Positions 1-64,000 of a DNA stretch of 64,000 nt are shown here, piece by piece. How positions within the stretch are numbered: position 1 is the stretch's first letter; every line of letters starts with the position of its first letter. Below the pieces are notes generated by a model. That model had not been told where the DNA came from and did not search any database. It was given only the letters and a program-made list of their open reading frames with translations. Source of the stretch: an uncultured Alphaproteobacteria bacterium (lineage in GTDB: Bacteria; Pseudomonadota; Alphaproteobacteria; HIMB59; GCA-002718135); NCBI GenBank assembly GCA_902625365.1, contig CACOAX010000004.1, forward strand, positions 1 through 64,000. Direction: 5' to 3'. The position numbers were made by a program, and so were the translations under genes.

Positions 1-429
1 GCAATTATTGAAGCAGACAAAGCTTATAATTTAAATGAGGTACCAGTTGGGGGAATACTTGTTGATAATATAACAAATAAGATTGTTGCCAGAAGCTACA
101 ATACAGTAAATAAAAATAAAAATGCTATCAAACATTGTGAATTAAATCTTATTCAAGAAACTTGTGAAAGACTAAAACTTAAATATTTAGAAAATATGAC
201 GTTGTTTGTTACCTTGGAACCATGCACAATGTGTGCTAGTGCAATAAGTGAAGTACATATTAAAGATCTATATTTTGGTGCGTATGATGAAAAAAATGGA
301 GGAATTGAAAAACTCCGAGTTGCTTTTCAAAGAGAAAATATATTTTTGCCAACTATTTATGGTGGCATTATGGAAAAAGAATGTAGTAATTTATTAAAAA
401 AATTTTTTAAAAATAAACATGATAGATAA
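1..429 (+). CDS. tadA: tRNA-specific adenosine deaminase (5' truncated by window edge)
   Basis: Frame 1 is open from base 1; PCTMC zinc motif (EPCTMCASA), HCE in place of HAE; ORF track shows only the part from 196. Confidence 0.85.
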   Translation, partial: AIIEADKAYNLNEVPVGGILVDNITNKIVARSYNTVNKNKNAIKHCELNLIQETCERLKLKYLENMTLFVTLEPCTMCASAISEVHIKDLYFGAYDEKNGGIEKLRVAFQRENIFLPTIYGGIMEKECSNLLKKFFKNKHDR

Positions 430-1750
430 AATTAATATACCAGAATTTGAAGTTTCAGAATTTAATCAAGTATTTAAAGAAGTAATTGAATCCAATTTTA
501 ATTATGTAAGAATTAAAGGAGAGATTTCTGAGGTTAAAACTGCAACAAGAGGTCAAATCTATCTAACACTTAAAGATGATGATTCTATTTTAAGTGGAGT
601 TATCTGGGATCAGAAAAAAAAAAATTTAGATATAAATCCAGAAATAGGACTAGAAATAATAGCAACAGGGAAAATCACCACTTGGTCTCGATATAAAACT
701 ACGTACCAAATAGATATCGATAAAATTGAAATTGCAGGAGAGGGAGCACTTCTAAAACTTATTGAAGAAAGAAAAAAAAGACTTCAAAAAAAAGGCTATT
801 TTGATGAAGATAAAAAAATCCAATTACCTTTTTTGCCTGAGAGATTAGGTATTATTACCTCTCCAACTGGCTCTGTAGTACATGACATAATTAATAGAGT
901 GAATGATCGTTTTCCAATGCCTTTAGATATATGGCCTGTTTCTGTACAGGGTGTTGACGCGGCAGATAGCATTATAAATGCTATTGAAGGTTTCAACAAA
1001 CTTAAATTTAGTAAACCAGATATTCTTATTGTTGCTAGAGGTGGAGGTAGTACTGAAGACTTAATGGCATTTAATGATGAAAATCTTGCAACAAGTGTTT
1101 TTGAATCAAAAATACCAATTATTTCAGCAATAGGTCATGAAACAGATACAACAATAATTGATTTAGTATCAGATTTGAGAGCATCTACACCAACTGCAGC
1201 AGCTGAAAAAGCTACTCCAGTAAAATATGAATTGGTAGAAAAAATTAAAAATTTACAACTTAGATTAAATACTAAAGTAAATTCACAAATTCAATCCAAA
1301 AAAGAAAATTATGAATATTTAAATAAATTTCTTAAATCTCCAAGCTTGATAGTTAATAATTATAAGGAGAAGCTTCTAGACGATTTTAAAAATTTAACAG
1401 TATCAATTGAAAATAAATTTAGTATATCAAAATTGAATCTTATTAACTTAGGGAAATCTATTATCTCACCAGATTCATCAATAAATCTGAAACAAACAAA
1501 GATTAACAATCTTTCGAAAAATCTTAATTTAAATATAGCCAATAATTACAAAGATAAGCTTGAAAAATATAAGTCTAATATAAGATTGCTCAATTCGAAT
1601 TCTATTTCTTCAAATCTTAAAAAAGGATACTCAATTTTGATGGATAAAAGGAAAATTGTTAAGACAAGAAAAAAAATTACCACTGACGATCAATTATCAG
1701 TGAAACTTATTGATGGTACAATTGATATAAAAGTGACAAAAATTAACTAA
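419..1750 (+). CDS. xseA: Exodeoxyribonuclease VII large subunit
   Basis: 443 aa; OB-fold N-terminus, 'RGGGSTEDLMAFNDE' and 'IGHETDTTIIDLVSDLRASTPTAAAE' motifs. Confidence 0.95.
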   Translation: MIDKINIPEFEVSEFNQVFKEVIESNFNYVRIKGEISEVKTATRGQIYLTLKDDDSILSGVIWDQKKKNLDINPEIGLEIIATGKITTWSRYKTTYQIDIDKIEIAGEGALLKLIEERKKRLQKKGYFDEDKKIQLPFLPERLGIITSPTGSVVHDIINRVNDRFPMPLDIWPVSVQGVDAADSIINAIEGFNKLKFSKPDILIVARGGGSTEDLMAFNDENLATSVFESKIPIISAIGHETDTTIIDLVSDLRASTPTAAAEKATPVKYELVEKIKNLQLRLNTKVNSQIQSKKENYEYLNKFLKSPSLIVNNYKEKLLDDFKNLTVSIENKFSISKLNLINLGKSIISPDSSINLKQTKINNLSKNLNLNIANNYKDKLEKYKSNIRLLNSNSISSNLKKGYSILMDKRKIVKTRKKITTDDQLSVKLIDGTIDIKVTKIN

Positions 1751-2606
1751 ATCTTTTATGCTGCCAGAACCATTGACTGGGTTCTGCTTTAATCCACTGT
1801 TCAACCTTATGGTGAATTTCTTCCATCATTTGAGTATCATTAATTTCTAAATTATTATGATATAGTGGTTCCAAAAATGTTAGTTCAATATTTCCATTAG
1901 TAATTCTTTTATTTTGAATTGGAATTATTGGTAAGTTATATTTTCTAGCTATTTTTAAAAAACCTGTTTGTGTTTTAACTTTTTTATTAAAAAACATTAC
2001 TTCTTCTCCTGAGGAGTCTTTTTGATCAATTAATAATACAATTGATAAAGAATTATTTATTGCATCAACAACATCTTTGGCACTTTTCTTCCCCTTTGGA
2101 GTGTAAAAGCTATTTTTAGAAACAAGTGAATTTTGTCTAATATTAAGTATTAGTTTATCAATAAAATTATTGTTTATATGCCTATAAATACCACCAATAT
2201 TTATTCCAATTCTATCTAAACCTGGGACCAATACTTCCCAATTAGATTGATGAATACTTATAAAAATTGCTTGTTTTTTATTTTTGATAAAATCTTCTAT
2301 ATTTTCTAAATTAATATACTTTATTTTATCTTTAATAAAAATATCATTAATTCTTAGAAGTTCACAAATTGTAATTCCAAGATTATTCCAACTTTTTTTA
2401 ATAATATTTTGTATTTCTTCATCTTTAAGATTTGGGAAAACATACTTACAATTATTTATGGCTGTTTCATTGGCTCGTGAAAATTTACCGAAAGTTCTAA
2501 ATAAAAATGATGAAATCTTTAATGATAGATTGAGTGGTAAAATTTTATATAAAAAATAAATAAAAATAAATCCAATATACTGTAAAAAGTAAATCACCTG
2601 TTTCAT
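1743..2606 (-). CDS. Lysophospholipid/lipid A acyltransferase (LpxL/HtrB family)
   Basis: 287 aa; HQSNWE acyltransferase motif, lipid A gene neighbourhood. Confidence 0.85.
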   Translation of the reverse strand: MKQVIYFLQYIGFIFIYFLYKILPLNLSLKISSFLFRTFGKFSRANETAINNCKYVFPNLKDEEIQNIIKKSWNNLGITICELLRINDIFIKDKIKYINLENIEDFIKNKKQAIFISIHQSNWEVLVPGLDRIGINIGGIYRHINNNFIDKLILNIRQNSLVSKNSFYTPKGKKSAKDVVDAINNSLSIVLLIDQKDSSGEEVMFFNKKVKTQTGFLKIARKYNLPIIPIQNKRITNGNIELTFLEPLYHNNLEINDTQMMEEIHHKVEQWIKAEPSQWFWQHKRFS

Positions 2607-3601
2607 ATTGCTAAATCATTAATTTTATTTTCTAGTACATTACTTAAAATCTCTTTGAGTAAATTTTCATCTTCGAATTTGATTTCACCATCAAGTGTGC
2701 TCACTAAAGATCGATACGATTTTGGTATCCTTACAAAATCTTTTTTTGTAGTAACTAATACAGATTTCGTAAGATTGGCATTTTCTGCAAGGTTCAACAT
2801 GTCATTTTCATCAAATATATGATGATCTGGGTAGCTAATTTTTTTTTCTAAAATAGCGCCTTGTTCAGTAAGTGAGTTATAAAATTTTTCAGGATAAGCA
2901 ATACCTGCAAAGGCTGTTACTTTTTGATTTTTATATATTTTATTATCAGTGCTAATATGAAACTTGGCATGAATAATAGGAACAGTGCTTGGAATTTTTT
3001 CTTTAACATCTTGAACAATTTCTCCAATAACAATGACTAAATTTGCTCTAGAAATACCTCTGGATATACTTTCCCTCAGAGGCCCAGATGGAATCACTCG
3101 TTTATTTCCAAATCCTTGTTCACCATTAATTACTATAATTGAAAAATCTTTTTGTAGAGTTGGATTTTGAAAGCCATCATCCATAATTATACAGTCAGCA
3201 CCTTTTTCTTTAGCTAAAATAAAGGATTTATTTCTATCCTGACCAATCCAAGTTGGGGCAACTTCAGCTAGCAACAAGGATTCATCTCCAACACTTTTTG
3301 CCGAATGCCACTCTTTAACGAGAACATTAGATGTTTCAACTCCTCCATAACCTCTTGAAACAAAGTGAGGATTATACCCATTAAGTTTCAATAAATTTCC
3401 AATTTTTAATGCAACAGGTGTTTTACCAGCACCTCCCACCACTATATTGCCAATACAAATCACAGGAATTCCAGAAGATGTTTTTCTGCTTACAAAATTT
3501 CTAATTTTTGTTCCAAATCTAAATAGTAATGAGAGTGGGTATAAAGAATTAGATAAATATGTATCATTTTTTTTATACCAAAATTTAGGAGCTTTAAGCA
3601 T
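2603..3601 (-). CDS. lpxK: Tetraacyldisaccharide 4'-kinase
   Basis: 'GNIVVGGAGKTPVALKI' P-loop and 'DDGFQNPTLQKDFSIIVING'; start chosen at MLKAPKFW (3601) because the ORF-track start overlaps waaA. Confidence 0.93.
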   Translation of the reverse strand: MLKAPKFWYKKNDTYLSNSLYPLSLLFRFGTKIRNFVSRKTSSGIPVICIGNIVVGGAGKTPVALKIGNLLKLNGYNPHFVSRGYGGVETSNVLVKEWHSAKSVGDESLLLAEVAPTWIGQDRNKSFILAKEKGADCIIMDDGFQNPTLQKDFSIIVINGEQGFGNKRVIPSGPLRESISRGISRANLVIVIGEIVQDVKEKIPSTVPIIHAKFHISTDNKIYKNQKVTAFAGIAYPEKFYNSLTEQGAILEKKISYPDHHIFDENDMLNLAENANLTKSVLVTTKKDFVRIPKSYRSLVSTLDGEIKFEDENLLKEILSNVLENKINDLAI

Positions 3602-3602
3602 T

Positions 3603-4823
3603 TTAATTAATGTACTTTTCAATATCTTTGAAAAGCTTTTCTTTTTCAAAGAAAGATCTATTAGAAAACTTTAGTGCATTTGCTTGAATTTTTTTTATCT
3701 TCAAATTATTATTTAGTAGTTCTTTCATCTTTATATCAATATCTTCAAACTTATTCACCATTATACATGATTTCGCTTTTATCATATCTTCATAAATATT
3801 AGTCCAATTATCAACATAATTACCACTAATAATAGCACATCCATAACTTGCAGGCTCTATAGGATTATGTCCGCCAATATTTTTTAAAAAAGAACCACCT
3901 AGAATAACTAAATCACTAATTTTAAAATATTGATCTAATTTTCCAAAACTATCTATTATTATGATATTATTTTCTTCAAATTCTTTTTTAGATTCCAAAG
4001 AAATATTAAATCCTTCTTTATTTAATTCTTGCTTAATTGTATTAATTCTTTCTGGATGCCTTGGTGCAAGATAAATTTTTAAATTAAATTCACGAATTGT
4101 TTTTTTAATACATTTAATTATCTCTTTTTCCTCATTAGAATGAGTACTTGCAATCATGATTGTATTTGATTGATCTTTATTTATTGAAGAAGTGTTTTTG
4201 TTATTTGCTAATTTTAAATTTCCAACATAGTCAATTTGCAAGTTTGTTAATTCTTGAATTCTTTTTTTGTCATCTTTGCTTTGCGCAAAAATTTTATTAA
4301 AACTCTTTAATGAATTTCTGTAGAAATTTTTTTTACTTTTCCATTTTTTAAAAGATTTTGGAGAAATCCTTGCATTTAAATATAAACAATTAATATTTTT
4401 AACTCTAATTTTATTAAGCATATTCGGCCAAATATCTGACTCTATCCATAGAATTAGATTTGGTTTCCAAAAGTTTAAAAATCTTGAACACCAAAGAGGC
4501 ACATCAAATGGGATATACTGATGGATAATTTTATTTTTATAAAACTCCTTAATATATTCTGCTGAAGATTTTGTTGTTGTAGTAACTAAAATATCAAATA
4601 CTTTATGATATCGTTCTATAATTAAATCTGAAGATTTAAATTCGCCAATACTTGCTGCATGTATCCATAAAGTCTTTTTCTCAGCATTTTTTTTTATAGT
4701 TGGTTTTCCAAACCTTTCAATAAATCTTAGCCTATCCTCCTTTTTTCTATAGATACGAATAAATATATTAAAAATAATTACTGGTATGAGAAGAGTACTG
4801 AGTATTTGATATATCCTAAGCAT
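3603..4823 (-). CDS. waaA: 3-deoxy-D-manno-octulosonic acid transferase
   Basis: 406 aa; 'WIHAASIGEFKS', 'STHSNEEKEII', 'GGHNPIEPASYGCAIISG' typical of KdtA. Confidence 0.93.
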   Translation of the reverse strand: MLRIYQILSTLLIPVIIFNIFIRIYRKKEDRLRFIERFGKPTIKKNAEKKTLWIHAASIGEFKSSDLIIERYHKVFDILVTTTTKSSAEYIKEFYKNKIIHQYIPFDVPLWCSRFLNFWKPNLILWIESDIWPNMLNKIRVKNINCLYLNARISPKSFKKWKSKKNFYRNSLKSFNKIFAQSKDDKKRIQELTNLQIDYVGNLKLANNKNTSSINKDQSNTIMIASTHSNEEKEIIKCIKKTIREFNLKIYLAPRHPERINTIKQELNKEGFNISLESKKEFEENNIIIIDSFGKLDQYFKISDLVILGGSFLKNIGGHNPIEPASYGCAIISGNYVDNWTNIYEDMIKAKSCIMVNKFEDIDIKMKELLNNNLKIKKIQANALKFSNRSFFEKEKLFKDIEKYIN

Positions 4824-5487
4824 TTAAATTTTTTTCTGCTGATTCCATGCAATCATTAATTTTTTCTTCCAAGAAATTCTTATATTTATCTAAATCATCA
4901 TCTTTAGTAGAAGAAGGAATAGTAATTGGCTCACCCCAGACAAATCTACATTTTGAAAATGGATATGTTATTAAAAATGAGTCCCAAGATTTAAGTTTAA
5001 GATTTTTATTTGAGGCAAAACCAAGTGGTATAATTGGTACTTGAGAATGAATTGCAATTTTTATAATTCCTTCTGAGACTTTCTTATTTGGTCCTCTTGG
5101 TCCATCAGGAGTAATACCAATATAATTTCTATCTTTTAAAATATTAAATATTTTCCTTAATGAAGGTGATTTATTTTTTGACATTATGGAAACATTTTTT
5201 AAATTAAAATGACCTGCAATGTATGCACCAAATCGACCATCACTATGACTAGATGCTAACATATTTAACACAGCCTTACTTTTCCATACATGTCCTATCA
5301 TCATCAATTGACCATGCCAAAATGCTAAAATAAAAGGTTTATTCTCTCTCCACAATTTTTCTGGTAATTCAGAGTTTATAATCTGTATTTTAGAAGTGTA
5401 ACATACGAATAAGATATATAGGTAGCCTATAAATGCCAAAACTTTTTGAGATAGAGAAAATTTAAAAATTTTTTTTTTAAAACTCAT
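4816..5487 (-). CDS. DUF374 lysophospholipid acyltransferase-like protein
   Basis: 'FWHGQLMMIGHVWK', 'SSHSDGRFGAYIAGHF', 'GITPDGPRGPNKKVSEG'. Confidence 0.88.
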   Translation of the reverse strand: MSFKKKIFKFSLSQKVLAFIGYLYILFVCYTSKIQIINSELPEKLWRENKPFILAFWHGQLMMIGHVWKSKAVLNMLASSHSDGRFGAYIAGHFNLKNVSIMSKNKSPSLRKIFNILKDRNYIGITPDGPRGPNKKVSEGIIKIAIHSQVPIIPLGFASNKNLKLKSWDSFLITYPFSKCRFVWGEPITIPSSTKDDDLDKYKNFLEEKINDCMESAEKNLNA

Positions 5488-7225
5488 TTTCCAACTGTTC
5501 TCTTAGTTGTAATTTTTTATAAATTGTTGATTTTGAAATTAACTCTTCATGTGATCCTTGACTTTCAATTTTGCCTTTATCCAAAACGTAGATTATGTCT
5601 GCGTCTTCTATTGTGCTTAATCTATGTGCAATTATTAATTTGGTCTTATTTTTCATAAGATTATTTATTGTTTCATGAATTTTATTTTCAGTTATATTAT
5701 CAAGAGAGGATGTAGCTTCATCCATTATTAAAAGTGGCGCATCTTTTATTAGAGCTCGGGCAATAGCAATTCTTTGTCGTTGTCCACCTGATAATTTTAT
5801 ACCGTTTTCTCCGATAACGGTATGTAGTTTTTGATCTAATTCTTCTGAAAAACTTTTTACTCCAGCATTTTGAGCAACTAAGCTAATCTCATTATCAGTT
5901 GCTTCAAGATTTCCATATTTAATATTATTAAATATACTCTCGTTAAATAAAATTGTTTCTTGTGTTACTATTGAAACACTATTTCTTACATCTGTCAGAT
6001 CTAGCTTTTTTATATCTTTGGAATTAATTAAAATAGAGCCCGAATAATTATCATATAATCGCAAAATTATATTTGCTATTGTTGATTTACCAGATCCAGA
6101 TAAGCCAACTAATGCAACTTTTTTTCCTTTTGGTATTCTTAAACTTATTTTATCGAGTACTGTATTATCGTTATATGCAAATGAAACATCTTTAAAAACA
6201 ATGTCTCCATCAAGATCTATAGTTTTTTTTGCAGAAATATTTTCCATATTTTTTTCGCTAGTATCTAAAAGTTTAAAAATTCTTTCAGCTCCAGCTAGTC
6301 CTTCTTGGACACTAATGTTTAGATTGCCAAGTGCCTTTACCGGTTGATATGCCAGAAGAAGACTTACTAAAAAACTCATGAATTGACCTGTTGTCATACT
6401 TTCATTTAAGACAAAAACACCCCCGGCATAAATTGAAAGTGCTACAGCTAAACTTCCAATAAATTCCATTAAAGGACTTAATCGATTGCTAATAAAAGCA
6501 GATTTTGTAAAATATTTTTGAATGAAACTAATTGTTTCAAAAGCTCTTTGCTTTTCATAGTTTTCTCTAGAGTATGCTTTTACTTGTCTAATACCTTTAA
6601 TACTCTCAGCTAATACATTTGAAAAAATCGCTATTTCGTTTTGGATAGTATAAGTAATTTTTCTTATACTCTTTCCAATTTTTGTTATAGGCCAGATTGC
6701 TAGAGGGAATGCAAAAAAAGCAAAAAGAGTTAGGGTCCAACTTTGGTAAAACATATTACCTAGTAAAAAAATAATTACTAAAACATCTTTTATAATTCCT
6801 GTTACAGATTTAACTATTGCAAGTCTTAAGTAGTAAGTATCATTGATGAGTCTTGAAATTAAATTACCTGACTTAGAATCATTATAAAATTTCATATTCA
6901 AATACATGAGTTTTTCAAACATCTGAGTTTGAAGTTTTGCAATAATAGAATGTGCAACTTTACTCATTTGATAAGAGTGAGTATATGTTGCTAATCCTTT
7001 ACAGAGGGTCACTATAATAATTGCAATTGGAATTAAAAATAACATTTCTTTATTACCTTTGATTAAGACTTCATCAAGTGCAGGTCTTACTAACCAAGCA
7101 TGTAGACCTGTTGCTCCTGCTGAGATAACCATCATAAATAAAGCTAATATTATTTTGAGTTTATGACTTATTAAATAATCAAAAACTATTCTTGAAGTAA
7201 CTGACTGTTTTTTATTTGAAGACAT
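5477..7225 (-). CDS. msbA: ABC transporter, fused permease/ATPase, lipid A exporter type
   Basis: Walker A 'GLSGSGKST', 'LSGGQRQRIAIARA', Walker B 'LLIMDEATSSLD'; lipid A gene context. Confidence 0.88.
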   Translation of the reverse strand: MSSNKKQSVTSRIVFDYLISHKLKIILALFMMVISAGATGLHAWLVRPALDEVLIKGNKEMLFLIPIAIIIVTLCKGLATYTHSYQMSKVAHSIIAKLQTQMFEKLMYLNMKFYNDSKSGNLISRLINDTYYLRLAIVKSVTGIIKDVLVIIFLLGNMFYQSWTLTLFAFFAFPLAIWPITKIGKSIRKITYTIQNEIAIFSNVLAESIKGIRQVKAYSRENYEKQRAFETISFIQKYFTKSAFISNRLSPLMEFIGSLAVALSIYAGGVFVLNESMTTGQFMSFLVSLLLAYQPVKALGNLNISVQEGLAGAERIFKLLDTSEKNMENISAKKTIDLDGDIVFKDVSFAYNDNTVLDKISLRIPKGKKVALVGLSGSGKSTIANIILRLYDNYSGSILINSKDIKKLDLTDVRNSVSIVTQETILFNESIFNNIKYGNLEATDNEISLVAQNAGVKSFSEELDQKLHTVIGENGIKLSGGQRQRIAIARALIKDAPLLIMDEATSSLDNITENKIHETINNLMKNKTKLIIAHRLSTIEDADIIYVLDKGKIESQGSHEELISKSTIYKKLQLREQLENEF

Positions 7226-8088
7226 TAAAAAGTTTGTAAAAGTAAAAACAACATAATTGCAAAAATATTATTTTGTCTGAAATAATAATTTGAACTTAAC
7301 GGTGATGTTATATCCCATTTTTGAATTGCTATATACGTACAAATTGCGATAGTTACTATAATAATTGAACTTAGTAAAAAATTTGAGGAATTCCATACAA
7401 AATAAGACAATATAATTAAGATAATAAGATAGCATGATAGAACAAATCTTTTACCTTTTTTATCAAAATAAACTGCTGTAGATTTTATTTTATTTAAAAT
7501 ATCATCTGCCTTATCTTGGTAGGCATAAATCGTATCATATGCTAATGTCCAAAATACACATACAAAATACAATAAAAGAAAATCAAATGTAATTTTAGAA
7601 TTAAATTGCATTGATACTATCAACACACCCCAACTAAAAATAATTCCAAGGAATAATTGTGGGAAGAAAGTTATTCTTTTCATAAATGGATATAAAATAA
7701 CAAATGGCACACTCAACAAACCCAATACGATTGATTTAAAATTAAACTCGAGAAGAATGAAAAAACTAATTACCAATAATATTATTAATAATAATATTGC
7801 TTCAGTGATAGAAATCTTTTTTGATGCTAAAGGTCTAAATTTGGTACGTGTAACTTTTTGATCAAAATCAATATCGATGATGTCATTAATTATACAACCC
7901 GCACTTCTCATTAAAAAAGAACCAATTAAAAAAAGTAAATACCAAAATAATAGTTTAGAAGTTTCTGTCTTTAGTAACGCCAAACCAAACCAGCAAGGCC
8001 ACATTAATAGAAGGAAGCCAATAGGTTTGTTAAGTCTGATTAACTCGAAGTAATCAAATAATTTTTTTACAACTAAGTTATCCCACAT
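7225..8088 (-). CDS. ubiA: 4-hydroxybenzoate polyprenyltransferase
   Basis: 'RSAGCIINDIIDIDFDQKVTRTKFRPL' and 'YAYQDKADD' prenyltransferase motifs. Confidence 0.93.
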   Translation of the reverse strand: MWDNLVVKKLFDYFELIRLNKPIGFLLLMWPCWFGLALLKTETSKLLFWYLLFLIGSFLMRSAGCIINDIIDIDFDQKVTRTKFRPLASKKISITEAILLLIILLVISFFILLEFNFKSIVLGLLSVPFVILYPFMKRITFFPQLFLGIIFSWGVLIVSMQFNSKITFDFLLLYFVCVFWTLAYDTIYAYQDKADDILNKIKSTAVYFDKKGKRFVLSCYLIILIILSYFVWNSSNFLLSSIIIVTIAICTYIAIQKWDITSPLSSNYYFRQNNIFAIMLFLLLQTF

Positions 8089-8123
8089 ATATGAATATAA
8101 TGTTATAATTCTAAATTATTGAA

Positions 8124-8855
8124 ATGAAAATGTCTAAAACACGATTATTTGTCTCAAAAAGATTATCAGCCAATATTTTGATTTATATAAAAAATAAGCA
8201 ACATCACTTTTTAAAAAATGTACTTAGAATCAAAAAAGAAGATAGCATTAATTTGTTTGATGGTTCTACAGGTGAATGGTTATCTAAAGTAGTCTCAATC
8301 AATAGAGATAACATTGTTTTACAAATACAAAATAAATTGAGAGATATTCCTCAGGAAACTGATTTATGGTTAATATTTGCTCCAATTAAATCTTATAGAA
8401 TGAATATTACTATTCAAAAAGCTACAGAGCTTGGGATCTCTAGATTTATTCCGATTTTGACGGAATATACAAATCAATCAAAAATAAATTTTAAAAATTT
8501 TGAATTAAATATGATTGAAGCATCAGAGCAATCTGAGAGATTGTCCATTCCAACTTTAGATAAAACAATTAAACTAGATGACTTAGTTAACAACTTTCCA
8601 TCTGATAGAGGGTTGGTTTTTTGTGATGAAGGAAATGAAAATTTACCTACTATTTACAATGCATTAATTAATGAAACAAAAAAATACAAAAAATGGGCTG
8701 TGATTATTGGACCTGAAGGTGGTTTTTCTAAAAAGGAACGAAGAACCATATCTTCTTTGCCTTCATGTATATCTGTATCTTTGGGAAAAAGAATTTTGCG
8801 CTCAGACACTGCAACAACAGCTGCAATTTTTTCTATTCAATCGGTCGTTGAATAA
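8124..8855 (+). CDS. rsmE: 16S rRNA (uracil1498-N3)-methyltransferase
   Basis: 'IIGPEGGFSKKE', 'LGKRILRSDTATTAAI'; ATG at 8130 is an alternative start. Confidence 0.93.
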   Translation: MKMSKTRLFVSKRLSANILIYIKNKQHHFLKNVLRIKKEDSINLFDGSTGEWLSKVVSINRDNIVLQIQNKLRDIPQETDLWLIFAPIKSYRMNITIQKATELGISRFIPILTEYTNQSKINFKNFELNMIEASEQSERLSIPTLDKTIKLDDLVNNFPSDRGLVFCDEGNENLPTIYNALINETKKYKKWAVIIGPEGGFSKKERRTISSLPSCISVSLGKRILRSDTATTAAIFSIQSVVE

Positions 8856-8953
8856 ACCATAATGAGCGACAACCTGTCCTAGAATTTTGCCTCTAAATCA
8901 CTGGTTAATTTACTGAATAATTTATTTATTAGTGTATACATTACGTAAATAAG

Positions 8954-11363
<2,410 letters not shown>

Positions 11364-11368
11364 TTTAA

Positions 11369-12289
11369 GTGGATGCTAAATCCTTAGAAGCTGGTTATAG
11401 CAATAATTTTCTTTCAAGAAAATTGAAAGGCTATTACGAACTAATGAAACCAAGAGTTATGTCCTTGGTTATCTTTACAGCTTTTGTTGGAATGTTTTTG
11501 GCGCCCGGGCAAATAACATTTCTAAACAGTTTTTTAGTAATTGTTGCTATTGCACTCGGTGCGGGTTCTTCAGCAGCAATCAATATGTGGTTTGATGAAG
11601 ACATAGATAAAACTATGGAAAGAACAAAACTAAGACCAATTCCACTTGGAATAGTTTCTAAAAATGAAGCCTTAGTTGTAGGGATATTAACAGGGACTAT
11701 TTCTTTAATTTTGATGCAATGGTTCTCAAATTCATTAGCAACAAGTTTACTTCTTTTTACAATTCTTTTTTATGTATTTATCTATACATTTTGGCTTAAA
11801 CGAACGACTTCATTAAATATAGTTATTGGAGGAGCAGCAGGAGCAATTCCTCCAATTATTGGATGGACAGCAGTTGTTCCTGAATTAAATTTCTTACCAA
11901 TTAGTTTATTTGTAATCATATTTTTTTGGACCCCACCTCATTTTTGGGCCCTATCCGTATATAGATATAATGATTATAAAAATGCCAAGGTGCCTATGTT
12001 ACCAAATGTAAGCAGTATTGAAGATACAAAAAAACAGATTGTTTATTATGCTGCAATATTAATTTTATCGAGTTATCTTCCATACTTAGATAATAAAGTT
12101 GGAATAATATACTTAACTATAGTTACTATATTAAATTTATTATTATTTAATAGTTCGCTAAAGTTAAAAAAATCAAGAGAAAAAAAATCAATTCCAAATT
12201 CTGAAGGGTTAAAATTTTTTGCTGTTTCAATTCTTTATTTATTCAGTTTATTTTCAGCATTGTTGATTGATCATGTGGTACTAAGATGA
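11369..12289 (+). CDS. ctaB: Protoheme IX farnesyltransferase
   Basis: 'NMWFDEDIDKTMERTKLRPIP' motif; GTG start; cox operon context. Confidence 0.95.
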   Translation: MDAKSLEAGYSNNFLSRKLKGYYELMKPRVMSLVIFTAFVGMFLAPGQITFLNSFLVIVAIALGAGSSAAINMWFDEDIDKTMERTKLRPIPLGIVSKNEALVVGILTGTISLILMQWFSNSLATSLLLFTILFYVFIYTFWLKRTTSLNIVIGGAAGAIPPIIGWTAVVPELNFLPISLFVIIFFWTPPHFWALSVYRYNDYKNAKVPMLPNVSSIEDTKKQIVYYAAILILSSYLPYLDNKVGIIYLTIVTILNLLLFNSSLKLKKSREKKSIPNSEGLKFFAVSILYLFSLFSALLIDHVVLR

Positions 12290-12393
12290 AAAATAGAAAA
12301 AGAAAAAATATTATCACTTTAATTATTCTACTTTGCATTGTTGCATTCTTTTATTTGTGGACTCTATTTAAGGCTAATATTTTTGGAGTATAA
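12286..12393 (+). CDS. Small single-TM protein (35 aa), cox-operon small protein
   Basis: Own reading: ATG 12286 overlaps the ctaB stop (ATGA) and its TAA overlaps the ctaG start (TAATG). Translation MKNRKRKNIITLIILLCIVAFFYLWTLFKANIFGV; absent from ORF track because of length. Confidence 0.8.
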   Translation: MKNRKRKNIITLIILLCIVAFFYLWTLFKANIFGV

Positions 12394-12908
12394 TGACAAA
12401 TACTAGAACAGCTTTAGGACTATCATTAATTGTTTTAACAATGATTACTTTAGTTGCATTTTCGGTACCATTATATGACTTATTTTGTCGTGTTACTGGT
12501 TATGGCGGTAAGACAAGTACATCTGAGTTCCTTTCATCATCAATTTTAGAAAGAGATATTAATCTTAAATTTAATGCTGATGTTAATGATAGTATAAATT
12601 GGACTTTTACTGCACCAGAAAATATTAAATTTAAAGTTGGTGAAAATAAACTTGTTAATTATAAAGCTACTAATCAATCTGACGTAGAAACAATCGGAAC
12701 TGCGACATTTAATGTTTTACCAGAAAAGGTTGGTCCATATTTTATTAAAACACAGTGTTTCTGTTTTGAAAAGCAGGCTTTGAAACCTGGAGAAACAGTT
12801 GAAATGCCTGTTGTGTTTTATATAGACCCTTCAATTAATGAAGATCCAACAATGAAAGATGTTGAAGAGATAACATTGTCATATACGTTTTTTAAATATA
12901 TAGAATAA
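12393..12908 (+). CDS. ctaG: Cytochrome c oxidase assembly protein CtaG/Cox11
   Basis: 'YDLFCRVTGYGGKT', 'IKTQCFCFEKQALKPGE' Cox11 Cu motif. Confidence 0.96.
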   Translation: MTNTRTALGLSLIVLTMITLVAFSVPLYDLFCRVTGYGGKTSTSEFLSSSILERDINLKFNADVNDSINWTFTAPENIKFKVGENKLVNYKATNQSDVETIGTATFNVLPEKVGPYFIKTQCFCFEKQALKPGETVEMPVVFYIDPSINEDPTMKDVEEITLSYTFFKYIE

Positions 12909-12911
12909 TCA

Positions 12912-13757
12912 ATGGCTAATAAATCAACAACAGGGCAGAAACATCCATATCACTTAGTTGATCCAAGCCCACTTCCATTCCTATCATCAATAGCTGGTCT
13001 TGCAATGGCTGCTGGTCTTGTATTTTATATGCATTATGGAACTTCTTGGCTTCTCATTCTAGGCACTATTGGCTTACTAACTATCATGTTTCTATGGTGG
13101 AGAGACGTAATCAAAGAGTCAACTTTTCAAAAGGTTCACACACCTGTTGTAGAACTTGGATTAAGATATGGAATGGCATTGTTTATTGCATCAGAAGTTA
13201 TGTTCTTTGTTGCTTTTTTCTGGGCTTTTTTTGATGCAAGCTTAACACCTAAATTGCCTATTGAAGAGTTTTCAGAAACTTTTGATAGTAATGGTGCAGT
13301 TGGAATTTGGCCACCAGAAGGTATAAAAACCTTTGATCCACTTGATGTTCCTTTTTTAAATACATTAATATTATTAATGTCAGGTACTACTTGTACATGG
13401 GCACACCATGCTGTTAGAGAAGGTCATAGAGATCAAGCCATTCAGGCATTATGGTGTACTGTTGGTCTTGGAATTTTCTTCTCCTTTATGCAGGGTGTAG
13501 AATATTACGAGGCAGCTCATCATTATTTTAGTTTTACTGATGGAATATATCCGTCAGTATTTTATATGGCTACTGGTTTTCATGGATTTCATGTAATGGT
13601 TGGAACAGCATTCCTAGCTGTTTGTTTATACCGAGTTTATAAAAATCATTTTACTCCAGATAGGCATTTTGGATTAGAGGCTGCGGCATGGTACTGGCAC
13701 TTTGTTGATGTAGTTTGGCTGTTCTTGTTTGTCTGCGTTTATGTTTGGGGTGCATAA
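12912..13757 (+). CDS. coxC: Cytochrome c oxidase subunit III
   Basis: 'HPYHLVDPSPLPF', 'GFHGFHVMVG', 'YWHFVDVVWLFLFVCVYVWG'. Confidence 0.97.
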   Translation: MANKSTTGQKHPYHLVDPSPLPFLSSIAGLAMAAGLVFYMHYGTSWLLILGTIGLLTIMFLWWRDVIKESTFQKVHTPVVELGLRYGMALFIASEVMFFVAFFWAFFDASLTPKLPIEEFSETFDSNGAVGIWPPEGIKTFDPLDVPFLNTLILLMSGTTCTWAHHAVREGHRDQAIQALWCTVGLGIFFSFMQGVEYYEAAHHYFSFTDGIYPSVFYMATGFHGFHVMVGTAFLAVCLYRVYKNHFTPDRHFGLEAAAWYWHFVDVVWLFLFVCVYVWGA

Positions 13758-14447
13758 ATTAAAAACTTTCCAATAAAATTTTTTTTATTTAGTTTATTTT
13801 GTATTGCGCTGACAATATTTTTAGGAATTTGGCAATTGCAAAGACTGGAATGGAAAGAAAAAATTATAGCTGAATTTAACGAATTAAAGGATCAAAAACC
13901 GCTTTCACTTTCAATGGGAAAAATGAAGTATCCAAAGATTGATGAGTTTACTAAAGTTATCACTTTAGGATCTGTTGACAGAAGTAAAAAAATTTTTTTC
14001 CCTGCTAAAACATTGAATGGGATTTCTGGTGTTAGAATAGCTAGTTTATTGTCAGATAATCATGGTAATAATTATTTAATTGATGAAGGTTGGTTTGAAC
14101 AAAGTAGATATGATTATTTTAAAGACAATAATGAAATAATAAATGCTGAAATTCTAGGATACATCAGATATCCAACTCAAAAAAAGATGTTTACTCCCGA
14201 GAATTCTATCTCTTCAAATGAATGGTATTATTATGATTTGGAGCAAATTCAAACTTACTTAAATATTAAGATTAATCAGAAATTTTTCATTAAAAATATG
14301 AGCAATTATGCAGAGAATTTCTTAATACCATCATCTCAAAATCATAATTTCTCAAATAATCATTTGCAGTATGCAATTACATGGTTTTTGATGAGTTTTT
14401 CTTTTTTGATTATTTTTATAATTTATTTATTTAGGAAGAAAAAATGA
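13758..14447 (+). CDS. SURF1 family cytochrome oxidase assembly protein (start unclear; apparent 5' frameshift or non-AUG start)
   Basis: Open frame after the coxC stop encodes IKNFPIKFFLFSLFCIALTIFLGIWQLQRLEWKEK, i.e. the SURF1 N-terminal TM and motif, with no ATG/GTG/TTG before TTG 13836. Confidence 0.78.
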   Translation: MKNFPIKFFLFSLFCIALTIFLGIWQLQRLEWKEKIIAEFNELKDQKPLSLSMGKMKYPKIDEFTKVITLGSVDRSKKIFFPAKTLNGISGVRIASLLSDNHGNNYLIDEGWFEQSRYDYFKDNNEIINAEILGYIRYPTQKKMFTPENSISSNEWYYYDLEQIQTYLNIKINQKFFIKNMSNYAENFLIPSSQNHNFSNNHLQYAITWFLMSFSFLIIFIIYLFRKKK

Positions 14448-15922
14448 AAACATATTTAAAACTTAAAGAGATATTTAATGAAGCTTCACTGACATCAGAT
14501 ATTGCAGGTATTTTACACTGGGATATGGCAACAATGATGCCGAGCAGCTCAAGAGATCAAAGATCAGATCAATTAGCCTATTTATCAAAACTTAGTCATA
14601 GTAAAATTTCATCTTCTGAAGTTGGTGATTTAATTGAAGATTCAAAGAATCTTAATCTAAATAACAGTGATCAGAAAAACTTAAATGAAATGGATAGAGA
14701 ATATAAATTAGCTTCTGCTATTCCAACGGAGCTTGTAGAAAAAATTTCAAAATCTTCAGCTAAATGTGAAGGTGTTTGGCAAGAGGCAAGGGAAAAGTCG
14801 GATTTTAATTTAGTAAAAAAAGATTTGGAAGAACTTGTAAATTTAACAAAAGAAGAAGCAAATATTTTAGGAGAAACTTTTAGAGTTTCTCCTTATGAAG
14901 CACTAATAAATAAATTTGAACCTTCTTCAGAAGAAAATAAAATATCTGAAGTATTTGATGATTTACAAAAATTTCTCACACCACTTATTGATAAAATTAT
15001 TGATAAGCAAAAAAAAGAAGAAACACTTCCATTTGAGATAAGTATTGATGAAGAAAAGCAGAAAATTATTTCTGAATATATAATGAAACAAATAGGTTTT
15101 GATTTTAAAAGAGGAAGACTTGATAAAAGTGTTCACCCTTTTTGTGGAGGATCTACAAATGATGTTAGAATTACAACTAGATATAATAATGAAAATCCAT
15201 TTTCATCTTTAGATGGTGTTATGCATGAAACTGGACATGCATTATATGAGCTAAACCTACCAAAAGATTGGATGCATCAACCAGCAGGTAAATCTAGAGG
15301 GATGGCCATGCATGAAAGTCAATCACTATTAATTGAAATGCAAATCACTAGATCTTTAGCTTTTAAAAAATTTTTATCTAATACTTTAAATAAAAAATTT
15401 AATATTAAAGACAAAGCTACAAATCCAGACAATCTTTACAAATTAAGTACTCGAGTAAATAAATCTTTTATAAGAGTTGAGTCGGATGAAGTAACCTATC
15501 CACTGCATATTATTTTAAGATTTAATTTAGAAAGAAAAATTTTTAAGAATGAAATAAATATTGCAGACATTCCAGATGCGTGGAATGATGAATTTAATAG
15601 ATTATTTAATTTATCGATAAATAAAGACACTGATGGATGCTTACAAGATATTCATTGGTTTGCTGGATTATTTGGATACTTTCCAACATATTCATTAGGA
15701 GCACTCACTGCTGCTCAATTTGCATCTAAATTGAGAACTGATCAAAAAGAATTAGATCAGGAAATAGAAAATGGTGAATTTTCAAATTTAGTAAATTGGC
15801 TTAAAAAAAATATCCATGAAAAAGCTAGTTTTTTTTCAACTAATGAGGTTTTAGAACAGGTTACAAAGTCGTCTTTAAATGCTAAATATTTCAAAGAATA
15901 TATTACTAATCGTTATCTTTAA
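14444..15922 (+). CDS. M32 family metallocarboxypeptidase
   Basis: 'HETGHALYE' zinc motif, 'HPFCGGSTNDVRITTRY', 'MHESQSLLIEMQ'. Confidence 0.93.
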   Translation: MKTYLKLKEIFNEASLTSDIAGILHWDMATMMPSSSRDQRSDQLAYLSKLSHSKISSSEVGDLIEDSKNLNLNNSDQKNLNEMDREYKLASAIPTELVEKISKSSAKCEGVWQEAREKSDFNLVKKDLEELVNLTKEEANILGETFRVSPYEALINKFEPSSEENKISEVFDDLQKFLTPLIDKIIDKQKKEETLPFEISIDEEKQKIISEYIMKQIGFDFKRGRLDKSVHPFCGGSTNDVRITTRYNNENPFSSLDGVMHETGHALYELNLPKDWMHQPAGKSRGMAMHESQSLLIEMQITRSLAFKKFLSNTLNKKFNIKDKATNPDNLYKLSTRVNKSFIRVESDEVTYPLHIILRFNLERKIFKNEINIADIPDAWNDEFNRLFNLSINKDTDGCLQDIHWFAGLFGYFPTYSLGALTAAQFASKLRTDQKELDQEIENGEFSNLVNWLKKNIHEKASFFSTNEVLEQVTKSSLNAKYFKEYITNRYL

Positions 15923-17298
15923 TGAAATATTTAAGTACAAGAGATGATTCTCTACGCAGGTCATTTAACGATATTCTTTATCAAGGATTATCGAGAGATG
16001 GTGGTTTATATTTACCCCAAAGCTGGCCCAAAATAGACTTACTAAGTTTAACAAATAAATCATATGAAGAAGTGGCATGCGAAATTATTTTTCCTTATGT
16101 AAATGAAAATTTAGAAAAATTAGAATTACAAAAAATTTTAAACGAAACTTACGCAAATTTTAATCATGAAAAAATAGCTCCATTAGTAGAATTAGAAAAT
16201 AATAAATTTTTATTAGAATTAATTTATGGGCCTACTTATGCTTTTAAAGATTATGCATTACAATTTCTTGGTAATCTATTTTCTACAAGTTTAGAGATTT
16301 CTCCAAAAAAAATTACTATTTTAGGTGCAACTTCTGGTGATACTGGATCAGCTGCAATTCATTCTTTTAAATCAAAAAAAGATATAAATGTATTTATTTT
16401 ACATCCTCATAATAAAGTATCACCTATTCAACAAAAACAAATGACTACAGTAATTGATAAGAATATTTTTAATATTGCTGTAGATGGTAATTTTGACGAT
16501 TGTCAAAAAATTGTCAAAGAACTATTTGTTGATGATGAAATACAAGAGTCTACTTCTTTAACTGCAATAAACTCTATAAATTGGGCACGATTAATTGCGC
16601 AAGTTGTTTATTATTTTTGGTCTTATTTACAAACTGATAAGCATCAAATAAATTTTATTGTTCCTTCGGGAAATTTTGGAAATATCTTTTCTGCCTTTGT
16701 TGCTAAACAAATGGGATTACCTATTGGTCATTTACATATTGCAACTAATTCTAATGATATCTTGAAGTCTATAGTAAACACTGGAGAAATGAAAAAAAAA
16801 TCTGTTTCTCAAACATATAGCCCTAGTATGGATATACAAGTTTCAAGTAACTTTGAGAGGCAAATTTTTGAAAGCCTAAATAGAGACAGCATAAGAGTAA
16901 ATGAAGTATTTGAAAGCTTTTCATCAAAAGGTTTTTATCAATTTGATGACTCTGTTTTAGCTAAGTTTCAGCAAATATATAAGGCTTCCTCAATTGATGA
17001 TAGTCAGACTCTGGAAACAATTAAATATGTATATGAAAAATATAATTATATTGCTGATCCACATACTGCAACAGGACTAAAAGTATTATTAGATAAAAAA
17101 GATGATGAAGCCTGGGTATCTTTAGTTTGTGCACATCCTGCAAAATTTGACAATGCTGTGAATAAAGCAATTAATAAAGAAATTGATATACCGAAAGAAT
17201 TGAGCAATCTCTTTGATAAAGAGGAAAAGATGACTATATTACCTAATAGTACTGTAGATGTAAAAAACTTCATCTTAGAAAAAATTAACAATGCATAA
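15922..17298 (+). CDS. thrC: Threonine synthase
   Basis: 'ATSGDTGSAAI', 'NSINWARLIAQVVYYFW', 'GPTYAFKDYALQF'. Confidence 0.95.
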   Translation: MKYLSTRDDSLRRSFNDILYQGLSRDGGLYLPQSWPKIDLLSLTNKSYEEVACEIIFPYVNENLEKLELQKILNETYANFNHEKIAPLVELENNKFLLELIYGPTYAFKDYALQFLGNLFSTSLEISPKKITILGATSGDTGSAAIHSFKSKKDINVFILHPHNKVSPIQQKQMTTVIDKNIFNIAVDGNFDDCQKIVKELFVDDEIQESTSLTAINSINWARLIAQVVYYFWSYLQTDKHQINFIVPSGNFGNIFSAFVAKQMGLPIGHLHIATNSNDILKSIVNTGEMKKKSVSQTYSPSMDIQVSSNFERQIFESLNRDSIRVNEVFESFSSKGFYQFDDSVLAKFQQIYKASSIDDSQTLETIKYVYEKYNYIADPHTATGLKVLLDKKDDEAWVSLVCAHPAKFDNAVNKAINKEIDIPKELSNLFDKEEKMTILPNSTVDVKNFILEKINNA

Positions 17299-18544
17299 AA
17301 TTACAACATTAGAAAATGGATTAAGAATAGTAACCCAGAATATGCCAGGGCTGGAAACAGTATCAATGGGTATATGGAATTTTGTTGGCGGTAGAGATGA
17401 AACAAAAGACATAAATGGTGTTGCACACCTTTTAGAGCATATGGCTTTTAAGGGTACATCAACGAAAAATGCTCTTCAAATAGCTGAAACAATTGAAAAT
17501 GTTGGCGGAGATATAAATGCCTATACTTCAAAGGAAATAACAGCTTATTATGTAAAGCTCTTAGCTGATGATCTGCATTTTGGAATAGATATTCTGACAG
17601 ATATTTTGCAAAATTCTACTTTTGCAGAAGATGAACTTAATAGAGAAAGGGGAGTCATAATTCAAGAAATTGGAATGTACCTTGACACTCCTGATGATAT
17701 GATTTTTGATTATTGGCAAGAAAAAGCATACCCGGACCAGCCAATGGGACGTTCTATATTGGGTAAAACTGATATCATTAAAAATATTTCAAGAGATGAA
17801 GTCAAAGACTTTATGATGAATAATTATAATCCAAAAAAAATGATTATAAGTGCAGCTGGAAAAATTGAACATAATCAATTTGTTGAATCAATTAAAAAAT
17901 CATGCACTAACTTACCAGCCGGATTATTAACTCAAAGAGAAAAAGCAGATTATAAATCAGGAGAATACAGAGAAGACAAAAAATTAGAACAGATTCACTT
18001 ACTACTTGGTTTTGAAGGTATAGATTATCACCATGATGATTACTATTCTTTATTGGTTTATTCTTCTTTATTAGGTGGAGGTATGTCATCAAGATTGTTT
18101 CAAGAGATTAGAGAGAAACGTGGTCTTGTTTATGGTATTTCTTCTTTCAGTTCATCTTACACTGACACTGGTGTTTTTGGTATTTATTGTGGAACAGGTG
18201 AAAATCAAATCCAAGAGCTCATACCTGTTTTATGTGATCAATTAAATGAAAGTCCTAATTCAATTACAGAAAAGGAAATAAATAGAGGTAAAGCTCAATT
18301 GAAAGCAAGCTTAATGATGGGAAGGGAAAGTGCATTTAGAAGATGTGAGAGTGCTGCTAGACAACTTCTGGTCTTTAATAGAATAATTGAACCAGCTGAA
18401 ACTATTGAAAATATAGATAAGGTTTCTAAAGAGACTGTTCAAAAGATTGCAAATGAAATTGTAAAAGGGCCAATAACTATATCAAGTATTGGACCATTAT
18501 CTAAACTTGAATATATTGATAAAATCCAATCACGTATAAATTAA
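17291..18544 (+). CDS. M16 family zinc metallopeptidase (processing-protease-like)
   Basis: 'HLLEHMAFKGT' (HxxEH) and 'RERGVIIQEIGMY'. Confidence 0.95.
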   Translation: MHKITTLENGLRIVTQNMPGLETVSMGIWNFVGGRDETKDINGVAHLLEHMAFKGTSTKNALQIAETIENVGGDINAYTSKEITAYYVKLLADDLHFGIDILTDILQNSTFAEDELNRERGVIIQEIGMYLDTPDDMIFDYWQEKAYPDQPMGRSILGKTDIIKNISRDEVKDFMMNNYNPKKMIISAAGKIEHNQFVESIKKSCTNLPAGLLTQREKADYKSGEYREDKKLEQIHLLLGFEGIDYHHDDYYSLLVYSSLLGGGMSSRLFQEIREKRGLVYGISSFSSSYTDTGVFGIYCGTGENQIQELIPVLCDQLNESPNSITEKEINRGKAQLKASLMMGRESAFRRCESAARQLLVFNRIIEPAETIENIDKVSKETVQKIANEIVKGPITISSIGPLSKLEYIDKIQSRIN

Positions 18545-18567
18545 ATTTTAAACTATACTAAAATTTT

Positions 18568-18774
18568 TTATTTTATTTTCAAAGATTCATTGATAGAATG
18601 ATCAAGCTCTCCATCTTCAGATGATAGATTCATAGATACTTTTATAGTTTCACCTATTTTGATACTTCCTTCAGTAAATTTTTTTCGTATGTAATTTTCT
18701 ATTTCACGTTGAGAACTAATACCAACTTGTTTAAGAAATTTTCTAATCTCTATATTTAAATTATCTTCATCCAT
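18568..18774 (-). CDS. Small conserved protein, DUF6494-like
   Basis: 68 aa MDEDNLNIEIRKFLKQVGISSQREIENYIRK...; family assignment from memory. Confidence 0.65.
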   Translation of the reverse strand: MDEDNLNIEIRKFLKQVGISSQREIENYIRKKFTEGSIKIGETIKVSMNLSSEDGELDHSINESLKIK

Positions 18775-18827
18775 GATTTACTATAAATTATTTTGATAGA
18801 TTCATTCAATAATGTTATTAATTTTAT

Positions 18828-19268
18828 ATGGAAACTGCTTCTTTTGAAACTAAACTTGGTTGGATTACAGTAAAAAAAAAGAGTGGTAGTGTCTTTTCAC
18901 TGAGTTTTGGAAAAACAAATAAAACAATTAATTTAATTAATATTAAGAATCAGATTAATTTATACGCTTCTGGAAAACTTAAAAATTTTAAGATTAACTA
19001 TTCTTTTGAAGGCTCACCTTTGCAAAAAAAAATTTGGAAAGAATTATCTAAAATTAAATATGGTAAAGTTTCAACATATGGACAAATAGCAAAAAAAGTT
19101 GGTACCTCACCAAGATATGTAGGTAATGTTTGTGGACAAAATAAACTTTTACTTATTATACCCTGTCACCGAGTGATACGAAGTGATGGTAAGCTCGGAG
19201 GATTTTCTGGAAGAGGAGGAATTAAATTAAAAAAAAGATTACTCAACTTAGAACAAAATGTCTCATAA
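18828..19268 (+). CDS. ogt: Methylated-DNA--[protein]-cysteine S-methyltransferase
   Basis: 'IPCHRVIRSDGKLGGFSG' active site. Confidence 0.93.
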   Translation: METASFETKLGWITVKKKSGSVFSLSFGKTNKTINLINIKNQINLYASGKLKNFKINYSFEGSPLQKKIWKELSKIKYGKVSTYGQIAKKVGTSPRYVGNVCGQNKLLLIIPCHRVIRSDGKLGGFSGRGGIKLKKRLLNLEQNVS

Positions 19269-19986
19269 AATAATTATTCTTCAACATACACCCCTAGTAA
19301 CACCTGGATACTTTACAAAGTTAATGAATGAAGATTTAGCTGAAACAACTATTATTCGATTCGATGAAGGGGAAAAGATTCCCAATAATCTTGATATATT
19401 TGATGGAATGATATGTTTAGGTGGGCCAATGGATACTTGGATGGAAGAACAATATCCATGGATGATTGAAGAAAAAAATAAGATAAAGGAATTTGTCCTA
19501 AGTAATCAAAAACCATATCTCGGAATCTGTTTAGGCTGTCAATTTTTAGGAGAAATTCTTGGTGGTAAAGTAATTAAATCTAATCCCCCAGAAATCGGAG
19601 TTCTAAATATAGATATTTTAGATAATAAAAAAAATGATCTACTTTTTCAAAATTTTGATAATGAGATTAAAGCATTGCAATGGCATAGTTATGAAGTAAG
19701 TGGACTAAATAATTCTAATGTTACAATTTTAGGTTCATCAGATATTACAAAATTTCAAATTTTTAAATATAAAAATCATGCTTATGGCATTCAATTTCAT
19801 ATGGAAGTAGATGAAAACACAATTATTAAATGGTCTAAAGTCCCTGAATTAAAAAATGCTTTAGAAAAATATCTAGGAAAAAACTCTATTGATGAACTTG
19901 ATAAATTGCTTAGAAATAATATTCAAGAAATGAATAATAATACTAAAATATTATACGAAAATTTTAAAAATTTAATGACTACCTAA
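19258..19986 (+). CDS. Class I glutamine amidotransferase-like protein
   Basis: 'YLGICLGCQFLGEILGG' nucleophile elbow and 'YGIQFHMEV'. Confidence 0.88.
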   Translation: MSHKIIILQHTPLVTPGYFTKLMNEDLAETTIIRFDEGEKIPNNLDIFDGMICLGGPMDTWMEEQYPWMIEEKNKIKEFVLSNQKPYLGICLGCQFLGEILGGKVIKSNPPEIGVLNIDILDNKKNDLLFQNFDNEIKALQWHSYEVSGLNNSNVTILGSSDITKFQIFKYKNHAYGIQFHMEVDENTIIKWSKVPELKNALEKYLGKNSIDELDKLLRNNIQEMNNNTKILYENFKNLMTT

Positions 19987-20020
19987 AAGTTTCATGTTTA
20001 AATAGTTTTGGAGAAAATGT

Positions 20021-21073
20021 ATGAAAAAAATTAAAGGACCTGCTATATTTTTAGCACAGTTTATAGGAGATAAAGAACCATTTAATTCACTACCCAGTAT
20101 CTGTAAATGGGTATCTGATCTTGGATATAAAGGAATTCAATTACCAGCAGAAAATTTAGCAGTATTTGATTTAGACAAAGCAGCTTCGAGTAAAGATTAT
20201 TGTGATGAAATAAAAGGAATAGCAAAAAATTTTAATCTTGAAATAACTGATATTGCATCACATCTTACAGGTCAATTGGTTGCAGTGCATCCTGCTTATG
20301 ACACACTCTTTGATGGTTTTGCTGCTGATGAGGTAAAAGGCAATCCAAAAGCAAGACAAGAATGGGCTGTAAAAAGGATGATAAATGTCGCTCAAGCATC
20401 AAAAAACTTAAATTTAAAAACTGCTGCTACATTTTCCGGAGCTTTGTGTTGGCCCTTTCTTTATCCATTTCCTCAAAGACCTGCAGGTTTAGAAGATGAA
20501 GCTTTTGGTGAATTAGCAAAAAGATGGCATCCAATTTTAGATAAATTTGATGAGTGTGGAGTAGATCTTTGTTACGAAATACACCCCAGTGAGGATTTAC
20601 ACGATGGTTCAACTTTCGAAATGTTTTTAGACAGAGTAAATAATCATCAACGTTGTAATATGTTGTATGACCCAAGTCATTATGTTCTCCAATGTTTAAA
20701 CTATCTTGATCACATTGATATTTACCATGAAAGAATAAAAATGTTTCATGTTAAAGATGCAGAATTTAACCCGTCTGGCAGACAAGGAGTTTACGGAGGT
20801 TATCAATCATGGATAAACAGAGCTGGAAGATTCAGATCACTTGGTGATGGCCAGGTTGATTTTAAATCAATTTTTTCAAAACTATCTGGTTATAATTTTG
20901 ATGGATGGGCAGTTTTAGAGTGGGAATGCTGTATTAAAAGCCCTGAACAAGGTGCAGCTGAAGGAGCTCCATTTATTCAAAATCATATTATTGAAGTTAC
21001 AGACAAAGCATTTGATGATTTTGCAAGTTCTGGAACTGATGAGCAATCTAACAAAAAGATTTTAGGTATATAA
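20021..21073 (+). CDS. Sugar phosphate isomerase/epimerase (xylose-isomerase-like TIM barrel)
   Basis: 350 aa; 'CYEIHPSEDLHDG', 'YDPSHYVLQ', 'FHVKDAEF', 'AVLEWECC'. Confidence 0.88.
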   Translation: MKKIKGPAIFLAQFIGDKEPFNSLPSICKWVSDLGYKGIQLPAENLAVFDLDKAASSKDYCDEIKGIAKNFNLEITDIASHLTGQLVAVHPAYDTLFDGFAADEVKGNPKARQEWAVKRMINVAQASKNLNLKTAATFSGALCWPFLYPFPQRPAGLEDEAFGELAKRWHPILDKFDECGVDLCYEIHPSEDLHDGSTFEMFLDRVNNHQRCNMLYDPSHYVLQCLNYLDHIDIYHERIKMFHVKDAEFNPSGRQGVYGGYQSWINRAGRFRSLGDGQVDFKSIFSKLSGYNFDGWAVLEWECCIKSPEQGAAEGAPFIQNHIIEVTDKAFDDFASSGTDEQSNKKILGI

Positions 21074-21082
21074 GGAGTAATT

Positions 21083-22234
21083 ATGCGAAGAAGATTAAAA
21101 CTTGGGATGATAGGTGGTGGCCAAGGAGCTTTTATTGGAGCCGTGCATCGTCTATGTGCAAGGATGGACGATAAGTATGAATTTGTTGCTGGTTGTTTAT
21201 CTTCAACTCCTGAAAAAGCAGCTAAGTCTGCTGAAGAAATTGGTCTTGATCCTTTAAGAAGTTATCCTGATTTTAAAACTATGGCTGAAGAAGAATCTAA
21301 AAGAGATGACGGTATTGAAGTAGTATCCATTGTTACGCCAAATCATATGCATGCTGCACCAGCAATAGAATTTCTAAATAAAAATATTCATGTCATTTGT
21401 GACAAACCTATGACTTCTACAATGGAAGATGCTAATAAGTTAGTTGAAGCGGTTTCTAAATCAAATGCTCATTTTTTCTTAACTCATAATTATTCTGGAT
21501 ATCCAGTTGTCAGAGTTATGAGATCACTTATTGAAAATGGATCACTAGGCGAAATAAGAATTATTAAAGGTTCTTATCTTCAAGGTTGGCTTGGCTCAAA
21601 AGAAGAAGACTCAGGATCAAATAAACAAGCAGAATGGAGAACTGATCCCTCAAGAAGTGGAGCTGCAGGAAGTGTGGGTGATATTGGCAGTCATACTATG
21701 CATTTGTTAGAATTTATAACTCAATTAAGATTACAATCAGTTAGTGCAGATCTTACAACTTTTGTTAAGGGAAGAAAATTAGATGACGATGCTTCTATAA
21801 TGATAAGATTAAATAACGGAGCTAAGGGCTCATTATCTATATCTCAAGTTGCCACAGGTGAAGAAAATAATTTTACTATTGCTATATATGGAGACAAGGG
21901 AGCATTAAAATGGAGTCAAGAAAATCCAAATTATGCAACTTTTAATCAAGTAGGAGAACCTAGCCAAATAATAACTAGAGGTGGTTCAATTAAAGTTGAG
22001 GGAACTGAAGCTAACGTGCGAATCCCTTCTGGTCATCCAGAGGGTTATCTTGAAGCATTTGCACAAATTTATTCAGATGCTGCCGATGTTATTCAAAATA
22101 AAGAAAATAAAGAGGAATTGTTAAAGATTCTTCCAAATATTGATGATGGTTTGCATATTATGAAATTCATAAATGCAAGTGTAAACTCTAGTAACAATAA
22201 TTCTGCTTGGACTGATTTATCAACAATAAAATAG
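21083..22234 (+). CDS. Gfo/Idh/MocA family oxidoreductase
   Basis: 'GMIGGGQGAFIGAVHR' Rossmann motif, 'CDKPMTSTMEDA' (EKP-like), 'GDIGSHTMHL'. Confidence 0.92.
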   Translation: MRRRLKLGMIGGGQGAFIGAVHRLCARMDDKYEFVAGCLSSTPEKAAKSAEEIGLDPLRSYPDFKTMAEEESKRDDGIEVVSIVTPNHMHAAPAIEFLNKNIHVICDKPMTSTMEDANKLVEAVSKSNAHFFLTHNYSGYPVVRVMRSLIENGSLGEIRIIKGSYLQGWLGSKEEDSGSNKQAEWRTDPSRSGAAGSVGDIGSHTMHLLEFITQLRLQSVSADLTTFVKGRKLDDDASIMIRLNNGAKGSLSISQVATGEENNFTIAIYGDKGALKWSQENPNYATFNQVGEPSQIITRGGSIKVEGTEANVRIPSGHPEGYLEAFAQIYSDAADVIQNKENKEELLKILPNIDDGLHIMKFINASVNSSNNNSAWTDLSTIK

Positions 22235-22257
22235 ATAATATTTAGCTTATAACTGGG

Positions 22258-22280
22258 AAAAATTGCTATATGCAATTTTT
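22258..22280 (+). terminator. Terminator-like hairpin after the Gfo/Idh/MocA gene
   Basis: AAAAATTGC TATAT GCAATTTTT, 9-bp stem ending in a T run. Confidence 0.5.
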
Positions 22281-22342
22281 GCATATTAATGTTAACGATT
22301 ATAATCTTACTAAATATTAATATTAAACTAAATCAGTAATCA

Positions 22343-22391
22343 CGTTCATCACCCTTAAGGTGACGGAAGTAGACGAAAGTCGAAGGAACGC
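22343..22391 (+). ncRNA. glnA-type glutamine riboswitch aptamer 1 (amt1 leader)
   Basis: CGTTCA..CACC..GGTGACGGAAGTAGACGAAAGTCGAAGGAACGC matches the glnA RNA core as I recall it; P1 CGTTC/GAACG, P2 CACC/GGTG, P3 GAC-GAAA-GTC. Confidence 0.85.
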
Positions 22392-22408
22392 ATGCAAAGT
22401 TATTAAAT

Positions 22409-22460
22409 CGTTCAATTTGCCAAAAGCAAATCGGAAGTAGGTTTAGACCGAAGGAACGCG
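22409..22460 (+). ncRNA. glnA-type glutamine riboswitch aptamer 2 (amt1 leader)
   Basis: CGTTCAATTTGC..GCAAATCGGAAGTAGGTTTAGACCGAAGGAACGCG; same core, different P2/P3. Confidence 0.87.
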
Positions 22461-22470
22461 GATCTTATTA

Positions 22471-22553
22471 ATTAATTTCCATAGCTAAGCATGAATAGTA
22501 ACGCATGACTCAATGTGAGTCATGTACTGTGAAATTTATAATGGAGGATTAAT
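22471..22553 (+). promoter_or_regulatory. Putative expression platform of amt1: anti-SD strand, hairpin and SD
   Basis: ATTAATTTCCAT (22471-22482) can pair with ATGGAGGATTAAT (22541-22553); encloses hairpin CATGACTC-AATGT-GAGTCATG (22504-22524). Confidence 0.5.
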
Positions 22554-23838
22554 GTTAAAAAAATCTTTATACTTCATAAGCATTCTTGCTGTCTTTATGC
22601 TCTTCAGTTCATACGCAAGAGCGGAAGTAGACGGCGAAGTGCAATACATTTTAAATACATTCCTATTTCTTGTATCTGGATTCTTAGTCATGTGGATGGC
22701 AGCAGGATTTGCAATGCTTGAATCAGGACTTGTTACGTCCAAAAGTGTAGCAACAATTGCTGCAAAAAATATAGGCTTATATTCAATAGCTGGTCTAATG
22801 TTCTGGTTAGTTGGATATAATATGGCATATGGCATTCCTGCAGGCGGTTTTATTGGATCTCCACTTCTTTGGAGTGATGGTAGCGCTCTTGATACAGGTT
22901 ATTCAGATGGTTCTGACTGGTTCTTTCAAATGGTTTTTTGTGCAACAACTTGCTCAATTGTATCTGGAACACTAGCTGAAAGAATCAAAATTTGGCCATT
23001 CTTTATTTTTTGTGCTTTATTAACTGGTTTCATTTATCCAATCGAAATGGGTTGGCAGTGGGGTGGAGGATACTTAGCAGAAGCAGGTTTCTCAGATTTT
23101 GCTGGATCAACTCTAGTTCACAGCGCAGGAGCAGCAGCAGCACTAGCTGGTGCAATTTTACTAGGTCCAAGATTAGGACGTTTTACTGACAGCGGTGAAG
23201 CAGCTCCGATGGAGCCTTTTGCAAATTCTTCAATACCTCTTGCAACTCTTGGTGTATTTATTCTATGGCTAGGATGGTTCGGATTTAACGGTGGATCACA
23301 ATTAGCAATGGGTACATTTGATGACGTTACAGCAGTAGCGACTATATACATTAATACTAACTTGGCAGCTGGTGCAGGTGTAATGGCTTGTGCAGTTATT
23401 TCAAGGTTAGTAACTGGTAAAACAGATGTTGTAATGATGCTTAATGGAGCATTAGGTGGTTTAGTAGCAATTACTGCAGAACCATTAGCGCCTTCGCCAT
23501 TCCTAGCAATAATCATCGGTGCAATTGGTGGACTAATTGTCTTCTATGGAACAAGACTTTTAATTACACTTAAAATTGATGATGTTGTTGGTGCAATTCC
23601 TGTACATGGTTTTGCTGGAATCTTTGGAACATTAGTTGTTCCAATTTCTAATAGTGCAGCAACTTTCGGCGCACAACTTTACGGTATATTGGCAATTAAC
23701 GTTTTCGTTTTTGTTGTATCATTTATCATTTGGTACATCATGAAAATGCTCTTTGGTATTAGAATTAGTGAAGAAGCTGAAAAACTTGGTACTGATAAAT
23801 CTGAAGTAGGCGTTATGGCTTACAGCATCAGAGACTAA
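22552..23838 (+). CDS. Ammonium transporter (Amt family), copy 1
   Basis: 'DFAGSTLVHSAGA', 'VGAIPVHGFAGIFGTL'; ATG 22552 preceded by GGAGGA preferred over ORF-track start 22522, which lies inside the leader hairpin. Confidence 0.95.
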   Translation: MLKKSLYFISILAVFMLFSSYARAEVDGEVQYILNTFLFLVSGFLVMWMAAGFAMLESGLVTSKSVATIAAKNIGLYSIAGLMFWLVGYNMAYGIPAGGFIGSPLLWSDGSALDTGYSDGSDWFFQMVFCATTCSIVSGTLAERIKIWPFFIFCALLTGFIYPIEMGWQWGGGYLAEAGFSDFAGSTLVHSAGAAAALAGAILLGPRLGRFTDSGEAAPMEPFANSSIPLATLGVFILWLGWFGFNGGSQLAMGTFDDVTAVATIYINTNLAAGAGVMACAVISRLVTGKTDVVMMLNGALGGLVAITAEPLAPSPFLAIIIGAIGGLIVFYGTRLLITLKIDDVVGAIPVHGFAGIFGTLVVPISNSAATFGAQLYGILAINVFVFVVSFIIWYIMKMLFGIRISEEAEKLGTDKSEVGVMAYSIRD

Positions 23839-23887
23839 TGAATTTAGTGATTAGCAAATCAACTCCTTATAGTTGGTCACTAAAAAA

Positions 23888-23909
23888 TGGGAGAGCATTT
23901 GCTCTCCCA
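23888..23909 (+). other. Intercistronic hairpin after amt1
   Basis: TGGGAGAGC ATTT GCTCTCCCA perfect 9-bp stem, no downstream T tract. Confidence 0.6.
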
Positions 23910-23938
23910 AATTTGCTAAACATTAGTGGAAGGTTTAA

Positions 23939-24313
23939 ATGACGGAAACAGAAATTGTTAAAGAAAAAAAAAGAAATATATATTCAAGCTTCTTTTCAGA
24001 AGATTATGTTTCAAAATTTTTATTCAAATCAATTTTACACCATGTAATCTCTCTAGAAATTTATGAAAATAATAGGTTAAGTGGAATTTCATTTGAAACA
24101 ATATGTGCAAATATACCTAAATCAATTGGATCTAGATCATCTATTCAATCAATTTTAAACGAAGCTTTAGAAAAAAATATTTTTCTTAAAGAGCAAAGTA
24201 AATCTGACAAAAGAATCAAAAACTACTATTTAAGCAACAATTTTCTTGATACGATTAATGGTTGGTTAAAAAAAGAAGGAACATTTTTTAATAAAATGAG
24301 TTTAGAAAACTAA
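23939..24313 (+). CDS. Hypothetical protein, possible winged-helix (MarR-like) regulator
   Basis: 124 aa with helix-rich 'SIGSRSSIQSILNEALEKNIFLKEQSKSDKRIKNYYLS' resembling a wHTH; weak. Confidence 0.5.
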   Translation: MTETEIVKEKKRNIYSSFFSEDYVSKFLFKSILHHVISLEIYENNRLSGISFETICANIPKSIGSRSSIQSILNEALEKNIFLKEQSKSDKRIKNYYLSNNFLDTINGWLKKEGTFFNKMSLEN

Positions 24314-24382
24314 TTATATTTTAGTAATTAAATTAAATACTATTTCTTGATACTTTCCGAATAATAGTTATAAGTCATATTA

Positions 24383-24432
24383 CGTTCATCACCTTATAGG
24401 GTGACGGAAGTAGACGAAAGTCGAAGGAACGC
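24383..24432 (+). ncRNA. glnA-type glutamine riboswitch aptamer 1 (amt2 leader)
   Basis: CGTTCATCACCTTATAGGGTGACGGAAGTAGACGAAAGTCGAAGGAACGC; same core as 22343-22391. Confidence 0.85.
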
Positions 24433-24449
24433 ATGCAAAGTTATTAAAT

Positions 24450-24500
24450 CGTTCAATTTGCTATTTGCAAATCGGAAGTAGGTATACCCGAAGGAACGCG
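24450..24500 (+). ncRNA. glnA-type glutamine riboswitch aptamer 2 (amt2 leader)
   Basis: CGTTCAATTTGCTATTTGCAAATCGGAAGTAGGTATACCCGAAGGAACGCG. Confidence 0.87.
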
Positions 24501-24511
24501 GATCTTATTAA

Positions 24512-24587
24512 TTAATTTCCATAGCTACGCATGAAGTAATGCATAACTAAAGGTTAGTTATGTTTTTATAATTTTATATGGAGTTAA
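24512..24587 (+). promoter_or_regulatory. Putative expression platform of amt2: anti-SD strand, hairpin and SD
   Basis: TTAATTTCCATA (24512-24523) can pair with TATGGAGTTAA (24577-24587); encloses hairpin CATAACTAA-AGG-TTAGTTATG (24542-24562). Confidence 0.5.
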
Positions 24588-24590
24588 ATA

Positions 24591-25877
24591 ATGTATAAAA
24601 AATTTTTTAGTCTTTTTGCAATTTTCTCTTTTATTTTATTGCTAAGTTCATCTGTGAGAGCAGAGGTTGACGCTGAAGTAGCATATATATTTAATACATT
24701 TTCTTTTTTAGTATGTGGATTTTTAGTCATGTGGATGGCTGCAGGATTTCTATTTTTAGAATCAGGTTTAGTTACAACGAGAAGTGTATCAACTATTGCT
24801 GCTAAAAATATTGGAAAGTTCGCAATTGTTTCAATTGTTTTCTATTTAATTGGATATAATCTTGGGTATTCTGTACCTGAAGGAGGTTATGTTGGTAAAC
24901 CATCTATATGGACTGATAATTCATCTATGGAAACAGGTTATTCAGATGCCTCAGACTGGTTTTTTCAAGCTTTATTTGTTTGTGCAACTGTTTCAATTGT
25001 ATCTGGTGCTGTTGCAGAGCGAATAAAAATTTGGCCTTTCTTCACTTTTGCTGCAATTCTTGGAGGAGTAATTTATCCAATTCAAATGGGTTGGGAATGG
25101 GGTGGAGGATGGTTAGACGCCCTAGGTTTTGCAGATTTTGCTGGCTCGACATTAGTCCACGCTTGTGGCGGTTCCGCAGCTTTAGCAGGAGTAATTCTTT
25201 TAGGTCCAAGACTTGGAAGATTCAGTGCGAGTGGAGAACCAGCTAATATGGCTCCATTTGCTCCATCATCAATTCCTTTAGTTACATTAGGAACATTTAT
25301 TTTATGGATGGGTTGGTATGGTTTTAATGGTGGATCACAACTTGCATTAGGCTCTTATGAAGATGCAACGGCAATGTCAAAAATCTTCATGAACACTCAA
25401 CTTGCAGCTTGTGGTGGATGTATGGCTGGCGCAGCAATAACAAGATTAATTGGTGGAAAAACTGATATTGTCATGATGCTTAATGGAGCACTTGCTGGTT
25501 TAGTTTCAATAACAGCTGAGCCATTAATGCCTAGTCCATTGCTTGCTATTGGAATTGGAGCAGTTGGTGGAGTAATAATGTATTATGGAACTAATTTTTT
25601 AAATTCATTAAAACTAGATGATGTTGTTGGTGCAATACCCGTACATATGTTTGCTGGTATTTGGGGAACATTAGTTGTCCCTCTAACTAATCCTGATGCA
25701 TCATACTCAATTCAATTACTGGGTGTCGCATCAGTGTGTATCTTTGTTTTTGTTTCTTCATATATTGTAATATATTTAATTAAAAATATTATGGGATTAA
25801 GAATTAGTGAAGAAGCTGAAAAACTTGGTACTGATAAAGCTGAAGTTGGAGTGGTAGCTTATTCAATTAGAGATTAA
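24591..25877 (+). CDS. Ammonium transporter (Amt family), copy 2
   Basis: Paralogue of 22552-23838 with the same twin-His motifs and near-identical C-terminus RISEEAEKLGTDK.EVGV.AYSIRD. Confidence 0.95.
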   Translation: MYKKFFSLFAIFSFILLLSSSVRAEVDAEVAYIFNTFSFLVCGFLVMWMAAGFLFLESGLVTTRSVSTIAAKNIGKFAIVSIVFYLIGYNLGYSVPEGGYVGKPSIWTDNSSMETGYSDASDWFFQALFVCATVSIVSGAVAERIKIWPFFTFAAILGGVIYPIQMGWEWGGGWLDALGFADFAGSTLVHACGGSAALAGVILLGPRLGRFSASGEPANMAPFAPSSIPLVTLGTFILWMGWYGFNGGSQLALGSYEDATAMSKIFMNTQLAACGGCMAGAAITRLIGGKTDIVMMLNGALAGLVSITAEPLMPSPLLAIGIGAVGGVIMYYGTNFLNSLKLDDVVGAIPVHMFAGIWGTLVVPLTNPDASYSIQLLGVASVCIFVFVSSYIVIYLIKNIMGLRISEEAEKLGTDKAEVGVVAYSIRD

Positions 25878-25892
25878 TACTTATACAAAAAA

Positions 25893-25920
25893 TTAAGAGA
25901 GGTAATCTTACCTCTCTTAA
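25893..25920 (+). other. Intercistronic hairpin after amt2
   Basis: TTAAGAGAGGTAA TC TTACCTCTCTTAA perfect inverted repeat. Confidence 0.6.
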
Positions 25921-25939
25921 ACATTAAAGGAGATAAAAT

Positions 25940-26131
25940 ATGAAGACAGCATTTATGATTAGTGGAAAGAAACATATTTTAAAATATGAAAGAAAAATGC
26001 CTGAAAAAGAAGTAATTAAAATGAAATCATTTGTGACTAATAAAGGTATGAAACTTACAAAAACTGCAAAGTTTAAAATAAAAAAAGTTTTAGAAAAAGA
26101 TAAGGAAAGAGTTTTTGATATTATTCTATAA
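25940..26131 (+). CDS. Small basic hypothetical protein (63 aa)
   Basis: ATG preceded by AAAGGAGAT SD; no recognised family. Confidence 0.6.
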   Translation: MKTAFMISGKKHILKYERKMPEKEVIKMKSFVTNKGMKLTKTAKFKIKKVLEKDKERVFDIIL

Positions 26132-26683
26132 TTAACAACTACCTGAAAATATTGAAAGTTTACTTGCATCTATTCCCAATAAATTAAATGCATCTTTCCA
26201 TTTATTATTAACTTTTTCATCAAAAATAAAATCACTATTTGCTTTTAGCGTCATCCAACTGTTTGACGCTAATTCCTTTTCAATTTGTCCTGGACCCCAT
26301 CCTGCATATCCAAGGGCTAGAATACTATTTTTTGGACCATTACCTTTAGAAAGGTCCTCAAAAAATTCTGAAGTACTAGTTAACGCAACACCTTTATCTA
26401 TTGTTAGAGTTTCTTTTTGAATTACTTCATCAGAATGTAAAACGAAACCCCTACCACTTTCAACAGGGCCACCATAGCGAATATAAAGTTTCTTATCTTC
26501 TAATGGCTTGTCTATACCTAGTTGTTCAAGCAAATCAGGGTAAAGGTCATAATCAATTTTTTTGTTGATTATTATACCCATGGCTCCATCTTTTGAGTGA
26601 GCACACATATAAATTACCGTTTTTTCAAATCTATCATCTTCTAATGAAGGCATTGAAATTAAGAACTGACCAGTTAAATTCAT
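26132..26683 (-). CDS. YqgE/AlgH family protein
   Basis: 'LTGQFLISMPSLEDDRFEKTVIYMCAHSKDGAMGIIINK', 'GYAGWGPGQIEKEL'. Confidence 0.95.
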   Translation of the reverse strand: MNLTGQFLISMPSLEDDRFEKTVIYMCAHSKDGAMGIIINKKIDYDLYPDLLEQLGIDKPLEDKKLYIRYGGPVESGRGFVLHSDEVIQKETLTIDKGVALTSTSEFFEDLSKGNGPKNSILALGYAGWGPGQIEKELASNSWMTLKANSDFIFDEKVNNKWKDAFNLLGIDASKLSIFSGSC

Positions 26684-26740
26684 ATAGTATATATATTTTC
26701 GTTAATTTATATTTTTCAATATTGTATTGATTTATTTTAT

Positions 26741-28798
26741 ATGAACAAGGTAATAAAAGTTATAAATCTCTTAAAAATTGCAATAATACTTGCTCTTGGA
26801 CTATTTAGCACAGTTGGATACTCCTTATCTTCAGATTGGGCAATTAGTGAAAAATCAAAAGTTAGATTAATTTCACCATTGACTGCATCAAATAACAATA
26901 ATCAATTAATTTTAGCATTAGAATATGAACTAGAAGATGAATGGAAAACATATTGGAAATCTCCTGGAGGGGGAGGTTTCCCTCAAAAGATTTTATGGAA
27001 TAATTCCTCAAATGTGAAAGATATTAAAATATTATGGCCAGAGCCAATAGAATTTGAAATACTAGGTTTAAAATCAATCGGATATAAAGATAAAGTTATC
27101 TTCCCTATGATTGTAGATATTGAAGATAATCAAAAACAAACAAATTTAAATTTAAATATTAATTATTTAGTTTGTAGAGATATATGTATTCCAGGTAATG
27201 CGGATATATTTTTAAACTTACCATCTGGAGATGGTGCTTACACAGATTATTTTTTTGATATTGAAAAAGTTCTTTCTACTACGTTAAACAATAATATAGA
27301 TTTTACACCTATTTCTAATTTCTCACTTAAGGCTATTGAAAATAATAATAACGTTATTTTTGATATAGAAATATCAACTAGTTCTTTTTTTGATGATCCA
27401 AAAATTTTTATTCACACACCATTTGGATTACCAGTTGTCGAACCAATAAATAATTATTCCCTTGATTTCCAAAAACTGAATACCTCGTTATATTATGATG
27501 CTGATCAATTTAATGAAAAAAAATTTCCAATAGAAATATTTTTTTATGATAACAATCACAGTTTTAAAATTGAAAAAAGTGTAGAAATTAAAAATGTAGA
27601 TAAAAATATTTCTATAAACAATAGTCTTATATACTTACTCTTAATTTCACTATTAGGAGGTTTTATTTTAAATCTTATGCCATGCGTATTTCCTGTGTTA
27701 TCTTTAAAATTATTATCTGTAATTAATACTGAAGATAAAAATATAAAAAGTAGTTTTTTTATAACTGTATTGGGTATTATTACTTCTTTTCTAATACTTG
27801 GTGCATTTTTTGCTATCCTGAAACAAATCAATATTTCAATATCTTGGGGCATGCAATTCCAAGAACCATACTTTTTAATGTTTATTTTGGTGATTATATC
27901 AATGTTTTTCTTGAACACACTCGGCTTTTTCCAAATAAATTTACCAAGTTTTTTATATTCATCTAATATTTTAAACTCAGGAAATAAATTTTATACAAAG
28001 AATTTTTTTAATGGTTTTTTTGCTACACTGCTTGCTACACCTTGTTCTGCACCTTATTTAGGAACAGCTGTAACTGCTGCATTTACTCAATCAACAACAT
28101 ATTTATTTTTAATATTCTGTTTTATGGGTATAGGAATGAGCTTACCTTATTTGTTTATAGCCTTTTTTCCAGGTTTAATTTCCTTCCTACCTCGATCTGG
28201 AAAATGGATGACTTATTTTAAATATTTTTTATCTATTTTATTATTAATAACAATAGTTTGGCTATTAAGTATATTAAGTAATTATTTTAATTATTTATTT
28301 ATAGTCACATTTACTTTTTTATTAATCTTAATATCAGCAATTTTAAAATTTAGAATTTACCAAATTCCCTTAATTATTTCTTTAATAATTATTTTCTTTT
28401 TAACTCCATACTTAAATTCGTTTCAAAAATTTAATGAAGAAAATTATAAAAGTAATAATTGGTTAGATTTTAACTCAAAAAGTATTCCTGAAATAATAGC
28501 TAATAACGAAATTGTTTTTCTAGATATAACGGCTGATTGGTGCATAACCTGTAAGTTTAATAAAATCAATGTTTTAAACTCAGAAACAATTTCTGAATTT
28601 TTTGATTCACAAGAAGTGACATTGATAAAAGCTGATTGGACACAACCAAATGAAAAAATAAATAAATTTTTAAAAAAATATAATAAATTTGGCATACCTT
28701 TTAATGCATTTTACTCTTCAAAGTTTCCTGAAGGCATAGTAATGAATGAAATATTGACTGAGAAACAAATATTTGAAACATATAATAAAGTTAAATGA
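26741..28798 (+). CDS. DsbD-like thiol:disulfide interchange protein
   Basis: 685 aa; 'NLMPCVFPVLSLK' and 'ATPCSAPYLGTA' TM cysteines, C-terminal thioredoxin 'ADWCITCKFN'. Confidence 0.92.
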   Translation: MNKVIKVINLLKIAIILALGLFSTVGYSLSSDWAISEKSKVRLISPLTASNNNNQLILALEYELEDEWKTYWKSPGGGGFPQKILWNNSSNVKDIKILWPEPIEFEILGLKSIGYKDKVIFPMIVDIEDNQKQTNLNLNINYLVCRDICIPGNADIFLNLPSGDGAYTDYFFDIEKVLSTTLNNNIDFTPISNFSLKAIENNNNVIFDIEISTSSFFDDPKIFIHTPFGLPVVEPINNYSLDFQKLNTSLYYDADQFNEKKFPIEIFFYDNNHSFKIEKSVEIKNVDKNISINNSLIYLLLISLLGGFILNLMPCVFPVLSLKLLSVINTEDKNIKSSFFITVLGIITSFLILGAFFAILKQINISISWGMQFQEPYFLMFILVIISMFFLNTLGFFQINLPSFLYSSNILNSGNKFYTKNFFNGFFATLLATPCSAPYLGTAVTAAFTQSTTYLFLIFCFMGIGMSLPYLFIAFFPGLISFLPRSGKWMTYFKYFLSILLLITIVWLLSILSNYFNYLFIVTFTFLLILISAILKFRIYQIPLIISLIIIFFLTPYLNSFQKFNEENYKSNNWLDFNSKSIPEIIANNEIVFLDITADWCITCKFNKINVLNSETISEFFDSQEVTLIKADWTQPNEKINKFLKKYNKFGIPFNAFYSSKFPEGIVMNEILTEKQIFETYNKVK

Positions 28799-29271
28799 AA
28801 AATATAATTATTGATGATTTTAAAGTTCCTATTATTAAAAAAGGAGTATCATTCGTAACTTCATTAAAAAATGAATTCATAAATAAAAAAATTATCCTAT
28901 TTGGTGTTCCAGGTGCATTTACACCAACTTGCTCTGAGAAACATCTTCCAGGTTATATAAAATTATATAATTCATTTATAAATAATAAAATTGACGGAAT
29001 TTATTGTCTCTCAGTAAACGATGAACATGTGATGAAATCTTGGTTAGTGAGTTATACAGATGGAGAAAAAATCAATGGAATTGCAGATGGGAATGCTGAT
29101 ATTACAAAGTATTTTGACTTGATATCTGATAAGACAAAAAATTATATGGGTTTTAGGTGTCGAAGGTTTGCTATGATCATTGAGAATAATATGATTATTA
29201 AAAAGTTTGTTGAAGATGATGGTGAATACCGTGTCAGTTCAGCTGAATATATTTTAGAGCAAATAAAATGA
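28795..29271 (+). CDS. Peroxiredoxin (redoxin, type-5-like)
   Basis: 'LFGVPGAFTPTCSEKHLPGY'. Confidence 0.93.
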   Translation: MKNIIIDDFKVPIIKKGVSFVTSLKNEFINKKIILFGVPGAFTPTCSEKHLPGYIKLYNSFINNKIDGIYCLSVNDEHVMKSWLVSYTDGEKINGIADGNADITKYFDLISDKTKNYMGFRCRRFAMIIENNMIIKKFVEDDGEYRVSSAEYILEQIK

Positions 29272-30005
29272 ATAAAATTAATTTAGAAAATAGAGTAGCA
29301 ATAGTAACTGGTGGAGCACAAGGCTTTGGGTTAGCAATTACAAAAAGATTTTTAGAGTCAGGTGCAAGAGTATTAATATGGGACAAAGATAAAGAATATT
29401 TAAATAAGGTTGATTTAAAAAATACTCAAAAAATTGAAGTTGATGTTTCAAATTATAATAGTGTAGAGAATGCATTTGCTGAAAGTCTTTCTTATGAAAA
29501 AAAAATTGATATTTTAATAAATAATGCAGGAATAGCTGGACCAAACTTTAAGACATGGGATTATCCACTTGAGGAATGGCAAAAAGTTATAGACATAGAT
29601 CTAAGCGGGGTATTTTATTGTTGCAAAACTATAGTTCCTCATTTCATAAAACATAATTATGGACGTATAGTTAATATTTCCTCGATAGCTGGTAAAGAAG
29701 GTAATCCTAATGCAATGCCTTATAGTGCAGCAAAAGCAGGAGTCATTGCTCTTACTAAATCTTTAGGAAAGGAATTAGCTGAAAACAATATATCAGTGAA
29801 TTGTGTTACCCCTGCACCTGCTAAGACACGTATTTTTGATCAAATTACGCAAGAACATATTGATTATATGTTATCAAAAATTCCTAGAAATAGATTTGTG
29901 TTAGTTGAAGAATTAGCTTCCTTAGTTGCATGGATATCTTCTGAAGAAAATTCTTATACCACAGGCTCAACTTTTGATTTGAGTGGAGGTCGGGCTACTT
30001 ATTAA
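29268..30005 (+). CDS. SDR family oxidoreductase
   Basis: 'VTGGAQGFGLAI', 'NNAGIAGP', 'YSAAKAGVIALTKSLGKEL'. Confidence 0.93.
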   Translation: MNKINLENRVAIVTGGAQGFGLAITKRFLESGARVLIWDKDKEYLNKVDLKNTQKIEVDVSNYNSVENAFAESLSYEKKIDILINNAGIAGPNFKTWDYPLEEWQKVIDIDLSGVFYCCKTIVPHFIKHNYGRIVNISSIAGKEGNPNAMPYSAAKAGVIALTKSLGKELAENNISVNCVTPAPAKTRIFDQITQEHIDYMLSKIPRNRFVLVEELASLVAWISSEENSYTTGSTFDLSGGRATY

Positions 30006-30979
30006 TTTTTTCTTCTTTGTATAAGAGCGTAAACTGTCACGGCAACTGTAATCATGAGTCCATTTATGAATTTTACATAAAAACCAGATAAACCTAAAGC
30101 AACTATTCCTGATTCTAATGAACCAATAATTAATACTCCAATAAAAGTTCCAAAAATAGTACCTTTACCACCAAAGACTGATGTACCACCAACAAAGACA
30201 GCTGCTAGAGTTGTTAACATTAAGCCCTCACCTTGTGTTGGCCAGAAATATAACATTTCATACATTGTAAAAATTCCTGCTAAAGCAGAGAAGAATCCCA
30301 GTTGAACAAAAGCAATAATCTTGACATTATCAACATTAATTCCCATCATTTGAGCACTTGCTTTGTTGTCACCTACAAAGTGAATATGATTGCCAAATTT
30401 ATGGTATCGATAAACCCATTGCATCAAACCAGTTAATACAATGAACCAAATAAATTGCATTGGAATTTTTCCAAATAATTTTTCAACAAATATCATATGA
30501 TGCCAGGTTCCATCTGCCACATCGACGATTGCAATTCCACTACCTTGGGAAATTACATTAACCAATCCGCGCCAAAAAAATAATGTACCTATAGTGGCAA
30601 CTATTGAAGGTATACCAATTTTAGTAACAAGTAATCCATTTACTAATCCAGCAAACATCCCAAGTGAAGTTGCTAATATAAATGCAATGAAAAAGTTGCC
30701 ATCAGTAGATGTCATTATGATTCCAAATATAAGAGAAGTAATTCCAACTATTGATGGAAATGACAGATCAATTTCACCAAGTGTAACAACAAACGTTGCT
30801 GATATAGCAATAATGCCAAAAAAAGGCATTGATTGCATGAAAGCTCTATAAATTGGAAATCTAGTAAACACATGAGGCGCGCCTAAGAAATAAATTAAGA
30901 AAAGCACTATGGCAATTATTGTAATACTAATTTCTAGTTTGTGTGTTTTTACAAAATAACTATTTAATAAACTACTCAT
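30002..30979 (-). CDS. Sugar ABC transporter permease (RbsC/FrcC type)
   Basis: Multi-TM; 'LGEIDLSFPSIVGI', 'GGTSVFGGKGTIFGTFIGVLIIG'. Confidence 0.92.
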   Translation of the reverse strand: MSSLLNSYFVKTHKLEISITIIAIVLFLIYFLGAPHVFTRFPIYRAFMQSMPFFGIIAISATFVVTLGEIDLSFPSIVGITSLIFGIIMTSTDGNFFIAFILATSLGMFAGLVNGLLVTKIGIPSIVATIGTLFFWRGLVNVISQGSGIAIVDVADGTWHHMIFVEKLFGKIPMQFIWFIVLTGLMQWVYRYHKFGNHIHFVGDNKASAQMMGINVDNVKIIAFVQLGFFSALAGIFTMYEMLYFWPTQGEGLMLTTLAAVFVGGTSVFGGKGTIFGTFIGVLIIGSLESGIVALGLSGFYVKFINGLMITVAVTVYALIQRRKN

Positions 30980-31747
30980 TTAATCTTCAACCTTAATTTT
31001 TCCTGACTCATGAAGTTGAATCATTTTTTGAACTAGTTCTTCTCTAGAAATATCTTCTTTGTTAAACTCTCCAACAACTTCACCTCTATCTAAAATAATA
31101 AACCTATCTGCGGCTCCGTAAACGTGTATTATGTTATGATCGATAAAAATGGCTGATTTATTTTCATTTTTTAAACCCTTAACAAAGTTAAGCACTTTTT
31201 CTGTTTCTTGAATTGATAAACCCATAGTAGGTTCGTCTAATACAATCAAATCAGAATTAAAGTATAAGGATCTACCAAAAGCAACACCTTGTTTTTCTCC
31301 GCCTGATAAACCCATTACTGGTGAGTCCACAGTTATAGCTTTAGACGTAAATCCTATATAATCTCGTAATATTTTCTCTGCTTCTTTTCTTTGTTTTTTT
31401 ATATTTAAAAAACCAAATGAATTAGTAATTTCTCTTCCTGCAAAAATATTTCTAAATAATTCTTGCTGATCACATAGCGCTCTTTCTTGATATACGGCCT
31501 CAATACCCATTTTTCTTGATTGGGCGACTGATTTAATTTGAACTTCTTTTTCTTTAAAAAAAACTTTTCCTGAGTTTGGGCTGTGAACTCCAGTTATAAC
31601 TTTTATAAGTGTTGATTTGCCAGCCCCATTATCACCAATTAAAGCTACTACTTCACCTTTATTTATTTTGATATTGACATCTTTTAAAACTTTAACGTTT
31701 CCAAAGTTTTTATAAATATTTTGTAATTTTAAAAGTTCTTCAGTCAT
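30980..31747 (-). CDS. Sugar ABC transporter ATP-binding protein (single-domain, FrcA type)
   Basis: 'GDNGAGKSTLIK', 'LSGGEKQGVAFGRSL', 'LIVLDEPTMGL'. Confidence 0.94.
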   Translation of the reverse strand: MTEELLKLQNIYKNFGNVKVLKDVNIKINKGEVVALIGDNGAGKSTLIKVITGVHSPNSGKVFFKEKEVQIKSVAQSRKMGIEAVYQERALCDQQELFRNIFAGREITNSFGFLNIKKQRKEAEKILRDYIGFTSKAITVDSPVMGLSGGEKQGVAFGRSLYFNSDLIVLDEPTMGLSIQETEKVLNFVKGLKNENKSAIFIDHNIIHVYGAADRFIILDRGEVVGEFNKEDISREELVQKMIQLHESGKIKVED

Positions 31748-31754
31748 AAAAATA

Positions 31755-31781
31755 AACCTGCCTTACAAAATGAGGCAGGTT
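31755..31781 (-). other. Intercistronic stem-loop between binding-protein and ATPase genes
   Basis: Gene-sense strand AACCTGCC TCATTTTGTAA GGCAGGTT. Confidence 0.65.
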
Positions 31782-31793
31782 ATAATATTTAAT

Positions 31794-32774
31794 TTATCTG
31801 ATTTGTACTGCTGCTAATGGAGCAACAGCGTCTACGTTATCAGCTGTTACAAATGCAGCACCAGTATCCATAGCTAATCCAGCCATTCCATATTTTGTAC
31901 TTAGGAACAACTGAACAATTGGCATATAACCTTGGATAAATGGTTGTTGATCAATTACAACATCAATGTAACCAGAATTAATTCCATCAACAATAGGAGC
32001 TGATAAATCAAATCCAGCACCACATACTTCTTCAGTTCCATGACCTGCAGCCTTCATATATGTTGGTAAGCTTGCAGTTAATCCACCATGATCTGTGATT
32101 GCTAATTTGATATCAGGATTTGCACTATAAGTAGCTACGTACATAGGAGTTCCCTGTGATGCATCTGAATTTACGTTATCAGGAATTTCTTGATAAACAA
32201 CTTCTACGCCAGCTGCTTCAACTCCTGCTATTGCACCTTTAGTTCTTTCTCCTCTATTTGGCATACTTGCAAGACCCCAGATAAAAGCTTTGTCTCCAGC
32301 TTGTAGACCACAAACCTCAACAGCTTTTTTACCTAGATTAAATCCAGCATCAAACAAATCTGCACCTGCGTAACCAAATCCTTCAGTTTTATATTCTGAC
32401 TCAAGGTCAGGAAGAGGTGTGTTCATAGTAGTAATAACTATTCCCATTTCTCTAGCTTCTTGAATGATAGGTCTCATTGCAGCGTCACCTGGGAAACCAT
32501 AGATTGCAATTCCATCAGGCTGTAAAGCAACAGCTTCTTTAAATTGTTTAATCATGATTTCTGAGTTCCATTGTGACCAGTAATAGTCTACGTCGCAACC
32601 TGTATGTTCTGCAGCAGCTACTGCACCATTATAAACAATAGTTCCAAATGGACCACCTTCAGGTCCGCCTGGGAAAAATATAAATTTCTTATCACAGCTG
32701 TAATCATTTTTTGCTACTGCTGAAGTAGATGCAAAAGCAAAAAATAGAGCAATGATTGCAAAGATTTTTTTCAT
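31794..32774 (-). CDS. Sugar ABC transporter substrate-binding protein (periplasmic binding protein type 1)
   Basis: Signal peptide MKKIFAIIALFFAFASTSAVA; RbsB/MocB-like body. Confidence 0.92.
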   Translation of the reverse strand: MKKIFAIIALFFAFASTSAVAKNDYSCDKKFIFFPGGPEGGPFGTIVYNGAVAAAEHTGCDVDYYWSQWNSEIMIKQFKEAVALQPDGIAIYGFPGDAAMRPIIQEAREMGIVITTMNTPLPDLESEYKTEGFGYAGADLFDAGFNLGKKAVEVCGLQAGDKAFIWGLASMPNRGERTKGAIAGVEAAGVEVVYQEIPDNVNSDASQGTPMYVATYSANPDIKLAITDHGGLTASLPTYMKAAGHGTEEVCGAGFDLSAPIVDGINSGYIDVVIDQQPFIQGYMPIVQLFLSTKYGMAGLAMDTGAAFVTADNVDAVAPLAAVQIR

Positions 32775-32963
32775 AATTCCTCCAAATAATTTATGATTTA
32801 TTTTATAAGTAAATAAATCAATAATACAATTAAATTAAAGTATTAAAGAACTTATTACAAATTAAATTCGAATTACTTTGGATAGATAAAATAGTCGCAC
32901 TTAATTACTAATTTATAGCAACTTTTATATTTATAAGATTATCGAAAAGTGTTATTTTTGATT

Positions 32964-33950
32964 ATGGAAGTAGATTTAGGCAAATGGTATAGAGCAAATA
33001 TAGATAAAAAAGAATTCAAGCAATTATGCAAGAAATCTGATTGGCAGGGTTTTAAGCATATGATTATTTATTTTTCATCTCTATTTCTTTTTGGATATCT
33101 TGCATATGTCACATGGGGCACTTATTGGTCTTTATTATTTTTTATAATATACGGAAATATTTGGGGATGTAGTGATGCTATCTGGCATGAAACTGGTCAC
33201 AGAACTGCTTTTAAATCTAAATTTTGGAATGATTTTTTTTATTATATTGCAAGTTTCATGGATAATTTCGAGCCTATAAGATGGAGATATTCTCATTATC
33301 ATCATCACACATACACACAATTTAATGATCCTGTAGATTTTGAAATACATGTAAAAAAACCAACTGACCTAATTGTATTTTTCTCCCACTATATTCCATT
33401 TTCAGGTTTTATTTTCTTTAAAAATTCTCTTCAATGGGAAACTATAAAGCACGCATTTGGTGTGACTACAGATGTAATGAAAGTATGTATTCCTGAAAAG
33501 GAAAGATGGAAATGCAGATTATCCGCGTGGAGTCATCTCTCAATATGGGTGATCAGTATTGTTTCTTCAATATATCTTCAAAGCTGGCTTCCAGTATTAT
33601 ATGTTTTATTACCTAATTTTTACGGAAAAACTCTTGTTATGCTTATGGGTCTTACACAACATGCAGGCCTTAGAGAAGATAAAAGAGATCATAGGTATAC
33701 AACCAGAACTGTATATTTAAACCCAGTTTTAAGTTTTTTATATTGGCATATGGAATATCATGTTGAACACCATATGTTCCCTCAAGTTCCCTCACATAAT
33801 CTGCCTAAACTTCATGCTATGATTAAAGATCAATTACCACCTGCTAGAAAAGGTTTAATAGGAGCTTATAAAGAAATTATTCCTGCGCTTATAAAACAAG
33901 CAAAAAATCCAGACTATCAAATTCCTTTATCTGTTCCAAGCAATGCCTAA
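32964..33950 (+). CDS. Fatty acid desaturase superfamily protein, MocD-like diiron oxygenase (copy 1)
   Basis: Histidine boxes HETGH, SHYHHH, EYHVEHH; ATG 32964 preferred over GTG 32949. Confidence 0.88.
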   Translation: MEVDLGKWYRANIDKKEFKQLCKKSDWQGFKHMIIYFSSLFLFGYLAYVTWGTYWSLLFFIIYGNIWGCSDAIWHETGHRTAFKSKFWNDFFYYIASFMDNFEPIRWRYSHYHHHTYTQFNDPVDFEIHVKKPTDLIVFFSHYIPFSGFIFFKNSLQWETIKHAFGVTTDVMKVCIPEKERWKCRLSAWSHLSIWVISIVSSIYLQSWLPVLYVLLPNFYGKTLVMLMGLTQHAGLREDKRDHRYTTRTVYLNPVLSFLYWHMEYHVEHHMFPQVPSHNLPKLHAMIKDQLPPARKGLIGAYKEIIPALIKQAKNPDYQIPLSVPSNA

Positions 33951-33955
33951 ACTAA

Positions 33956-35185
33956 GTGAAAAATAACATTATAATTTTAGGAGGTGGTCAAGCTGGAATT
34001 TATGCCGCAAGAGAAATTAGACAAAATGATTTAAAATCAAATATTAAAATTTTAGGTGAAGAAAATTTATTACCATACGAAAGACCTCCTTTATCGAAAG
34101 ATTTTTTGTTAGATAGAAAAAATGAAGAAAATCTTTATTTTCATTCTGGTGATGTATTAAAAAATGAAAATATAGATTTTGAATATGTGTCAATTAATAA
34201 AGTTGATTTTGAAAATAAAAAACTTTTTACAAAAAATGATGATGTATACTCTTATAATACCTTATTAATTTCAACAGGTTCTGAAAATAAAAAACTTAGT
34301 GTAGATAATAATTTAACCGATGATATTTATTATCTAAGAAATCTAGAAGAGGCAAAAATAATTAAGAAAAAAGTTTTAAATAAAAATAAAGTAACTATTA
34401 TTGGCGGCGGTTTCATCGGTTTAGAAATTGCTTCATCTTTATCTCAGTTGCAAAAGAAAGTAACTGTTATCGAAATCGGTAATCAACTTATGGGAAGAAT
34501 TATTCCTAAACAAATTGCTGACCTTGTTCAAAAAACCCACATAGAGCATGGTAATGAAATAATATTAAATAAACAGATAGATAAAATAATCAAAAAAAAT
34601 GGCATTTATGAAATTTTATTAAATGACAATTCGTTAATAGAAACAGATTTTGTAATTGCAGGTATAGGATCAACTCCTTCTGTTAAATTATTTGAAAATA
34701 CAAATTTAAAACTTGATAATGGTATAGTAACTAATCAATATTGTGAAACTTCCATTAAAGACGTTTATGCAGCAGGTGATGTATCTAATTTTTATCATCC
34801 ATTATATGAAAGAAATATTCGACTTGAGTCTTATCAACATGCACAAAATCATGGAATATGTGCTGGAAAAAATATTGCTGGAGTAAAAACGGAATACTCT
34901 TCAATTCCTTGGATGTGGTCTGATCAATTTAATTTAAATCTTCAGCTAACGGGTATTTGTGATGACTTTGATGAAATAGTTGAAAGAGGCAATGATATTA
35001 ACAATGGTATAATATATTTTTTTCTAAAAAATAAAAAAATACAAGGCGCATGCGGTTTAGGGATTGTAGGAAAAGTTGGTCGTGACATCAGAATAACGTC
35101 TAAATTAAGTGAGAATAATACCATAGTAGATACAAAGATTCTTGCAGATAAAACTCAAAAATTAAATAAACTTATGCAAAAATAA
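33956..35185 (+). CDS. FAD-dependent ferredoxin reductase (MocF/ThcD-like)
   Basis: 'IILGGGQAGIYAA', 'LPYERPPLSKDFL', 'TIIGGGFIGLEIASS', 'DVYAAGDVSNFYHP'; GTG start. Confidence 0.93.
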   Translation: MKNNIIILGGGQAGIYAAREIRQNDLKSNIKILGEENLLPYERPPLSKDFLLDRKNEENLYFHSGDVLKNENIDFEYVSINKVDFENKKLFTKNDDVYSYNTLLISTGSENKKLSVDNNLTDDIYYLRNLEEAKIIKKKVLNKNKVTIIGGGFIGLEIASSLSQLQKKVTVIEIGNQLMGRIIPKQIADLVQKTHIEHGNEIILNKQIDKIIKKNGIYEILLNDNSLIETDFVIAGIGSTPSVKLFENTNLKLDNGIVTNQYCETSIKDVYAAGDVSNFYHPLYERNIRLESYQHAQNHGICAGKNIAGVKTEYSSIPWMWSDQFNLNLQLTGICDDFDEIVERGNDINNGIIYFFLKNKKIQGACGLGIVGKVGRDIRITSKLSENNTIVDTKILADKTQKLNKLMQK

Positions 35186-35237
35186 TAATTTAAATATTTT
35201 ATATTTATTTTCAGAAAATAGACATTATATAGAAAAT

Positions 35238-35555
35238 ATGTCGGAAGAAAATTGGATAGAAGTAGGTTCAACAGGTAGTATAGAAGAAGAAGATCTAATT
35301 AGATTTGATCACCAAGATAAAACATTTTGTGTATACAGATTAACAGATGGTTTTTATGCAACTGACGGAATGTGTACACATGAAGCAGTACATCTTGAAG
35401 ACGGCCTTGTTATGGACGATGAAATCGAATGTCCAATGCACCAAGGTATTTTTAATATAAAGTCCGGAGAAGCTTTAAGCCCTCCAGCGTGTGAGGATTT
35501 AAAAACATACCCAGTAAAAGTTGATAATGATAAAATTTTCATTAAGATAGAATAA
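35238..35555 (+). CDS. Rieske [2Fe-2S] ferredoxin (MocE-like)
   Basis: 'MCTHEAVHLEDG' and 'ECPMHQGIFNIKSG' (CxH / CxxH). Confidence 0.94.
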   Translation: MSEENWIEVGSTGSIEEEDLIRFDHQDKTFCVYRLTDGFYATDGMCTHEAVHLEDGLVMDDEIECPMHQGIFNIKSGEALSPPACEDLKTYPVKVDNDKIFIKIE

Positions 35556-35572
35556 AGATTTTTAGAGATATC

Positions 35573-36400
35573 ATGAGTAGAAAAAAACTGACAGTTTACG
35601 ATTACCTGCAATGTAAAGGCAAAAGACAACTTAGTGTTATGTTTGTTCATAATGCTGATGAAGCTGCGGCAGCTGAAGAAGCCGGCATCGACATGATTTG
35701 CACCTCTCATGATGCTCCACAATTTGGTATTTATAATTCTTTTGATGAACTTAAAAGAATTCGTGAGGCTGCACCTACCTGCTTTATGCAATCTGGAGGC
35801 GCAGTAAGAGTAGCTTCCGAGTATGAAGCAATGAAACTATCACATAAATATTTAGAAATTGGTGCAGATGTAATCTATGGTGGTAATTGGAGTTATAAAT
35901 GGATTAGAGCATTAAGAGACGAATATGTGCCAATAAATAGTCATGTTGGATTAGTTCCAGGAAATGCTACTTGGATTGGTGGATTTGTTGCACAAGGCAA
36001 AACTGCTGATAAAGCAGTTAGAATTTTAGAACATACCCTAGAGTTACAAGAAGCAGGAGCTATTGGAGTTGAGCTAGAAGTAGTTCCTCCAAAAGTTGCT
36101 GAAGTTATTACAAAAAAAGTTGATATTATGACGCTTTCAATGGGAAGTGGTTCTGGCTGTGATGGACAATATTTATTTGCAAATGATGTTCTCGGATATA
36201 CTCAGGGAAAAATTCCAAGACATGCTCGTATTTATAGGGATTTTAAAAAAGAATTTGCAAAACTACAAGTTGAAAGAGTAAGTGCATTCAAAGAGTTTCA
36301 TGATGATACAGTAAACAAAAAATTTAATGATCCTAAAATTACAGTTAATATCGATGATGGTGAATTTGAAAAATTTTTAAAGCTTTCGGAAAGATTTTGA
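35573..36400 (+). CDS. Divergent PanB-like (ketopantoate hydroxymethyltransferase superfamily) protein, copy 1
   Basis: 'SHVGLVPG', 'GVELEVVPPKVAEVI', 'GSGSGCDGQ', 'QGKIPRHARIYRDF' align with PanB blocks; canonical GDS/Asp/Lys residues missing. Confidence 0.83.
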   Translation: MSRKKLTVYDYLQCKGKRQLSVMFVHNADEAAAAEEAGIDMICTSHDAPQFGIYNSFDELKRIREAAPTCFMQSGGAVRVASEYEAMKLSHKYLEIGADVIYGGNWSYKWIRALRDEYVPINSHVGLVPGNATWIGGFVAQGKTADKAVRILEHTLELQEAGAIGVELEVVPPKVAEVITKKVDIMTLSMGSGSGCDGQYLFANDVLGYTQGKIPRHARIYRDFKKEFAKLQVERVSAFKEFHDDTVNKKFNDPKITVNIDDGEFEKFLKLSERF

Positions 36401-36403
36401 TTT

Positions 36404-37417
36404 ATGTTTGCAGGTGATGTTGATTTAAATTCTTGGTATAAATCAAAAATAGATAAGAAAACCTTAAAGGAACTTTCTAAGAGATCTGATTTAAAAGGTT
36501 TAATAGATATATTTGTATTTATTGTTGCTCTAATATTAACCGGATATCTTTGTATTGTAAGTTGGGGTACTTTGTGGTCAATTCCTGCTCTTCTACTTTA
36601 TGGAAATATTTTCTATTGTAAAATCATTAGCATTCAACATGAAACAAATCACGAAACATATTTTAAAACAAGAGCGTTAAATAAATTTTTTTATCATATA
36701 ACTTCTTTGCTTGGTGGTTTTGAAGCAGTTAGATGGAAGTGGAGTCATTTTCATCACCATACCTACACAATTTTTACTCATGAGGAAGTATATGATTATG
36801 AAAATAATAGCCCTAAACCAACAGAGCCAATTAGATTTCTCTTAAATTTTTTACCACTTGGTCCAATATTAAATATTCAAAAAATAAGACATTTTACTCA
36901 CTTTGAAATTATAAAACATTCAATTGGAATAATTACTCCAGTTGTAAAAGTCACTGTACCTGAAAAAGAAATAAAAAAAATTGTAAATAGTTCAAGATTA
37001 TATGTTGGTTTCTGGTTGCTTGTAATTTTATTTTCAGTTTTATTACAATCATGGTTGCCAATAATCATGCTAATATTACCTCCATTTTATGGCAATACAA
37101 TTTTAATGCTTTTGGGAATGACGCAACATGCTGGACTAGCTGATAATGTTAAAGATCATAGAAAAAGTACAAGAACTGTTATAGTAAATCCTTTTTTTAG
37201 CTTCTTATACTCAAACATGGAATATCATATCGAACATCATATGTTCCCAAAAATTCCTTGTCATAACCTCAAAGCTTTTCACCAAATAGTTAAAGATCAA
37301 ATGCCAACACCAAAAAACGGTGTTATAAATGCTTACAAAGAAATTATTCCTGCTATTTTTAAACAAGCAAAAGATAAAAATTATTATTTGGATGTTGAGT
37401 TACCAAATACTAATTAG
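36404..37417 (+). CDS. Fatty acid desaturase superfamily protein, MocD-like diiron oxygenase (copy 2)
   Basis: HETNH, SHFHHH, EYHIEHH; co-linear with copy 1. Confidence 0.88.
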   Translation: MFAGDVDLNSWYKSKIDKKTLKELSKRSDLKGLIDIFVFIVALILTGYLCIVSWGTLWSIPALLLYGNIFYCKIISIQHETNHETYFKTRALNKFFYHITSLLGGFEAVRWKWSHFHHHTYTIFTHEEVYDYENNSPKPTEPIRFLLNFLPLGPILNIQKIRHFTHFEIIKHSIGIITPVVKVTVPEKEIKKIVNSSRLYVGFWLLVILFSVLLQSWLPIIMLILPPFYGNTILMLLGMTQHAGLADNVKDHRKSTRTVIVNPFFSFLYSNMEYHIEHHMFPKIPCHNLKAFHQIVKDQMPTPKNGVINAYKEIIPAIFKQAKDKNYYLDVELPNTN

Positions 37418-38253
37418 TGATGAAAAAAAAAATTACCGTTAAGGACTTACAAAGTCTTAAAGGTAAACAAAAATTAGTCTGTATATTAATTAAAAACGAA
37501 GAAGAAGCATTAGCCGCTGATAAGGTTGGGTTTGAGATGCTTGCAACTGGTTTAGCAGGCAAGTTCAAAAATGATGATGACCATCCAAATTTTGAACAAC
37601 TAGTTAAAATGAGAGAAGCTGCTCCTACCGCATTCATGCACTGCGGCGCTCCCGACAGTTTGATACCAACAATTGATGAAGCTAAAAAGTTTTCATTTAA
37701 AATATTAGAGCATGGTTTTGACATGCTTTATTGTAATACACGTTTTGATTTAATAAGAGAATTATTCAAGGAGGGAATTCCTTGTTTGGGCCATGTCGGT
37801 TTGGTCCCACCCAAACGGACTTGGACTGGAGGTTTCGTAGCAGTAGGCAAAACAGCTAAAGAAGCTATGTGGATTTATGATCAGTGTTTAAAAATTCAAG
37901 ATGCTGGAGGGGTTGCTATAGAAATGGAGTGTGTGCCATATAAAATTGCAGAGGTTATTTCAAAAAAAGTGGAACCAATAGTTATGTCAATGGGAAGCGG
38001 GCCTGGTTGCGATGCTGAATATGTTTTCGGATGCGACATATTAGGAACTACAAAAGGTAAAATACCTCGACACGCAAAAAAATATAGAGATTTTCAACAA
38101 GAATTTGGAAGACTTCAAAAAGAAAGAGAGTCAGCCTTTCAAGAATTTTATGATGATGTTCATACTGGTGCTTTTCCTGAGAAAAAAAATATTGTAGAAA
38201 TTAATGAAAATGAACTAGATATATTTTTAAATAAATTAGAAAAAAGAGGATAG
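37417..38253 (+). CDS. Divergent PanB-like protein, copy 2
   Basis: 'GHVGLVPP', 'AIEMECVPYKIAEVI', 'GSGPGCDAEY', 'KGKIPRHAKKYRDF'; ATG overlaps the upstream desaturase stop region. Confidence 0.83.
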   Translation: MMKKKITVKDLQSLKGKQKLVCILIKNEEEALAADKVGFEMLATGLAGKFKNDDDHPNFEQLVKMREAAPTAFMHCGAPDSLIPTIDEAKKFSFKILEHGFDMLYCNTRFDLIRELFKEGIPCLGHVGLVPPKRTWTGGFVAVGKTAKEAMWIYDQCLKIQDAGGVAIEMECVPYKIAEVISKKVEPIVMSMGSGPGCDAEYVFGCDILGTTKGKIPRHAKKYRDFQQEFGRLQKERESAFQEFYDDVHTGAFPEKKNIVEINENELDIFLNKLEKRG

Positions 38254-38255
38254 TT

Positions 38256-39263
38256 GTGAATAAAGACAAATTAAATGATGAAAATTATGGTACAAGAGAC
38301 AAAAGAGGTCATTGGAAACCTTTTGGTACTATAAGTATAAATCCTCCTAAAGAAATTTTTTATAATCCAATAAGATTGTTAAAATATTTTTTTAAGTTTC
38401 CAGGAATATTTTTCCCATGGACATTTGTTTTTGGGGCAATAACAGTAGCAACCTATCTATTTCTAACACCTTCATTGGAAAGCATGAAGACTTTTGAAGT
38501 AGGATGGATATCTTTTATTTTTTTAAGAAATGCAGCAATTATACTTTTATGGACAGGTTTTTTTCATCTAAGATTAAAAACACAAGGAACTTCGTTTAAG
38601 TATAATCCGCGACCTTTGGAAAAAAATAACTCAACATTTTTGTTCAATGATCAAACAAAAGATAATTTATTTTATACTTTTTGTAGCGCAATTCCGCTTT
38701 GGACAGCTTATGAAGTAATTACCTTTTGGGCATTTGCTAATCAAATAATACCATATGTAAGTTGGGAAGCTTATCCCATTTATTGTTGTTTTATGTTTTT
38801 CCTAGTTCCTTTTATAAGGGATGCACATTTTTATTTAACTCATAGATTATTGCATTGGGCACCACTTTATAAAATTGCTCATAAAGTGCATCATCGTAAC
38901 ACTAATACAGGCGCTTGGTCCGGTATGTCTATGCATCCAATTGAACATATACTATATTTTTCCGGTATTCTTATTCACTGGATCATTCCTTCACATCCTT
39001 TGGTGGCAATGTATCATGTTTTTCATGCTGGTTTGGCACCTACGCCTGGTCATACAGGATACGAAAAGATGACTTTTAAAAATGGTGTAACAATTCCAAC
39101 TGGTGACTATATGCATTACATTCATCATAAGTATTTTGAATGTAATTACTCTGGTGGAAATACTAGCTTCCTAGATAAACTAATGGGAACTTTTCATGAT
39201 GGGTCTGAGGAAGCGACTAAAGAAGTGATGGCTCGAATAAAAGATAAAGCACATTATCTTTAA
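38256..39263 (+). CDS. Sterol desaturase / fatty acid hydroxylase family protein (copy 1)
   Basis: 'HFYLTHRLLHW', 'HKVHHRNTN', 'HPIEHILYFSG', 'HYIHHKYF'; GTG start. Confidence 0.9.
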   Translation: MNKDKLNDENYGTRDKRGHWKPFGTISINPPKEIFYNPIRLLKYFFKFPGIFFPWTFVFGAITVATYLFLTPSLESMKTFEVGWISFIFLRNAAIILLWTGFFHLRLKTQGTSFKYNPRPLEKNNSTFLFNDQTKDNLFYTFCSAIPLWTAYEVITFWAFANQIIPYVSWEAYPIYCCFMFFLVPFIRDAHFYLTHRLLHWAPLYKIAHKVHHRNTNTGAWSGMSMHPIEHILYFSGILIHWIIPSHPLVAMYHVFHAGLAPTPGHTGYEKMTFKNGVTIPTGDYMHYIHHKYFECNYSGGNTSFLDKLMGTFHDGSEEATKEVMARIKDKAHYL

Positions 39264-39307
39264 ACTCATCTTCATATTTTTTTAATTTTATTATATTTAT
39301 CTTATCA

Positions 39308-40183
39308 ATGAGCAAGGTTGAATTATTTAAAGATGTAAAAAATAGTTTAGGCGAAGGAATTACATGGTCGTCAGTTAATAGCTGTATATATTGGTTAGAT
39401 ATAATGCCAAAATCAGTTTTATTTAAAATGGATTTATATTCCAATAAATTAGAAACTTTTGATTTACCTGAATTTGTTACAGCTTCTTCGATAATATCTA
39501 ATAATGAAATTGCTTTAGTATCAAACAATGGTGTAAACAAATTTGACTTTAATACCAATAGTTATGAAAAAATTATTGATATAGAAAATGATATTCCAAC
39601 AAATAGGTCTAATGATGGTGCATCTGATGCTAATGGGAGACTTTGGTTTGGAACAATGCAAAATAACTTTAATAAAGATGGAAGTGCTAAATCTTTAGAT
39701 ATTAAATCTGGTAGCTTATACTGTCTATCAGGTAATCAATTAAATATTGTTGAAAAAAATCTTGGTATACCTAATACATTCGTATGGAGTCCAGATAATA
39801 CAAAATTTTATTTTGCAGATACAGTAGATGGCTCATTACTTGAATATAAATTCAACCTAGATGAAGGTATATTATCAGATAAAAAAATTTTTTTTAATTT
39901 TGATAGAGGTACTCCTGATGGATCAACTATTGATAGTGAAGGCTTTATTTGGAATTGTCGTTGGGGTGGATCGTGTGTTGTAAAAATTGATCCTAAAGGT
40001 AGGGTTGATCAAATATACGAGCTACCTGTTGAAAATGTAACAAATTGTGTTTTCGGAGGAAATGATCTCAAAACTCTGTTTATTACTACTGCTATTAATT
40101 CAGATAAAAATAAATATGATGGTAGTTTGTTTGCATTAAATGTTAATACTCCCGGTATTGAAGATAATAAATTTAAAATTTGA
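39308..40183 (+). CDS. SMP-30/gluconolactonase/LRE family protein
   Basis: 'LGEGITWSSVNSCIYWLDI', 'SNDGASDANGRLWFGTM', 'GTPDGSTIDSEGFIWNCRWGG'. Confidence 0.94.
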   Translation: MSKVELFKDVKNSLGEGITWSSVNSCIYWLDIMPKSVLFKMDLYSNKLETFDLPEFVTASSIISNNEIALVSNNGVNKFDFNTNSYEKIIDIENDIPTNRSNDGASDANGRLWFGTMQNNFNKDGSAKSLDIKSGSLYCLSGNQLNIVEKNLGIPNTFVWSPDNTKFYFADTVDGSLLEYKFNLDEGILSDKKIFFNFDRGTPDGSTIDSEGFIWNCRWGGSCVVKIDPKGRVDQIYELPVENVTNCVFGGNDLKTLFITTAINSDKNKYDGSLFALNVNTPGIEDNKFKI

Positions 40184-40215
40184 TTTTTTACTTTAATTAG
40201 CTAAAACTTTCATTC

Positions 40216-41949
40216 ATGAATAAAAAAAATAAATTTAGATCTTCTGATTGGTACAATTCTAAGTCACATAGAAGAGATACATTTATTCATAGAGGCTGGA
40301 TGAGAAATCAAGGTCATCCTAATCACTTATTTGATGGGCGTCCTGTAATTGGAATTTGTAATACCTGGTCAGAATTAACACCCTGTAATGGTCATTTTAG
40401 AGAAATCGCTGAGTCAGTTAAAAAAGGGGTTTATGAAGCAGGGGGTTTCCCTCTAGAATTTCCTGTTTTTTCAGCAAGTGAGTCTAATTTAAGACCTACT
40501 GCCATGTTGTTTAGAAATTTAGCAAGCATGGATGTTGAAGAAGCAATAAGAGGCAATCCAATTGATGGAGTCGTATTGTTAATGGGTTGTGATAAGACAA
40601 CACCTTCATTAATGATGGGTGCCGCGAGTGTTGATCTGCCCACAATAGGTATTTCAGGTGGACCAATGCTTAATGGTCATCATCAAGGTGAAATAATAGG
40701 TTCTGGAACTGGTGTTTGGAAACTTGATGCAGATCTAAATGCAGGTTTAATTACAGAAGAAGATTTTATTAATGCAGAAATATCAATGAGCAGATCAAAA
40801 GGGAACTGCATGACAATGGGTACTGCATCAACAATGGGATCAATGGTCGAAGCACTTGGTATGTCACTACCTGGTAATGCAGCAATACCTGCTGTTGACT
40901 CTAGAAGATATGCTTTATCTTATATGTCTGGAAAAAGGATAGTTGAAATGGTCAAAGAAAATATAACAATGTCAAAGATTGTTACAAAAGAATCTTTTGA
41001 AAATGCAATAAAAGTGAATGGAGCAATTGGAGGATCAACAAATGCAGTTATACACCTAGCAGCTATAGCAGGCAGACTTGAAATAGATCTAGATTTAGAT
41101 GATTGGAATAAATATGGAGATGGAATTCCAACCTTAGTTAATTTGCAACCATCTGGTAAGTATTTGATGGAGGACTTCTATTATGCTGGTGGAGTCCCAG
41201 TAGTTATTAAAAGATTGCTTGAAAAAAAATTATTAAAAGAAAATGAAATGACAGTTAATGGAAAAACAATTGGAGAAAACAATAAAGATGCTAAGTGTTG
41301 GAACAACGAAGTTATAAAAGAGTTTGAAAATCCTTTAACTTCAAACGGTGGAATAAAAATTCTCCGAGGAAACATTGCTCCAAATGGAGCAATAATTAAG
41401 CCTTCTGCAGCATCACCTGAATTAATGAAACATACTGGCAAAGCGGTTGTTTTTGAAAGTGTTGAAGAATTTCATGAAAAAATTGATGATCCTAATTTAG
41501 ACGTAGATGAAAATTGTATTTTAGTTCTGAAAAATTGTGGACCCAAGGGCTATCCAGGTATGGCAGAAGTTGGAAATATGAGACTGCCTCAAAAAGTTTT
41601 AAAAAAAGGTGTGAGAGATATGATTAGAATATCTGATGCTAGAATGAGTGGAACAGCATATGGAACAGTGATCCTTCATACTGCTCCTGAAGCAGCTATA
41701 AAAGGGCCTTTAGCAGCTGTTCAAAATGGTGATCTAATAGAAATAGATGTCAATGAAGGTACTATGAATTTAAAGGTTGATGAAGAAATAATTAAAAATC
41801 GTTTAGATAATTATAAACCAATTTTACCTAAGATTTCTGGAGGTTATCAAAAAATGTATATAGATCATGTAATGCAAGCTGACAAAGGTGCAGATCTTGA
41901 TTTTCTAATTGGTAAAAGAGGTTCAGAAGTAAAAAGACATAGTCATTAA
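40216..41949 (+). CDS. IlvD/Edd family dehydratase, pentonate dehydratase type
   Basis: 'MGCDKTTPSLMMGAAS', 'GNCMTMGTASTMGS', 'RMSGTAYGTVILH'. Confidence 0.92.
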   Translation: MNKKNKFRSSDWYNSKSHRRDTFIHRGWMRNQGHPNHLFDGRPVIGICNTWSELTPCNGHFREIAESVKKGVYEAGGFPLEFPVFSASESNLRPTAMLFRNLASMDVEEAIRGNPIDGVVLLMGCDKTTPSLMMGAASVDLPTIGISGGPMLNGHHQGEIIGSGTGVWKLDADLNAGLITEEDFINAEISMSRSKGNCMTMGTASTMGSMVEALGMSLPGNAAIPAVDSRRYALSYMSGKRIVEMVKENITMSKIVTKESFENAIKVNGAIGGSTNAVIHLAAIAGRLEIDLDLDDWNKYGDGIPTLVNLQPSGKYLMEDFYYAGGVPVVIKRLLEKKLLKENEMTVNGKTIGENNKDAKCWNNEVIKEFENPLTSNGGIKILRGNIAPNGAIIKPSAASPELMKHTGKAVVFESVEEFHEKIDDPNLDVDENCILVLKNCGPKGYPGMAEVGNMRLPQKVLKKGVRDMIRISDARMSGTAYGTVILHTAPEAAIKGPLAAVQNGDLIEIDVNEGTMNLKVDEEIIKNRLDNYKPILPKISGGYQKMYIDHVMQADKGADLDFLIGKRGSEVKRHSH

Positions 41950-41976
41950 TCTTAAAAAAAAATCTTTAAACAATAA

Positions 41977-43023
41977 ATGCATAGTAAATTTAATCCGTTA
42001 TCAGCTGAAGAATTAGCAACAAAAATAAATAAAATTCCAAGAATTTATTTGGCTCAGCTTCCAACTGCTCTTGAATACGCTCCTAACATTTCTAAAGAGT
42101 TAAATATAAATTTATATATAAAAAGAGATGATTGCACAGCACTAGCTTTTGGAGGGAATAAAACAAGACATCTAGAATTTATAATGGCTAAAACTTTATC
42201 TGGAGATTATGATTGTATTTTAACTGGAGCAGCGTCTCAATCTAATTTTTGTCGTCAAGCTGTAGCTGCAGCGAATAAACTAAATTTAGATAGTTACCTA
42301 GTATTAATGCACGGAATAAAAGGTAAATTAATGCAGGGTAATTTTTTAATATATAATATTTTGGGAGCTAACGTTGAGGTTGTTAAAGGAGAAAATTTAG
42401 AAGAAATACCAACACATTTAGATAGAAAATATAAAGAATTAATAAAAGAGGGTCGAAAGCCTTTATTAATATACGGAGGATTTGGAAAAGAGGATACAAC
42501 ACTTGCTGGAATTAGTTATACAAATGCGATGGTTGAAATTGATTTACAAATGAAAGAACAAAATTTTATGGCAGATCATTTGTTTGTAACTGCAGCTAAT
42601 ATGACACAAGCGGGCTGTGTATTAGGAGCTAAAATATTAAATTGGCCAACTCGTATCCAGGGTATTTCTCCTGTTTACTGGGAAATGAATATTAAAAAAG
42701 ATATAGCAAGAATTTGTAACGAAGGAGCTAAATTACTTGATATTGATATGAAATTTACTGATGAAATGATTAATCATGATAATAATTATGTAGGTGAAAA
42801 ATATGGTGCTACAACAAAAGCAGGAATAGAAGCTATGAAGCTTTTAGCAAAAAAAGAATCAATTATTTTAGATCCAGTTTATACATCAAAAGGTTTTGCC
42901 GCTCTAATAGATTATGTTCAAAAAGGAATAATAAAAAAAGGTGATAATATAATTTTTATATATACAGGAGGTAGTCCTGCAATTTTTGCATATAATGAGG
43001 ATATAAATAATCAAAATAATTAA
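41977..43023 (+). CDS. PLP-dependent D-cysteine desulfhydrase / ACC deaminase-like
   Basis: 'KRDDCTALAFGGNKTRHLEF', 'YTGGSPAIFAY'. Confidence 0.9.
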   Translation: MHSKFNPLSAEELATKINKIPRIYLAQLPTALEYAPNISKELNINLYIKRDDCTALAFGGNKTRHLEFIMAKTLSGDYDCILTGAASQSNFCRQAVAAANKLNLDSYLVLMHGIKGKLMQGNFLIYNILGANVEVVKGENLEEIPTHLDRKYKELIKEGRKPLLIYGGFGKEDTTLAGISYTNAMVEIDLQMKEQNFMADHLFVTAANMTQAGCVLGAKILNWPTRIQGISPVYWEMNIKKDIARICNEGAKLLDIDMKFTDEMINHDNNYVGEKYGATTKAGIEAMKLLAKKESIILDPVYTSKGFAALIDYVQKGIIKKGDNIIFIYTGGSPAIFAYNEDINNQNN

Positions 43024-43101
43024 TTTAAAATAAACTACAAATAAATTTAATCTAACTTAAAAAATAAATATGATTGTAAAACATTTTAAAATTTTAAAAT
43101 T

Positions 43102-43845
43102 TTAAACAAAGTTATATTTCATTATAGAGTCGGATGGTAAGACTGTTAAAGGACTGTAAGTTGCATGTGCAATTTTTTCATTATATGGACTATTTGATTT
43201 TGTATTAAAACAAACAATTAAGGTTCTTCTAGAATAATTTGAGTCATTTCTTGCGCTAGAATGTAAAAGATTACAATGAAAAAATAGTACATCTCCTGGC
43301 TCTGCAGTTATGTAAATAGTTTCATGTCTTTTTTCTAATAGAGCTATTCGTTCTAAATCTGCTTGTACATCAGTCTCAGAAATTGGATCATGATTAATTC
43401 TTCCAACTTTATGTGTTCCTTTAAGTACTTTTAGACAACCATTTTCTTTTGAGGCCCTATCTAACATTATAAAACAAGAACCCATATCAGAATATAAACA
43501 CCCTTGATTATACCAATATCCATAATCTTGATGCCAATCAAATCCTCCATCACCAGAATTTTTCCAAATAATTTTAGAATGATAATGATAAATTTCTTCT
43601 CCTAGAAAATTTTCCATAGGCCTTACAATTCTTTCATTAGTTGAAAATGTACTTACTAAATTATCAGGAGGGGAATTCCATAATGTCAAATATGCACTGC
43701 CTTTAGTGCTTATTGTTTTTTTTACCTCACCTTCCTTACCATAACTAGAGTCAGCGAAATTATTTAATTTATCAATCTCATCTTTAGAAAATAATTTTTT
43801 TTTTAATATAAAACCATTTTTATTAAAATAATCAAGATCAGTCAT
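43102..43845 (-). CDS. Phytanoyl-CoA dioxygenase (PhyH) family Fe(II)/2OG oxygenase
   Basis: 'FDWHQDYGYWYNQG' (HxD) and distal 'HSSARNDSNYSRRTL'. Confidence 0.9.
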   Translation of the reverse strand: MTDLDYFNKNGFILKKKLFSKDEIDKLNNFADSSYGKEGEVKKTISTKGSAYLTLWNSPPDNLVSTFSTNERIVRPMENFLGEEIYHYHSKIIWKNSGDGGFDWHQDYGYWYNQGCLYSDMGSCFIMLDRASKENGCLKVLKGTHKVGRINHDPISETDVQADLERIALLEKRHETIYITAEPGDVLFFHCNLLHSSARNDSNYSRRTLIVCFNTKSNSPYNEKIAHATYSPLTVLPSDSIMKYNFV

Positions 43846-43914
43846 AATTGGGATTATAACAATACATTACCATTAAAATAAAAAATAAGCTACTTTTATA
43901 AATATAATAAATAT

Positions 43915-45285
43915 TTACATATCTAAAACTTTGCCAGGATTTAAAATATTTTTTGGATCAAAACTTTTCTTTATCAATTTCATTAATTGAATATTATCTG
44001 GATGTTGTTTTAATAAATACTCTTTCTTTTGAAGACCTATACCGTGCTCACCTGTTATAGTTCCATCCATTTCTAGTGCTTTATCGATTAATTTATTACT
44101 AAATGCTCTAATATATTTATATTCATTTTCTTTGCTAGGATCATAGACAACCGATACATGAAAGTTTCCATCACCTACATGACCAACCATTGGTGCTTTC
44201 AAACCCGTGTCTCTAAGTTCTGTTTCTGCAAATTTAATACATTCCACTATGTTTGAAATAGGTACGCAAACATCAGTCACATACACTCTAATATTATCAC
44301 CTTCAGCTTTTACTGAATAATATACATTATGCCTTGCTTTCCATATCTTGTTTCTTTCCTCAGTGTTTTCTGCCCACTTAAATTCACTTCCATTATTATT
44401 TTTTGAAATTTCTTCAACTACATCAATCGATTCTTTATTTGAAATTTCACTCCCATGGAACTCATAGAAAAGTGTAGGTAAACTTTCTAAATTTTCCAAC
44501 TTTGAATATTTAATACTTATATCCATTTGATCCTTATTTAATAATTCTACTCTTGCAATTGGGACACCATACTGAATTATTTCTTGTGCTGTTAAAACAG
44601 CAGAGTCAAGATTAGGAAATTGACAAATAGCACTCATAATACTTTCAGGTATTGGAGATAATCTCAGCTGTACCTCTGTTATTATTCCTAATGTTCCTTC
44701 TGAACCAACAAAAAGATTTGTTAAATTATATCCCGCAGAAGTTTTTTTTGCTCTACTTCCTGTTTTAATTATATCGCCATTTGCCATTACAACAGTTAGA
44801 CCAAGCACACTAGTACGCATGGTTCCATATCTAACTGCCATTGTTCCTGAAGCAGAGCAGGCTGCCATACCCCCAAGAGAAGCATTTGCACCTGGATCAA
44901 TTGGAAAAAAAACACCTTTATCTTTTAAAGATTCATTTAATTGTTCCCTAGTTACATTTGCTTGCACACGACAATCAAAGTCAGCTTCGTTAATTGAAAT
45001 AATTTTGTTAAAATTTTCCATTGAAATTGTAAAACCCTCATCATTTCCAACAACATGACCTTCTAAAGATGTGCCAGTACCATAAGCAGTTACTGGTACC
45101 TTAAATTCATTACAAACTTTTAGTATTTTTGAAAGTTCTCCATTATTCTCTGGAAACAAAACTGCCCTAGGTAGAATAGGGTCATAGGCATCCTCACCTT
45201 TTGCATGATTATTTCTTACGCTCTCTGAAAACGATATTCTTTCTTGTAAAATCTCTTTCAAATTCTCTAATAATCCTCTATCCAT
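43915..45285 (-). CDS. FAD-binding oxidase/dehydrogenase (GlcD / D-lactate dehydrogenase family)
   Basis: 'TAYGTGTSLEGHVVG', 'SASGTMAVRYGTM', 'GHVGDGNFHVS', 'GTITGEHGIGLQKK'. Confidence 0.94.
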   Translation of the reverse strand: MDRGLLENLKEILQERISFSESVRNNHAKGEDAYDPILPRAVLFPENNGELSKILKVCNEFKVPVTAYGTGTSLEGHVVGNDEGFTISMENFNKIISINEADFDCRVQANVTREQLNESLKDKGVFFPIDPGANASLGGMAACSASGTMAVRYGTMRTSVLGLTVVMANGDIIKTGSRAKKTSAGYNLTNLFVGSEGTLGIITEVQLRLSPIPESIMSAICQFPNLDSAVLTAQEIIQYGVPIARVELLNKDQMDISIKYSKLENLESLPTLFYEFHGSEISNKESIDVVEEISKNNNGSEFKWAENTEERNKIWKARHNVYYSVKAEGDNIRVYVTDVCVPISNIVECIKFAETELRDTGLKAPMVGHVGDGNFHVSVVYDPSKENEYKYIRAFSNKLIDKALEMDGTITGEHGIGLQKKEYLLKQHPDNIQLMKLIKKSFDPKNILNPGKVLDM

Positions 45286-45318
45286 TATTTAATAATATTA
45301 ATTATTTTGTAAAAGTAA

Positions 45319-46317
45319 ATGAATACCACGCCTCTAGAATTAGAAAACATATATGATTTAGCGTTCAAAGCTTTATCAGCTCATGGATGTGATCAACTTA
45401 ACGCTAACTGTGTTGCTACAACTGTAACTCACGCTGAGAGGGATGGAAGTGTTTCTCATGGATTATTTCGAATTCCTGGCTATGTAGCTTCTCTAAAAAG
45501 TAAGAAAGTAAATGGAGTTTCACGACCTTCAAATACCTATCTTACACAAAATGCAATTCGAGTAGAGGGAGACTATGGCTTTGCTCCAGTTTCAATAAAA
45601 GTTGGCTTACCTGAATTAATAAATACTACAAATAAACATGGCGTTGGTGTTTTAACAATTGCTAACACTCATCACTTTGCAGCACTATGGCATGAAACTG
45701 AAGCATTAGCTGAAAATAACTTAATTGGAATTGCTTGTACTGCATATAAGCCAAGTGTGGCACCAGCTGGTGCAAAAAAACCATTATTTGGAACTAATCC
45801 AATATCATTTGCTTGGCCAAGAAAAAATAAAACACCTGTGGTTTACGATATGGCAACTTCTACTATGGCAATGGGAGAAGTTCAGGTTGCAGCACGAGAT
45901 GGTCATAAAGTTCCTTTTGGAACAGGTTTAAATAAAGAAGGAGAAAAAACTGATGATCCATCAAAAATTGCTAATGGAGGAGTTCTTCTAACTTTTGGTG
46001 ATTATAAAGGCTCAGCTATAGCTATGATGATTGAATTATTGGCTGCTGGTTTAGTAGGAGATTTATTCAGCTTTGAAGCTAAAGAAGAAGACAATAATGA
46101 TGGCGGTCCTGCACGAGGAGGTGAATTTATTATGGCTTTGTCACCAGAACTTATTGCTGGAAAAAATTGGAATGAACATGCTGAAAAATTTTTTGCACAA
46201 ATGATATCTCTGGATGGCGTACGTTTGCCAGGACAGAGAAGACACACTAATAGAGAAGATAAAGGTCCCAGAAATATCAATTCAGATCTTATAGAAAAAA
46301 TTAAGAGTTTAATCTAA
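45319..46317 (+). CDS. Ldh family (malate/L-lactate/ureidoglycolate-type) NAD(P) oxidoreductase
   Basis: 'THAERDGSVSHGLFRIPGYV', 'NTHHFAALW', 'FGTNPISFAWPR', 'YDMATSTMAMGE'. Confidence 0.92.
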   Translation: MNTTPLELENIYDLAFKALSAHGCDQLNANCVATTVTHAERDGSVSHGLFRIPGYVASLKSKKVNGVSRPSNTYLTQNAIRVEGDYGFAPVSIKVGLPELINTTNKHGVGVLTIANTHHFAALWHETEALAENNLIGIACTAYKPSVAPAGAKKPLFGTNPISFAWPRKNKTPVVYDMATSTMAMGEVQVAARDGHKVPFGTGLNKEGEKTDDPSKIANGGVLLTFGDYKGSAIAMMIELLAAGLVGDLFSFEAKEEDNNDGGPARGGEFIMALSPELIAGKNWNEHAEKFFAQMISLDGVRLPGQRRHTNREDKGPRNINSDLIEKIKSLI

Positions 46318-46324
46318 TCTATAA

Positions 46325-47515
46325 ATGGATAATGTTAGATTAGATTTTCAAAAACATATTGATGCTGGAAGATGTAACGGCGCTGAGTGGATTATAAATT
46401 ATAAAAATAATTTTTATCATGAGGTAATCGGATTTAATGATTTAGCTCAAAAAAATAAACTTAATAAAAACTCTATTTATAGAATTTGGTCTATGACTAA
46501 ACCAATTGTTGGTTTTGCTGCAATGCAATTAATAGAAAAAAATTTTTTATCTCTTGATGATACTATTGATAAATATTTACCAAATTTTAAAAAATTAAAA
46601 AAACTAAAATCTTTAACAAGTAAATTAGATGATAATATCCAAGTAGATAATATTCCTACTATAAGACAACTTTTACAACATACAGCAGGCTTTACTTACA
46701 ATAGTAGCAATAACTTTTTAGCAGCAGAATATGAAAATAAGCAGTTGTTTCATTCATCTTCAAGTAGTTTAGAAGAGGAAATTGATAGTATTTCTGGGTT
46801 ACCACTTCTTTATGAGCCAGGATCAGAATGGCATTATTCTATTTCTATAGATATTTTAGCAAGAATTCTCGAAGTTATAACTAAAGATAGTTTATTAAAT
46901 ATTTTAAAAGAAAATATATTTCATCCATTAGAAATGAATCAAACAAATTTTTTTATTAGTGATGATGAAAAAACAAACTTAATTGAAACATTTGAATATA
47001 ATAGTGTTCAAACAAAATTAACTGATCTAACTTTAGGTACAAGAAAACTAATTTTATATGGATATCCTCCAAATAATAAAAATTACTCAAGAGGTGGACA
47101 TGGATTATTTTCAACTGCTACAGATTATATTAAATTTGCCACCATGCTAATAAATGGCGAGGATAAAAATTGTAAACCTTTGGTAAATAAGGATACTCTT
47201 CAATCTATGAGAAGTAATACATTAAGTAGAAACTTGTTTCCTATTGAAATAACATCGATAAATACAGTTAAAGATCAAAATTATGAAAATGATTTAGATG
47301 GGTATGGTTGGGGGCTAGGATTTAGAGTTTTGATGAATAATACACCTCAAAACAAATATGGTGTTATAGGTGAATTTGGTTGGTCAGGTTATGCAGCCAC
47401 ATATTTCTTAGTTGATCCAACTAATTATTTATCAGCTGTTTTAATGATGCAAACTTTAGATGCAGATAAAAATATCAAAAAAGACTTCTACAATAATATT
47501 TTCAAAAATCTTTAA
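46325..47515 (+). CDS. Serine hydrolase, beta-lactamase class C / EstB family
   Basis: 'SMTKPIVG' (SxxK), 'YSIS' (YxN-like), 'QLLQHTAGFTY'. Confidence 0.9.
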   Translation: MDNVRLDFQKHIDAGRCNGAEWIINYKNNFYHEVIGFNDLAQKNKLNKNSIYRIWSMTKPIVGFAAMQLIEKNFLSLDDTIDKYLPNFKKLKKLKSLTSKLDDNIQVDNIPTIRQLLQHTAGFTYNSSNNFLAAEYENKQLFHSSSSSLEEEIDSISGLPLLYEPGSEWHYSISIDILARILEVITKDSLLNILKENIFHPLEMNQTNFFISDDEKTNLIETFEYNSVQTKLTDLTLGTRKLILYGYPPNNKNYSRGGHGLFSTATDYIKFATMLINGEDKNCKPLVNKDTLQSMRSNTLSRNLFPIEITSINTVKDQNYENDLDGYGWGLGFRVLMNNTPQNKYGVIGEFGWSGYAATYFLVDPTNYLSAVLMMQTLDADKNIKKDFYNNIFKNL

Positions 47516-47576
47516 TAAATAATTAATAAAATCCATATAGCTACGGAATTATTTCAATATTTTAAATTCATTTATA

Positions 47577-47592
47577 TTTAGGTATACCTAAA
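47577..47592. promoter_or_regulatory. 16-bp perfect palindrome, candidate operator upstream of the xylulokinase gene
   Basis: TTTAGGTATACCTAAA about 54 bp before ATG 47646. Confidence 0.5.
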
Positions 47593-47645
47593 AATAACTC
47601 GTATTTTTTTGTATAATTTAAATTATAAATGTTATAAATTTCATA

Positions 47646-49127
47646 ATGTTTATTGGAATAGATCTTGGTACATCTTCAATTAAAATGATTTTAATTGATC
47701 ATAACCAGAGAATCTTAGCTACAACTAATTCAAGTCTAACAGTACAATCTCCAAAAGATGGTTTTAGTGAGCAAAATCCACAAGAATGGATTAATTCAAC
47801 AATGGAATGCTTTGAAGCTTTAAGGTTAAAAAAACCTAAAGAATTTATACAAACTATATCTATAGGCATATCAGGTCATATGCATGGAGCTACTTTAATA
47901 GATAAGAGTGGAAATGTTATTAGACCATGCATTCTTTGGAATGATACAAGATCACATCAAGAATGTGAAGAATTTGAAAAACAAAACTTTGATGTAAGAT
48001 CAATTTCTGGAAATATTACCATGCCTGGTTTCACAGCACCAAAAATTAATTGGATAAAAAATAATGAAATAGATAATTTTAAAAAAATTTTCAAAGTTTT
48101 ACTACCTAAGGACTACTTACGATTTGTTCTAACTGGTGAATTTTTTTCTGAAATGTCAGATGCCTCAGGAACATTATGGCTGGATATAAAAAAAAGAAAA
48201 TGGTCTAATCAACTTTTATCTTGCTCACATTTAGAAGAAAAACATATGCCAGCTCTTGTAGAGGGAAATGAGGAGACTGGAATTTTAAAAAAAAATTTAA
48301 AAGACAGATTCAATTTTATTAATGATATTAAAGTTGTTGGTGGGGCAGGTGATAATGCAGCTGCAGCAACTGGAATGGGTATTATCAATGAAAATCAATC
48401 ATTTATATCCCTAGGAACATCAGGAGTTTTTTTTACTCCTACAGAAAATCCTTTGAGTAATATTGGGGATGCTGTGCATTCATTTTGTCATTGTTTACCA
48501 AACAAATGGCATCTAATGTCTGTAATGTTAAGTGCTAGTAATTGTTTAGATTGGATTTGTGCCGTTACTAACACTTCAATTGCTGATACGCTTAATAATG
48601 TAGAGAATTTATACAGTGATACAAATTCTATAAAAAATTCTTCATATTTTTTACCTTATTTGTCTGGAGAAAGAACTCCTTATAATGATCCACATATCAG
48701 AGGTTCTCTCCACTCTATAAAAACAACAACAAATGCAACTGATTTACAGTATGCAGTAATTGAAGGTATCAGTTTTGGAATATTAGATGGAGTAAATTCT
48801 ATTTTGAAAGTTAACAATGACTTTGATACCATATTAATGGTTGGAGGGGGTTCCAAAAGCTCATTTTGGATTGAATTACTTGCATCCCTATTAAATAGAA
48901 AATTAAGTGTTTGCGATCAAAGTGAATATGGAGCTGCATTAGGAGTTTCAAGATTAGCTATGTATGTTGATAAAAATATTCCTGATCAAAATATAATTAA
49001 AGGTATTAAAATTATTAGACAGTTTGTGCCACAAGAAGAAAAAATAGAATTACTTATGAAGAGATATAATATTTGGAAAGATATCTACCACTCAAACAAA
49101 AAAATTGCTTCTAATCTCCTAACATAA
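47646..49127 (+). CDS. xylB: Xylulokinase (FGGY family)
   Basis: 'GIDLGTSSIKMILID', 'GISGHMHGATL', 'ILWNDTRSHQE', 'GGGSKSSFW'. Confidence 0.92.
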   Translation: MFIGIDLGTSSIKMILIDHNQRILATTNSSLTVQSPKDGFSEQNPQEWINSTMECFEALRLKKPKEFIQTISIGISGHMHGATLIDKSGNVIRPCILWNDTRSHQECEEFEKQNFDVRSISGNITMPGFTAPKINWIKNNEIDNFKKIFKVLLPKDYLRFVLTGEFFSEMSDASGTLWLDIKKRKWSNQLLSCSHLEEKHMPALVEGNEETGILKKNLKDRFNFINDIKVVGGAGDNAAAATGMGIINENQSFISLGTSGVFFTPTENPLSNIGDAVHSFCHCLPNKWHLMSVMLSASNCLDWICAVTNTSIADTLNNVENLYSDTNSIKNSSYFLPYLSGERTPYNDPHIRGSLHSIKTTTNATDLQYAVIEGISFGILDGVNSILKVNNDFDTILMVGGGSKSSFWIELLASLLNRKLSVCDQSEYGAALGVSRLAMYVDKNIPDQNIIKGIKIIRQFVPQEEKIELLMKRYNIWKDIYHSNKKIASNLLT

Positions 49128-50712
49128 TATCAGTTGCTTTATCTGCTACTGCCATTGCAGGAGCATTTGTATTAGCTGCAACTATATTGGGCATCATTGA
49201 AACATCAAAAACTCTCAGTTTGTCAATTCCCTTAACCTGTAGCTTTGTATTTAAAACTCCCATTTCATCATTATCATCAGACATTTTACATGTTCCTACA
49301 GGATGCCAATTTGTTTTAATCATTTTTTTACAGTATGTTATCAAATCTTTATCTTCTTTGATTAAATTTCCTGGAAGAGATTCCTCAATTATTATATTTG
49401 ATAAAGGTTTTGTTTTTAAAACTTTCCTTGCTAACTTTACAGCATTTAAAATAAGATCCAAATCATCTTGATTACTTAAAAAATTAGGATTTACCGCTGG
49501 TCTATCTTTTGGATTATTTGAGGTAATTGTAACTTCTCCTCTTGATTTGGGATTCATTATGCAAGGAGTTAAAGTGAGTCCATGATCCTGTTTTACGCCT
49601 GTTGTATCTCTGTCAGTATATGGGAAAGGAACACAATATAACTTTATTTTTGGGTCCACAGGATCACTTAAATTTTCAGGATTTATAAATGAACAACAAT
49701 CTACACCAATTGAATTAACTGGCCCTGTTTTAAATAAAACATACTGCAAACCATTTAGCAACATTTTTAATCCTCTATCTTGTCCGAAGTAGCCAAAACC
49801 AGGTTTTGTATGAGTTATTACAGGTACCTCGTGATGATCCTGAAGATTTTTACCAACACCTTTTAAATTTTCAATAATTGGAATGTCATACATACTTAGT
49901 ATCTTTTCATCTCCAATACCTGAGTGCATCAAAATTTTTGGAGTTATTAAAGAGCCTGCAGTTAAAATAATTTCTTCACCAAATACTCTCTCTATGTTTC
50001 CATTTGTTAATATTTCTATCCCTATAGCCTTTTTATTTTCAATAACTATTTTTGTAACTAAACTTCTAAGTTTAATTTCTAAGTTTTTATTATTTTCAAT
50101 TGGTTTTATAAAAGCTGAAACTGCATCACATCTTTTATTATTACCTATAGTGTATTGCATAAGACCCACACCATATTGATCACCATCATTAAAATCATTA
50201 TTGTAAGGAACACCCAATTCTTGCATAGTTTTGATATACAATTCTGATCCTTTCGCTACGTAATCAGAAAAAGATACGTTTAATGGCCCATTAATTCCAT
50301 GATGTTCTCCATTAAATCTTTGATTGTTTTCTAATCTAATAAAGTTTTTTTCGATCGACTGCCAATTCCAATTTTTATCTCCTGTAGCAGTTTCCCATTT
50401 ATTATAATCTGATGGCTTACCTCTCATATAAACCATTCCATTTACACTTGATCCTCCACCGAGGATTTTTGCTTGAGCAATGTCATGTTGACGATTATTT
50501 AATTGTTTTTGTGTAACTGATTTATGAAATTTTAAGTGGGTACTCCCATTTAATCTCTTTACCCAATAAGCGGGCATTGAAAAAAATAAATTATTACTCC
50601 TCGTACCTTCTTCAACAACAAGAACTTTAAATCCTTTATTTATTAATTTATTTGCTGTTACTAATCCCGAAGATCCTCCCCCAACTATTATAAAATCATA
50701 AATTTTAGTCAT
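49111..50712 (-). CDS. GMC family oxidoreductase (choline/alcohol dehydrogenase-like)
   Basis: 'VGGGSSGLVTANKL', 'GGGSSVNGMVYMRG', 'NWHPVGTCKMS'. Confidence 0.94.
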   Translation of the reverse strand: MTKIYDFIIVGGGSSGLVTANKLINKGFKVLVVEEGTRSNNLFFSMPAYWVKRLNGSTHLKFHKSVTQKQLNNRQHDIAQAKILGGGSSVNGMVYMRGKPSDYNKWETATGDKNWNWQSIEKNFIRLENNQRFNGEHHGINGPLNVSFSDYVAKGSELYIKTMQELGVPYNNDFNDGDQYGVGLMQYTIGNNKRCDAVSAFIKPIENNKNLEIKLRSLVTKIVIENKKAIGIEILTNGNIERVFGEEIILTAGSLITPKILMHSGIGDEKILSMYDIPIIENLKGVGKNLQDHHEVPVITHTKPGFGYFGQDRGLKMLLNGLQYVLFKTGPVNSIGVDCCSFINPENLSDPVDPKIKLYCVPFPYTDRDTTGVKQDHGLTLTPCIMNPKSRGEVTITSNNPKDRPAVNPNFLSNQDDLDLILNAVKLARKVLKTKPLSNIIIEESLPGNLIKEDKDLITYCKKMIKTNWHPVGTCKMSDDNDEMGVLNTKLQVKGIDKLRVFDVSMMPNIVAANTNAPAMAVADKATDIMLGD

Positions 50713-50889
50713 AAATTTTTACTATACCAATGTTTACAACAAAAAATACAAAAATTGAGAGAAATTCAATAATTTTCATATATAAATATGGGTTTCAAAT
50801 AAAATTTATCTTAATTTAATTGCCAAGTCTCTAAATTTCTAATAAATTTTTTAACATATCTAAAAAACATTTAATACAGGGAGGTAATT

Positions 50890-52179
50890 ATGTTTTTAAA
50901 AAAAATATTAGCTGGTTTCATTTCTCTTATTTTTATTTCAAGTGGAGTGTTTTCGGCTGATCTAAGTAACTATACTAATGCAAATATGGATTGGAAACAA
51001 TTTGAAGGCGAAAGCGTAACCGTGCTTCTTTCAAAGCATCCATGGCAAGAACAAATCGAGCCATTAATTCCTGAGTTTGAAGAACTAACAGGCATTGACG
51101 TTAAATTAAAATTGTTACCTGAAAACCAATATCTAACAAAAGTTCCGGCTGATATGGAAGCAGGTACATTTAAGTTTGATGTTTTCATGACACAATTATA
51201 TGAGGCGCCAAAGTTTTGTGGCGAAAAATGGTTAGCTGATCTTGAGCCATTAATTAATGACCCAAGCGTAACTGATCCTAATTGGTACAAATACAATGAT
51301 TTTTTTGCTGGAGCTAGAGATGTTGCTGTAATTGGAAATACGTATTTGTCTCATATTGCAATTACTGCTGAGTCTCAAGTATTAGTATATAGAAAAGATA
51401 TACTGGACGAATTAGGAATTTCAGTTCCTAGCACTATGGATGAACTTCTTGCTGCTGCAACAAAAATAACTGAGTCTGGTAAAGCTTATGGAATTACTAC
51501 CAGAGGTGGACCAGCTATTTGGTGGCCTGGACTAGGTTATCTTGCATCTTATGGTGGTGAATACCTAGATAGTAATTTAGATATTGCAATCAATAGTCCT
51601 GAAAGCATAGCTGGTGCTGATTTTTACGTAAAACTAGCACAACAAGCGCCTCCAGGAGTTACAAATTTTGATTGGGATGAAATCAACACAGCAATGCTCA
51701 GTGGTCAAGCAGCAATGTTTTTAGATTCTTCCGTAATTTATCCAAGATTACAAGATGCATCTATTTCTGAGGTTGTAGGAAAGGTCGGAGTAGCTCCTTT
51801 CCCAACTGGCCCAAAAGGAGCTAAGCCAAATTCTCATTATTGGACAGTTTCAATGAATGAAGCAACTGAGAATAAAAAAGCAGCTTGGCTTTTTCTTCAG
51901 TGGGCAACATCACCTGATATGCAAGCACGTCTAGCTTTAGCTGGTATACTCGGGCCAAGAACTTCCTCTTGGGAAGTTGATGGTCTAAGCGAACAGTTAG
52001 GTGATGAATTTCTAGATGCTGCTAAAAAAAGTCTTGGCGGAGCTGTAATACCAAGAGTAACACCAGGTTTTTTTGAAAGAGTAGATATTTTTAGAGCTGA
52101 AATGCAAGAAGCTATCTTAGGAAATAAAGATGCTGAGTCAGCAATGAATGCTACTGCTGATGCTTGGTCTAAATTATAA
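50890..52179 (+). CDS. Sugar ABC transporter substrate-binding protein (family 1)
   Basis: Signal peptide; 'DVFMTQLYEAP', 'GLGYLASYGGEYLD', 'GKVGVAPFPTGPKG'. Confidence 0.93.
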   Translation: MFLKKILAGFISLIFISSGVFSADLSNYTNANMDWKQFEGESVTVLLSKHPWQEQIEPLIPEFEELTGIDVKLKLLPENQYLTKVPADMEAGTFKFDVFMTQLYEAPKFCGEKWLADLEPLINDPSVTDPNWYKYNDFFAGARDVAVIGNTYLSHIAITAESQVLVYRKDILDELGISVPSTMDELLAAATKITESGKAYGITTRGGPAIWWPGLGYLASYGGEYLDSNLDIAINSPESIAGADFYVKLAQQAPPGVTNFDWDEINTAMLSGQAAMFLDSSVIYPRLQDASISEVVGKVGVAPFPTGPKGAKPNSHYWTVSMNEATENKKAAWLFLQWATSPDMQARLALAGILGPRTSSWEVDGLSEQLGDEFLDAAKKSLGGAVIPRVTPGFFERVDIFRAEMQEAILGNKDAESAMNATADAWSKL

Positions 52180-52193
52180 TATATAAATTGATT

Positions 52194-52229
52194 AATAACC
52201 TGCCTCATGAAATAAAGAGGCAGGTTATT
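52194..52229 (+). other. Intercistronic stem-loop between binding-protein and permease genes
   Basis: AATAACCTGCCTC ATGAAATAAA GAGGCAGGTTATT, 13-bp perfect stem. Confidence 0.75.
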
Positions 52230-52234
52230 ATTTT

Positions 52235-53092
52235 ATGAAAAATAAAACTTATTTTCCGATTATATTAACTATACCCGTTGTTATCTTTTTACTTGCTCTT
52301 TTAATATATCCACTAATTTATACATTTACTCTAGCTTTTTATGATGAAGCAAGTGATAATTTTATACCTTTTTCTTTAAATGTTTTTAATAATTTAATTC
52401 AAGAAGAAAGATTTTTAAAAAATGTATATCATACTATTTTTCTTACTTTTTTCTCAACCTCCATATCATTTTTGCTTGGAATAATACTTGCTTATTGTCT
52501 TGATCAAATTAAAATTGCAAGATCATTTTTTTTAGTAATATTAATTTCTCCTTTAGCAATCATGCCAGTGGTATCTGCGCTAACTTGGAGAACAATGTTC
52601 AATCCTCTTTATGGTATTTTGAATAGTATACTAAAATTTTTTGGATTTGAAGGAATGGAATGGGTAACAGATACCTCTTCAGCATTAACTTGGATTACAG
52701 TAGTTGATATTTGGCAGTGGACCCCATTTTGTTTACTCCTAATTTATGCTGGTTTAAAAACTATACCTGTAGATATTAAAGAATCAGCTTCTATAGATGG
52801 TATCAACTCATTTAAAGAATTGATCTATATTAGTTTACCTATTTTATTTAATTTACTTTTAATAACTCTGATTTTTAGATTTATGGAGGCTTTTAAAGCT
52901 TTTGATAGCATTATGGTAATTACCCAAGGAGGGCCAGGTAATGCAACTGAGACTATGGTTATTAGATCATACTATACAGCGTTCAGATGGTATAAACCTG
53001 AAATAACAAGTGTGATTGGTATATTTATTTTAATATTTACAATTCTTTGCACTAGATGGGCGGGAACAAAAATTGGTGAGCAAGAAAACTAA
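52235..53092 (+). CDS. Sugar ABC transporter permease (MalF/UgpA type)
   Basis: 'ESASIDGINSFKELIYISLPIL' EAA loop; 'MVITQGGPGNATETMV'. Confidence 0.94.
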   Translation: MKNKTYFPIILTIPVVIFLLALLIYPLIYTFTLAFYDEASDNFIPFSLNVFNNLIQEERFLKNVYHTIFLTFFSTSISFLLGIILAYCLDQIKIARSFFLVILISPLAIMPVVSALTWRTMFNPLYGILNSILKFFGFEGMEWVTDTSSALTWITVVDIWQWTPFCLLLIYAGLKTIPVDIKESASIDGINSFKELIYISLPILFNLLLITLIFRFMEAFKAFDSIMVITQGGPGNATETMVIRSYYTAFRWYKPEITSVIGIFILIFTILCTRWAGTKIGEQEN

Positions 53093-53919
53093 TGAAATAT
53101 TTAAACATTAACAAAATAATTTGTTATTTTATTCTAATTATATCCAGTATTTTTTTTATTTTGCCAATTTTATGGATGTTTTTGCAATCTTTTAAAAATG
53201 CAAAAGATACAATTGCTATACCGCCAAAAATTTTTTTCTCACCGACTTTTTCAAATTATCTAAAAGTTTTGAAAAATGATTACTTTTGGGAAGCTACTTT
53301 TGATAGTGTTATAGTATCACTAATGTCGGTTTCTGTGGCCCTTGCTATTGGTATTCCATTTGCATATGCTTTAGCTAGGTTTAATTTTAGAGGCAAAAAT
53401 GAAATTGCTCACTTTATTTTATCAACAAAAATGCTACCTGGGATTGTTATAGCAATACCTTTGGTTCAAACCTTCAATTATATAAATTTATTAGACACAC
53501 ATATTGGAGTTAGTATTGCTCATATACTTTTAATGCTTGCTGTTATAGTTTGGGTTATGAGAGCTTTTTTACAGAACCTGCCAATCGATCTTGAAGAAGC
53601 TGCTCTTCTTGACGGTGCTAGCAGATTAAGAATCATATGGTCCGTCATACTGCCTATTGCTAGACCTGGGATTGTAACCGTTACAGCATTATCTTTCTTA
53701 TTTTCATGGAATGATTTATTTTTTGGTTTAACATTAGGTAGTTTTGATGTTGTTCCATTACCTATATATTTAACTACTGAATATATTGGCTATTTGGCAG
53801 TAAATTGGGGTGAATTATCAGCAGCAGGTTTATTATCAACTTTTCCTATTATTATTATTGTAATTCTTTTAAGAGATAATCTTATAAGAGGTCTGTCACT
53901 CGGAGCAATTAAAGGTTAG
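53092..53919 (+). CDS. Sugar ABC transporter permease (MalG/UgpE type)
   Basis: 'LEEAALLDGASRLRIIWSVILPIARPG' EAA loop. Confidence 0.94.
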   Translation: MKYLNINKIICYFILIISSIFFILPILWMFLQSFKNAKDTIAIPPKIFFSPTFSNYLKVLKNDYFWEATFDSVIVSLMSVSVALAIGIPFAYALARFNFRGKNEIAHFILSTKMLPGIVIAIPLVQTFNYINLLDTHIGVSIAHILLMLAVIVWVMRAFLQNLPIDLEEAALLDGASRLRIIWSVILPIARPGIVTVTALSFLFSWNDLFFGLTLGSFDVVPLPIYLTTEYIGYLAVNWGELSAAGLLSTFPIIIIVILLRDNLIRGLSLGAIKG

Positions 53920-53951
53920 TTTTTTTTGAAATATATTGATATATTTATAGA

Positions 53952-54899
53952 GTGAATAAAAAAAGGAATACAGGATGGAAACCAGATTATAAACTACAAT
54001 TTAGTCCTATTTTTTCTGACCCCCTTAATTTTATAAAAATTATTAAATATTTATTTTTTTATCCTGGTTTAATCGTGCCATGGAATTTATTTTTTTTAAT
54101 ATTAAGTGCCATTATATTTTATCTCTTAACACCTGAGATAGAAAACTTTTATTACTTTAATTACAAATTATATTTATTAATATTTTTTAGGAATCTATTA
54201 TTAATAGTTTGTATTTGGGGTCTTCTGCATTTTTTATTATACAATTTAAAAATACAAAACGAAGAATATAAATATAATTCAGAGTTTCCTAAATCAAAAA
54301 ATAAAGTATTTTTATTTAATAATCAAACTTATGATAATATTTTTTTTACAATATTTAGTGGTGTTCCAATTTGGACAGCTTACGAGTATTTTTCTTATTA
54401 TTGTTTTGCAAATGATTATTTTCAATCAATTTCACTTGTATCCAATCCAATTTATACAATCTTCTTAATTGTTTTATTTATACCAGTTTATCATGAGATC
54501 CATTTTTATTTAATTCATAGGCTAATACATATAAAATCTATTTATAAGTATGTACATTATGTTCATCATAAAAATATAAATCCTGGGCCATGGTCTGGTT
54601 TAGCAATGCATCCAATAGAACATATCTTATATTTTTCAGGAGTTTTGGTATTTTTATTATTACCATCACATCCGTTATTAGTTGTATTTTTTATAACTAG
54701 AGCTTCTATTGGTCCAGCGTTAACACATTCGGGTTTTGATAAAATTTTGATCAATGACAATAATTTTTTAGAGGCGGGTCATTATCAGCATTATTTACAT
54801 CATAAATATTTTAATTGTAACTTTGGTGATATAATTATTCCTATTGATAAGTGGTTTGGCACATTTAATGATGGTTCTGCAGAGATAAAAAATAAATAA
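53952..54899 (+). CDS. Sterol desaturase / fatty acid hydroxylase family protein (copy 2)
   Basis: 'HFYLIHRLIH', 'HYVHHKNINPGPWSGLAMHPIEHILYFSG', 'HYLHHKYF'; paralogue of 38256-39263; GTG start. Confidence 0.9.
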   Translation: MNKKRNTGWKPDYKLQFSPIFSDPLNFIKIIKYLFFYPGLIVPWNLFFLILSAIIFYLLTPEIENFYYFNYKLYLLIFFRNLLLIVCIWGLLHFLLYNLKIQNEEYKYNSEFPKSKNKVFLFNNQTYDNIFFTIFSGVPIWTAYEYFSYYCFANDYFQSISLVSNPIYTIFLIVLFIPVYHEIHFYLIHRLIHIKSIYKYVHYVHHKNINPGPWSGLAMHPIEHILYFSGVLVFLLLPSHPLLVVFFITRASIGPALTHSGFDKILINDNNFLEAGHYQHYLHHKYFNCNFGDIIIPIDKWFGTFNDGSAEIKNK

Positions 54900-54917
54900 C
54901 TATCTAATTTTAATAGA

Positions 54918-55502
54918 TTATTCTTTGAAAAGAAAAATATTTGCTTTAATTCTTATTTCATCTTTAAGAATAGTAGTGTTTTTCCAACTACCAATTCCAA
55001 TATCGAATTCATTTCTAGAGAATGATATTTCACTTTTTATCTGAACTAACTCACTAGCTAATTTTATAACTTCAATATCAATAGGAATTTTTTTACTCTT
55101 ACCCTTAATTGTCAATTCACCCATCAAATTTATTTTATTATCTTCATAGTCAAATTTAAAATTATTTGTATCTATGAGTCCGAAAGGAAATTTTTTAGCA
55201 TCAAAGAAAACTTTGCTAAGTACTAAATTTTTATACCGTTTATAATTAAAGTCTAAACTATCTATATTAACATTTATTAGTGCCTTATTATTATTTTGAT
55301 TTGATAAATCTAAAGAAACAAAACCATCAAATGTATTAAATTTTCCAATAACATTTTTTGCAAACAAAACTGGAACTTCAAATTCTATACTAGAAATATT
55401 TTTATCTATCGTCCATAAATCATTAGCTATAGTCTGTTTACAATACAGAAAAATTAAAAATAAACTAAATACTACTTTCAATATATTGCCTTGCCAGTTC
55501 AT
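54918..55502 (-). CDS. YceI family protein
   Basis: Signal peptide then 'WTIDKNISSIEFEVPVLFAKNVIGKF...GFVSLD'; start ambiguous, overlaps rnhA 3' end. Confidence 0.87.
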   Translation of the reverse strand: MNWQGNILKVVFSLFLIFLYCKQTIANDLWTIDKNISSIEFEVPVLFAKNVIGKFNTFDGFVSLDLSNQNNNKALINVNIDSLDFNYKRYKNLVLSKVFFDAKKFPFGLIDTNNFKFDYEDNKINLMGELTIKGKSKKIPIDIEVIKLASELVQIKSEISFSRNEFDIGIGSWKNTTILKDEIRIKANIFLFKE

Positions 55503-55893
55503 CAGCCTTCTCATTGAATTCAAGACCTGAGTGACCCTTAACCCACTTCCATGTTACACTATGTTTACTAATTAAAATATCTAATTGCATCCATAATTCT
55601 TTATTTTTTACTATTTTTTTTGCTGATGTTTTCCATCCATTTTTTTTCCAATTTGTAATCCATGACTCAATGCCATCCTTTACATATTTGCTATCGGTAT
55701 AAATTATTAATTCTTTTTTTATCTCAAAATATTCCAGTGCTTTTATTGCTGCTGTAAGTTCCATTTTATTATTAGTAGTATGCTGATCTCCGCCATTTAA
55801 TAAAATTTCTTTGTTATTATCCAAAATTACTACACCCCATCCACCTTTACCTGGGTTTCCCGAACATGCACCATCAGTATAAATATTAATCAT
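55465..55893 (-). CDS. rnhA: Ribonuclease HI
   Basis: 'IYTDGACSGNPGKGGWG', 'MELTAAIKALE', 'YTDSKYVKDGI', 'VKGHSGLEFNEKADELA'. Confidence 0.96.
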   Translation of the reverse strand: MINIYTDGACSGNPGKGGWGVVILDNNKEILLNGGDQHTTNNKMELTAAIKALEYFEIKKELIIYTDSKYVKDGIESWITNWKKNGWKTSAKKIVKNKELWMQLDILISKHSVTWKWVKGHSGLEFNEKADELARQYIESSI

Positions 55894-56843
55894 TATTCAA
55901 AAATATTATTTTGTTGATGCCATTTTAAAATATTAGAATATTCAAATGGGTCTTTTTGAACAACTACAGCGTTAGGTGGATGATAAATATAATCATGTAC
56001 TCTCGTAGATAATATTCTAACAGCTGCAGCTCTTAATAAAATATTCAATGATTCCTTTTCAAGATCACTTAATTTTCTTAGTTTTTGGTATTCCTCAAGA
56101 ATTGTCAAGCAGTTTTGTTTGTTAAAGTTTTTACCATTTTCATTAAAGCACCAATCATTAATAACTATAGCTAAATCGTACACATAAAAATAATAACATG
56201 AAAAGTAGAAATCTATTACTCCGGAAATTTTTTCATCTTTAAAAAAAATATTATCTCTAAACAAATCAGCATGAATAACACCACAAGGAATATTAGTTGG
56301 CCAATAATTTTCTAAATAATCTATTTCATTTTTTAACAAATACATTGTTTCATTAAACTTCTCAGATTTATTATTAAGACACTTTTTATAAATATTTTTC
56401 CAATCCTTCAAATCTAAGCTATTAGATCTTTTTTCATCAAAATTTAGGGTAAGATTGTGTAAATTAGCAATCATTTTTCCAACCTCCTTACACATTGCTA
56501 AGTTTGGTTTTTCAATACTTTTACCTTCTAGAAAAGATATAATAACAGCAGTTTTATTCTTTATCTTTTTTAATATTTTTCCATTTTTGTCTGGGATAGT
56601 TTTGGGGCATTTAAAGTTATTTTTATTTAAAAAGTTTTTTAAATTTATAAAAAAAGGTAATTCTCGTTCAGTAACTCTTTTTTCAAAAATTGTTAAAATA
56701 TATGGCTGATTGTTACAAAAGATTTTAAAATTTGAGTTTTCTATTCCATCAATAATTTCTTCAAAGCTCTCTAAATTACCAATTGTGTAGTCAGATATAA
56801 ATTTTTCTATATCCTCTTTAAATAATTTAGTGAAAACTGCCAT
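55893..56843 (-). CDS. thrB: Homoserine kinase (choline kinase-like fold)
   Basis: 'MAVFTKLFKEDIEKFISDY', 'GVIHADLFRDNIFF', 'GVIDFYFSCYYFYVYDLAI'. Confidence 0.92.
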   Translation of the reverse strand: MAVFTKLFKEDIEKFISDYTIGNLESFEEIIDGIENSNFKIFCNNQPYILTIFEKRVTERELPFFINLKNFLNKNNFKCPKTIPDKNGKILKKIKNKTAVIISFLEGKSIEKPNLAMCKEVGKMIANLHNLTLNFDEKRSNSLDLKDWKNIYKKCLNNKSEKFNETMYLLKNEIDYLENYWPTNIPCGVIHADLFRDNIFFKDEKISGVIDFYFSCYYFYVYDLAIVINDWCFNENGKNFNKQNCLTILEEYQKLRKLSDLEKESLNILLRAAAVRILSTRVHDYIYHPPNAVVVQKDPFEYSNILKWHQQNNIFE

Positions 56844-56846
56844 TTT

Positions 56847-57788
56847 TTATACGTTTAGTTTTTGTGGAACTTTAAAAAATACATCTTCTTTTTGATAATG
56901 GCCTTCATTCACTTTAACTTCAAAATGTTTTTTCAAATTATCAAGAAGTTTTTTAACAAGTATTTCTGGTGATGATGCGCTTGCCGTTATTCCGATATTT
57001 TCAGACTCTTGAAATATATTCAAATTCAAGGAATCAACATCTTCTACTAAAATAGCTTTTTTTGACCCATAATTTTTTGCAACTTCAACTAATCTTAAAG
57101 AATTTGATGAGTTACTTGCACCAATGACTAAAAAATAATCACATTGATCAGCTATTTTTTTAACAGCCTCCTGCCTATTTGTTGTAGCATAACAAATATC
57201 ATTCTTTTTTGGTTCTATAACATTTCTAAAATGTAATTTTATCTCTTTAATTATGTCTTTAGTATCATCTACTGATAGAGTTGTCTGAGTTACATAAGCA
57301 ATCTTATCATTTTGTTCAAAGGGTAATTTTTTAACATCTTCAACTTTTTCTACCAAATAAATTTCTTTATTAGTTTGACCCATAGTTCCTATAACTTCAG
57401 GATGATTCCTATGACCAATTAAAATTACAGGGAGATTTTTTTTATCAAAATTTTCCACCTCTTTATGAATTTTGCTAACAAGTGGACATGTTGCATCGTA
57501 ATATATTAAGTTTAAGCTTAAAGCTTCTTTTGGAACTGTTTTTGGAACACCGTGAGCAGAAAAGATAACCGGTCTACTTTTATCTTGAATTTCATTAAGC
57601 TCCTCAACAAAAATAGCTCCTTGTGATTTAAGATTTTCAACAACAAATTTGTTATGAACTATTTCATGACGAACATATACGGGAGCTCCATATTTTTTTA
57701 GAGCACCTTTAACCATTTCTATAGCCCTATCAACTCCTGCACAAAAACCTCGAGGTCCTGCAAGAAATATATTAAGTTTTTTAGTCAT
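56847..57788 (-). CDS. ispH: 4-hydroxy-3-methylbut-2-enyl diphosphate reductase
   Basis: 'GPRGFCAGVDRAIEMV', 'DATCPLVSKIHKEV', 'GHRNHPEVIGTMGQ'. Confidence 0.96.
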   Translation of the reverse strand: MTKKLNIFLAGPRGFCAGVDRAIEMVKGALKKYGAPVYVRHEIVHNKFVVENLKSQGAIFVEELNEIQDKSRPVIFSAHGVPKTVPKEALSLNLIYYDATCPLVSKIHKEVENFDKKNLPVILIGHRNHPEVIGTMGQTNKEIYLVEKVEDVKKLPFEQNDKIAYVTQTTLSVDDTKDIIKEIKLHFRNVIEPKKNDICYATTNRQEAVKKIADQCDYFLVIGASNSSNSLRLVEVAKNYGSKKAILVEDVDSLNLNIFQESENIGITASASSPEILVKKLLDNLKKHFEVKVNEGHYQKEDVFFKVPQKLNV

Positions 57789-57900
57789 TTAAATTTGTTA
57801 ATATTAATTTCAGTTAATTGATAATACTATAGATTTTGTATATCTTTTAATATTTATTTCTTAATATTGTAGGCAAATTTTGGAATAATTAAATCTACTT

Positions 57901-58386
57901 CTAGTTTTTTAGAACAGAGTTAAATTCAGTAATTGATTCTTCAATTAAAGCAGATTTTTTGTCATTACTAAGATTTTTAAGCAAAATACTTCTTGTAGTC
58001 TCTATTGCAACGCTTGATATATAATTTTTTATAGAGTTATTGGTATCTCGAACTAATTGTTCAATCTTATTTTCAGCCAATATTTTTCTTTTTTCAATTT
58101 GGTCAGTTAATTTAGAGGCAGATATATCTTTCAATTCAGATATCCTTTTTTCAGATTCCAAATTTAGATTTAGTATTTCCTTTTCTACCTTGGTTTCTCT
58201 CTCTTTTAATTCGTCCAAAGCTTTTTGAGCCTCATTTTTTAAATTCTCAACTTCATCTATTTTATTTTTTATATCTTTTATTTGAGCATCTAAACTAGCT
58301 GTAAGAATTTTTCTTACTGGATTAAAAATAGCTGCAATAAATAGAATAAAAGATACCGCAACCCAAAATTGAGGATCAGAAAACAT
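57901..58386 (-). CDS. atpF: ATP synthase F0 subunit b
   Basis: N-terminal TM plus coiled coil; atp operon position. Confidence 0.9.
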   Translation of the reverse strand: MFSDPQFWVAVSFILFIAAIFNPVRKILTASLDAQIKDIKNKIDEVENLKNEAQKALDELKERETKVEKEILNLNLESEKRISELKDISASKLTDQIEKRKILAENKIEQLVRDTNNSIKNYISSVAIETTRSILLKNLSNDKKSALIEESITEFNSVLKN

Positions 58387-58877
58387 TAGTTAAAACTACC
58401 TTTATTTGTTACAATAACTTTATTAAGCTCATTGTCTGATAATTCTATATCTGTGATTTTCCCTACAGTTAGTTTTGTAATATTAGCTATTTCATTGTTA
58501 ATATTTTTCATTTGATCATCTTTACTTTTTAAAATTTCTTTTTCTGCATCAGAAACTTTTTTTTCTAAATCTTTGTCAAGTGAAGAAAGCTGAGAAGAAA
58601 CATCTTTTTGTAAAGTATTGATTGTTTCTTTAATTTTCTCATCTGTTTCTAGTTTAGCCTTATTGATTTGATTATTAATTTTTTTTTCAATTTCCATTGC
58701 TTGTTCTTGAAGCTCTTTTGCTGAAGATAAATTATCATCTATTTTATTTTGTCTTTTCTCTAAAACTGTATCTATCCTTGGAAGTGAAACCCTCCACAAA
58801 AATACAAATAAAAAAGTAAAGAATACAGCTAACCAAAAGAGCTGTGAAACAAAAAACTCTGGATTTAATTGAGGCAT
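58386..58877 (-). CDS. ATP synthase F0 subunit b'
   Basis: Second b-type subunit, 'MPQLNPEFFVSQLFWLAVFFTFLFVFLWRVSLPRI'. Confidence 0.9.
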   Translation of the reverse strand: MPQLNPEFFVSQLFWLAVFFTFLFVFLWRVSLPRIDTVLEKRQNKIDDNLSSAKELQEQAMEIEKKINNQINKAKLETDEKIKETINTLQKDVSSQLSSLDKDLEKKVSDAEKEILKSKDDQMKNINNEIANITKLTVGKITDIELSDNELNKVIVTNKGSFN

Positions 58878-58894
58878 TAATTAATTATTAAGTA

Positions 58895-59119
58895 TTATCC
58901 AAATAAAATAACCAATGCTATTACTAGCGCGAAAAGTGCAATCGCTTCAACTAATGCGAAACCTAACATTGTCATTGTAAAAACTTCACCTCTTGCCGCT
59001 GGATTTCTTCCAACTGCTTGTATAAAAGATGAGAAAATATTCCCAATTCCAATACCTGATCCAATAACACCGATAACGGCTAAACCCGCTCCGATTACTT
59101 TTGCTGCTTCAATTTCCAT
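58895..59119 (-). CDS. atpE: ATP synthase F0 subunit c
   Basis: 74 aa; 'GRNPAARGEVFTMTMLGFALVEAIALFALVIALVILF'. Confidence 0.97.
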   Translation of the reverse strand: MEIEAAKVIGAGLAVIGVIGSGIGIGNIFSSFIQAVGRNPAARGEVFTMTMLGFALVEAIALFALVIALVILFG

Positions 59120-59137
59120 AAGTCCTCCTATTTTAAA

Positions 59138-59872
59138 TTAATGTAAATGATAAGCATCGTTAATATATAAACACGTCAGTATTGCAAACACATATGCTTG
59201 CAAAAAAGCAATTAAAATTTCTAATCCTGTTAAAGCTACAATGAAAGCTAAAGGAAAAACTCCTGTAAAAAATGGCATGGAAACGACAAAGCCCGCAAAT
59301 ACTTTTAGTAGTGTGTGACCCGCTAGCATATTTGCAAACAGTCTAACTGATAAACTTATAGGTCTTGATAAATAAGAAATCACCTCAATAGGAATAAGCA
59401 GTGGATGCATGTAAAATGGTACACCTGGTATATAAAAGAAAGTAAAAAATTTAATTCCATGATTAATAAACCCTAGAATGGTTACACCAATGAATACAAC
59501 TGCTGCTAAAGCAAATGTAACAATAATATGGCTCGTGAAAGTAAATTGGTATGGTATCATACCTACCATGTTGCCAATTAATACAAACATGAATAAAGAG
59601 AACACAAATGGGAAATACCTTTTACCATTATCTCCAACTGTATCAGAGAGAAGCTGAGCTATAAAATTATACATCAATTCTGAAATAAGCTGCATCCTAG
59701 AAGGGATAATTGATCTTGTGTTCACTGTTAAGGTTAAAAAAAGAGTAATTACTAAAACAGTAATCATCATAGCAAAAGATGAATTTGTAAAAGAAATGTT
59801 ATAACCGCCAAATTCAATATTAGATATTGGATCAATTTCGAACTGTTTTAGTGGACTGTCTTTTGCGGCCAT
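59138..59872 (-). CDS. atpB: ATP synthase F0 subunit a
   Basis: 'LSVRLFANMLAGHTLL', 'FLQAYVFAILTCLYI'. Confidence 0.97.
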   Translation of the reverse strand: MAAKDSPLKQFEIDPISNIEFGGYNISFTNSSFAMMITVLVITLFLTLTVNTRSIIPSRMQLISELMYNFIAQLLSDTVGDNGKRYFPFVFSLFMFVLIGNMVGMIPYQFTFTSHIIVTFALAAVVFIGVTILGFINHGIKFFTFFYIPGVPFYMHPLLIPIEVISYLSRPISLSVRLFANMLAGHTLLKVFAGFVVSMPFFTGVFPLAFIVALTGLEILIAFLQAYVFAILTCLYINDAYHLH

Positions 59873-59893
59873 AATTATTATTGAATATTAAAA

Positions 59894-60181
59894 TTACCTT
59901 TGCTTTTCAATGCGACGCATTACACGATAAACGTTCAAAAATCCAGCTAATGCGCCAAATATGAAGAAAATAATTAACCCTATTGGTTTAGTATTAAAGT
60001 AATTATCCACAATAAGCCCAATTCCAACTCCAACAACTAGTGCAGCTATAATTTCTGTACTAATTTTAAAACCAAATCCTGCACCACTTTCTTTTTTTTT
60101 AATATTAGGTTCTTTATTTTGATTATCTAAATTATCAATTTTTTTACCTAATTCTTCTAAATTTTTATTTTTATAATTCAT
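59894..60181 (-). CDS. atpI: AtpI/AtpZ-like F0F1 ATPase assembly protein
   Basis: 95 aa, two TM, upstream of atpB. Confidence 0.85.
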   Translation of the reverse strand: MNYKNKNLEELGKKIDNLDNQNKEPNIKKKESGAGFGFKISTEIIAALVVGVGIGLIVDNYFNTKPIGLIIFFIFGALAGFLNVYRVMRRIEKQR

Positions 60182-62819
60182 TTGCAGTATCTTGCTCTTT
60201 TATCTCTATTGCTTTTTCAAGATCAACAGAAACTAATTGTGATACACCTTTCTCAGGCATGGTAACACCAAATAATCTATTTACTCTTGCCATTGTCATT
60301 CTATGATGAGTTATAACTAAGAATTTTGTTGAAGAAGTTTTAGCTATTTCCTCAACTAAGGAACAAAATCTATCAACATTAGTATCATCTAATGGAGCAT
60401 CAACCTCATCGAGCACACAAATTGGAGCTGGGTTTGATAAAAATACAGCAAATAATAATGATAATGCTGTAAGAGCTTGCTCACCACCAGAAAGTAAATT
60501 TAGATTTTGTAATTTTTTTCCAGGAGGACTAGCAAATATTTCTAAACCAGCTTGAAGAGGATCTGATTCATCTGTAAATTTAAGGTAAGCCTTGCCACCA
60601 CCAAACAACCTAGTAAATAATTTTTGAAAATTTTCATTAACTATTCCATATGCAGCAAGTAAACGTTGTCTACCTTCTGTATTAAGTGAGTCAATTGCTT
60701 CTCTTAGTTTTGCAATTGCACTTAAAAGGTCACTTTGATCTTTCTTTATCGTATTTACTTTTTCTTCTAACTCTTTGGATTCTTGTTCTGCAAGAAGATT
60801 AACACCACCTAAACGTTCTTGCTCAGCAATTAGTCTTTCTAATTTTTTTTCTAAATCATTAGTCTCACCTAAAACTTTATTTGGATCAATTTCTCCAATA
60901 TTGTAAAGTTCTTCTAGTTCTAAACTCAGTCGTTCTTTTACTTGAGTAGCTAATAATTTAATTGCTTCATTAATTGTATTAATTTGACCCTCAGTCCTAA
61001 TTCTCTCTTCCCTTAATTCATTTAATTTAATTTCTTCTAGTTTTAATTTCTTATTGATCTCATTAGAATTTTGTTCAGTTTGACGTAGCTGCTCAGCTAT
61101 CTGGTCATAAGAACTCTTATTTTTATCAATTAACTTTTGTATTTTTAGTTTTTCACTTGATACATCTTCTGGAACAGATTGGAGATTAGATAATTCATTA
61201 ATTAATGTATTTTGCCTTGAATTCAGTTCTTCTATTCTTTGATTTGCTTTTGCAGAGATATCATTCCATTGTTTTTCCTCTGCACTTAATTGCTTTATTC
61301 GTCTATTTTTTAATTGCTCTAATATCGCTTTAGTTGAATTATTTTGTTTACCTTTAGATACATACCCATCCCATCTCCAAATTTCTCCTAGTTTGCTCAC
61401 TATTATTTGTCCTGGTTTTAAGGTTTTTTGAATTTCTAAAACATTTTCTTTATTTTCTATTAAACCAACAAACTCTAGTTTCTTTTTCAAATTATCAGGT
61501 GCTTTTATCAGAGAGGAAAATTTAATAATTTCTGAATTAAAGAAAGAATCTTCCACATCTAATTTCCTCCAAAAAATACTTTGTTCTTCATCGATAGATG
61601 CAATTAACTCATCTGAAAAAACTGCAGCAATTGCTTGTTCAAGACCATCTTCAAAGTCTAGATAATCAATTATTGGATTATTATTTTTTTTATTAGAAAC
61701 ATTTTCATTATTTAGATCATCATCAGTTTGAATAAAAAGATCACCTTGCTGTTTTAAAAGTATTGATTTTTCTTCCTGCACTCTTTCAAGATTTTGTTTT
61801 GCATCTTCAAATAAAAATTTTTCTCTATCAATATCATTTTTAATTTGCTCTATACGGACTTTCGTTTCATCTAATGCAATATTTGCTCTTTCAATTTCTT
61901 TTTCTTGGTTTTCTAAACTAATAGAATATTTCTGAAGCTCAGCTGCAACCTTACTTTCTTGAAGTCTAAGGTTTGGGAGGATTTCTTGAACCTTTTCAAA
62001 TTCGATATTTATTTGTGCAACAACCTGTGTTTGATCATTTACTACATTTGTTTCAGATTGAATTTTTTCATTAGCATTTTTTAATTTATCTTTTTCATCA
62101 ATCCATTTCTTATAAAATAATCTTGCTCTTGCTTTAGTAATATCTTTCTGAATGTACTTATATCTTTCAGCTTGTTTTGATTGTTTCTTTAATATTGTAA
62201 GTTGTTCGTCTTGTGCTTTTAATACATCCTTAACACGTTCTAAGTTATTTTCAGTTGCATTTAATCGTAATTCAGCTTCATGTCGTCTTGAATGCAGACC
62301 TGTAATTCCTGCAGCTTCTTCGAGTAATGTTCTTCTTTGCTCTGGCTTAGCAGCAATAATAGCACCGACTCTACCTTGACTAACCATCGATGTTGAACGA
62401 GCACCTGTTGCTGCATCAGCAAATAGTAATTGAACATCCTTTAATCGGACTTCTTTTCCGTTTACTCTATATTCCGATCCTTCACCTCGCCATATTCTTC
62501 TTGTGACTTCAATGGTATCACTTTCATTAAAAATACTAGGTGCTTTTCTTGCTTTATTATCTAAATCTATTGAAACCTCTGCAATATCCCATGCTGGTCT
62601 ATCATCTGTACCATTAAAGATAACATCATCTAATTCACTTCCTCTCATTTGTTTCGGAGAAAGCTCACCCATAACGAATCTAAAAGCTTCAACGAGATTG
62701 GATTTACCACATCCATTTGGCCCCACGATACCCGTCAAACCATTTTCAATCAAAATTTCTGTTGGTTCAACAAAAGACTTAAAGCCTTTGACTTTAAGGG
62801 TCCTAAAATTAATCATCAA
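60171..62819 (-). CDS. smc: Chromosome segregation protein SMC (short, 882 aa)
   Basis: Walker A 'GPNGCGKSN', signature 'LSGGEQALTALSLLFA', Walker B 'ICVLDEVDAPLDD'. Confidence 0.95.
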   Translation of the reverse strand: MMINFRTLKVKGFKSFVEPTEILIENGLTGIVGPNGCGKSNLVEAFRFVMGELSPKQMRGSELDDVIFNGTDDRPAWDIAEVSIDLDNKARKAPSIFNESDTIEVTRRIWRGEGSEYRVNGKEVRLKDVQLLFADAATGARSTSMVSQGRVGAIIAAKPEQRRTLLEEAAGITGLHSRRHEAELRLNATENNLERVKDVLKAQDEQLTILKKQSKQAERYKYIQKDITKARARLFYKKWIDEKDKLKNANEKIQSETNVVNDQTQVVAQINIEFEKVQEILPNLRLQESKVAAELQKYSISLENQEKEIERANIALDETKVRIEQIKNDIDREKFLFEDAKQNLERVQEEKSILLKQQGDLFIQTDDDLNNENVSNKKNNNPIIDYLDFEDGLEQAIAAVFSDELIASIDEEQSIFWRKLDVEDSFFNSEIIKFSSLIKAPDNLKKKLEFVGLIENKENVLEIQKTLKPGQIIVSKLGEIWRWDGYVSKGKQNNSTKAILEQLKNRRIKQLSAEEKQWNDISAKANQRIEELNSRQNTLINELSNLQSVPEDVSSEKLKIQKLIDKNKSSYDQIAEQLRQTEQNSNEINKKLKLEEIKLNELREERIRTEGQINTINEAIKLLATQVKERLSLELEELYNIGEIDPNKVLGETNDLEKKLERLIAEQERLGGVNLLAEQESKELEEKVNTIKKDQSDLLSAIAKLREAIDSLNTEGRQRLLAAYGIVNENFQKLFTRLFGGGKAYLKFTDESDPLQAGLEIFASPPGKKLQNLNLLSGGEQALTALSLLFAVFLSNPAPICVLDEVDAPLDDTNVDRFCSLVEEIAKTSSTKFLVITHHRMTMARVNRLFGVTMPEKGVSQLVSVDLEKAIEIKEQDTANEL

Positions 62820-63431
62820 CTATTGTGATAATATTTTATCGATGATTTGTCTAAACTCTTTTATGTTTTTATTCCCGGAATAAAGTACTCCGTTAATAAT
62901 GAATGAAGGGGTAGAACCTATTTTATATTCTCTCTGAGCTTCCATTACACCCTCAAGTAACTGATTCTCTAATTCAACATTACTTAAACATGTATCAAAG
63001 TCCTCTTGTTGCATACCACCACTTTGCATTATTTTGTATAACTCGGACTTTGTTTTTGAATGATCTCTATTAACCCAATTATTTTGGAGTTTATAAAGGC
63101 CATTCATGTAATCATATCTTACATCTTCTGGGACGCATCTTAAAATCATACTTCCAGCAAGAGCTGGATAATTAAATGGGAAATCTCGAAAAATAAACTT
63201 AACTTTACCAGTATCAATAAACTCTTTTTTTAATTCTTCTAGAGTATCATTATGAAAATCTGCACAGTGACTACAAGACATTGAAGCATATTCTATAATT
63301 GTGATCGGAGCATTGTCTTCCCCAATATAAAAATCATTATCTTTAACATCTAGTATTGAGTTTTCAGCTGCTTTGGCATTAATAAAAAGTAGTGATAGTA
63401 TAATAGAAATAAATAAAATTTTAATTTTCAT
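62820..63431 (-). CDS. DsbA-family thioredoxin-fold protein
   Basis: Signal peptide; 'YASMSCSHCADFH' CSHC motif, 'IGSTPSFIINGVLYSG'. Confidence 0.93.
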   Translation of the reverse strand: MKIKILFISIILSLLFINAKAAENSILDVKDNDFYIGEDNAPITIIEYASMSCSHCADFHNDTLEELKKEFIDTGKVKFIFRDFPFNYPALAGSMILRCVPEDVRYDYMNGLYKLQNNWVNRDHSKTKSELYKIMQSGGMQQEDFDTCLSNVELENQLLEGVMEAQREYKIGSTPSFIINGVLYSGNKNIKEFRQIIDKILSQ

Positions 63432-63946
63432 TATTTGTCCTCAGTTGTAATTTTATTACCTAAATTTAATAGCGATTTTTTTAAATCGGAATTTTGAAAT
63501 TCTTTAACGTTTTGCTTAACAAATTCTATGTCGTCTTTATCAATTTGTTTATTTTTATTTTGTTTCATATGAGTATATTTAGGTATGTAATTTTGATGAA
63601 TTCTCAAGTCTATTATAGCTTTATAGCCAAAATAAGTATTAATTTTTTCAATTATAGTGTCCTTAAAGTGTTGAAATTCAATGGCTGCGGCTGGAGCAAC
63701 ACTCACATTTAGATAATTTTTATATACTGTCTCACCTACATCATTTTCAAAATCACGCACCCTTGAAACATTTAATGGCTCTGAATATTCTTTAAAATAA
63801 TTACCAGCAATTTCAGGCCATTTGGAGTTAATTATAAATTCTGTACGATTATATTTAGAGGAAAATTTTCTATTAACTTTCCTCAGAGTATCGCCAATAG
63901 ATTGTGGAACAAATGTTCTTTTTTGCTTTATATTTTTTTTGTCCAT
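63431..63946 (-). CDS. DciA / DUF721 family protein
   Basis: 'SIGDTLRKVNRKF...WPEIAGNYFKEYSEPLNV'; MDKKN start (63946) preferred over the upstream ORF start. Confidence 0.8.
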   Translation of the reverse strand: MDKKNIKQKRTFVPQSIGDTLRKVNRKFSSKYNRTEFIINSKWPEIAGNYFKEYSEPLNVSRVRDFENDVGETVYKNYLNVSVAPAAAIEFQHFKDTIIEKINTYFGYKAIIDLRIHQNYIPKYTHMKQNKNKQIDKDDIEFVKQNVKEFQNSDLKKSLLNLGNKITTEDK

Positions 63947-64000
63947 ATGCATAAATAATTTATAGTACCTAAATATGAAAGCAATATGTTTAAACACGAA

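Follow-up and report, generated by a model that had tools for sequence, protein, structure and literature searches.

The closest described relatives of the leaders analyzed here are the tandem glnA RNAs reported from marine metagenomes in 2010, together with their links to genes for ammonium transporters, PII, glutamine synthetase, and glutamate synthase (PMC2864571). In 2022, 157 tandem doublets were tabulated (PMC9481103), and a 2018 review described the class as restricted to cyanobacteria, with the links to ammonium transporters and glutamine synthetase coming only from uncultured environmental sequences (PMC6316151). Since the tandem layout and the association with amt genes were already present in the 2010 report (PMC2864571), that part of our results is not new. 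Here, we examine such leaders in a 64-kb stretch of DNA (the window, meaning the whole sequence analyzed) and in its relatives. The best overall explanation, to which we assign a probability of roughly 0.6, is that tandem glutamine aptamers set the translation of nitrogen-assimilation genes in a glutamine-OFF manner, with RNA in the role of GlnD and GlnE.

The first-pass annotation had proposed two consecutive glutamine-aptamer units, separated by a short linker, in front of an ammonium transporter gene of what looked like an alphaproteobacterium. We compared the window with the Rfam model of the type 1 glutamine riboswitch (RF01739, glnA leader; gathering score 35 bits) using cmscan, and both units before amt1 exceeded the gathering score by a wide margin (62.1 and 61.3 bits). 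The cores and the short linker agree with the annotation; both units lie on the + strand, and 18 nt separate the P1 stem of unit 1 from that of unit 2. The downstream gene matches the Pfam family Ammonium_transp, and the host assignment also holds, with near relatives deposited as “uncultured Alphaproteobacteria bacterium” single-cell genomes. A second tandem pair, absent from that annotation, precedes amt2 (64.1 and 56.5 bits), and all four units in the window match RF01739 over its full length (model positions 1-53 of 53). A third pair lies on contig 16 of the same genome, which is 55% complete, between a PII gene and glnA. The Downstream-peptide model (RF01704) gave no match at its gathering score in the 64-kb window. 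The binding core, CGGAAGUA and GAAGGAACG, is accompanied by P1, P2, and P3 and is invariant across 91 distinct leaders. By every sequence feature tested, the leader units are thus almost certainly members of RF01739. From this we infer, in line with the original proposal, that glutamine may directly control ammonium uptake.

All features of the amt1-amt2 locus described below lie on the + strand. In the amt1 leader, aptamer 1 spans 22343-22390, with P1 formed by 22343-22347 and 22386-22390 (RF01739 match at 22341-22394, E = 2.6e-11), and aptamer 2 spans 22409-22458, with P1 formed by 22409-22413 and 22454-22458 (match at 22407-22462, E = 4.1e-11). Right after aptamer 2, a GGA (22460-22462) can pair with the UCC of a UUUCC tract at 22476-22480, thereby freeing the ribosome-binding site; this pairing corresponds to RNAalifold columns 123-125/141-143 and is kept in 38-39 of 39 amt leaders. 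The UUUCC tract itself is a candidate anti-Shine-Dalgarno sequence, and its duplex with the Shine-Dalgarno region is predicted at -4.3 to -9.3 kcal/mol over the amt leaders. Farther downstream are a hairpin at 22504-22524 (CAUGACUC-AAUGU-GAGUCAUG), in which 4 of 8 pairs are changed on both sides, a GGAGG Shine-Dalgarno sequence recognized from the sequence (22543-22547), and amt1 itself (22552-23838), an ammonium transporter gene of the marine subtype (PF00909, 328.5 bits; NCBIfam TIGR03644, 571.9 bits against a cut-off of 514). Within the signal-peptide coding region of amt1, CGGAAGTAGACGGCGAAGTG at 22620-22640 is similar to a portion of the aptamer core; amt2 does not contain it, so the likeness is probably a coincidence of coding Ala-Glu-Val-Asp.

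Between the two transporter genes lies an ORF of 124 aa (23939-24313) that looks winged-helix-like (MarR-like) by eye and found no match in Pfam and NCBIfam searches. The amt2 leader follows, with aptamer 1 at 24381-24435 (E = 7.2e-12), aptamer 2 at 24448-24502, and a hairpin at 24542-24562 (CAUAACUA...UAGUUAUG, then UUUUU), which is the covarying counterpart of 22504-22524. The gene amt2 occupies 24591-25877 (PF00909, 322.7 bits). In several relatives, the amt1 and amt2 leaders are spaced by ~2.04 kb, and the layout of amt1, 124-aa ORF, and amt2 therefore seems conserved.

We aligned 39 amt leaders and, up to the tail, 91 distinct leaders of all classes. In the amt alignment, both aptamers show covariation in P2 and P3, as does P2b of aptamer 2 of the amt1 leader. 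A previously undescribed helix, which we call P0, forms between the linker that separates the aptamers (CAUGC, 1-3 nt, AGUUAU) and the tail 3' of aptamer 2 (AUAGCU or AUAACU, 2-3 nt, GCAUG). In the amt1 leader, its 5' strand is CAUGC-AA-AGUUAU at 22391-22403, and its 3' strand is AUAGCU-AA-GCAUG at 22481-22493, directly 3' of the UUUCC tract. P0 is present in 93 of 93 tandem leaders from four gene classes, with 10-11 of its 11 pairs formed in each, and its internal loops are 3 x 3 in glnA leaders versus 2 x 2 in amt leaders. RNAalifold predicts the helix unprompted, and 99.8% of the P0 cells of the amt alignment are paired. In that alignment, 9 of the 11 pairs never vary, and the other two vary on one side only. 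Given this near-invariance, the support for P0 consists of conservation and uniform pairing, with little covariation. On the 3' side of the tail, the order is the covarying hairpin and then the Shine-Dalgarno sequence.

We searched 101 genomes, consisting of 61 from the genus of the window (its own included) and 40 from the sister family of the same order. RF01739 is present in 60 of the 61 genus genomes but in none of the 40 sister-family genomes. The sole exception in the genus, G015, is 82% complete and also has no PII match. In a sample of the class Alphaproteobacteria, 6 of 385 genomes carry RF01739, belonging to the genus of the window and to one further family, and in a phylum sample the window's own genome is the only one of 399. 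The single-cell genomes AG-435-K07 and AG-891-K21 are genus members, their RF01739 coordinates being equal to those of G059 and G018. The HIMB59/AEGEAN-169 order comprises two families, GCA002718135 (mean 1.70 Mb, 29.1% GC) and HIMB59 (1.47 Mb, 30.7% GC) (PMC10734472). The window has a GC content of 29.9%, and the sister-family sample contains a one-contig genome of 1.4 Mb. The host lineage very probably belongs to this order and appears to represent its GCA-002718135 side. A tandem riboswitch with P0 also precedes an amt gene in AG-899-J15, a genome labelled SAR116 (L062:2810-3003). This amt is 73% identical to amt1, and the leader is the only place where the genome matches RF01739, which together suggest horizontal transfer of a riboswitch-amt cassette. 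We also considered a phage origin of the cassette and rejected it, as the linker was found in no viral contig and no phage record resembled the leader.

In Proteobacteria, GlnD reads glutamine and uridylylates PII at a tyrosine of the T-loop, and GlnE adenylylates glutamine synthetase. We found GlnD in 35 of the 40 sister-family genomes but in none of the 61 genus genomes, and GlnE in 33 of the 40 and likewise in none of the 61; the genomes are incomplete, with three genus members in the search at least 90% complete. Among genomes at this level of completeness, GlnD is present in ten, all from the sister family, and absent from those of the genus. The PII complement differs as well, with at most one gene per genus genome and usually two per sister-family genome. 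Of the PII proteins read, the 28 from the genus all carry RGSTGG(I/M)D...DDEF, whereas the two from the sister family both carry the KGHTELYRGAEY T-loop at this position. Since this replacement removes the tyrosine that GlnD modifies, we infer that the genus PII can probably no longer be uridylylated. No NtrC scored above the NCBIfam cut-off of 558.6 in either family (best 216 bits), a result that is uninformative given that only 1 of 14 control genomes passes.

These results suggest that riboswitch RNA is likely to substitute for GlnD in glutamine sensing in this genus, with the caveat that GlnD loss and RNA gain form one phylogenetic contrast and hence a correlation. For the wider scenario, the balance tips slightly in favor: a marine alphaproteobacterial lineage would have lost GlnD, GlnE, one PII, and the uridylylation site, and would have rebuilt glutamine control of ammonium uptake, of glutamine synthesis, and of an ATP-grasp peptide operon around tandem riboswitches whose coupling helix is specific to the lineage.

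At the loci examined, distinct tandem leaders precede amt1, amt2, glnA, and a CP_ATPgrasp_2 gene, downstream of which lie Alpha-E and transglutaminase genes. As judged from these positions, the putative regulon is amt1, amt2, glnA, and the CP-ATPgrasp/Alpha-E/transglutaminase operon. Four leaders (L012, L024, L194, and L159) contain, past the tandem riboswitch and ahead of CP_ATPgrasp, a start codon that has an upstream site of its own and begins a short reading frame; this could represent a leader peptide or else an alternative start. Single aptamers occur too. In three genus members (L008, L171, and L198), one aptamer precedes a divergent ammonium transporter (~30% identical), and these leaders contain a pyrimidine tract that is pairable either with the aptamer purine strand or with the Shine-Dalgarno sequence. 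In the second alphaproteobacterial family that bears RF01739, a single aptamer precedes the CP_ATPgrasp operon. The operon (L218:1679-4874, L219:3987-7164) thus has a riboswitch upstream in two alphaproteobacterial families, tandem in one and single in the other, which suggests a role in glutamine or peptide nitrogen metabolism. Consequently, this poorly understood operon gains a functional lead towards glutamine metabolism.

In the glutamine-OFF explanation that we prefer, glutamine would bind both aptamers of each leader, and P0 and the nearby tail would then decide the accessibility of the Shine-Dalgarno sequence. High glutamine would thereby lead to less synthesis of Amt1, Amt2, and glutamine synthetase, the presence of two aptamers would make the response steeper, and the RNA would take over the sensing job done in the sister family by GlnD, a uridylylatable PII, and GlnE. 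Repression of amt and glnA by glutamine is the polarity expected from the logic of GlnD and GlnE. Folding models of the single-aptamer relatives (six leaders, three before the ammonium transporter of the genus and the others before ATP-grasp) are OFF-like in five of six cases and ON-like in none. Modelled ligand binding hides the Shine-Dalgarno sequence in the OFF-like leaders, which favors OFF, and on the whole we consider OFF the more probable direction, with reasonable though limited confidence.

The tandem leaders themselves lean the other way when folded. With the aptamers enforced and nested folding, the Shine-Dalgarno sequence becomes more accessible in 17 of 19 amt1, 9 of 19 amt2, and 14 of 36 glnA leaders, and no leader is OFF-like. 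Such a rise in accessibility leans towards a glutamine-ON switch, for which a concrete model can be drawn. Without glutamine, the identical P1 stems would swap strands (the 5' strand of aptamer 1 pairing with the 3' strand of aptamer 2, and the 3' strand of aptamer 1 with the 5' strand of aptamer 2), which would trap the linker in a loop, and the Shine-Dalgarno sequence would be paired with the tail. With glutamine, both aptamers would be restored, P0 would form, and GGA would capture UCC, freeing the site. This model draws support from the near-invariance of the GGA:UCC pairing and from the amt2 leader, where the strand-swapped fold is the unconstrained minimum (-46.6 kcal/mol, compared with -46.0 kcal/mol for aptamer-plus-P0), and the known switches of cyanobacteria, both type 1 and type 2, are likewise ON (PMC6316151). 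However, it would be physiologically odd for glutamine to feed back positively on ammonium uptake and on glutamine synthetase, the single-aptamer relatives before the ammonium transporter model as OFF, and the folding is nested and leaves out tertiary and ligand energies. We therefore regard glutamine-ON control of the tandem leaders as a tentative reading with perhaps a third of the weight.

P0 could also hide the ribosome-binding site on ligand binding if it took part in an H-type pseudoknot, in which ligand-stabilized P0 is combined with pairing of UUUCC to the Shine-Dalgarno sequence. The UUUCC tract lies directly next to the P0 strand and, in amt leaders, base-pairs with GGAGG. However, the share of this pairing that a pseudoknot allows is weak, at -3.8 to -4.9 kcal/mol for amt leaders and -1.9 kcal/mol for glnA, the gene classes show no cognate preference, and the tails of glnA leaders do not favor their own Shine-Dalgarno sequence. 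A pseudoknot that reconciles P0 with OFF control is, in these models, weakly supported at best, and we consider it unlikely.

Equally improbable is control at the level of transcription, in which the hairpin after the tail would be an intrinsic terminator competing with P0. The UUUUU that follows the hairpin of the amt2 leader and a run of U after the hairpin of the glnA leader would fit such a terminator, but a U-run follows the hairpin in only 1 of 19 amt1 and 7 of 19 amt2 leaders, and a scan of the + strand leader gave no terminator-like site at the hairpin. The rarity of the U-rich tail in amt leaders argues for translational control, and we hold it quite likely that the expression platform is translational. 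Finally, the idea that the leader units are degenerate or chance look-alikes, non-functional as aptamers, has practically no chance of being correct and is refuted at the level of sequence by RF01739 matches with E ~1e-11, a binding core that does not vary in 91 distinct leaders, and covarying P2 and P3.

With the type 1 glutamine riboswitch, the units described here have the core and the P1-P2-P3 architecture of RF01739 in common. The characterized type 1 members are cyanobacterial, control glutamine synthetase inactivating factors, and are glutamine-ON (PMC6316151), whereas the present leaders come from an alphaproteobacterial genus, share P0 whenever they are tandem, and also have an ATP-grasp operon as a target. 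The type 2, or Downstream-peptide, RNA of cyanobacteria (RF01704) has its core and ligand in common with type 1 and, as noted above, is without a match in the window. The riboswitches of Methylophilales phage Melnitz and Pelagibacter phage Mosig are likewise marine and found outside cyanobacteria, but they are borne by phages that also encode a tmRNA (PMC9004378).

Two genome papers on HIMB59/AEGEAN-169 do not mention riboswitches. To what was known of the class, we add its host lineage, the reciprocal loss of GlnD and GlnE, a changed PII, the helix P0, and an ATP-grasp operon as a target; in the open-access literature, which excludes most subscription journals, we found no report of these. 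Likely organisms behind the environmental amt and glnA glutamine RNAs can now be named, and the class reaches beyond cyanobacteria and phages. In addition, the sister families with and without GlnD provide a natural comparison for nitrogen sensing in streamlined ocean bacteria. The GlnD-PII-GlnE system of Proteobacteria likewise reads glutamine and controls ammonium assimilation, but it is protein-based; if our reading is true, an RNA sensor stands here in place of a conserved protein signalling cascade.
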